From Isosphaeraceae bacterium (GTDB lineage: Bacteria > Planctomycetota > Planctomycetia > Isosphaerales > Isosphaeraceae), in NCBI GenBank assembly GCA_025356475.1, contig JANXSX010000187.1:1-35050 (forward strand): a stretch of 35,050 nucleotides of DNA, given 5' to 3'. The notes under the pieces are model-generated. The model saw only the letters and a list, made by a program, of their open reading frames with translations, had not been told where the DNA came from and ran no database searches. Both the position numbers and the translations under genes were made by a program. Shown in pieces: positions 1 to 35,050 of the stretch (its first letter is position 1; every line of letters begins with the position of its first letter).

Positions 1-2316
1 GGTCAGACAACAACGACAGCGACCGGAACCTTCCGGGTTCTGCCGAACCTGCCCCTCCCTCAGACGAAGTACAACGTTGGTCCAGACGGCATCCTCGGAA
101 CGGCTGACGATAGCGGTTATAGCTCGGCACGAGCTTATGTGATCGATCAGAGCGGCAACCAGTCGGCGACCTACGCTTACACCAGCTTTGTCGTCGATAC
201 GACGGGTCCCAAGGTTAACAACCTCTCACCGGCCCCGAACTCGCTGGCTGTTCTCGACGCTCAGGGTCGCCTGACCATGAAGTTGACGCTGAGCGAGAAC
301 ATTGACCCGTCCTCGATCAATGCCACCTCAGTCCTGCTCGTCCGTGCAGGTGGAGACGGCATTTTCGGGAACATCAACGATGTCTCGGTTCCGTTCGACC
401 CCACGACCCTTGCGTTCTCCTACCAGGCGAACACGGGGATCGAAACGATCTCGTTCTCGGTCCTTCCCGGGACACTCAAGAACGACCTTTACCAACTCAC
501 CCTCAAGGGAACGGGTGCTGCGGTCGTCTCTGACATCGCCGGTAACGCCCTGGATGGCGAGTTCAACGGGCTCTTCCCCTCGGGTAATAATCAGGTGGGG
601 GGTGACTTTGTCTCCACCTTCATCGTTTACAACCCAGCCTTGTCGAACGTGATCTTTGTGAGCAGCACCGCTCCGACCCTTCCTTCCGGAGTGATCGGTT
701 CCAGGGGTAATCCTTACGCAACGATCTCGTTGGGCTTGGTGGCTGCCGGTGCCGGCGACACTGTCGCAGTCCTTCCGGGCGTCTATAACGAGACGGTGAC
801 ACTGAAGTCGCTCGTGTCGGTGATCTCGGTCGATCCGACAAGCACCGCGACAAACCTGGTCTCCGGCAACGCCCAGGAAACGATCATCCGACCGAATCCG
901 TCGGCCAACCCGCTAATCGCTGTGATCGCCAGGAATGTGACAAGCACCAACGGGCTTGTCACTCGCTTCTCAGGCTTCACGGTGGCCAACCCGCTCCTGG
1001 GCGACCCAGCCCAAGGTACGATTCGAGGCGACTCGGTCGGCATGCAGATCTACAAGTCCAACTTGTTGGTCAGCAACGACTACTTCATCGACTCGGGTGT
1101 TGGCATACAGGTGTTGACCAACGACAGCAACTCGGCCACCCCGACGATTGAGAATGACGGGATCCTTGGTAACATCGTGGGTGTTGTCTTCGCCGATGCC
1201 GGTCAAACGACATCGGTTCAGGCTCCTACCGCCTTTATCAACAATACGGTCGGGTTCAACACGATCGGTGTTCAGGTTGCGGCCAACGCTTTCAACCCGA
1301 TCCTGGCCGATATGGTCAACAACATCTTCTGGCAGAATCACGACCTGACCTCCGCCAGAAATGGCGCAGGGATCCTCGCGAACATCCAGAACAAGGCGAC
1401 CGTTCGGTACAACCTGTTCTTCGGCAACGGTCCTAGCCAGGCGTCGAGCCTTGATGATGTGGTGAATGTCGGCAATGGTCTCGACCCTGCCGCACTCAAC
1501 GCATTGCCGGACGCTCTCGGCAACTTTGTCGGCAATCCGCTCTTCGTCGCACCTCGCGACCCGCGGCCCGAAGGTGATGGTCCCGCGACCTTCTTCCAGG
1601 ACGGCAACTTCGACCTGACCCTCTACTCGGCCGCTGTCGATAACGCCCTCGGGACGATCGCTCCGCCAACCGACTTCCTGGGTCGCGGTCGAGTACGGGT
1701 TCCAGGCCGGGGCTTCCCCGGCCATGGTCCAGCCGACATCGGAGCGTTCGAGTTCAACGGGTCGGGTGGTAGCCCGGTCGGTGGTGCCTTCCGAATTGCC
1801 AGCACTTCCTTCGTCAACGGTGGGGCCGCCCATGCCAGTGGAGCCTCCATCGACTACCGAAATGTTCCCAACCAGGTTGTCGTGACCTTCTCGGGCCGTG
1901 TCGATCCCACGACGGTTCGGCTCAGTTCCTTGGTCATCTCAGGAACAGGCGTAGACCCGTTCAATGCTCCCCACGCCACCAGCGTCTACTGGGCGAACGA
2001 CCATACCGCAGTCTTCACAATCGTTGGTTCTTACCGACCATCGGGAACTCTGCTCATCAACTTCAACCCTTCCGGAATCAGGAGCACGAGTGGGTCGGGA
2101 CTCCTGGCTTACTCGGACAACCTGAATCTGACTGGTCCGGTTGTGGTGATCCCAACCCCGACCCCCACGCCAACCCCGACACCGACACCGACTCCGACTC
2201 CGACGCCAACCAAGCCCGGCCCTCGTAAGCCCGGCCCTCACAAGCCGACCCGTCGGCCTCACGTCCCCACCCCTCAAGGTCCTGTCCACAAGAAGCCTGT
2301 GGCCGTGAAACGGTAA
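1..2316 (+). CDS. Large secreted beta-helix / Ig-like protein, 5' end outside window
   Basis: The reading frame is open from the first base, so the start lies upstream; 771 codons are visible. Early on there is a GPDGILGTADD-type acidic loop, a pattern common in calcium-binding repeats of secreted proteins. An Ig-like segment follows (starting near VDTTGPKV). Next is a DUF1565-like stretch (GNPYATISLGL, GDTVAVLPGVY) and a right-handed beta-helix region rich in short Asn/Val/Ile repeats (NNTVGFN, NNIFWQN). A second Ig-like region leads to ten Pro-Thr pairs and then a very basic Pro/Lys/Arg tail ending in AVKR. The family knowledge is that such proteins are exported and act at the cell surface or outside the cell, possibly in adhesion or polysaccharide binding. 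The substrate is unknown. A terminator hairpin lies 26 bp past the stop. Confidence 0.85.
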   Translation, partial: GQTTTTATGTFRVLPNLPLPQTKYNVGPDGILGTADDSGYSSARAYVIDQSGNQSATYAYTSFVVDTTGPKVNNLSPAPNSLAVLDAQGRLTMKLTLSENIDPSSINATSVLLVRAGGDGIFGNINDVSVPFDPTTLAFSYQANTGIETISFSVLPGTLKNDLYQLTLKGTGAAVVSDIAGNALDGEFNGLFPSGNNQVGGDFVSTFIVYNPALSNVIFVSSTAPTLPSGVIGSRGNPYATISLGLVAAGAGDTVAVLPGVYNETVTLKSLVSVISVDPTSTATNLVSGNAQETIIRPNPSANPLIAVIARNVTSTNGLVTRFSGFTVANPLLGDPAQGTIRGDSVGMQIYKSNLLVSNDYFIDSGVGIQVLTNDSNSATPTIENDGILGNIVGVVFADAGQTTSVQAPTAFINNTVGFNTIGVQVAANAFNPILADMVNNIFWQNHDLTSARNGAGILANIQNKATVRYNLFFGNGPSQASSLDDVVNVGNGLDPAALNALPDALGNFVGNPLFVAPRDPRPEGDGPATFFQDGNFDLTLYSAAVDNALGTIAPPTDFLGRGRVRVPGRGFPGHGPADIGAFEFNGSGGSPVGGAFRIASTSFVNGGAAHASGASIDYRNVPNQVVVTFSGRVDPTTVRLSSLVISGTGVDPFNAPHATSVYWANDHTAVFTIVGSYRPSGTLLINFNPSGIRSTSGSGLLAYSDNLNLTGPVVVIPTPTPTPTPTPTPTPTPTPTKPGPRKPGPHKPTRRPHVPTPQGPVHKKPVAVKR
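2152..2211 (+). repeat. Coding tandem repeat: ten Pro-Thr pairs
   Basis: Twenty codons encode ten consecutive Pro-Thr pairs near the end of the beta-helix protein. The DNA unit is a six-base CCNACN. The third bases vary (cca, ccg, ccc; acc, acg, aca, act), so the repeat is kept at protein level rather than being a recent microsatellite expansion. It probably forms a stiff extended linker between the folded part and the basic tail. Confidence 0.9.
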
Positions 2317-2342
2317 TCGAGCGAGAATCGTTGAAAACTACG

Positions 2343-2370
2343 CCGGGCCGCCCCAACCAGGGCGGCCCGG
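2343..2370 (+). terminator. Strong GC-rich hairpin terminator
   Basis: A perfect 11-bp inverted repeat (CCGGGCCGCCC / GGGCGGCCCGG) with a 6-base loop begins 26 bp after the stop of the beta-helix gene. It is followed by TCCGTTTC, which is only a weak T-run. It most likely ends transcription of the upstream gene before the DUF1549 gene. Confidence 0.75.
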
Positions 2371-2405
2371 TCCGTTTCGAAGTCTCTGAGGGCATTTATC
2401 ACTGG

Positions 2406-2435
2406 TTGACCCGGCCTGAGATTGTCGATTAAACT
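2406..2435 (+). promoter_or_regulatory. Candidate sigma70-like promoter of the DUF1549 gene
   Basis: TTGACC (2406-2411) and TAAACT (2430-2435) are separated by 18 bp, which predicts a transcript start near 2442. That would place the upstream ATG at 2441 outside the message and so favours the ATG at 2480. The -10 match is only 4 of 6. Confidence 0.3.
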
Positions 2436-2479
2436 CCTGTATGATTCTTGGATTCGCTCGATTAACGCGGGGGTCAGCC

Positions 2480-4939
2480 ATGGCTCGAATTGCCATGACG
2501 CTTTGCATAATGCTCTGGTTGGGGCAATTCGCCGCAGTTTCGACTGCGGGTGAACCTCGTCTCGATGTTTATCCAAGCCTCATCGAGCTCGGTTCGCATC
2601 ATCCTCGCCAGCAGCTCGCGATCACGTTGACCGACGCTAACGGCGGCGTTCGGGATGTCACCGACTCCGCTTCGTTCCATCTTGAGCCGCCCAATCTCGC
2701 GTTTACATCCTCGACTGGGGTGGTCGAATCGCGGCATGACGGAACCGGCTACTTACGAGTCACATATCAGTCGCTGACGAAGCAAGTCCCACTCTCCATT
2801 GTAGATTCCGAACTTCGCCAGCCGGTGAGTTTTCGACTCGATCTCAGCCCCTTGCTCTCCAAAGCCGGGTGCAACATGGGTGCCTGCCATGGAAATATCA
2901 ATGGCAAAGGGGGCTTCAAGCTGAGTCTCCGAGGTGATGATCCAAGCTTCGACTTGGCCATGATCACCCGCGATACCCAGGGAAGGCGCGTCGACGTAGC
3001 GAACCCCCTCCAGAGCTTGGTCTTCCTCAAACCCACGGGCTTGCTCCCCCACGAGGGGGGGCTGCGATTCTCGCCTGGGTCGACCGAGGCGGAAACACTT
3101 CTTGGCTGGGTTGCGAACGGTTCCGGGGACGATCTTGGGATTGCTCCAATCGTAAAATCGATCGACGTTTACCCGGTGGAACGAGTATTGGCCGCACCAT
3201 CTGTGAGCCAGCAACTCGTGGTGACTGCGACCTTCTCTGATGGGACGAAACGAGATGTTTCTCGGCAATCAACCTACGATGTCCACGACCCCACCAAGGC
3301 GAGTGTAAGCGTCGATGGTCGGGTGTCCATGACAGGTCCAGGCGAGACAGCCGTTGCCATGCGTTACGGGTCGTGTCGTGCAGTAAGCCGGCTCGCTTTT
3401 GTCGCGGACCGGCCCGACTTCACCTTTCGCCAGCCGCCCATTCGCAATGCCATCGACTCCGCCCTGTTCACAAAACTCAGTGCCCTGAAGATCCAAGCGT
3501 CCCCCTTGGCCACCGAACCTGTCTTTTTGCGGCGTGCGTATCTTGATGCGATCGGCGTACTTCCCAGTGTCGATGAGGCCCGGGCGTTCTTGGCGAATAC
3601 CGACCCGGAGAAGCGAACCAAGCTGATCGAGCGACTGATCGCTCGGCCCGAATTCGCCGACTTTTGGGCTCTCAAATGGGCCGACTTGCTCCGCAATGAA
3701 GAAAAGACCATGGGTGAGAAAGGGGTCTGGATCTATCAGCGTTGGTTGCGCGACCAGATTAGCCGAGATCTCCCTCTGGACGAGTTTGCACGCCAAGTCG
3801 TGGCCACCGTGGGATCCACCTATTCCAACCCCGCCGCGAGCTTTCACCGCACCAATCGTGACCCGATGACATCCGCCGAGACGGTCAGCCAGGTCTTCCT
3901 TGGCGTCCGTCTTCAATGCGCTCGTTGCCATAACCACCCCTTCGACGTCTGGACCCAGAACGACTATTTCGGGCTAGCAGCCTATTTCTCGAACGTCCGG
4001 CGCAAACAAGTCAATAACATTCGATTCGATGCTCTTGATACTCACGAGATCAACGGTGACGAGATCATCTATCTCAGCGGTCGTCCTGAGCTAGCACAGC
4101 CGCGAACTGGCGAGATGATGGCTCCGACTCCGCTTCACGGGCCGAAACGTAACCTGGACAAATCGGTCGACGCCCTTGACGATCTCGCAAACTGGCTCAC
4201 ACGAGACAACCCTCAGTTCGCCCAGAACATGGCGAACCGGGTCTGGTTTCACTTGCTCGGTCGCGGGTTGGTTGAGCCAGTCGATGATTTTCGCGAGTCT
4301 AACCCCCCGTCTAACCCTGCCATCTTGAGTGCGATCACGGCAGAGTTCGTCAAGAATGACTTCCAACTCAAACCGTTGGTTGCCTTCATCATGAATTCAA
4401 CCGCTTACGGGTTGAGCGCGACTCCCGACGCGACCAATGCCAACGACGAGATCAATTTCGCTCGCGCGGCGGTCAAACTTCTGCCTGCGGAAGTCTTGCT
4501 CGACGCGGTGGCGATAGCTCTTGATCAGCGTGACAATTTTGAGGATGCTCCACGCGTTGCTCGAGCCTCCCAACTTCCTGGTGCTCGGATGGGTGGGCAA
4601 TTTCTCAAGGTCTTTGGCAAGCCCGACCGGCTCTTGACTTGTGAGTGCGAACGATCCGAATCGACAACACTCGCACAGGCGTTTCAGCTCATTAACGGGG
4701 CAGCCATCCGTGATAAATTGGAATCGAAGGACAACCGGATCGGTAGATTGCTGGACGCAGGAAAGAGCGATGAGGAAATCCTAACCGAACTGAGCCTGGC
4801 GACTCTCGCGGAACTGCCGACGAGTTCGCGTCGGGAGTCATTGCTGGGCTTTGTCTCGGCGGCGACAGATCGTCGGAAGGCGTGGGAAGATGTGGCTTGG
4901 GCCTTGATCAATAGCAAAGAGTTCTTGTTGCGTCATTGA
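2480..4939 (+). CDS. DUF1549/DUF1553 planctomycete cytochrome-like secreted protein
   Basis: This 819-aa protein begins with a signal peptide (MARIAMTLCIMLWLG...). An in-frame ATG at 2441 would add 13 residues before that signal, so 2480 is preferred. The order is a Big2-like domain (about 25-110), a haem-like segment with KAGCNMGACHG (Cys131, Cys136, His137), and a second Big2-like domain (about 225-310). Then comes DUF1549 (about 320-525) ending in LQCARCHNHPFD, a CxxCH motif at Cys480-His484, and DUF1553 (about 570-800, NRVWFHLLGRGLV). This architecture is typical of planctomycetes, which carry many paralogues next to DUF1501 genes. The proteins are thought to be exported and to bind haem, but their substrate is not established. 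The stop lies 32 bp before the likely DUF1501 start, so the two are probably co-transcribed. Confidence 0.92.
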   Translation: MARIAMTLCIMLWLGQFAAVSTAGEPRLDVYPSLIELGSHHPRQQLAITLTDANGGVRDVTDSASFHLEPPNLAFTSSTGVVESRHDGTGYLRVTYQSLTKQVPLSIVDSELRQPVSFRLDLSPLLSKAGCNMGACHGNINGKGGFKLSLRGDDPSFDLAMITRDTQGRRVDVANPLQSLVFLKPTGLLPHEGGLRFSPGSTEAETLLGWVANGSGDDLGIAPIVKSIDVYPVERVLAAPSVSQQLVVTATFSDGTKRDVSRQSTYDVHDPTKASVSVDGRVSMTGPGETAVAMRYGSCRAVSRLAFVADRPDFTFRQPPIRNAIDSALFTKLSALKIQASPLATEPVFLRRAYLDAIGVLPSVDEARAFLANTDPEKRTKLIERLIARPEFADFWALKWADLLRNEEKTMGEKGVWIYQRWLRDQISRDLPLDEFARQVVATVGSTYSNPAASFHRTNRDPMTSAETVSQVFLGVRLQCARCHNHPFDVWTQNDYFGLAAYFSNVRRKQVNNIRFDALDTHEINGDEIIYLSGRPELAQPRTGEMMAPTPLHGPKRNLDKSVDALDDLANWLTRDNPQFAQNMANRVWFHLLGRGLVEPVDDFRESNPPSNPAILSAITAEFVKNDFQLKPLVAFIMNSTAYGLSATPDATNANDEINFARAAVKLLPAEVLLDAVAIALDQRDNFEDAPRVARASQLPGARMGGQFLKVFGKPDRLLTCECERSESTTLAQAFQLINGAAIRDKLESKDNRIGRLLDAGKSDEEILTELSLATLAELPTSSRRESLLGFVSAATDRRKAWEDVAWALINSKEFLLRH

Positions 4940-4959
4940 GTCAGCGAGTTCGATGGCAC

Positions 4960-4963
4960 GGAG
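4960..4963 (+). promoter_or_regulatory. Ribosome binding site fixing the DUF1501 start
   Basis: GGAG lies 8 bases before the ATG at 4972. The frame also allows a TTG at 4936 that overlaps the previous stop, but that codon has no such site, so 4972 is the likely start. Confidence 0.7.
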
Positions 4964-4971
4964 TTGATCAT

Positions 4972-6372
4972 ATGAGCAGCCGTACAGTCGCTTGCCCAGA
5001 CTTTTATCAGGATGGCAAGATCGCACGCAGGAGCCTGCTCAAGGTCGGCGCAGCAGGATTTGCGGGCCTGAACTTGCCGAGGATTCTCCGCGCTGATGCT
5101 ATCGGCACCTCGACGACCGGCAAGGCTAAGAGCATCATCTTCCTGCATCAGTGGGGTGGTCCCAGTCATATCGACACTTTCGATATGAAGCCCGACGCAC
5201 CCGACGGGATTCGCGGTGAATTCAAGCCGATCTCGTCTCAGATTCCCGGAGTGATGGTCACCGAACATTTGCCTAACTTTTCGAAGGTTCTCCATCAGTT
5301 TGCTCAGGTTCGCTCCGTCAATCATACGATGAAGAACCATAACGCGGCGGGCTACTACTCCCTCACCGGACACGCGCCTCCGTTGGACGATATTCGACTT
5401 CGTGATACTCGCGAGCTTTATCCAGGCTATGGGAGCGTAATTTCACGGTTCAAGCCGGTCGAAGATCCTGCCGTCCCAACCTATGTTTCATATCCTTACA
5501 TGCTCCGTGATGGTAGCGTCACTCCCGGGCAGACCGCCAGTTTCCTTGGCAAGAGTAACGACCCGTTCTTCGTTGCCCAAGATCCGAACTCCTCGAAATT
5601 CCAGCTCCCGGAGTTGAACTTGCCGGCGAGCCTCTCGCTGGAACGACTCGATGATCGCCGAGAGTTGATGCATCTCATTGATCGACAAGGCGAGCTGATC
5701 GGTTGGTCGGAGACCGCCCAGGGGCTCGACTCCTTCCACGACAAGGCCCTGGCGATGCTGGGTTCTCCTAAGGTTAAGCAGGCATTCGACCTCAGTAAAG
5801 AGCCCGACGTCATTCGGGATGCGTACGGACGAACAACCTATGGTCAGAGCTGCCTGCTGGCCCGTCGGTTGATCGAGACTGGCGTTCGGTTCGTGACCGT
5901 CTATTACTCCGCTTCGATCGGCGGTAAAGGCTCGGGCGGGTGGGATACGCATGGAGATAACTTCAATCAACTCAAGACTCGACTCCTGCCCGGTACGGAT
6001 CAAACCATTCCGACCCTGATCAACGACCTGAAATCGCGTGGGCTGCTTGATGAGACCCTGGTCGTTTGGATGGGCGAGTTTGGACGTTCTCCCCGAGTAA
6101 CGAACACCGCTCAATTTGGCCCTGACGGTCGCGACCACTGGCCCAAATGCTATACAGCGCTCTTCGCGGGAGGCGGGATCACCCCGGGCGCAATCTATGG
6201 AGCCAGTGACCGGATCGGGGCCTACCCCTCGCTCGATCCGGTCCGGCCCGATGATATTGCGGCCACAATGTTCTGGGCACTCGGAATCGACCCAAATACC
6301 GAAGTCGTTGATACCTTGGGCAGACCACTACCAATCGCGGCGGGCAAGCCGATCACGGCGATCTTCAGCTAA
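4972..6372 (+). CDS. DUF1501 family protein with Tat signal
   Basis: This 466-aa protein starts at the ATG behind a good ribosome site. The N-terminus has a twin-arginine signal (ARRSLLK, Arg19-Arg20, then a hydrophobic stretch), which implies folded export through the Tat system. Family motifs visible are HQWGGPSHIDTFDMKPDAP near the start of the mature part, GWDTHGDNF in the middle, and VVWMGEFGRSPRV and GRDHWPKCYTALFAGG towards the end. DUF1501 belongs to the alkaline phosphatase/sulfatase-like fold, and the enzymatic role is not settled. It lies directly downstream of the DUF1549/DUF1553 gene, the usual pairing in planctomycetes, so the two products probably work together in the periplasm or at the surface. 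Confidence 0.93.
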   Translation: MSSRTVACPDFYQDGKIARRSLLKVGAAGFAGLNLPRILRADAIGTSTTGKAKSIIFLHQWGGPSHIDTFDMKPDAPDGIRGEFKPISSQIPGVMVTEHLPNFSKVLHQFAQVRSVNHTMKNHNAAGYYSLTGHAPPLDDIRLRDTRELYPGYGSVISRFKPVEDPAVPTYVSYPYMLRDGSVTPGQTASFLGKSNDPFFVAQDPNSSKFQLPELNLPASLSLERLDDRRELMHLIDRQGELIGWSETAQGLDSFHDKALAMLGSPKVKQAFDLSKEPDVIRDAYGRTTYGQSCLLARRLIETGVRFVTVYYSASIGGKGSGGWDTHGDNFNQLKTRLLPGTDQTIPTLINDLKSRGLLDETLVVWMGEFGRSPRVTNTAQFGPDGRDHWPKCYTALFAGGGITPGAIYGASDRIGAYPSLDPVRPDDIAATMFWALGIDPNTEVVDTLGRPLPIAAGKPITAIFS

Positions 6373-6598
6373 TCGACTCGGGATTGGACCTGGGCCGGTC
6401 GGTAATCCGCAACCCCGCCTTGTCGAGCCGACTGACGATCACCATCCAATGTCGGCTGAGACTATGGTCGTTCATTGTATGTCGACACTCAATCGTATCT
6501 CGATCAAATCGGCCGAGCACTTCGACCCCTCCCGGCCCCCTGGCCAGCGCCTTCCGGACCGAACTGACACTCTTCGCAGAGACATAGAACCTTTCCAT
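6365..6598 (-). CDS. Possible small protein, 77 aa, unknown function
   Basis: A 77-codon minus-strand frame fills nearly all of the 224-bp space between the DUF1501 and DUF971 genes. It starts at an ATG inside CCATGG, 8 bases after AGGGG, and ends 8 bp inside the 3' end of the convergent DUF1501 gene. The protein (starting MERFYVSAKSVSSVRKAL) has a protein-like composition and no long low-complexity stretch, and its codons are GC-rich at third positions like the neighbours. No family is recognised. Its start is back to back with the start proposed for the DUF971 gene at 6597 or 6615, which leaves no room for separate promoters. That is the main reason for caution. Confidence 0.45.
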   Translation of the reverse strand: MERFYVSAKSVSSVRKALARGPGGVEVLGRFDRDTIECRHTMNDHSLSRHWMVIVSRLDKAGLRITDRPRSNPESIS

Positions 6599-6614
6599 GG
6601 TGAGCCCCTTGACG

Positions 6615-6956
6615 ATGATATTGCCCCCGACCAACATCCGCGCGTTACAGTCTGATCAGATTTTGGAGCTAACCTGGCCCGAAGGCAAGATCGAACGCCT
6701 CGCATATCACACGATTCGAAGCGAGTGTCCCTGCGCTGTCTGCAAAGACGAGTGGACTGGTGCCAGAATCTTGGACCCGGGTTCTGTTCGAGAAGACCTT
6801 AAGCTCGAAGAGATGGAGCCAGTCGGCAGCTATGCGGTTCGCTTTGCTTGGAATGATGGTCATTCCTCCGGCCTATTCACTTGGGAGAACCTGGCAAATT
6901 TGGCCGCCATTACGGCCTCGCCAGGTCTTGGTCAGCCTCCGGAGTTGTCTCGTTAG
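6615..6956 (+). CDS. DUF971 domain protein (GBBH-like N-terminal domain)
   Basis: This small protein of 113 aa matches the DUF971 / gamma-butyrobetaine hydroxylase-like N-terminal domain (PF06155) over its full length. Visible hallmarks are LELTWPEGK, the IRSECPCAVCKDEWTG segment with its Cys pair, VGSYAVRFAWNDGHSSG and LFTWENL. Such stand-alone domains often lie near iron-sulfur assembly or Mrp/ApbC-type genes and may bind metal, but no reaction is proven. ATG at 6615 follows GGTGAG with about 10 bases between. An earlier ATG at 6597 would add six residues. The end is 36 bp before the glycosyltransferase start. Confidence 0.85.
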   Translation: MILPPTNIRALQSDQILELTWPEGKIERLAYHTIRSECPCAVCKDEWTGARILDPGSVREDLKLEEMEPVGSYAVRFAWNDGHSSGLFTWENLANLAAITASPGLGQPPELSR

Positions 6957-6992
6957 GTGATGAGTCTCGCTCCACCTACGTGAGCATGAATC

Positions 6993-7967
6993 GTGAACGA
7001 ACGTCCTCAATTGACTGTGGCTGTACCCACATATAACGGCACAAGGCATTTGAGCGACGCCTTGCGCAGTATTTTCGAACAACGCGTAGCCGGTGTACGA
7101 TTCGATCTGCTCATTTGCGACGATCAATCCGACGACGGATCTATCGACCTGACTCGGAAGCTCGTAGGCGACAACGCTCGAATCGAGAGTAATCCCGAAC
7201 GGCTTGGCCTCGCCCGAAACTGGAACCGATGTGTCGAACTAAGCGACACGCCACTTGTGGCGATCTTTCATCAAGATGATGTGATGCGTTCAGGACACCT
7301 CGAAGGGCATCTCGCCGAGTTTGCGGACCAAGAAGTGGGCCTAGTCGCGAGTGCTGCCGATGTGATCGACGAATCCGGTCGAGAGGTTCCCGCGTCGATC
7401 GTTGCAAGAGGGGGATTCGGACCAATCCCACATGTCTACAACCCTTCAGAAGCTCTCCCCCACATGGTCGAGGCCAATCCCCTGAGGTGTTCGGCGGTAA
7501 CCTTACGGAAAGCAGCCTTCGACGCAGTCGGCAAGTTCGATCCGAGCTATCGATACGTGGTCGACTGGGAGTTCTGGCTCAGAGTTGCCTCAACGTGGAA
7601 AGTTGCCTGGCTTCCCCAGGCGACCGTCTCGATTCGGTGGCACCTTGCCAGTGAGACGCATCGATTCAAGTCGTCCACAGAGGATCTTGAGGAAACGAGG
7701 CGTCTGCTCGATAGTCTTGACCTTTCTTCGATCGCGGGATGGAGGAGTTTGAGACGCCAGGCAAAACAACGACTCGCACGAGCTTACTTGAACAGGGCCT
7801 ATGATGCTGGTTCGCACCGGGATCGGGAGCTAACCCGGCGATGTCTCGGTTCGGCCTGGCGGCTCGACCCGGGAAGTTGGTCACTAATGCTCAAAGACCC
7901 AAGGTTTGCAGGCTTAATGGCAAAAGTTCTCTTTTTGCCAAATTCCTCGGCCCCCAAGAGCTTCTGA
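6993..7967 (+). CDS. Family 2 glycosyltransferase
   Basis: The 324-aa protein has a GT-A glycosyltransferase domain at its N-terminus. VAVPTYNGTRHLSDALRSI and LLICDDQSDDGS form the nucleotide-sugar binding start, LARNWNRCV follows, and IFHQDDVM supplies the DxD-type metal site. Further on, VDWEFWLRVA corresponds to the acceptor-side ED/W motif region. No membrane segment is obvious, so it is probably a cytoplasmic enzyme adding a sugar to a surface polysaccharide or glycolipid; donor and acceptor cannot be read from the sequence. The start is GTG, because TGA lies two codons upstream in frame and the nearby ATG at 6986 is in another frame. The C-terminal ~100 residues, rich in Arg and Leu, resemble the helical tail of such enzymes. 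Confidence 0.9.
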   Translation: MNERPQLTVAVPTYNGTRHLSDALRSIFEQRVAGVRFDLLICDDQSDDGSIDLTRKLVGDNARIESNPERLGLARNWNRCVELSDTPLVAIFHQDDVMRSGHLEGHLAEFADQEVGLVASAADVIDESGREVPASIVARGGFGPIPHVYNPSEALPHMVEANPLRCSAVTLRKAAFDAVGKFDPSYRYVVDWEFWLRVASTWKVAWLPQATVSIRWHLASETHRFKSSTEDLEETRRLLDSLDLSSIAGWRSLRRQAKQRLARAYLNRAYDAGSHRDRELTRRCLGSAWRLDPGSWSLMLKDPRFAGLMAKVLFLPNSSAPKSF

Positions 7968-8037
7968 CAAGGGGACAGATGGCAGGCTCCGGTCGCACTT
8001 CTCCCAATAACGACACCAAGCGATCTTAGATCCGGCC

Positions 8038-8067
8038 TTGCCCTTGCACGTAGAATTGGTGGATAAT
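8038..8067 (+). promoter_or_regulatory. Candidate promoter of ygiQ
   Basis: TTGCCC (8038-8043) and GATAAT (8062-8067) are 18 bp apart. The -10 matches 5 of 6 consensus bases. It predicts a start near 8074, just ahead of the ygiQ frame, in the 126-bp gap after the glycosyltransferase. Confidence 0.35.
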
Positions 8068-8093
8068 AACTGATTGCGGTCGATCGATGCCCC

Positions 8094-10184
8094 ATGTGCC
8101 CGGGATTGAGTGTTTTGATGAAGCTTGATGTGATTGTATCACCACCGTGTTCATCGCGTCAGGCGGAGTCGAATGTTGCGCCGACGCAATTGCCGATCCT
8201 CTCTCTTGTTCCCCTGACCCTACCCCCCCTGCCCGCCTCTGCGACTGAGATGCATCAACGGGGTTGGAAGGAAGTCGACATCGTCTTGGTGAGTGGCGAT
8301 GCATATGTCGATCATCCTGCTTTCGCGATGGGGATTCTTGGTCGAGTGCTTGAAGCCGCAGGCTTTCGAGTCGCGGTTCTCAGCCAGCCCGACTGGCGAA
8401 GTGCTGAGCCGTGGCGAACCTTCGGCAAGCCACGTCTGTTCTTCGGGATCAGCGCGGGCAACATGGATAGTATGATCAATCATTACACCGCGAACAAGAA
8501 AGTTCGCAATGATGATGCCTATTCACCTGGTGCCCAGATTGGGCTGCGCCCTGACCGTGCGACAATGCCATATTGTCAGCGAGCGCGCGAGGCTTACCCT
8601 GGCGTGCCCGTAATCGCCGGTGGTGTTGAAGCTTCCTTACGTCGGCTCGCCCACTATGACTACTGGAGCGATACCGTCAAGCGGTCGATCCTGCTCGACT
8701 CTAAGGCCGATCTCGTCGTTTTCGGGATGGGTGAGCAGCCGATCGTTGAAATTGCAAGGCGGCTCGCTGTCGGCGAGACTGTGCGTGATCTCCGCGACAT
8801 GCGGGCCGTGGCCTATGCCCTGGGCGCGAAGGAGACTCCGCCCGCAGATGCGATCGTGATCCCCTCGTATGAAGAAGTGAAAACTGATCGGATCAAGTTC
8901 GCCAGGGCCACGAAGGTCATCCACAACGAGACCAACCCACTCAACGCCAAGCGACTCGTCCAATTCCATGATCGGCAGGCGATCGTGTGTAACCCCCCTG
9001 GACTACCGATCAGCCAGGACGACATGGACCGGATCTACGGCCTCCCGTACACCCGGAAGCCACACCCAATGTATAAAGGGGCCAAGATCCCCGCATACGA
9101 GACTGTCAAAGACTCAGTGACCATCATGCGTGGCTGTTTCGGCGGTTGTACGTTCTGCTCAATTACTGCCCATCAAGGTCGGATCATTCAATCACGCTCG
9201 CAAGAATCGATCTTAAGCGAGTTGAAGACGATGGGCGAAGACCCGAGCTTTTCGGGGGTCGTTTCCGACATCGGTGGCCCGACCGCGAACATGTATCAAA
9301 TGAAATGCACCAGACCCGAAGTTGAGGTCAAGTGCAAGCGTCTCTCGTGTGTTCACCCTAGCATTTGCAAACTCCTGGGAACGGATCATGGGCCTTTGGT
9401 CCAACTGATGCGTGAGAGTCGCGAAGTCCCAGGCATCAATAAGGTGTTCGTCGCTTCAGGCATCCGAATGGACCTGGCCCAGATGTATCCGGAATACATG
9501 GAAGAACTTGCCGCCCACCACGTCGGTGGCCACTTGAAGGTTGCTCCCGAGCACACGGACCCAGAAGTCCTCAAACGGATGAAGAAGCCCGATCAAGCCG
9601 ATTACGCAGGCTTCGCGGATGCCTTCAAAGAGGCCAGCCAGAAGGCAGGCAAGCCCAAACAGTATCTTGTGCCTTACTACATCGCCTCCCATCCCGGAAG
9701 TGATCTCGACGCCATGATTGACCTGGCGCTTTTTCTCAAGCGCAACGGATATCGTCCCGATCAAGTTCAAGACTTTATCCCTGCCCCGTTTGATATCGCG
9801 ACATGTATGTATTATACCGGCCTTGACCCGTTCACAGGTGAAGAAGTCTACACAGCTCGACACCTGCGTGATCGAAAGCTTCAGCGTGCTTTGCTCCAAT
9901 TCTTCAAGCCTGAGAATTATTTTGAGGTTCGCGAAGCGATCCTCAAAGCAGGCCGTGGTGAATTGATCGGGTCGGGATGCGACGCATTGATTCCCTCTCA
10001 GCCTCCCAAAGCCGCCCTCCGGGCGCGAATGGAGAAGGCGGGCCAGAGCCTTAGCGAAGGGCGATACGTTCACACGATCGATCCCGGAACCACCCCACCG
10101 GCTGGTGCTCAGCCGCCTCGCCCCGAGACCGCTGTCGGTTACCGACCGGGACGGAAGACTGCTCGTCGCCGTCCCCGACCCTGA
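8094..10184 (+). CDS. ygiQ: YgiQ family radical SAM protein
   Basis: This 696-aa protein follows the YgiQ layout. The N-terminal domain has VDIVLVSGDAYVDHPAFAMG and FFGISAGNMDSMINHYTA. The radical SAM core has IMRGCFGGCTFCSI, the CX3CX2C cluster site at Cys348, Cys352 and Cys355. The conserved second half contains CKRLSCVHPSICKLLGTDHG, APEHTDPEVLKRMKKPDQ and FIPAPFDIATCMYYTG. The family is expected to hold a [4Fe-4S] cluster and cleave S-adenosylmethionine, but its substrate is unknown. A Pro/Arg-rich basic tail closes the protein. The start is uncertain: ATG 8094, ATG 8118 and ATG 8250 are in frame. E. coli YgiQ also has a few dozen residues before the segment beginning at 8250, so one of the first two is likelier. 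Confidence 0.93.
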   Translation: MCPGLSVLMKLDVIVSPPCSSRQAESNVAPTQLPILSLVPLTLPPLPASATEMHQRGWKEVDIVLVSGDAYVDHPAFAMGILGRVLEAAGFRVAVLSQPDWRSAEPWRTFGKPRLFFGISAGNMDSMINHYTANKKVRNDDAYSPGAQIGLRPDRATMPYCQRAREAYPGVPVIAGGVEASLRRLAHYDYWSDTVKRSILLDSKADLVVFGMGEQPIVEIARRLAVGETVRDLRDMRAVAYALGAKETPPADAIVIPSYEEVKTDRIKFARATKVIHNETNPLNAKRLVQFHDRQAIVCNPPGLPISQDDMDRIYGLPYTRKPHPMYKGAKIPAYETVKDSVTIMRGCFGGCTFCSITAHQGRIIQSRSQESILSELKTMGEDPSFSGVVSDIGGPTANMYQMKCTRPEVEVKCKRLSCVHPSICKLLGTDHGPLVQLMRESREVPGINKVFVASGIRMDLAQMYPEYMEELAAHHVGGHLKVAPEHTDPEVLKRMKKPDQADYAGFADAFKEASQKAGKPKQYLVPYYIASHPGSDLDAMIDLALFLKRNGYRPDQVQDFIPAPFDIATCMYYTGLDPFTGEEVYTARHLRDRKLQRALLQFFKPENYFEVREAILKAGRGELIGSGCDALIPSQPPKAALRARMEKAGQSLSEGRYVHTIDPGTTPPAGAQPPRPETAVGYRPGRKTARRRPRP

Positions 10185-10239
10185 TCAACGAGTCGTTGAC
10201 TCAAGCTTCTTTGATGAATGAACACTCTGGATTGCCCTC

Positions 10240-11715
10240 ATGAAGCCTCCGCCCCGACGTCCCAATGGGTCACGTCCTCGTCCCCGTCCGCAGCAAACCA
10301 GCCCACGTTTCGGCACCCGCCCCTCCCCGGATCGACCAGATCGGCACGATCGCCCGGACATGAGACGAGAGGCTGACGACCGACCGCAAGCTGGTGGTTA
10401 TGAACCGACACATGTGGTCCCGCTTGGCTTCCTTGCCGAGTCCGCCGCGCGGATTGCTGGAGATGTCGAACGATCGGTAGACCTCGAAAAAAGGCGCGCC
10501 GATCGAGCACTCTCTTATATTCTTAAAGGACGACGTGATCTCGCGTTGCCCGACCAGCGGTTCGTCAGCCGATCGGTATTCGCCTTGCTTCGCTGGCGGG
10601 GTTGGGTCGATTCTCTCGACTTACCGACCATTGAGGATCGACTTCTCGTCTCGTGGCTGCTCGATGCCAAAGAGATTCACCCAGCCTGCCGGATCTGGGC
10701 GGAGGTCACCGGAAGAGATGTCGCATCGTTGATCCCACTGGGTGACGCCCCCAACTGGACCGCCCGCGCTGAGGGTTTGAAGCGATTGCTCAATATGAGG
10801 GCGATCAATGCCGACCCCTGGCGACTCTTCCCAACCTGGTTTCGGGACGAGTTGCCCATTCCACCAGGGACCGGTTCCATCAAGCTCAAATATCTAGAAC
10901 TTCTCGATGTTCTTCAGCGACCGGCTCCGCTCTGGGTCCGCGCCCAAGGTGAAGATGAAAAGAAGACCTGGAACGAGTTGGCGACTTCGGGAGTCAAACC
11001 CTGGATCCACCGGACGCTGACGCGATCGGCGAAGCTAGCGGTTGATGTTGACGTCTATCACCTCCCAGCATTCGTACGAGGTGACCTGGAAATTCAGGAC
11101 CTCGCGTCTCAAGGTGTTGGCTGGGCTTGCGATCCAGATCCGGGAGAACGCTGGTGGGACGTCTGCTCAGGTGCAGGAGGGAAGGCACTTCATCTGAGTG
11201 CGCTTCTCAAGGGCAAGGGGTCAGTCCTTGCGACAGATGTCAATGATAAAGCCCTGAAGGAGGCTGCTCGAAGGGCTAGGAGAACGACGTTCCGGAACCT
11301 CTCAACCAAGCTCTGGGATGGGAAGCGAATGCCGGCCAAGTCTGGGACGTTTGATGGCGTTCTCGTTGACGCCCCTTGTTCGGGGATCGGCACTTGGCGA
11401 CGCAATCCCGACGCTCGCTGGACTCTCGAACAGGAGTCGATTGTCCGGCTCGCTGAGACCCAACTGAAGCTTCTCACAATCGCATCGCGAGGCGTAAAGC
11501 CGGGCGGAACCCTGGTCTACTCGGTCTGTACTCTCACCCCAAGAGAGACCACGGGTGTGGTCCAATCGTTCCTCGAAGCCACACCTGGGTTCAAGCTTGA
11601 TCCATTCCCGCACCCACTCCTGGGGACCCCCACTGAAGGAACGCTTCAGATTTGGCCCCAGGAAGCGGACACTGACGCGATGTTTATCGCTCGGATGATT
11701 CGAGTGGAAGCATAA
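10240..11715 (+). CDS. rsmB: RsmB/NOP2-type rRNA (cytosine-C5) methyltransferase
   Basis: The 491-aa protein transfers a methyl group from SAM to C5 of a cytosine in rRNA; in E. coli RsmB the target is 16S C967. Residues 1-60 are a Pro/Arg-rich basic extension. A helical NusB-like RNA-binding part follows (about 65-170). The catalytic half shows WWDVCSGAGGKALHLSALL and ATDVND for SAM binding, then DAPCSGIGTWRRNPD (Cys380, motif IV) and VYSVCTLTPRE (Cys430, motif VI, the nucleophile position). Both catalytic cysteines are therefore present. The exact target base cannot be told apart from RsmF-like relatives. The gene starts 55 bp after ygiQ on the same strand. Its last 32 bp overlap the end of nuoN on the opposite strand. 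Confidence 0.87.
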   Translation: MKPPPRRPNGSRPRPRPQQTSPRFGTRPSPDRPDRHDRPDMRREADDRPQAGGYEPTHVVPLGFLAESAARIAGDVERSVDLEKRRADRALSYILKGRRDLALPDQRFVSRSVFALLRWRGWVDSLDLPTIEDRLLVSWLLDAKEIHPACRIWAEVTGRDVASLIPLGDAPNWTARAEGLKRLLNMRAINADPWRLFPTWFRDELPIPPGTGSIKLKYLELLDVLQRPAPLWVRAQGEDEKKTWNELATSGVKPWIHRTLTRSAKLAVDVDVYHLPAFVRGDLEIQDLASQGVGWACDPDPGERWWDVCSGAGGKALHLSALLKGKGSVLATDVNDKALKEAARRARRTTFRNLSTKLWDGKRMPAKSGTFDGVLVDAPCSGIGTWRRNPDARWTLEQESIVRLAETQLKLLTIASRGVKPGGTLVYSVCTLTPRETTGVVQSFLEATPGFKLDPFPHPLLGTPTEGTLQIWPQEADTDAMFIARMIRVEA

Positions 11716-13288
11716 CGGTCTTGGGCGAATCTGCACCCTGATCCGCTGATGGGACAGGGTGCAACATGGCGGATTCCGCAGAAGCCCGGGAAGCCGACGA
11801 GACCGGCCCCGGGACGAATCCGAAGACCAGGGACAGAACGGCACAAGTCCCCACCGAGATCGCTGCCGGCCAGGCGACCTTAGTCGTCAGAGGTGTGACA
11901 GCAGGGTGGAAGTACATCGCGACAATGATTCGGAGATAGTAGTACGCTCCAGCCGCCGAGTTCAGAACTGCGATTACGACCAGGATCTGAAACTTCCAAG
12001 CTTCGTCATCGGTCATCGCCGAAAAGGCAGAGCTGAAGAGTAACAACTTACCAAAGAAGCCGGCCAGCGGAGGAATCCCCGCCAAGCTGAACAAGCAGAT
12101 GGCCATGGATGCAGAAAGTAAGGGGTGACTCTTGCCCAGACCAGCGACATCATCAATCGTCTCAATGGAGCGATCGGGAGTGCTGAGGGCGATAAGAACG
12201 CCGAGAGCGCCCAGTGTCATCAGGGCATATGCACAAAGGTAAAAGAGCACGGCCTCGGTACCAAGCGCGACTCGGCCAGTTCCCGGTCGATTCGCGAAAG
12301 CCACAGTGATCCCAATCATCAGATAGCCGGCATGGGCTATGCCAGAGTATGCGAACATCCGTTTGAGGTTATCTTGTAAGAGTGCTACAAGGTTCCCCAA
12401 GGTCATCGAGATCGCAGCCATCACCCAACAAACGAGAATTGCCTTCGCAATCAGAGGATTGTCCGAGTTCACGGGGGATAGGGTTGCCGTCAGGAGCCGA
12501 ATCATCGCCACAAAGCCAACGGCCTTCGGAACCCACGCTAAGAGCGAGGTCAGAATCGTGGCCGAACCCTGATAGACGTCGGGGGCATAAAAGTGGAATG
12601 GGACGGCCGCGACCCGAAAGCCAAGACCGGCGAGGACAAACACAACCCCGATCAGGCCGACGTAAAGGCTAGGCCCGGTTGAGACGTGATGGAGCAAGAA
12701 CCCTAGTGCCTTGAGATTGGTAATCCCCATCAACCCATACAGGTAGGCCATGCCGAACAGGAGTAACCCCGACGAAAAGATACTCAGAAAGAAGTATTTT
12801 GTTGCGGACTCAGTTGTTGTCGAAGTTCGACGGCAGAGATAGAAGAGCAAGTATGTCGGGATGCTCACAAGTTCAAGACCGACGAACATGAATACCAGTT
12901 CGTTGGCGCTAGCTACGATCATCGCCCCTGCCTGAATGACGAGCAAACTTCCAAAAAATTCAGCGGCTCGACTCTCGTCGACCTGATTATGGGCCAGACC
13001 GAGCAGGATCAAGCCGGTAAATAAGAGGAAGCCCCGAACAACGAGGGAGAAGGTGTCGTTGAGTGCCACCGCCGAATACATGGGTGTCGATTCACCGCGC
13101 AAGAGAATGAGCAGAACGAAAGCCAACGCGACTGAGCCGGTGGCGATCGAAGCCCAAACTCGTCGAGGGAGTTTCACGAACGCGCCTGCGGTCATCATCG
13201 CGGTAGCGATGGCGAGCAGAAGGAGTTCAGGCGTTAATATCAGCAGGGTTTGCTTGGCAACATCAATCGCGGCTGGTACCACGGGCAT
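11684..13288 (-). CDS. nuoN: NADH-quinone oxidoreductase subunit N
   Basis: This 534-aa antiporter-like membrane subunit of complex I ends the nuo operon. More than a dozen hydrophobic helices are visible. Key positions are Glu139 in VGLELVSIPTY and the motif GLGFRVAAVPFHFYAPDVYQG. In that motif Arg225 stands where E. coli NuoN has the channel Lys217. A later lysine is in the AWVPKAVGF helix. The ATG lies inside nuoM (26-bp overlap), which suggests coupled translation. The last ~45 residues are a polar tail (SSASRASAESA...) not expected in the membrane part. The stop lies 32 bp inside the convergent rsmB gene, so any terminator of the operon must be within rsmB; none is evident there. Confidence 0.95.
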   Translation of the reverse strand: MPVVPAAIDVAKQTLLILTPELLLLAIATAMMTAGAFVKLPRRVWASIATGSVALAFVLLILLRGESTPMYSAVALNDTFSLVVRGFLLFTGLILLGLAHNQVDESRAAEFFGSLLVIQAGAMIVASANELVFMFVGLELVSIPTYLLFYLCRRTSTTTESATKYFFLSIFSSGLLLFGMAYLYGLMGITNLKALGFLLHHVSTGPSLYVGLIGVVFVLAGLGFRVAAVPFHFYAPDVYQGSATILTSLLAWVPKAVGFVAMIRLLTATLSPVNSDNPLIAKAILVCWVMAAISMTLGNLVALLQDNLKRMFAYSGIAHAGYLMIGITVAFANRPGTGRVALGTEAVLFYLCAYALMTLGALGVLIALSTPDRSIETIDDVAGLGKSHPLLSASMAICLFSLAGIPPLAGFFGKLLLFSSAFSAMTDDEAWKFQILVVIAVLNSAAGAYYYLRIIVAMYFHPAVTPLTTKVAWPAAISVGTCAVLSLVFGFVPGPVSSASRASAESAMLHPVPSADQGADSPKTVMLPLESSER

Positions 13289-14912
13289 CGGTCGAGATCC
13301 TGAGCGATTGCGTCTGTTGTGGGGTGGTGTCCGGCGGACCCGCTTTGGCCGTATCCACTCGTTTTACGAGCGCGGTGACCGAAGGCGAAATCCGGCGATA
13401 GAATGGGCTGGGGTTCAGACCAATATAGAGAATCAAGAAAAGTAAGGGGGTGAGGCCAATGATCTCAATCAATGTGATTGGCTTGATCTCGGAGTGGCCG
13501 TGACTATCGTCACCGTGGGTATGACCGCCTGGTTCTTTGAGGGGGCCGAAGACTACTTTCTGGATCATTGCCAGGAGGTAATACGCACCGAGAACCATTC
13601 CGACGGAGGCGAAAGTTGCAGCCATTGGGTTGGACGCATAGGTGCCGATCAAGATCGGAAACTCCCCCACAAACCCATTCAGGCCAGGGAGAGCTGCCGA
13701 TCCAAGTGATGCGAATATCAAGAAGAATGCGAACAGCGGCGACCGGATCCACAGGCCGCTCATCTCGCCCATCTCACGCGTGTGATATCGTTCGTAAACG
13801 ATCCCAACGCAAGCAAAGAGGGCACCCGTCGTGAGGCCGTGGTTCACCATCTGCATTACGGCCCCCTCGACCCCAACTCCATTCAGCGAGAAGAGGCCGA
13901 GTGCGATGAAACCCATATGACTGACCGAGCTATAAGCCACCAATCGCTTCATATCACTTTGGGCGAGAGCGGCGAGGGCTCCATAAAGAATGCCGATCAC
14001 GGAAAGCGTTAACATGAAAGGGGCGAGGGCGTTCGCACCTAAAGGCGTCATGCCGATATTGAATCGTAAGAATCCATAACCGCCCACTTTGAGCATCACT
14101 CCTGCGAGCAGAATCGATCCGGCGGTGGGAGCTTCAACGTGTGCCAGGGGCAACCATGTGTGGAACGGAAACAGCGGAACCTTGATTGCAAAACCAGCGA
14201 ACAGGAGCAAAAAGATCAAGACCTGGGGACTCTGATGCCAGGGAGTCACTTGAGACCAGGGAGACCACTCCATCGCCGCTAAACCCTGAGTTAGACCAGG
14301 AATCGAGAAGGTGAGGTTCCCTGTGTGCTGGAAGTGGAGCACCACCAGAGCGACGACCCCGACCAAGGTGAGCAAGCTGCCCGCCAAGGTGTAAAGGAAG
14401 AACGTGACCGATGCTCGCCGCCGTTCCGTCCCTCCGTAGAAGCCGATCAAGAAGAAGAGCGGGATCAGGGTGAACTCGAAGAAGATGTAGAAGACGACCA
14501 CATCGAGGCTAGAGAATAGACCGAGGAGTCCTGTCTGCAGAGCGAGTAGCAGGCAGAAGTGCCTAGGTATTTGCTCTTTAATCGAATCCCAAGACGCGCT
14601 GATCGCAGTGATCATCAGCAATGAAGTCAGGACGTAGAGCCAGAGGCTGATCCCGTCGAGCCCGAGTGCGAACCGAATATCGGGCCTGGCGATCCATGAA
14701 AATCCATACGCACCAGGCCTGCCAATCGTGAACTGGGGCTCGACCATACCGACGTTAAAGGCAGCGAGCAGAACGAGAGAAAGGCCGAGCGTCGCAAGGG
14801 CGGTCGCCATGGCCAGCCAACGGGCGGCGCGGGCGTCCATCCCGGGTGAGAAGCCTAGAATCAGGCTCCCGATCAGGGGCAACATCGTGGTGAGTATCAG
14901 CAACGTCGCCAT
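13263..14912 (-). CDS. nuoM: NADH-quinone oxidoreductase subunit M
   Basis: This is a 549-aa proton-pumping subunit of complex I with about 14 membrane helices. The family hallmarks are visible: FFEFTLIPLFFLIG with the buried Glu, FAIKVPLFPFHTWLPLAHVEAPTAG with the channel Lys, and SDMKRLVAYSSVSHMGF in the discontinuous helix region. ATG 14912 is preferred because GAGGA lies 7 bases before it; a GTG at 14933 in the same frame has no such site. A histidine-rich loop (GGHTHGDDSHGHSE, about residues 461-477) separates two late helices. The gene follows nuoL by 56 bp and overlaps nuoN by 26 bp. Confidence 0.96.
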   Translation of the reverse strand: MATLLILTTMLPLIGSLILGFSPGMDARAARWLAMATALATLGLSLVLLAAFNVGMVEPQFTIGRPGAYGFSWIARPDIRFALGLDGISLWLYVLTSLLMITAISASWDSIKEQIPRHFCLLLALQTGLLGLFSSLDVVVFYIFFEFTLIPLFFLIGFYGGTERRRASVTFFLYTLAGSLLTLVGVVALVVLHFQHTGNLTFSIPGLTQGLAAMEWSPWSQVTPWHQSPQVLIFLLLFAGFAIKVPLFPFHTWLPLAHVEAPTAGSILLAGVMLKVGGYGFLRFNIGMTPLGANALAPFMLTLSVIGILYGALAALAQSDMKRLVAYSSVSHMGFIALGLFSLNGVGVEGAVMQMVNHGLTTGALFACVGIVYERYHTREMGEMSGLWIRSPLFAFFLIFASLGSAALPGLNGFVGEFPILIGTYASNPMAATFASVGMVLGAYYLLAMIQKVVFGPLKEPGGHTHGDDSHGHSEIKPITLIEIIGLTPLLFLILYIGLNPSPFYRRISPSVTALVKRVDTAKAGPPDTTPQQTQSLRISTDARGTSRD

Positions 14913-14919
14913 CGAAAAA

Positions 14920-14924
14920 TCCTC
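14920..14924 (-). promoter_or_regulatory. Ribosome binding site of nuoM
   Basis: On the minus strand GAGGA stands 7 bases before the ATG at 14912. It decides between this start and the in-frame GTG at 14933. Confidence 0.7.
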
Positions 14925-14968
14925 GTCGAGCACACGAAATCCGACGTATACAGCGGTAATCAGATCGG

Positions 14969-17005
14969 TCAGAACAGGAGCAGGATCGTCAGGAATCCTG
15001 CGACACCGAAAGCTGTGACCGCAGCATAATACTGAATCAGACCATTCTGGTACGGGGCGAGCAGGTCTCGTCCGAACAGACGGGGCATCAGAGCTACTAA
15101 TCTGACAAGATTGTCAATGATATTCGTATCAAAGAATGCGGCGATTTTCGAGAGGAGGGTTGTGGGCTTGACGATCAGCAAGCCGTAAAACTCATCGACC
15201 CGGAATTTGTCGAGCGAGAGGCGATACAGTGGAGCAATCGCCTTCGCAAGGCGTCCAGGGATCGGACTCGGTTGCCCGTAGAACAGGTAACTCAACCCCA
15301 GTCCCAACAATCCTGCGAGCGTGCCAACACCGATTGAGAGCCAGTCCCATTCGTGGCCGCCATGATGTTCGCTCGGGTTCAGGGTATGAAAACCGATCAT
15401 TGTTTCGATCTGGCCCTCGAACCAGCCGGTCCAAGGTCCGAAGATCATACCGACAAAGACCGCGCAGAAGGCTAGAACGATCAGTGGGTAAGTCATGATT
15501 GCTGGCGACTCATGGCCAACCTCGTGCCCCGCGTGACCGTGGTCATCGTGTCCGTGACCGTTATCGTGAGAAGCGTCGACCGGCTCGGCTTCAGGATCGT
15601 TCGGGCTTGGGAGCTTTTCTGGCCCGAAGAAGGTCATGAAGAAAGCGCGACCCGTGTAGAAGGCCGTCATAAAAGCGGTCAGAATCGCGACCCAGTAGAT
15701 GATCCCATAAACGACCCCCCAACCCGGTCCCCCTTGTTGATTAGCCACCGAGGAAGCCTTATTGAGGGCAGTGAGAATTTCATCTTTCGACCAAAAGCCA
15801 GCCATCGGGGGGATGCCCGCAAGGGCGAGCCCACCCAGAGCGAATGTCGCACAGGTGATTGGTAACCGACGCCACAGCCCGCCGAACCGCCGCATATCGA
15901 TCACTCCACCCATTGCATGCATCACACTTCCAGAAGCGAGGAACAGCAACGCTTTAAAGAAGGCATGGGTGAAGAGGTGAAAGAGTGCGGCCACGACTGC
16001 AAGCTGTGCAACTGTCCCTACCCCAGCGCCTAGACCCATAAACATAAACCCGAGCTGGCTGACCGTTGAATAGGCCATTACGCGTTTCAGATCGGTCTGG
16101 GTCAGAGCGATCAGAGCCGCGAGCAAAGCGGTCACACAACCGGTCACGCATATGACCAACTGAGCAGTCGGCGACCCGACAATTAATGCACTCGAGCGTG
16201 CGATCAGATAGACACCCGCTGTCACCATCGTTGCCGCATGGATGAGGGCCGACACTGGGGTCGGGCCTTCCATCGCATCAGGAAGCCACACATAAAGAGG
16301 AAACTGGGCACTCTTCGCGGCAGCCGCCCAGAACAGCAGTAACGAGATCCCCGTTCGATCAAATTCAGAGAGGGCGGCCAAACCCTCGTGACTTAGGATC
16401 GAGAGATAACTCAGGGAATGTCCTGCAGAGACCTTCCACATCCAAAAGATCGCCAGCGCAAATCCCACGTCACCGATCCGGTTGACCAGGAATGCTTTCT
16501 TAGCAGCGGCTGCCGCTGCCGGCTTCTCGTGCCAGAAACCGATCAATAAGTAGCTACAAACACCAACACCTTCCCAGAAGGCATAAGTTAATAGGAAATT
16601 TCCTGAGAGTACAAGTCCAGTCATTGAGAAGACGAACAACCCGAACAGTGTGAAAAACCGAGTATAACCTGGGTCGCCGGCCATATATCCCGATGCGAAA
16701 ATAGCGACCAGGGTGGCAACAAAAGTCACCATTGATAGCATCATCGTCGAGAGTCCATCGACCCGAAGCTCGATTGGAACTTTCAGGGAATCTCCTACGC
16801 TCAGCCAGGAGAACGCGACAAGGTCTTTTCCTTCTGGGGTCCTCAGCAGGAGTGTGAAGGCGTACAGAAAGCCGACCCCGATACCCACGACCACTGGCCA
16901 GTGCGCATGCTGCTTCAACTGCCGACCAGCGAGCGCGGTAACCAGCGCTCCGATCAGTGGGAAGACGCAGACTAGCCAGGCATTATTGATCAGGGCACTC
17001 GACAC
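14969..17005 (-). CDS. nuoL: NADH-quinone oxidoreductase subunit L
   Basis: This is the 678-aa terminal pumping subunit of complex I. Visible motifs are FWEGVGVCSYLLIGFW (conserved Glu), AAAAKSAQFPLYVWLPDAMEGPTPVSALIHAATMV in pieces along the central channel, and TDLKRVMAYSTVSQLGFMF. The protein carries the long C-terminal part with the lateral helix typical of NuoL. GTG 17005 is chosen because AAGGAG lies 7 bases ahead; a TTG at 17035 in the same frame lacks a site. A histidine/aspartate-rich loop (DASHDNGHGHDDHGHAGHEVGHE, broken here as residues about 477-500) lies between two C-terminal helices and is followed by the common ESPAIMT. nuoK ends 53 bp upstream. Confidence 0.96.
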   Translation of the reverse strand: MSSALINNAWLVCVFPLIGALVTALAGRQLKQHAHWPVVVGIGVGFLYAFTLLLRTPEGKDLVAFSWLSVGDSLKVPIELRVDGLSTMMLSMVTFVATLVAIFASGYMAGDPGYTRFFTLFGLFVFSMTGLVLSGNFLLTYAFWEGVGVCSYLLIGFWHEKPAAAAAAKKAFLVNRIGDVGFALAIFWMWKVSAGHSLSYLSILSHEGLAALSEFDRTGISLLLFWAAAAKSAQFPLYVWLPDAMEGPTPVSALIHAATMVTAGVYLIARSSALIVGSPTAQLVICVTGCVTALLAALIALTQTDLKRVMAYSTVSQLGFMFMGLGAGVGTVAQLAVVAALFHLFTHAFFKALLFLASGSVMHAMGGVIDMRRFGGLWRRLPITCATFALGGLALAGIPPMAGFWSKDEILTALNKASSVANQQGGPGWGVVYGIIYWVAILTAFMTAFYTGRAFFMTFFGPEKLPSPNDPEAEPVDASHDNGHGHDDHGHAGHEVGHESPAIMTYPLIVLAFCAVFVGMIFGPWTGWFEGQIETMIGFHTLNPSEHHGGHEWDWLSIGVGTLAGLLGLGLSYLFYGQPSPIPGRLAKAIAPLYRLSLDKFRVDEFYGLLIVKPTTLLSKIAAFFDTNIIDNLVRLVALMPRLFGRDLLAPYQNGLIQYYAAVTAFGVAGFLTILLLF

Positions 17006-17012
17006 GTCGCGA

Positions 17013-17018
17013 CTCCTT
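17013..17018 (-). promoter_or_regulatory. Ribosome binding site of nuoL
   Basis: AAGGAG on the minus strand stands 7 bases before GTG 17005. It is one of the best Shine-Dalgarno matches in the operon and marks the GTG as the real start. Confidence 0.75.
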
Positions 17019-17058
17019 GAAGACTCAACTAGCAAAGCTGAAAGGACACGAGGAAGGA

Positions 17059-17532
17059 TTAACGAGGAAGGATATTGCCGTGAGGGCCGGGGTGGGCGGG
17101 CTCGATCCCGGCCGGAGTCAGGTGGGGATAGCTTTCAGGGCCGGGAGCGGGTTCATACGACTCAGCCATGGCCTCTACAGAGACAGGCTCCGCACGAAGA
17201 CCAGGTTCGCGAAGCTCCTGCCAGAGCGAAACATCGAGCGAGGACTTTCGAGCAAAGAGGACCAGGATTAAAGCCAGCGCAACCGAAGCTTCGCAGGCCG
17301 CCACGGTCAATATGACAATGGTGAAGACTTGTCCCGACCAATTCCCATGATAACGTCCGAATGCAACCAGGGTGAGAGCTGTCCCTTGAAGCATCATTTC
17401 AGCGGAAAGGAACATTACAATAAGATTACGTCTGGTGAGAAATCCGAGCATGCCGAGCGTCATCAGGCCTGCGCCGATGATGAGATAATTCGTCATCATA
17501 TCAAAGCCAAAGAGTTCGACTGGATCATTCAT
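17059..17532 (-). CDS. nuoK: NADH-quinone oxidoreductase subunit K, extended C-terminus
   Basis: NuoK is a small three-helix subunit of the complex I membrane arm, normally about 100 aa. Here residues about 12-100 match it well: YLIIGAGLMTLGMLGFLTRRNLIVMFLSAEMMLQG holds the first two helices in overlapping pieces, with the conserved Glu in SAEMM. TVAACEASVALALILVLF is the third helix with its conserved Glu. The protein runs on to 157 aa with a polar, proline-rich tail (REPGLRAEPVS...) that is unlike the membrane part. The tail is in frame with no sign of a frameshift. The start ATG is 72 bp after nuoJ. Confidence 0.94.
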   Translation of the reverse strand: MNDPVELFGFDMMTNYLIIGAGLMTLGMLGFLTRRNLIVMFLSAEMMLQGTALTLVAFGRYHGNWSGQVFTIVILTVAACEASVALALILVLFARKSSLDVSLWQELREPGLRAEPVSVEAMAESYEPAPGPESYPHLTPAGIEPAHPGPHGNILPR

Positions 17533-17604
17533 AAACGTTCTCGATCAAGTACATCGCTGAGAAATATAAGGAGGAGTCGCGGAAAAAGGCAGTCGGGTTC
17601 AAGT

Positions 17605-18507
17605 TCAGGCTGAGGGAGTTGCAATCGTGGGGCGAATCGGCTTCTTGGGCTGGGCGATTGCGATCGCGCCGACGAGGGCGACAAACAGCAAGATCCCTGA
17701 AAGTTCGACGGTGATCAGGTGGTCTGTGAACATGGTCGCCCCCAAGCCAGCGACATGGGGGATGGTTGGATCCGCATCTGCGACCTTCGAGCGATCCTTA
17801 CGAGGGTCAAGCAGTGCAGTTGGTCGAACGGACTCACGGAGGACCGAATTGATAGACCTAGAGCCCATTTGGCCACCGTAAATATCGAGCAGGTACGTGG
17901 TAGGACGGAGCCGATTTGCGAGTGAGGCCTGATTCGTGGCTGGGGAAACTCCTCCAACAGGAACTCGCAAACAGAGAACCGCGAACACCAGGCTCCAGAG
18001 AAGCAAGTACGACGTAAATGTCGCAGCCGCAGGACTCCGCGAGCTACGATCGTATCGAGCCTTGCCTTCCATCTGCGCGAGCATAATCACAAATAAGAAC
18101 GTGACGATGATGGCACCAGCGTAAACGATAATCGTACCGGCCGCGAGAAATTGAGCACCAGCGAGTAGGAAGAGACCGGCCGTCGAGAGTACAACGGCTG
18201 CGAACCAAAGCGCACTATAGACCGGGTTCCGCGAGGTAACTGTTAAAACGGCACCGCCAAGAGCGGAGAGCCCGAATAAGTAGAAAAAGAATCCTGAGAT
18301 CAACGATGCGGGCGCATTCCAGAAGCTGGCCAACAGCACTAAACCAAGTGCCGTCAAGCCGACACCAAGGATATGGACATTTCTTGCCTTGATCCGGCCA
18401 TGAGGATGAGGGAGCAGTAGATACGTGCCAATCGCCCCGCAGACGATCGCGAGAATCGCACGAAATAAGTCAGAGATCGCGGGGAAATTATCGGGCATTT
18501 CGATCAT
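17605..18507 (-). CDS. nuoJ: NADH-quinone oxidoreductase subunit J, extended N-terminus
   Basis: NuoJ is a membrane subunit next to the quinone site and usually starts close to the helix seen here around residue 75. This 300-aa version has about 70 extra residues at the front with two hydrophobic stretches (AILAIVCGAIGTYLLL and GVGLTALGLVLLASFW). The core then follows: TSRNPVYSALWFAAVVLS, GLFLLAGAQFLAAGTIIVYAG and IIVTFLFVIMLAQMEG, the last containing the pi-bulge helix. A polar loop and a final helix (LSGILLFVALVGAIAIA) complete it. ATG 18507 has GAGACGAG immediately upstream; ATG 18498 is an alternative. No inner start near residue 70 has been singled out as better. Confidence 0.92.
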   Translation of the reverse strand: MIEMPDNFPAISDLFRAILAIVCGAIGTYLLLPHPHGRIKARNVHILGVGLTALGLVLLASFWNAPASLISGFFFYLFGLSALGGAVLTVTSRNPVYSALWFAAVVLSTAGLFLLAGAQFLAAGTIIVYAGAIIVTFLFVIMLAQMEGKARYDRSSRSPAAATFTSYLLLWSLVFAVLCLRVPVGGVSPATNQASLANRLRPTTYLLDIYGGQMGSRSINSVLRESVRPTALLDPRKDRSKVADADPTIPHVAGLGATMFTDHLITVELSGILLFVALVGAIAIAQPKKPIRPTIATPSA

Positions 18508-18542
18508 CTCGTCTCGGTGCCGATCGGAGTACTTGGACTGGC

Positions 18543-19121
18543 TCAGGAATGTAGTGATACCACTTCGGTGGACGGTGTGCCGACCGGAGGTTTGTTGTAT
18601 CGCATTGGCTCGGCGTCCTTGGTCAGGTCGAAGACGGAGAGCAGCTTGGTCTTATCAAAAATCATCTGTTCACGTGACAGACCGGTCAAGTCGTAGAGGC
18701 CAGTGAGTTCGATCGCTTCAACAGGGCAGGCCTCCTCGCACATGCCGCAATAAATACAGCGGAGTTCGTCAATGACGAAGCTCTCGGGGTATTTTTCGCG
18801 ATCGGGCCACGAGTCGGGAGCCGTCCCCGCCACGATATCAATGCAATGCGCGGGACACGCGGTTGCACAAAGCATGCAAGCGACGCAACGAACCCGCCCC
18901 TGATCATCCTTATTGAGCCGATGGACCCCCCGGTAATTGGCGCTGGGAATGTGTTGCATTTCAGGGTACTGGACTGTGATCTCGGTACCGAAAAATGCGA
19001 CTCCGGCCATGTGCTTACCTGTGACGATCAGCCCCTGAACGATCTGCTTCAGGTAGAGATTCTCCACCCAACTTAGCTTGGGTGGGCTCACACGTTTCAG
19101 GTTCGGGTCGTCCAGGCGCAC
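18543..19121 (-). CDS. nuoI: NADH-quinone oxidoreductase subunit I (2 x 4Fe-4S)
   Basis: The 192-aa ferredoxin-like subunit carries clusters N6a and N6b that pass electrons towards the quinone site. Both 4Fe-4S motifs are complete: CVACMLCATACPAHCIDI and CIYCGMCEEACPVEAIEL, each with CX2CX2CX3CP. The N-terminal helix (LKQIVQGLIVTGKHM) is the usual membrane-contact segment. GTG 19121 is used because GGGAG lies 7 bases upstream. The gene sits 48 bp after nuoH and 35 bp before nuoJ. No part is missing; the ~45 residues after the second cluster are of the usual size. Confidence 0.96.
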   Translation of the reverse strand: MRLDDPNLKRVSPPKLSWVENLYLKQIVQGLIVTGKHMAGVAFFGTEITVQYPEMQHIPSANYRGVHRLNKDDQGRVRCVACMLCATACPAHCIDIVAGTAPDSWPDREKYPESFVIDELRCIYCGMCEEACPVEAIELTGLYDLTGLSREQMIFDKTKLLSVFDLTKDAEPMRYNKPPVGTPSTEVVSLHS

Positions 19122-19169
19122 AATCCAGCTCCCGTGAAGAGTTTAACGGTTCGTGACTCCGTGTGGAGT

Positions 19170-20216
19170 TCACGAGTAGACGAGTTGAACAATCGCTGCG
19201 GTCGCGATGAAATTGACGATGGCAAGTGGGATCAAGCTCTTCCAGGCGAGTTCCATCAAGGTGTCGTACCGGAACCTGGGAAGGGTCCAGCGCACCCACA
19301 TGATGAAGAATACGAGCATGCCGACTTTGCCCAACATCACGCTCGCTTTCATGAATGCCCAGAACCAACCGGTCTGAGTTTGATCGAGCAGGAACGGGAT
19401 ATCCCAGCCACCAAAGAACAAGATAACGATCAGATAGCTGACCGTGATGACATGGAGATATTCCCCAAGGAAGAACATACCAAACTTCATCGCAGAATAC
19501 TCAGTATGAAATCCGCCAACAAGTTCCTGTTCGCTTTCGGGCAAGTCGAATGGCAAACGATTCGTTTCGGCGAAGCCGCTAATGAGAAAGAGCAGGAAGC
19601 CGATCGGTTGGACGACAATCCCCCAGACGTGACTATCCTGCCAGTTGATGATCGAGTTCAGGTCGAGCGATCCGGTGAGGAGAACCATGCCCAGGATCGA
19701 CATTCCGAGCGGAATCTCGTAACTGATGAGCTGAGCACTCGACCTGATCCCACCCAAAAATGAATATTTGTTGTTCGAAGCCCAGCCGGCGAGAACAACG
19801 CCGTAGACTCCCAGGCTGCCGATCGCGAAAACGTAGAGGATACCAATATCGATGCCCGGAGCAATTTGAAAATCGATCCGAGACCCATCCAGGAAATCTG
19901 GAGCGGTCGCCCCGACAGGCCCGAAGGGAACCACGGCGAAGCCGATCATGGCGGCGATGATCGCGATCGCGGGAGCAAGAATGTACAGAGGCTTATCGAC
20001 ATAAGAAGGAATCACATCCTCCTTCAAGATCATCTTGGCACCGTCAGCAAGGGGTTGCAACAAGCCGAACGGACCGGCGCGGTTGGGGCCGATGCGATCC
20101 TGAGCGTAAGCAGCAACCTTACGCTCGACCAGAATGAGGTACGCGACTGCCCCTTGACTCACGCCGACAACGACGCCGATCTTCAGGACGATCAGACAGA
20201 TGGCCCAGAATGTCAT
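19170..20216 (-). CDS. nuoH: NADH-quinone oxidoreductase subunit H
   Basis: This 348-aa membrane subunit forms most of the quinone chamber entrance. The hallmark segments are LVERKVAAYAQDRIGPNRAG followed by FGLLQPLADGAKMI near the N-terminus, and ETNRLPFDLPESEQELVGG then FHTEYSAMKFGMFFLGEY in the middle. Near the end comes RFRYDTLMELAWKSLIPLAI. About eight hydrophobic helices are visible, as expected. ATG 20216 begins a typical first helix (TFWAICLIVLKIGVVVGV). nuoG ends 42 bp upstream. Confidence 0.97.
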   Translation of the reverse strand: MTFWAICLIVLKIGVVVGVSQGAVAYLILVERKVAAYAQDRIGPNRAGPFGLLQPLADGAKMILKEDVIPSYVDKPLYILAPAIAIIAAMIGFAVVPFGPVGATAPDFLDGSRIDFQIAPGIDIGILYVFAIGSLGVYGVVLAGWASNNKYSFLGGIRSSAQLISYEIPLGMSILGMVLLTGSLDLNSIINWQDSHVWGIVVQPIGFLLFLISGFAETNRLPFDLPESEQELVGGFHTEYSAMKFGMFFLGEYLHVITVSYLIVILFFGGWDIPFLLDQTQTGWFWAFMKASVMLGKVGMLVFFIMWVRWTLPRFRYDTLMELAWKSLIPLAIVNFIATAAIVQLVYS

Positions 20217-20258
20217 GCGCGGACAACCTTTCGCGGCGGTGTCGGAGCTGGAGAATGA

Positions 20259-22010
20259 TTACGCATAGGAGCCTACCGAACTGATACGATGCTTGGTCCA
20301 AGAGTCGGCAAATCGTTCTGCCGAACCGGAGGTGGTCGATGCGGGAGTCGTCCCTAAGACCGCGCCGAACTCGGGAAGTTTCCCACCTTTGGCGACGGCA
20401 AAATCGGGGATAATCTCGGCAAGCTCGGCCAGGATTTCGTTCGAGAGAATCGGTGCAACCGACTTACCAAGTAAAATAGCGAAGATGTCCAGATCCGCCA
20501 AGCTGCCATCTCGGGGAGCAAGGGCGGCGTCGAAGGACTGGAGCCTTCGATCCGCGTTCGCAAAGGAGCCCGACTTCTCGGCGAAAGTCGCTCCGGGAAG
20601 GACGATGTCGGCAAGCTGAGCCAGCGGCGTCACATGCACATCTTGCACAATTAACATCTTTGTGGATGCACGAAGCAAGTCCGCGACACCTTGATCGAGG
20701 AACGGCTCGAGCCCTCCCGCCGTGAGGTAGATCGCTGCGTAATCGGCGCGAGCAACCTCATTGGTGAAGGTTTTAAACTCGATCACCTCGCCTTGGAAGT
20801 GCTTGAGGACCGCTTCGACCCCGTGCCGGTTCGGGCATTTCTCCGCGTGGATCGTGAACGGGCGAGGAACCACAAAACTTACATCACCGGTTCGCCCCGT
20901 GGTCTTGTCGGGATGATAGGTTTTGTCTTCGCCTTCGATCGGAACTGGCCCGAGGGCGAGAACGGAATTCGCACTCAGTTGTTTGATGTAAGTGGAGAGG
21001 AGGAAAGCCTCTTCAACCGTGAGGAAGGGCGACAGAACCGCCCCAATCTTGCCACCGTCTTTGCTGGTTGCTTTGAGCGATTGGTCAACAGAAGTCAGTG
21101 CCTTATCAATCGAGATTGTGCCGAGAACCCCGTGCTCGCGGAGGTATGCACTATTGAGCAAATTGACGTCGTTGGCGACCTTATAACTGTATCGGCCTGC
21201 GTCGCAGATCCAATAGTCATTGACGTTTGGATTGTAGCGAGGCTTGAACCGCCAAAGTTGGCCCCGGTTCTCTTCCGCACTGATATTACACCCGGTTGAG
21301 CACCCAGCGCAGATTGAGTCATGCTTGGCGAGAAACCAAACTCGCTGTTTGTGCAGAAAATCTTTGTCGAGCAATGCGCCCACCGGGCACAAATCGACAA
21401 CGTTGCCGGCGAGCGGATTGTCGAGTTCGATACCTGGGAAGATATCAATCTCAGCATGACTACCACGACGCGTGACTTGAAGTTCAGACGTCTGAGTGAT
21501 CTCGCGAGTGAATCGGACGCATCTCGTACACATGATGCATCGGTCCTGATTGAGTTGGATCAGGTCCGAGACATCTTTGCGAGGGTTGACGTTCCGCTCT
21601 TCGACAAAACGGTGGTTAGCCTGACCATATTCGTAGGAGTAGTCTTGCAGACCACATTCGCCAGCCTGGTCGCAGACCGGGCAGTCGAGTGGGTGGTTCA
21701 AGAGCAAGAATTCCATGATCATCTTCTGATGATCTTTGACCTTGGTCGAGTTGGTGACCAGAACCGTCCCATCCCTGGCTGGAGTCTGGCAACCCGGGAC
21801 CATCTTGGGGATCATCTTGATCTCGCCGGTCTTCGGATCTTTACTTCCAACCTCGATCTCGCACATCCGACAGTTCGCGACCACGGAGAGTGCGGGGTGC
21901 CAGCAATAATAGGGGATCTCAACGCCAAACCGCTGCGCAGCCTGGATGGCGTTGAGCTTCTCGTTGTCGGGCAAGGTATACTCTTGCCCGTTAAGGATCA
22001 TGGTCGCCAT
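20259..22010 (-). CDS. nuoG: NADH-quinone oxidoreductase subunit G, short form
   Basis: NuoG is the large Fe-S subunit of the peripheral arm. Ligands for N1b (CWHPALSVVANCRMC and PGCQTP), the His-Cys cluster (HPLDCPVCDQAGECG) and N5/N4 (CIMCTRCVRF, LCPVGAL) are all visible. A further CAGCSTGC with a later Cys (DYWICDAG) fits the N7 cluster kept in some bacteria. At 583 aa the protein is shorter than many NuoG proteins, with a reduced molybdopterin-oxidoreductase-like half (ADIVLPGATFAEKSGSFAN remains). Such shortening is known in the family and should not remove electron transfer. ATG 22010 is used; ATG 22001 is possible. nuoF ends 20 bp upstream. Confidence 0.95.
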   Translation of the reverse strand: MATMILNGQEYTLPDNEKLNAIQAAQRFGVEIPYYCWHPALSVVANCRMCEIEVGSKDPKTGEIKMIPKMVPGCQTPARDGTVLVTNSTKVKDHQKMIMEFLLLNHPLDCPVCDQAGECGLQDYSYEYGQANHRFVEERNVNPRKDVSDLIQLNQDRCIMCTRCVRFTREITQTSELQVTRRGSHAEIDIFPGIELDNPLAGNVVDLCPVGALLDKDFLHKQRVWFLAKHDSICAGCSTGCNISAEENRGQLWRFKPRYNPNVNDYWICDAGRYSYKVANDVNLLNSAYLREHGVLGTISIDKALTSVDQSLKATSKDGGKIGAVLSPFLTVEEAFLLSTYIKQLSANSVLALGPVPIEGEDKTYHPDKTTGRTGDVSFVVPRPFTIHAEKCPNRHGVEAVLKHFQGEVIEFKTFTNEVARADYAAIYLTAGGLEPFLDQGVADLLRASTKMLIVQDVHVTPLAQLADIVLPGATFAEKSGSFANADRRLQSFDAALAPRDGSLADLDIFAILLGKSVAPILSNEILAELAEIIPDFAVAKGGKLPEFGAVLGTTPASTTSGSAERFADSWTKHRISSVGSYA

Positions 22011-22030
22011 CGGTTCGCGGACCTTTCGCG

Positions 22031-23428
22031 TCAGGACGAGTGCGGTGAACGGAGTGCCCCGGTCGGGGACGACATACCGATGGAGACAGGAGTTACCGCA
22101 GCAGTCGTGGGCGATCCCATCGTGATAGCCGTCTGCAAAGGAGTGACGGCGTAGCGTGGATCTTGGTGAGTCTTGATATATTCTTCTAACTCAGGTCGGA
22201 ACTTGGCGAGTGCATTCTTGATCGGCCAAGCGGCACCATCCGCAAGTCCACAAATGGTGGTGCCAGGCGTGATTCCGAGGTTCGCCTGAATCCCGCCCAG
22301 TACGGTTAAGTCTTCCATCCGACCGCCGCCGAGCTTGATCCGCTTCATCGTCTTGTAGATCCAGGCGGTCCCTTCGCGGCAAGGCGTACACTGCCCACAA
22401 CTCTCGTGGGCGAAGAAACGGGCACAGTTGTAGAGGTAATCAACGATCGAAGTTTGATCATCGATCACGGTCACTGCAGCGGTGCCAAGTCCGAGGCATC
22501 CGGGTTTGCGAATGGCTTCGAAATCGAGCGGGGTGTCCAACTCGTCGGCGGAGAGTAAGCCCATGCTGATCCCTCCTGGAACAACGGCCTTGGCCTTTCG
22601 GCCTTTCCAGACCCCTTGGCCGTGAACCTCAATCAATTCGCGACAGGTAATGCCAAGGGGCAGCTCAACACACGTTTGCTTGTTCACGTGACCAGAAATG
22701 CAGTAGAGCTTGGGACCATAGCTCTTGGGGGTGCCCATCGACTTGAACCAATCGGCCCCACGTTCAACAATATGGGGGACGCAGGCCAAGGTCTCGACGT
22801 TGTTGACAACAGTCGGCTTCTTGAAGGCTCCCTCAACGGCGGGAAACGGGGGCTTGATCCGTGGCCAGCCTCGTTTGCCTTCAAGGCTTTCGATTAGGCC
22901 GGTTTCTTCGCCACAGATGTAGGCCCCTGCCCCGCGATGGACCCAGATCTCCAGGTCAAAACCGGAGCCGAAGATGTTCTTGCCGAGATAACCTTTGGCC
23001 CGAGCCTCGTCGATCGCTCGTTCAAGGATCTGATAGGCTTTGATGTACTCGAAGCGGACATAGAGGTAAGCGGCGGTCGCTTTGGTCGCGAAGCAGCCGA
23101 TGATGATCCCTTCGATCAGTTGGTGGGGATCCTTCTCCATCAGAATACGGTTATTGAAGGTTGCTGGCTCGCTCTCATCGGCATTGATGCACATGAGAGT
23201 TTCCTTCCGATCCTTGGGAAGGAAACTCCACTTCAGTCCGCAGGGGAACCCAGCGCCACCTCGGCCACGAAGCTCACTGTCCTTGATCAGATTGACCACT
23301 CCGTCGGGGTCCATCTGAGTCAGGGCCTTGCGTGCAGCCTGGTAACCACCACGCGACTCGTACACCGGGAGCGTATGGCTCTGGGCGACGTTCCAGTTGC
23401 GGGACAGGACTGGTTCAAATGCGGCCAC
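22031..23428 (-). CDS. nuoF: NADH-quinone oxidoreductase subunit F
   Basis: NuoF binds NADH and FMN and holds cluster N3. Visible are LRGRGGAGFPCGLKWSF (NADH/FMN glycine loop), CINADESEPATFNNR, HRGAGAYICGEETGLIESLE, and the N3 ligands ESCGQCTPCREG with a later TTICGLADG. GTG 23428 is preferred because GGAG lies 9 bases ahead and the protein then starts AAFEPVLSRNW; a TTG at 23452 would add eight residues without a site. This gives 465 aa. The last ~30 residues after DPRYAVTPLQ form a Ser/Thr/Pro-rich tail that I would not expect from the family. Confidence 0.95.
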   Translation of the reverse strand: MAAFEPVLSRNWNVAQSHTLPVYESRGGYQAARKALTQMDPDGVVNLIKDSELRGRGGAGFPCGLKWSFLPKDRKETLMCINADESEPATFNNRILMEKDPHQLIEGIIIGCFATKATAAYLYVRFEYIKAYQILERAIDEARAKGYLGKNIFGSGFDLEIWVHRGAGAYICGEETGLIESLEGKRGWPRIKPPFPAVEGAFKKPTVVNNVETLACVPHIVERGADWFKSMGTPKSYGPKLYCISGHVNKQTCVELPLGITCRELIEVHGQGVWKGRKAKAVVPGGISMGLLSADELDTPLDFEAIRKPGCLGLGTAAVTVIDDQTSIVDYLYNCARFFAHESCGQCTPCREGTAWIYKTMKRIKLGGGRMEDLTVLGGIQANLGITPGTTICGLADGAAWPIKNALAKFRPELEEYIKTHQDPRYAVTPLQTAITMGSPTTAAVTPVSIGMSSPTGALRSPHSS

Positions 23429-23489
23429 GGCAAACAACTCCAGCGAGGTCAAGCGAGCGGCGGAAGTAAACCACAGCTATCATTTGAGG

Positions 23490-24002
23490 TTACAGGATCG
23501 GCTGAGGGCCGCGCTTGACATCGGCGATCATGGCGTTGACCTTCTCTTCCGTCAACGGCCCGTAGATTCGACCATCGTCGGCGAGGGCGGCAGGTGCGAA
23601 GTCACAAATGCCCAGGCACTCGGCGAACTCGACGGTCACCTTGCCATCCGAAGAGGTCTGGCCGGAACCATGAAGGCCGAGCTTCGCACAGGTGACCTCG
23701 AGCATCTCCTCACCGCCAGTGAGCATACAGGAGAGCGAGCGACAGACCCATAAGCGGACATCGCCGATGGGTGCCTGGGGAAAGAAGCCGTAGAAGCTCA
23801 TGGTGTCATGAACTTCGGCGGGGGTGATTTCCAGGATCTCGGCGATCTCGGCCATCGCTTGGAACGGAACGCATCGGAGCGACTCATGAACAATATGGAG
23901 CGCAGGCAGAGTGACGGCCTTCTTGCTCGGATAGCGACCAATGTACGCCCGAATCTTGGCGCGAATCCCTTCGTTCAGGAGTGGTGCTGCCACGGTGCTC
24001 AT
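23490..24002 (-). CDS. nuoE: NADH-quinone oxidoreductase subunit E
   Basis: This 170-aa thioredoxin-like subunit holds the 2Fe-2S cluster N1a beside NuoF. The ligand pattern is complete: CRSLSC (CX4C) followed later by CLGIC (CX3C). The helical N-terminal part (ALHIVHESLRCVPFQAM and PAEVHDTMSFYGFF) is typical. ATG 24002 is preferred, with GAGG 11 bases upstream. An in-frame TTG at 24047 would add 15 residues and would start inside the space after nuoD. The gene lies 48 bp after nuoD and 61 bp before nuoF. Confidence 0.95.
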   Translation of the reverse strand: MSTVAAPLLNEGIRAKIRAYIGRYPSKKAVTLPALHIVHESLRCVPFQAMAEIAEILEITPAEVHDTMSFYGFFPQAPIGDVRLWVCRSLSCMLTGGEEMLEVTCAKLGLHGSGQTSSDGKVTVEFAECLGICDFAPAALADDGRIYGPLTEEKVNAMIADVKRGPQPIL

Positions 24003-24050
24003 CGGTCGAAACGCCTCAAGAGTGAGAAATCCCGTCAAATCCCGCAAATA

Positions 24051-25271
24051 TTAGCGATCGAGTTCGGCAGCAATGATGTTCAAGCTACCGAGAACAGCCA
24101 CAATGTCCGCAATCAGATGGTCTTTGATGATCAAGGGAAAGACCTGAAAATGAATGAATGAGGGAGGACGGGTGCGAGTCCGCCAGGCCGTCTGAGTCCC
24201 ATCGGTCACCAGGTAGTAGCCGAGTTCGCCGTTGGGCGACTCGATCGCAGAGTAGACTTCGTTCCGAGGTGTTTCCGCCCCACGGTTGGGCATGATCAGC
24301 TCGAAGTGCTGGATCAGCCCTTCCATACTGTTGTAGGCAGTCCCCTTATCAGGAAGTGAGAACTTCTCAGCAATGGGCAGGTTGACAGGCCCGGTAGGCA
24401 GATTTTCTACGGTCTGCTTGAGGATCCGCATGCTCTGGACCATCTCTTCCATCCGGACCTGGAACCTAGCGTAGCAGTCCCCTTCCGTGGCGTAGGGAAC
24501 ATCGAAGTCGAGGTCCCCATACACCAGATATGGCGCGTCTTTGCGAAGATCGATCGGGATACCACTCGCTCGGGCGATCGGGCCTGAACAAGAGTAACTG
24601 ATCGCGTCGGCCTTGGTCAGCGTACCGACCCCCCTCATTCGATCGAGGAAAATCCGGTTCCGGAATAAGAGCTTTTCCATGTCGCTGAGGACCTTGGGCA
24701 TCGCGCCCAAGAACCGCCGAATCTTCTTGATCACCTCATCGTTGAAGTCCTGAAGCACGCCGCCAACCCGGGTATATCCAGGGTGGAACCGATATCCTGA
24801 CATCTCTTCATAGATGTCGTAGATCATCTCACGCTGGTTGAATGCGAACAAGAAAGCGGTAAAGGCTCCCAAGTCGAGAGCCGCGGCACCCGTACAGAGC
24901 AAGTGGTCACTGATTCGGGCAAGTTCACCAATGATCACACGAATATATTTGCAACGTTCGGTGAGTTCGATACCAAGGGCGGACTCGACCGCGTGGTGCC
25001 AGGCCACCTCATTCATCGGCGGGCTGATGTAGTTTTTGCGATCGACGACTGTGACATACTGGTTGAAGTTGAGGTGTTCACCCAGCTTTTCGAAGCCGGA
25101 GTGCAAGTAACCAATGTGCGGAGTCGCCTTGACGATGCGCTCGCCATCGAGATCGAGCACGAGACGCAGCGTCGTGTGGGTCGCTGGGTGCTGGGGCCCG
25201 AAATTCAGAGTCCAGAGGTACTGCTTGGACTCGACACCAACCTCAGGATCGTCGAGCAGATTCGCCGGCAT
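24051..25271 (-). CDS. nuoD: NADH-quinone oxidoreductase subunit D
   Basis: NuoD is the 49-kDa-type subunit, related to the large subunit of NiFe hydrogenases, and shapes the quinone-binding pocket with NuoB. Hallmarks are NFGPQHPATHTTLRLVL at the start (the conserved His-Pro-x-x-His loop), PHIGYLHSGFEKLGEHL, VIIGELARISDHLL and PGYTRVGGV. The C-terminus is DIVAVLGSLNIIAAELDR. The length of 406 aa is normal for a stand-alone NuoD, so there is no NuoCD fusion. nuoC ends 52 bp upstream. Confidence 0.97.
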   Translation of the reverse strand: MPANLLDDPEVGVESKQYLWTLNFGPQHPATHTTLRLVLDLDGERIVKATPHIGYLHSGFEKLGEHLNFNQYVTVVDRKNYISPPMNEVAWHHAVESALGIELTERCKYIRVIIGELARISDHLLCTGAAALDLGAFTAFLFAFNQREMIYDIYEEMSGYRFHPGYTRVGGVLQDFNDEVIKKIRRFLGAMPKVLSDMEKLLFRNRIFLDRMRGVGTLTKADAISYSCSGPIARASGIPIDLRKDAPYLVYGDLDFDVPYATEGDCYARFQVRMEEMVQSMRILKQTVENLPTGPVNLPIAEKFSLPDKGTAYNSMEGLIQHFELIMPNRGAETPRNEVYSAIESPNGELGYYLVTDGTQTAWRTRTRPPSFIHFQVFPLIIKDHLIADIVAVLGSLNIIAAELDR

Positions 25272-25323
25272 GGGTTGTACTCAAAGATCCAGGGCGTTCA
25301 CAAGTCTACGGATGAAAACGAGA

Positions 25324-25854
25324 TTACGACTGGGCACGTGACAGCTTAGGGAAGTTGTGCCGTTCGCCGCGTCCACGAAGCGGATAGTCCTTACGAAGCG
25401 GAAACGCTTCAAACTCGTCCGGCATGAGGATGCGTCGAAGGTCAGGATGCCCTTCGAACTTGATACCATACATGTCAAAAACCTCGCGCTCCATCCAGTC
25501 CGCCCCCATCCAGAGAGGCATCACACTCGGGAGGGTCGCTTGAGCTGCGGTCACGCCGACCTTGACGACGAGGAAAGCATTTGTCTCAAGATTCCGCAGC
25601 ACGTAATGAACTTGGAAGCGATCTCGCGTCCAACCCGGATATCCCAGGTAATCGACGCCACCTAACTCGGAGAGGAATGAGAAACCACACTCGTTCTTGA
25701 GGAACTCGAGAAGCGAGAAGAGCTGAGACTTGGGTACGAAAAGCCTGAGATTGTCCCGGAAAATCGATGTTGAGAGCACACCTTCGCCGAACCGCTCAGA
25801 GAGCTTGGTCAGCGTGGCGCTGTGGGGATCGAGAGGTTTGGCTGTGGCAGTCAT
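25324..25854 (-). CDS. nuoC: NADH-quinone oxidoreductase subunit C
   Basis: This 176-aa 30-kDa-type subunit stabilises the NuoD/NuoB junction. The signature is [24 protein letters not shown] in overlapping pieces, followed by [15 protein letters not shown]. Before it, [11 protein letters not shown] and [11 protein letters not shown] are typical beta-strand segments. The gene is separate from nuoD. It starts at ATG 25854, 33 bp after nuoB. Confidence 0.96.
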
Positions 25855-25887
25855 CCGTCGGAGGCTTCCCGTCAGAGTGAGTGGGGG

Positions 25888-26598
25888 TCACTGAACCTCA
25901 GTAACACCGACAAGTGATTTACCGCCTGGTAGTCGATACCCGAACCGATCCTCATCGCCGCGCTCAACTCGAGCTGAAGGCAAGATCCCAAGCTGCTGAA
26001 GTTCAATCACATGCTGTTCACGGTCGGCCAACTCGGGGAGGCCAGTCTCGGCGATCCCGCCTCCACGTTGAATTTTAGCTTGAAGGTCCATGACAGCCCG
26101 GAGGATTTGCTCGGGGCGAGGTGGGCAGCCGGGAATGTACAGGTCAACCGGAATGAATCGGTCGATCCCCTGGACTACGGCATAGGTGTCGAAGATCCCC
26201 CCCGTTGAGGCACATGCCCCCATGCTGATGCACCACTTGGGCTCCGGCATCTGCAACCAGATCCTCTGCAGCACTGGAAGCATCTTCATTGCAACCCGGC
26301 CTGCGACAATCATCAGGTCGCATTGGCGGGGACTGAATCGCATAACCTCAGCGCCAAAACGTGCGATATCAAACCGGCTGGCACCGACCGCCATAAGCTC
26401 GATTCCGCAGCAAGCGGTCGCGAAGGGCATCGGCCAGAGGCTGTTCTTGCGGCACCAATTCACGACCGCGTCGAGGCTGGTCAGGATGGTATTCTCAGGG
26501 ACCTCAACAGTTCCGGTGGGAACATTGGCGAGAGATGCCCTGGTCGTGATCTGGGCTGCGGTGGTCGGATAACCACCCTGGACAGGGTTCAGCGCCAC
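25888..26598 (-). CDS. nuoB: NADH-quinone oxidoreductase subunit B
   Basis: NuoB holds cluster N2, which donates electrons to quinone. The ligands are visible as [11 protein letters not shown] (adjacent cysteines), [12 protein letters not shown] and [13 protein letters not shown] 26598 is the likely start: AAAGGGG lies about 8 bases upstream, and the start overlaps the nuoA stop by 10 bases, suggesting coupled translation. This gives 236 aa. A longer reading to 26760 would lie entirely inside nuoA in another frame and is rejected. About 60 residues after the core ([10 protein letters not shown]...) form an extension that varies in the family. Confidence 0.95.
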
Positions 26599-27011
26599 TC
26601 GAAGACCCCTTTCTTCCACGCATAAGCAAAAGCGGCCGCCAAGGCAATCACGAAGATGAAAATCTCGATGAAGACCAGCGACCGAAACTCGGGCGGAATG
26701 CCAACCATGATCCGCTCGGGGACGGATGTACCAGAGGCTGTGGGCGATCCAAGGCTCCACTGCGCGACTGCGAATGGATACAGAAAAAGCAATTCAACAT
26801 CGAACAAGAGGAAGACGATCGCCACCAAGTGATAACGCACGTCGAACCGTTGGCGAGCGTCGCCGATCGGGTCCATGCCCGACTCATAAGGCATCTGCTT
26901 GACGTCATTTCGTTGATGCGGGCCGATGATGGCGCTCGCGCCGAGCATCCCAACCGCAGTCATGACGGCAACCAGAATGAACAAGAAGACGGGTGTCGAT
27001 TCGAGACCCAT
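26589..27011 (-). CDS. nuoA: NADH-quinone oxidoreductase subunit A
   Basis: The first gene of the complex I operon encodes a 140-aa three-helix membrane subunit. Typical segments are [25 protein letters not shown] in overlapping pieces (the loop near the quinone site), [19 protein letters not shown] with conserved acidic residues in the second helix, and a third helix ([23 protein letters not shown]). ATG 27011 has only a weak site (GGTGGAA) upstream. A loop of about 20 residues between helices 2 and 3 is longer than in E. coli. Confidence 0.96.
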
Positions 27012-27052
27012 GGGTGTTCCACCAAAGTGCAGTTACGACGCCGACTCGCAGT

Positions 27053-27070
27053 TTGTGAACAGTTTCACAA
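27053..27070. promoter_or_regulatory. CRP/FNR-type palindrome upstream of nuoA
   Basis: TTGTGAA-CAGT-TTCACAA is a perfect 7-bp inverted repeat and contains TGTGA-N6-TCACA, the exact consensus spacing of E. coli CRP. Its near edge is 41 bases before the nuoA ATG. It is AT-richer than its surroundings. A CRP/FNR-family regulator is the natural candidate, but none is encoded in the window. Confidence 0.6.
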
Positions 27071-27128
27071 TGTATCGTAAAAAAATTCCCAACCTCGAGC
27101 AGAGGCCGGGTTCTTGATCGATGCACAG

Positions 27129-27156
27129 ATCATACGTACTTGCGAGAGTGTCGCAA
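27129..27156 (-). promoter_or_regulatory. Candidate nuo operon promoter
   Basis: On the minus strand TTGCGA (27156-27151) and TATGAT (27134-27129) are 16 bp apart; they match 4 of 6 and 5 of 6 sigma70 consensus bases. The predicted transcript start is near 27122, giving a leader of about 110 bases that contains the CRP/FNR-type palindrome. Confidence 0.5.
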
Positions 27157-27157
27157 G
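27139..27157. promoter_or_regulatory. Inverted repeat overlapping the -35 of the nuo promoter
   Basis: CTTGCGA-GAGTG-TCGCAAG is a perfect 7-bp inverted repeat with a 5-base centre. It covers the proposed -35 hexamer and much of the spacer, so it could be an operator. As a hairpin it has no T-run after it on either strand, which argues against a terminator. Confidence 0.4.
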
Positions 27158-27248
27158 GGGGTAGCGATCTTAATCACCACGTTCGTTCACACAGGGAGTG
27201 TACTCATCTCGACCAAGGAGTCAACGCGTAGAAAGCTGCACTAGGTTT

Positions 27249-28118
27249 TTACCGGGGGAGTTCTCTAGGTGGTGACGGACGCGGTGCGGTGGGCTTCTCC
27301 ACAGAATCGCTGGCGAGTGGGGCGGTCAACAAGGTCGAGGGCTGGGAAGCCGGTGAACCCGTGCGGCGTCCGGCTCGTCGGGCGTTCTCGGGATTGGAAC
27401 GGTCGATGGGCTCGGGTTCTGGGGCCGGGCGATCCTCGTTCGGCCTGACGGTGGTCGGTTTGGGAGCAGGCACGATGGTTCGACGACCGGCGGAGCCGCC
27501 GATTGGACCGAGCGGGTCAAGGAGCGAGGATGGACCTCTCGCCGTTGACGACTTGGCCTTGGCAGCGGGGGTGGCCGTTTTCGAGGTCGGCTTCTTGTCA
27601 AAAGAGGTATCGCGCCCCGCCTTGGCGATTTGGGAGTTAACCTCTTTCAGCATCTGAGCCCGCTTCTTGGGGTCTTTTTCTCGCGTGGCTTCGAGGTAGC
27701 GTTGGTAGCGTTCTTGCTGTCCTTCGTAGTAGGACTTTTCGACTCGCTCGTTGGGTGAATCAAGTCGACCCGCAGCGCGATCGAGTTGGCGATAAGCTTG
27801 GGTGTAGGGAATGCCGATGCCGTTACCGCGACGAGCCGCGTTGCTATCGTCCGAGAAGCGATCGGGATTCATGGCCCGGTCGAACTGGTTGTATCGCGAG
27901 CCGACGCCGCGTTCGGCATCCATCTCGTTGCGGGCCGCGCCTGGAAGGGCGAAGTTGGACGGGGCAGAAGGATAGACAAATGGTTGGTAGGGGTTCGTGG
28001 CATTGCCGAACGGATCAAAGGCATTTCCTTGGGCGAACACCGACTGGCCCAGTCCCGCCAGTAATCCCAGCGAGACTACGAACATGTATCGTTGCCGAAT
28101 GGTCCCGTCAGGCCGCAT
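27249..28118 (-). CDS. Secreted Pro/Lys/Arg-rich protein of unknown function
   Basis: The 289-aa protein starts at ATG 28118, 6 bases after GGGAGG; another ATG at 28148 lacks such a site. A signal peptide is clear (QRYMFVVSLGLLAGLGQSVFAQG, likely cut after FAQ or FA). The mature part begins with an Asn/Pro/Phe-rich section (NAFDPFGNATNPYQPF). It continues through a charged helical section likely to be coiled (SYYEGQQERYQRYLEATREK, KKRAQMLKEVNSQ). It ends in about 120 disordered residues rich in Pro, Lys, Arg, Ser and Thr. No family is recognised. It probably acts in the periplasm or at the envelope. It lies downstream of the cupin-like gene on the same strand (112-bp gap) and 237 bp upstream of nuoA. 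Confidence 0.8.
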   Translation of the reverse strand: MRPDGTIRQRYMFVVSLGLLAGLGQSVFAQGNAFDPFGNATNPYQPFVYPSAPSNFALPGAARNEMDAERGVGSRYNQFDRAMNPDRFSDDSNAARRGNGIGIPYTQAYRQLDRAAGRLDSPNERVEKSYYEGQQERYQRYLEATREKDPKKRAQMLKEVNSQIAKAGRDTSFDKKPTSKTATPAAKAKSSTARGPSSLLDPLGPIGGSAGRRTIVPAPKPTTVRPNEDRPAPEPEPIDRSNPENARRAGRRTGSPASQPSTLLTAPLASDSVEKPTAPRPSPPRELPR

Positions 28119-28230
28119 CGCATGCCTCCCTTTCGCATCCGATTCCACTGGCCTAGATCGAAGGATCTGGGGAGTAGAAACCGTCGCAGAGCCACCATCC
28201 TATATCTTAGCACATCCTTTTGACTCGGTC

Positions 28231-28938
28231 CTAGTCCGGTCTCGACGATTCCTGAGGCCAGACCGGATAATCGGGCGAAGGAGGTTTGAGCAGGTGTTTC
28301 TGACGCAACCTGTACTCGTGTAAAAGTTCGGTAGGGATCGTAAGAACTCCCAAGCGGCCTTGACCGTGCAGTTGAAAGTCCTCTTCGGCGCCCAGGATGC
28401 ACAAGTTATCGACATTCAGGGCTTCGACCTCGGTTTCGCCGACTCGGGACAGATTGCAACCACCGGTGAGGACGAGCACGATCCGAATGTCCAGGCCAGC
28501 GGGCTCACGGTGATTCTGCCCAGGATTCAGGTCAAGGACTTGATACGTAAATCGATGCTCGCCGGTTCGCAAGGGGTCCTGAGCCTCCTCGGCTCCGATC
28601 TTCTCAAAGCCCCAAATCTGGATAAATCGCTCTCGGAAGTGGAACGGTGGAACCCCGTTGTGGGAGAGACAGAGCAAGTCGACTGGGGTCTCAACATCGA
28701 TCGCGACCGCTTGCGGAACGATGATCAAGTCTCCTCGGGTGACGACCACTACCCGCCGATCGGTACTTAGTCGGGTGGAGCTGAGGCAAACTGCGTAGAG
28801 TGTGCCGGCTGGTTCGTAGAGACGGGGTACGTCTTCTTCTCGCCAAAGGTCGAGGGCCGGTTCCCAGGTGCGGATTGAGGTTGAAGCTGTACTCCAACCC
28901 TCGGCGGATCCTCCCTTGAGTGGCAAGTGGGCGTACAT
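28231..28938 (-). CDS. Cupin-like protein, unknown function
   Basis: This 235-aa protein has a very strong ribosome site (GGAGGAGG, 7 bases before the ATG) and codon use like the neighbours. It has no signal peptide. Alternating short beta strands with Gly/Pro turns suggest one or two cupin barrels: RGDLIIVPQAVAIDVETPVDLLCLSHNG in the first half, and DIRIVLVLTGGCNLSRVG to DNLCILGAEEDFQLHGQGRLGVLTIP in the second. A complete metal-binding cupin motif (two His, Glu, His) is not evident; SHNGVPPFHFRERF is the only His-rich stretch. It may be a small-molecule sensor or a non-catalytic cupin. It is divergent from the HEAT-like gene (115 bp between starts). Confidence 0.75.
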   Translation of the reverse strand: MYAHLPLKGGSAEGWSTASTSIRTWEPALDLWREEDVPRLYEPAGTLYAVCLSSTRLSTDRRVVVVTRGDLIIVPQAVAIDVETPVDLLCLSHNGVPPFHFRERFIQIWGFEKIGAEEAQDPLRTGEHRFTYQVLDLNPGQNHREPAGLDIRIVLVLTGGCNLSRVGETEVEALNVDNLCILGAEEDFQLHGQGRLGVLTIPTELLHEYRLRQKHLLKPPSPDYPVWPQESSRPD

Positions 28939-28945
28939 CGAAATT

Positions 28946-28953
28946 CCTCCTCC
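28946..28953 (-). promoter_or_regulatory. Strong ribosome binding site of the cupin-like gene
   Basis: GGAGGAGG on the minus strand stands 7 bases before the ATG at 28938. It is the best Shine-Dalgarno sequence I see in the window and supports this otherwise unrecognised gene. Confidence 0.8.
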
Positions 28954-29053
28954 AGAGAATTCTGACGATTTCTTGACTCAACCCCAGCGGGTTGTCGCTA
29001 ACTCAGTTATGCTTGAGACGCTGCGGTGCGTTCTGAGTCAGGAGCGAGGCGTG

Positions 29054-30466
29054 ATGATGAACGTTCTAGCCTGTTGCTGCATGGTCATGGCGACATGCCT
29101 GGTCGAGCCCGAGCAGTCGCTTCAGTCGCTCGTGGCCCAGCTCGGCTCACCAAAGTATCAGGAAAGAGAATCGGCCGCCGAGCGTTTAGTGGCGATCGGG
29201 CCAGAGTCGCTGCCGGCCATTCGGTTGGCAAGCGAAAGCACAGACCCTGAGATCCGCACCCGCGCTGCCATTCTCATCGAAAAGATCGAGTCGGCCCAGC
29301 TTACCAAGCCAACCATGATCACGCTCGACTATGAAGACCAACCGATCAGGGGGGTCGTCGACTCGCTGAACAAACGGTTTTCCACCCACTTGAGCCTTGG
29401 TCCAGAGAACCCGACGATCTGGGATACGCGCCGGATCACGTCCGCCAGTCAGGGTGAGCCGCTCCCCTTTTGGAAAGCGGTCGATCAACTTTGCTCCGAT
29501 GCCAGCGTGCACATCAATCCGGGGGGAATGCCCACAAATGGTCGCCGGGAGGCGAGCTTGGGGCTCTCCGACGGTGTGGGCGAACGCTCCGCGTATGTCA
29601 GCGATCAAGGTCCGTTCCGGGTCAGTTTGGTCGGGTTCAACTACAGCCAGAACCTGACCTATCTGCGAGGGAGACGGATGCCCCTCCAGCCGGCTTTTGC
29701 CGAAATTGCACCCGTGCCGACCGATCGGCCCGACGTCTTTGAGCAGTTTAACGTGACCCTTCAGCTCATTGCTGAGCCAAGGCTGATGATCCATCAGAGG
29801 GGTGCCCCTAGGGTCACCGAAGCCTTCGACGAACACGGCCAGATGCTCACGACTGCCGGACGAGACCAGAACTCACCTCGGTTCGCAGGTTACGCAGGTT
29901 TTCATGCGAACCCCGTCCCCATGTTGCAGCTCCAGGCCGAGCTGGCCCGACCCAAGAGCGTTGGCAAGGTGATTCGGCGAATGAAGGGGGTCATTCCCCT
30001 CGCCGTCTCGACTCGAAGGCCCGAACCGCTCCGGATCGCACTCTCCGACCCTGCCGACAAGGTTCATCGGAATGATGAGGTCGCGATTACGGTGAGCGAG
30101 GTCAAGTCACGCGCTGACGGCCCCCAGCGCACCATCCTCATCCAGCTCCGACCGATCGGAACGCCCCGAGCGGCTGAGGCTGGGGGCCAGGACGACGTAA
30201 ATCCCGGTCGTTCCGACCTGATCCAGGCGCAGCGGATTGAGATCATCGACGCCACAGGCCAGGCTCTCCTCTGGTTACCGAGCGACGTGCGAACCGATGC
30301 GGAGGGGTCGCGAATCTCGATCGTCCTGCCAGCGAACGGTCAGCCCGCCCCGGTCGAAATCCGCTATTACGGGATGATCCGGGTCGTGACCGAGGTCGCC
30401 TTCCAGTTCAACGACGTCCAGCTCGATAAGGAAGATGGGGACAGAACACGAAAGGCTAGGCCTTGA
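29054..30466 (+). CDS. Secreted HEAT-repeat-like protein, unknown function
   Basis: The 470-aa protein starts at ATG 29054, 9 bases after AGGAG (GTG 29051 is equally close). A short hydrophobic, Cys-rich N-terminus (MMNVLACCCMVMATC) looks like an export signal. Next is a HEAT-like helical pair (LVAQLGSPKYQERESAAERL and PESLPAIRLASESTDPEIR) common in planctomycete secreted proteins. Then comes ITLDYEDQPIRGVVDSLNKR, which resembles the short STN/secretin-N fold. The remaining ~300 residues are beta-rich with repeated strand-turn segments and no motif I recognise. Its partner is unknown. The gene ends 25 bp from the convergent proB end. A much longer start at 28868 would cover the start of the divergent cupin-like gene and is rejected. 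Confidence 0.82.
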   Translation: MMNVLACCCMVMATCLVEPEQSLQSLVAQLGSPKYQERESAAERLVAIGPESLPAIRLASESTDPEIRTRAAILIEKIESAQLTKPTMITLDYEDQPIRGVVDSLNKRFSTHLSLGPENPTIWDTRRITSASQGEPLPFWKAVDQLCSDASVHINPGGMPTNGRREASLGLSDGVGERSAYVSDQGPFRVSLVGFNYSQNLTYLRGRRMPLQPAFAEIAPVPTDRPDVFEQFNVTLQLIAEPRLMIHQRGAPRVTEAFDEHGQMLTTAGRDQNSPRFAGYAGFHANPVPMLQLQAELARPKSVGKVIRRMKGVIPLAVSTRRPEPLRIALSDPADKVHRNDEVAITVSEVKSRADGPQRTILIQLRPIGTPRAAEAGGQDDVNPGRSDLIQAQRIEIIDATGQALLWLPSDVRTDAEGSRISIVLPANGQPAPVEIRYYGMIRVVTEVAFQFNDVQLDKEDGDRTRKARP

Positions 30467-30491
30467 TCACCAAGCTCAGAACCCATGTCCC

Positions 30492-31637
30492 TTACTTTGA
30501 TGTCAGGACCAAGTTGTCGCGGTGGATCATCTCGTCATAGCCCCCTGCGACTCCCAAGGTCAGACGGACTTGCTCAGTCCGGAGGCCACGGACGGTCGAG
30601 GCCGCGACCGAGTTGTAATTGGTCAGCCCCCTGGCGAACTCGTGGCCTTCCCTGTCTCGAATCCCGACGACATCTCCCCCTTCGAAGTCGCCCAGGATGC
30701 CGATGACTCCGATCGCCAGCAAGCTCGTGGTGCCAGACTCGAGGGCGTTTCGAGCCCCAGCATCGACAATATAGTGCCCCCTGGGTCTCGCAGTTAGCCC
30801 AATCCACCGCTTGCGAGCCGCCTGGGTCTTGCCATTCGCCAGGAAGAGTGTGCCTACCTGCTCACCGGCCAGGATGCGGGTGAGTGGCTCGGGCTTGCGA
30901 CCCGAGGCGATGATCACGGACCCACCAGCCCGAGTCACCAAGCTGGCGGATTGGAGCTTGCTCTTCATACCACCAGTGCCGAGGCTACTCTTGCTATCAC
31001 CGGCGAGACCAAAAACCTCTTCATCAAGGTTGGGGACGAGCCGGATGGTTTCGGGGGTTCCCCCAGAATCTGGATCGGCTTGATAGAGGCCATCGACCAC
31101 GCTAAGGATCACGAGCAGCGGGGCGCGGAGCAGGTTCGTGACCATCGCAGCGAGGCGGTCATTGTCGCCAAATTTGATCTCATCGACGCTGATTGTGTCA
31201 TTCTCATTGATGACCGGAACTGCGTCCCACTCGAAGAGAGCGGTCAGGGTGTTTCTCATGTTGAGGTAACGCGTACGATTGTCGAAGTCTTCATGGGTCA
31301 GGAGCAGTTGCGCCGCGTGTCGGCCATGGCGGCGGAATCCGTCATCATAGGCACGGATCAGGTCGGCCTGACCAACGGCGGCAGCCGCCTGAAGCTGGCG
31401 GAGGTTATCAGGACGCTTGGAGAGTCCAAGTCGCCCCATCCCAGCCCCGACCGCTCCCGAGCTGACGAGCGCGACCTTGCGTCCTGAATCGATGACCGCG
31501 CTGATCTGCTCGGCGAGGTGGTCGATCCGCACAGGGTCGAGCGACCCAGTGGCACCGGTCAAGACACTGGTGCCGACCTTGACGACCCAGACAGGGGAGG
31601 AGTGGACGATTTCGTCGCGGACCAGGTCGCGGGCCAT
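30492..31637 (-). CDS. proB: Glutamate 5-kinase
   Basis: ProB phosphorylates L-glutamate with ATP to gamma-glutamyl phosphate, the first step of proline synthesis in the cytoplasm. The amino acid kinase domain shows VVKVGTSVLTG (phosphate loop), VALVSSGAVGAGMGRLG, QAAAAVGQADLI, INENDTISVDEIKFGDNDRLAAMV in pieces, and GTGGMKSKLQSA. The C-terminal ~90 residues (GHYIVDAGARNAL, GDVVGIRDREGHEFARGLTNYN) form the PUA domain found in many ProB proteins. ATG 31637 is preferred because GAGAGG lies 6 bases ahead. ATG 31661 and TTG 31679 are in frame but have weaker sites. The gene stands alone here, and proA is not in the window. Confidence 0.95.
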   Translation of the reverse strand: MARDLVRDEIVHSSPVWVVKVGTSVLTGATGSLDPVRIDHLAEQISAVIDSGRKVALVSSGAVGAGMGRLGLSKRPDNLRQLQAAAAVGQADLIRAYDDGFRRHGRHAAQLLLTHEDFDNRTRYLNMRNTLTALFEWDAVPVINENDTISVDEIKFGDNDRLAAMVTNLLRAPLLVILSVVDGLYQADPDSGGTPETIRLVPNLDEEVFGLAGDSKSSLGTGGMKSKLQSASLVTRAGGSVIIASGRKPEPLTRILAGEQVGTLFLANGKTQAARKRWIGLTARPRGHYIVDAGARNALESGTTSLLAIGVIGILGDFEGGDVVGIRDREGHEFARGLTNYNSVAASTVRGLRTEQVRLTLGVAGGYDEMIHRDNLVLTSK

Positions 31638-31685
31638 CCGGGGCCTCTCGTTCTCGGCCATTGGCTGGCTTTTGATCAATGAAGA

Positions 31686-31715
31686 TTGTCTGAAGGGCTA
31701 CAGCCCGAGTATAAT
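31686..31715 (+). promoter_or_regulatory. Promoter of purF
   Basis: TTGTCT (31686-31691) and a perfect TATAAT (31710-31715) are 18 bp apart, predicting a start near 31722 and a leader of about 80 bases. It is the clearest sigma70-like promoter in the window. Confidence 0.65.
31708..31713 (-). promoter_or_regulatory. Possible -10 element of proB
   Basis: On the minus strand the same AT-rich spot reads TATACT (5 of 6 consensus bases), which would start proB transcripts near 31701. No good -35 is seen upstream, so this is a candidate only. Confidence 0.35.
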
Positions 31716-31801
31716 CAATTCTTACATGGGGCCTAGCCGAACCGGCTCGCCGGATCAATTGGCTCAGGTTCCTCCCCTTCCTTGTATCGAGCCAAATACG
31801 G

Positions 31802-33376
31802 ATGGGCGAACTCTTTCATGAGTGCGGCGTGGCCGCAATTTACCACGCTCCGGGGACCTCGAACGCGAAGCCCCTTGCCTCTCTTGATCACGTGAAGAGC
31901 CCCGCTCGGCTGATCCCGCGAATGCTGCTCGACATGCAGAATCGAGGCCAACTTGCGGCCGGGATGACGAGCTATAACCCTTCTCACCCTTCCATTTTGC
32001 GCACCCACAAAGAGCTCGGCATGGTCGCCGAGGCCTTTCAGCTCAATCATAAGCTCCAATACGAACAGATCATGCGTGGTCAGGACGGACCCGCCGCGAT
32101 CGGCCATGTCCGCTACGCCACCTCGGGCGGAGACGACCGCCGACTCGCCCAGCCTTTTGACCGCGAACATGGACGCCGATCCCGCTGGTTCTCGTTCGCC
32201 TTCAATGGCCAGATCGCAAACTTTGATGAGCTTCGCAAGGAGTTGCTGGCCAAGGGTGACTACCACCTGAGGCACGACAACGACACCGAGATTATCCAGC
32301 ACACTTTGAGTCAGGAGATCCAGCAAGAGGGCGAGGACGTTGACTGGGTTGAGGTGTTTTCGCGGATCGCCAAGCGGTTCGACGGAGCCTACAACATCGT
32401 CCTCCTCTCGGCTGTCGGCGACCTGATTGTCGCACGCGACCCCTTGGGTCTTCGACCCCTTTGCTATGCGCGAGAGGGAGGGCTCTTCGCGGTCGCTAGC
32501 GAAAGCGTCCCGCTCGCGAACCTCGGGTTCCGCGAGATCCACTCGCTCGAACCTGGCATGATGGCGATCGCCAACGAGAAGGGGGTCCGCTTCGAGCGGT
32601 TCGCGCCCTCCACGAGCCGAGCCCACTGCTTCTTCGAGTGGATCTACTTTGCCAGCGTCGCGAGTACTCTGGACGACCGATCGGTCTACCTCAGTCGTAA
32701 GGAGCTGGGACGCGAGCTGGCCAAGGTCGAAGACATCCCCCTTGGTGACGATCTGATCGTTGTCCCTGTTCCGGACACCGCCAAAGCGGCTGCGGATTCG
32801 ATGGCATTCGAACTCAAGCTTCCCTCGGTGGAAGGCCTAATCCGCAACCGAAATGTGGGCCGAACCTTCATCGAAGGGGATGGCGACCGTGAGGCCAAGG
32901 TGAGGATGAAATACACCCCCCTCCCCGAGGTCATGAAGGGGAAGCGGGTGCTCCTCGTCGAGGACAGTATCGTCCGCTCGACGACCATGCGGATCCTGGT
33001 CAACGAGATCCGCGACCGGGGCGGTGCGAGGGAGATCCACCTTCGAATCGCCTGCCCACCGATCATCTCTCCGTGTTTCTACGGGATCGACATGTCCAAG
33101 AAACGCGAGCTTTTCGCGCCTCCGTTTATCGACCTTCCGAACAGCGGGGTCTCGAAACAGGCCCAGCAAGCGATGGCCGACAAACTAGGCGTCGAGAGTC
33201 TCCGCTACCTCCCGGTCGAGTCGATTGGCCGGGCGATTGGCCTGCCAACCGACCAACTTTGCCGAGCTTGCGTCACCGGTCATTACCCGACCGCAGCAGG
33301 GACTCGGCTCTGCCGGCGAGACGCGGACTCGAAGGCCAGTGAACATACGAATGGACGGACAGGCGAGTCGCATTGA
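31802..33376 (+). CDS. purF: Amidophosphoribosyltransferase
   Basis: PurF joins ammonia from glutamine to PRPP, the first step of purine synthesis. Cys8 (HECGVAAIY) would become the N-terminal nucleophile after removal of a 7-residue propeptide, as in the B. subtilis type. The glutaminase domain also shows NRGQLAAGM, GHVRYATSGG, FNGQIANFDELR and RHDNDTEI. Four cysteines match the Fe-S type: AHCFFEWIYFA, SPCFYGID and LCRACVTGHYPT. The PRPP loop reads VLLVEDSIVRSTTM, where E. coli and B. subtilis enzymes have DDSIVRGTT. The protein is 524 aa with a polar tail of about 30 residues. No good ribosome site precedes ATG 31802. It is divergent from proB, and no other purine gene is nearby. Confidence 0.93.
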   Translation: MGELFHECGVAAIYHAPGTSNAKPLASLDHVKSPARLIPRMLLDMQNRGQLAAGMTSYNPSHPSILRTHKELGMVAEAFQLNHKLQYEQIMRGQDGPAAIGHVRYATSGGDDRRLAQPFDREHGRRSRWFSFAFNGQIANFDELRKELLAKGDYHLRHDNDTEIIQHTLSQEIQQEGEDVDWVEVFSRIAKRFDGAYNIVLLSAVGDLIVARDPLGLRPLCYAREGGLFAVASESVPLANLGFREIHSLEPGMMAIANEKGVRFERFAPSTSRAHCFFEWIYFASVASTLDDRSVYLSRKELGRELAKVEDIPLGDDLIVVPVPDTAKAAADSMAFELKLPSVEGLIRNRNVGRTFIEGDGDREAKVRMKYTPLPEVMKGKRVLLVEDSIVRSTTMRILVNEIRDRGGAREIHLRIACPPIISPCFYGIDMSKKRELFAPPFIDLPNSGVSKQAQQAMADKLGVESLRYLPVESIGRAIGLPTDQLCRACVTGHYPTAAGTRLCRRDADSKASEHTNGRTGESH

Positions 33377-33420
33377 CACGCCTGCCATCCTGATCTGACG
33401 GCCGAGACGTCGGATTCTCC

Positions 33421-34062
33421 CTATCGCTTACGATAATGGGCCCGATAGATCGGTCGGCCTTCAATCCGATACTTCCGCTCGAAGTTCGTGAGATAGTCGA
33501 GTTCGTGTTCGGGCGTGTTTGGCTCGGGCTCGGGCTGGACGTCGAATTCCGGGTGCGTCGCCATGAGTGAGAGAATGACCTCGTAGTACTCATGGACATC
33601 AGTCACCACCCAGAAGTCACCGCCGACCTTGAGGGTCCGATACACGTCGAGAACCAAAGGCTCGCGGAACACGCGACGCTTGCGATGACGCGCTTTCCAC
33701 CAAGGGTCAGGGAAGTAGACATGGACCGCAACCAGGCTCTCGGTCGGGACGTACCTGGCCAGAAAGTCGAGGGCGTCGCCAGGGTGGACCTGAACGTTAG
33801 GGATCTCGTTCTTGTCGATCCGATGCGCTGCCTCTTTGGCGTACTTGACGGCGATCTCGATCCCCAGGAAGTTGTGTTCCGGCTTACGTCTGGCCTCTCG
33901 GGCGAGGAAGAGCCCTTTGCCGGAACCGACTTCGAGTTCCACCGGGTGGTCGTTCCCAAAGACCATCGACCAGTCGAGTGGCTGCGACTGTTGGCTGAGT
34001 GCAAGGATCGCTTTGGGGAGAGGCTTGAGAGGCCTCGGTGGGCGGGGAGTTACGTCGCTCAT
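33421..34062 (-). CDS. trmB: tRNA (guanine-N7-)-methyltransferase
   Basis: TrmB methylates N7 of G46 in the variable loop of tRNAs using SAM. The 213-aa protein has VELEVGSGKGLFLAREA (SAM loop), NFLGIEIAVKYAKEAAHRI, NVQVHPGDALDFL, and the family signature VHVYFPDPWWKARHRKRRV. Towards the end, LDYLTNFERKYRIEGRPIYRA is the usual C-terminal motif (typically T-x-Y-E). The start ATG shares ATGA with the stop of the upstream fabZ-like gene, so translation is probably coupled. A Pro-rich stretch (PRPPRPLKPLP) opens the protein. It ends 44 bp from the convergent purF end. Confidence 0.95.
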   Translation of the reverse strand: MSDVTPRPPRPLKPLPKAILALSQQSQPLDWSMVFGNDHPVELEVGSGKGLFLAREARRKPEHNFLGIEIAVKYAKEAAHRIDKNEIPNVQVHPGDALDFLARYVPTESLVAVHVYFPDPWWKARHRKRRVFREPLVLDVYRTLKVGGDFWVVTDVHEYYEVILSLMATHPEFDVQPEPEPNTPEHELDYLTNFERKYRIEGRPIYRAHYRKR

Positions 34063-34556
34063 TCACTCGTGCGGGTGTTAAGGGTCACCCCGATGACTCG
34101 TCCGTGGTAGACCAGGTTGGTTCCCACAAAGCCTTGGGTTTCAAAGGTCGTTTGACGCCGGTGCAGCTTGGTCGCCTTTGCGATCATCACGAGTCGATCG
34201 CCTGGCCGAACTGTGCCTCGGAAGCGGACTTCTTCGAGCCCGCCGAAGCCGATCATGGCATCTTCACCCACGAGCTTCACGAAGTGGCAAAAGTAGCTGC
34301 ACAGTTGAGCCGCTGTCTCGCACATCATGACGCCCGGCATGAGCGGGAAGCCGGGCATGTGACCACGGACCCAGAACTCGTCGTTTGAGACGTCTTTGTA
34401 GCCAATGATCAAGTTCTCTTGAGCATCCGCATAAACGATCGCCGTGAGCTGTTCCATCTCGAACCGTTGCAGATTCGTCCGACGGATCGTCTCCAGGTCG
34501 AAAAGGACGCGAGTGGTATCAATCGTTGAAGGGTCAACAATCGGGGCGGGAGGCAT
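34059..34556 (-). CDS. fabZ: FabZ-type 3-hydroxyacyl-ACP dehydratase (hotdog fold)
   Basis: This 165-aa protein removes water from 3-hydroxyacyl-ACP in fatty acid elongation, if it acts like FabZ. The active-site signature is GHMPGFPLMPGVMMCETAAQL, with His66 and Glu80 as the catalytic pair. RFRGTVRPGDRLVM and the final strands (GFVGTNLVYHGRVIGVTL) complete the hotdog fold. It is in the usual FabZ size range. The frame is open as far as 34982, but that longer reading runs through two repeat units, so ATG 34556 is chosen. The specificity could differ from a housekeeping FabZ, since no other fatty acid genes are beside it. trmB follows with a 4-base overlap. Confidence 0.85.
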   Translation of the reverse strand: MPPAPIVDPSTIDTTRVLFDLETIRRTNLQRFEMEQLTAIVYADAQENLIIGYKDVSNDEFWVRGHMPGFPLMPGVMMCETAAQLCSYFCHFVKLVGEDAMIGFGGLEEVRFRGTVRPGDRLVMIAKATKLHRRQTTFETQGFVGTNLVYHGRVIGVTLNTRTSE

Positions 34557-34604
34557 TCCAAGTTCTCTAGGCTGGCCGCGAGGCCGATTCACCGGCAAAC
34601 CGAT

Positions 34605-34633
34605 ATCATGACGCTTTCTGCGGCCTGAGACAA
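34605..34633 (-). promoter_or_regulatory. Candidate promoter of fabZ-trmB
   Basis: On the minus strand TTGTCT (34633-34628) and CATGAT (34610-34605) are 17 bp apart, 4 of 6 matches each. A start near 34598 would give a leader of about 40 bases before the fabZ ATG. Confidence 0.35.
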
Positions 34634-34666
34634 GAGGCGAAATGCTTACGAGAAGGTCGGGCAGGC

Positions 34667-34800
34667 GGCACACGTGAACATTTCTGGGTGGCACTGGTCG
34701 TACCCGACCAGTGATTTCCGCGGAGCGATCGACAGACCTCGTTCCTTGCTCCAAGGCGATTGCCGCGTTACGCTTGTCGTTCCCAAACGGCGATCCAAAG
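34667..34800. repeat. Direct repeat copy 1 (about 134 bp) with internal hairpin
   Basis: This copy matches the one at 34841-34974. The first ~85 bases are identical except for a single base (34714, a versus c), and the rest diverges moderately. Inside it CACTGGTCG (34692-34700), loop TACC, and CGACCAGTG (34705-34713) form a perfect 9-bp stem. Confidence 0.9.
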
Positions 34801-34840
34801 AAGGGATTCCGCTCCTGAGTAACGACGAATGGCAGCAATT

Positions 34841-34974
34841 GGCACACGTGAACATTTCTGGGTGGCACTGGTCGTACCCGACCAGTGCTTTCCGCGGAGC
34901 GATCGACAGACCTCGTTCCTTGCTCAAAGACACTTGCCGCGTTACGCTTGTTGTCCATGAACAGCGATCCCAAG
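34841..34974. repeat. Direct repeat copy 2 (about 134 bp) with internal hairpin
   Basis: This is the second copy, offset 174 bp from the first. Its hairpin arms are 34866-34874 and 34879-34887 and are unchanged. Differences from copy 1 cluster in the right third (after the shared ...CTCGTTCCTTGCTC), while a block TTGCCGCGTTACGCTTGT is conserved again. Confidence 0.9.
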
Positions 34975-35050
34975 ACCGTCAAGAGATTTCATGAGCCCGG
35001 CGATTGCCACGAGCTAACTTTCTCGTGTTATCGGGGGATTCCACTTCTGG

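Follow-up and report, generated by a model that had tools for sequence, protein, structure and literature searches.

Which regulator would act on the complex I operon of this Isosphaeraceae bacterium, and how could it do so from a site lying between the promoter and the first gene? Throughout, the window is the whole stretch of 35,050 nucleotides that was analysed. On its minus strand a promoter, a hairpin with a run of seven T, and a palindrome are followed by nuoA, nuoB, nuoC and nuoD, in that order (nuoC was assigned by position and sequence, the other three genes by domain matches). The initial annotation had read this region as controlling the complex I operon, which the analysis bears out. 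The features discussed below, in the direction of transcription, are as follows.

27139..27157, no strand assigned: inverted repeat CTTGCGA-N5-TCGCAAG (the second dyad), which is no conserved operator; read on the minus strand, its 5' arm includes the -35 element
27151..27156, minus strand: putative -35 element of the nuo promoter, TTGCGA; a TTG-rich -35 is conserved in relatives
27129..27134, minus strand: putative -10 element of the nuo promoter, TATGAT; GTATGAT is conserved in relatives
27088..27110, minus strand: predicted terminator hairpin of the leader RNA, CCCGGCCTC-TGCTC-GAGGTTGGG (z = -3.8; none of 200 shuffles folds equally well)
27079..27085, minus strand: T7 tract of the predicted intrinsic terminator, downstream of the hairpin
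27053..27070, minus strand: predicted Rex operator (ROP), TTGTGAAACTGTTCACAA, 17 nt past the hairpin and equal to the published Rex consensus
26589..27011, minus strand: nuoA (PF00507; start at 27011), first gene of the complex I operon, downstream of the module

Two minus-strand ORFs located upstream of nuoA, at 27249-28148 and 28231-28938, gave no Pfam or NCBIfam match.

The palindrome TGTGA-N6-TCACA (27054-27069) contains zero mismatches and extends to TTGTGAA-N4-TTCACAA (27053-27070), agreeing with the Rex consensus at 14 of 14 positions. It is identical both to the consensus of Streptomyces avermitilis Rex, TTGTGAANNNNTTCACAA (PMC5355995), and to that of Staphylococcus aureus Rex, TTGTGAAW4TTCACAA (PMC2883068). 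Its CRP-like appearance is explained by the fact that the older S. aureus Rex consensus was TGTGA-N6-TCACA (PMC2883068). Taken by itself, this first dyad is not above chance, with a match of at most one mismatch found in 55 of 100 shuffles of the window; in the cross-genome comparison it stands far above chance, unlike the second dyad. When leaders were compared, the operator was seen to extend, with weaker flanks, to ACT-TTGTGA-N6-TCACAA-AGT. The genome encodes a single Rex, recognized by its PF06971 and PF02629 domains (the Rex DNA-binding winged helix and the Rossmann domain) and by the NCBIfam Rex models, and this protein matches a solved Rex structure, PDB 3ikv, with E = 7.6e-47.

Among the family genomes, 44 have a readable nuoA start, and in 40 of these the site lies 41-74 nt before that start; with G012, where it is found at -120, the total reaches 41/44. 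The exact 14-base palindrome is present in 32 of the 45 family genomes, once per genome and preceding nuoA wherever checked (the reversed pattern, used as the control for this count, occurred in one genome). Beyond the family but within the class, 36/36 Rex-positive versus 1/16 Rex-negative sampled genomes carry the site (Fisher p = 4e-12, ignoring kinship), where Rex-negative means not among 167 Rex-positive genomes, the Rex-negative genomes span five families, and family and class are delimited as in the genome collection searched. Two MAGs carry the site with no Rex match, which likely reflects MAG incompleteness, and G236 has a degenerate site and no Rex.

We thus arrive at the first part of the answer: the palindrome in front of the complex I genes is, with near certainty, an operator for the NADH sensor Rex, as predicted from its sequence and distribution. 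The initial annotation had been right that the palindrome is real and behaves as a true, if predicted, operator, exact in sequence and conserved across genomes, and had assigned it to the CRP/FNR family. The core TGTGA-N6-TCACA is indeed common to CRP and Rex sites. However, a profile search of this genome returned no HTH_Crp_2 domain, the site tracks the presence of rex, and a CRP-type HTH above the cut-off occurs in just 21 of the 45 family genomes, yet the palindrome is far more widespread among them. A stand-alone cNMP-domain frame of 181 aa is without an HTH by inspection. Unless this genome conceals a divergent CRP-like HTH, its content already contradicts a CRP/FNR identity, to which we give hardly any weight.

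The exact palindrome occurs only once in the 5.9-Mb genome. Of further strong Rex sites, the one candidate with a single mismatch (on contig C14) was set aside, as it falls within a long opposite-strand ORF with a protein kinase-like product, and two-mismatch matches were about as numerous as in the control. Rex autoregulation was also considered, but none of 30 rex loci in the family has a site of at least 12/14. A further nuoA, divergent in sequence, belongs to a second complex I cluster of the genome (G000:C53:11645; relatives L262-L267), and the Rex operator is absent before the nuoA of this cluster in this genome and in five relatives.

The promoter-like site is of the sigma-70 type, TTGCGA-16-TATGAT (27156-27129, minus strand), which would place the start of nuo transcription near 27122. 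In the leader set, -35-like words are enriched solely at -100 to -71 relative to the operator and -10-like words solely at -70 to -51 (41 seen versus ~8 expected); between -50 and +50 the -10-like words are not enriched. An extra promoter between the terminator and nuoA was therefore rejected, promoter-like words being enriched upstream of the hairpin only. The operator thus follows the probable start, and no promoter separates it from nuoA; this is the arrangement of a roadblock and is compatible with repression, as the initial annotation had suggested. The same annotation had proposed that a second inverted repeat overlapping the -35 provides another regulatory input. The dyad, the overlap and the promoter are all real, but the dyad is 14/14 in this genome alone and 8-11/14 in relatives, and simple arithmetic gives about two perfect dyads with 7-bp arms at fixed spacing per 35 kb. 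We ruled it out as an operator: it is at chance level, unconserved and merely overlaps a genuine -35, so that the notion of two inputs falls away and the promoter is what is conserved.

Between promoter and operator lies an element that escaped the initial annotation, a hairpin with a perfect 9-bp stem and, after it, T7 (27110-27079). It has the GC-rich stem and directly adjoining T-tract of an intrinsic terminator. At least five T within seven bases were found at -17 to -11 from the operator in 72 of 78 leaders, against a background of 0.9% at positions further upstream. Hairpins scoring at least 20 are present in 55% of leaders; the figure is 3.4% for dinucleotide shuffles and 1% for control stretches taken locally upstream. 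The sequences of the arms differ among relatives with pairing preserved: the 44 best stems are 100% paired and drop to 51% when arms are swapped between genomes (their arms were picked for pairing, and the dinucleotide-shuffle comparison is the unbiased one), and each stem position among these 44 shows several pair types (C-G, G-C, A-T, T-A, G-T), up to six. A terminator score of at least 18 was reached by 49/78 operator-bearing versus 3/18 operator-less leaders, and 10 of the 78 have no scored terminator. Taken as a prediction, the assignment of hairpin and T-tract to an intrinsic terminator is strongly supported.

The order promoter, intrinsic terminator, ROP, nuoA was found in 13 families. 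The distance from the end of the stem to the operator averages 16.7 nt with a standard deviation of 1.6 (outlier L133 excluded), and that from the -10 to the operator ranges over 44-68 nt with a standard deviation of 7.1. The three family genomes without the site make up one genus (g14), which has lost operator, T-tract and hairpin altogether and has kept the promoter and rex. In G012 and G198 the operator directly follows a -10-like element and there is no terminator; G207 resembles them, yet has a lower-score hairpin further upstream. From the operator positions in these three genomes it follows that the terminator tends to accompany operators situated well downstream of the start.

A different case is the Rex-negative genome G279 (L149), where a perfect dyad CCTTGCGG-N6-CCGCAAGG stands ~57 nt before nuoA, about where relatives have the operator, and the hairpin and T-tract are retained upstream of this alternative dyad. 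A different regulator may have adopted the device in that genome.

On the basis of these sequence comparisons, we propose, with a probability of roughly 0.6, that the region is an NADH-responsive switch in which a Rex roadblock would hold RNA polymerase on the leader terminator and so be coupled to termination. Transcription would start at the sigma-70-type promoter, ~50 nt upstream of the Rex operator, and the first RNA would fold into the intrinsic terminator, the T-tract of which ends ~10 nt before the operator. A polymerase at the end of the T-tract extends some 14-18 bp ahead. Because this reach would overlap an operator beginning ~10 nt ahead, Rex and polymerase could not easily occupy the DNA together; footprints of S. 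avermitilis Rex cover 23-29 nt (PMC5355995). At low NADH, Rex in its NAD+ form would sit on the operator, and a polymerase that has come to the last T would encroach on it, be held on the terminator and be released, leaving nuo off. Upon a rise in NADH, Rex would leave, as known Rex biology suggests, polymerase would cross the leaky terminator, and NADH-consuming complex I would be made. Most economically, Rex would either keep polymerase on the terminator for longer or bar its advance, and transcription would end. The polymerase is large enough that it might even run into Rex while the hairpin is still incomplete. Plain roadblocks have the known weakness of leaking and of depending on Mfd (PMC10310618, PMC4132739), which a terminator placed where polymerase stalls would do away with.

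A simpler scheme would have Rex act by plain roadblock or promoter-proximal repression, with the hairpin and T-tract insulating nuo or lowering its basal level and no mechanical link to Rex. Streptomyces Rex sites do act at promoters, or past the start in the case of wblE (PMC5355995), and the upstream ORF at 27249-28148 runs in the same direction as nuo. Such an insulator would, however, also terminate nuo's own transcripts, because the conserved promoter lies upstream of the hairpin; moreover, plain repression does not account for a terminator-operator distance far tighter than the promoter-operator distance, nor for the joint loss of operator and terminator in g14. We regard this scheme as unlikely, though the likeliest of the alternatives. 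The main doubt about our own reading is that polymerase is believed to move forward during intrinsic termination (PMC3913778), and so a block may hold the polymerase instead of releasing it: as long as NADH stays low, Rex would then keep the enzyme at the T-tract, unable either to elongate or to release its RNA, and once NADH rises the terminator would set how much passes. This accords with the forward-translocation model of termination (PMC3913778) and with the short distance from start to operator, as LacI work links such distances to clogging and lost polymerase cooperation (PMC4132739). Prolonged stalls are nevertheless expected to be cleared by Mfd (PMC10310618), and a poised polymerase appears improbable to us.

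Lastly, the hairpin could be a 5' stabilizer of the mRNA or a small RNA, placed near the operator for other reasons, and in some families it does begin almost at the putative RNA start. The T-tract in fixed register in 72/78 leaders, the unconserved sequence from start to hairpin and the lack of any Rfam match in the leader all speak against this, which we consider quite improbable. Release of a Rex-blocked polymerase at the terminator is therefore the reading that we prefer.

We scanned ~85,000 named genomes for T4-N6..14-ACTTTGTGA-N6-TCACAAAGT, and the scan yielded planctomycete nuoA leaders (many of these loci bear the label of the following gene, NuoB, but NuoA comes first) together with 16 planctomycete nqrA (Na+-NQR) leaders from Pirellulales, 'Planctomycetaceae' and Candidatus Laterigemmans baculatus. 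The identity of NqrA was confirmed with NCBIfam for three loci, and all 16 genomes with the nqrA module encode Rex. Judged by score, six nqrA leaders have strong hairpins, at 15-16 nt, and the remainder have weaker or longer-looped ones. Given these leaders, we lean towards a modular device used across the class at two unrelated NADH dehydrogenase operons, nuo and nqr, in which a hairpin and T-tract would be combined with the operator of a metabolite-sensing repressor 17 nt behind.

Outside the class, the extended operator ACTTTGTGA-N6-TCACAAAGT was observed in Verrucomicrobia (L178, L180, L183, L193, L195, L197, L207, L211, L224, L238, L243, L251, L253) before a gene of ~97 aa (MENQKTI...) that is small, conserved, DUF-like and apparently uncharacterised. 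The hairpin is lacking in 13/13 of the verrucomicrobial operators before the DUF-like gene, found with the same T4-plus-operator pattern, which argues that the search pattern by itself does not create a hairpin. Some Akkermansiaceae have the extended Rex operator before nuoB with no terminator. In Desulfovibrio, L191 (5050-5480) and L204 (7600-8000) have a Rex operator 17-18 nt after a hairpin and T-run, with a promoter-like sequence downstream of the Rex site, which in L191 precedes a TauE-like transporter ORF; we rejected these loci as the same arrangement on account of this promoter-like sequence.

Rex regulons have reportedly been studied by Ravcheev et al. in 2012. The S. avermitilis Rex regulon (nuoA1-N1, cydA1B1CD, atpI; PMC5355995) shares with the planctomycete system the operator consensus, the nuo target and the Rex family, but the nuoA1 footprint extends from -42 to -16, over the promoter, whereas the operator here would lie ~50 nt past the start and behind a terminator. 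S. aureus Rex recognizes the same 18-bp operator, at genes of fermentation and nitrate respiration; its sites co-localise with promoters and no terminator was described (PMC2883068). The roadblocks formed by LacI, PurR, GalR, CcpA and CodY (PMC10310618, PMC4132739) likewise halt polymerase by a repressor bound to DNA past the start, but release is attributed to Mfd, while the planctomycete leader has a conserved intrinsic terminator at the expected stall point. Attenuation by TRAP in the B. subtilis trp operon (PMC3913778) is likewise a regulated premature termination in the leader before the first gene, although TRAP binds leader RNA with competing folds and the candidate planctomycete regulator is predicted to bind DNA. 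H-NS filaments are likewise a DNA-bound protein aiding termination via polymerase pausing (PMC4337669), but they are linked to Rho-dependent sites and are no single-site metabolite switch. Rex control of nuo in Streptomyces and transcriptional roadblocks are known already. A search of the open literature, outside of which most subscription papers lie, found no description of a Rex operator behind an intrinsic terminator, nor of Rex or a Rex regulon in planctomycetes.

The module offers a natural, repeatedly conserved case for the question whether a DNA-bound repressor and an intrinsic terminator cooperate, and it bears on whether an obstacle in front of the enzyme favours or impedes release at such a terminator. 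With the spacing fixed at 17 nt, the question can be tested by simple insertions. For the planctomycetes themselves, the predicted operators would place NADH sensing by Rex on both of their ion-pumping NADH dehydrogenases, nuo and nqr.
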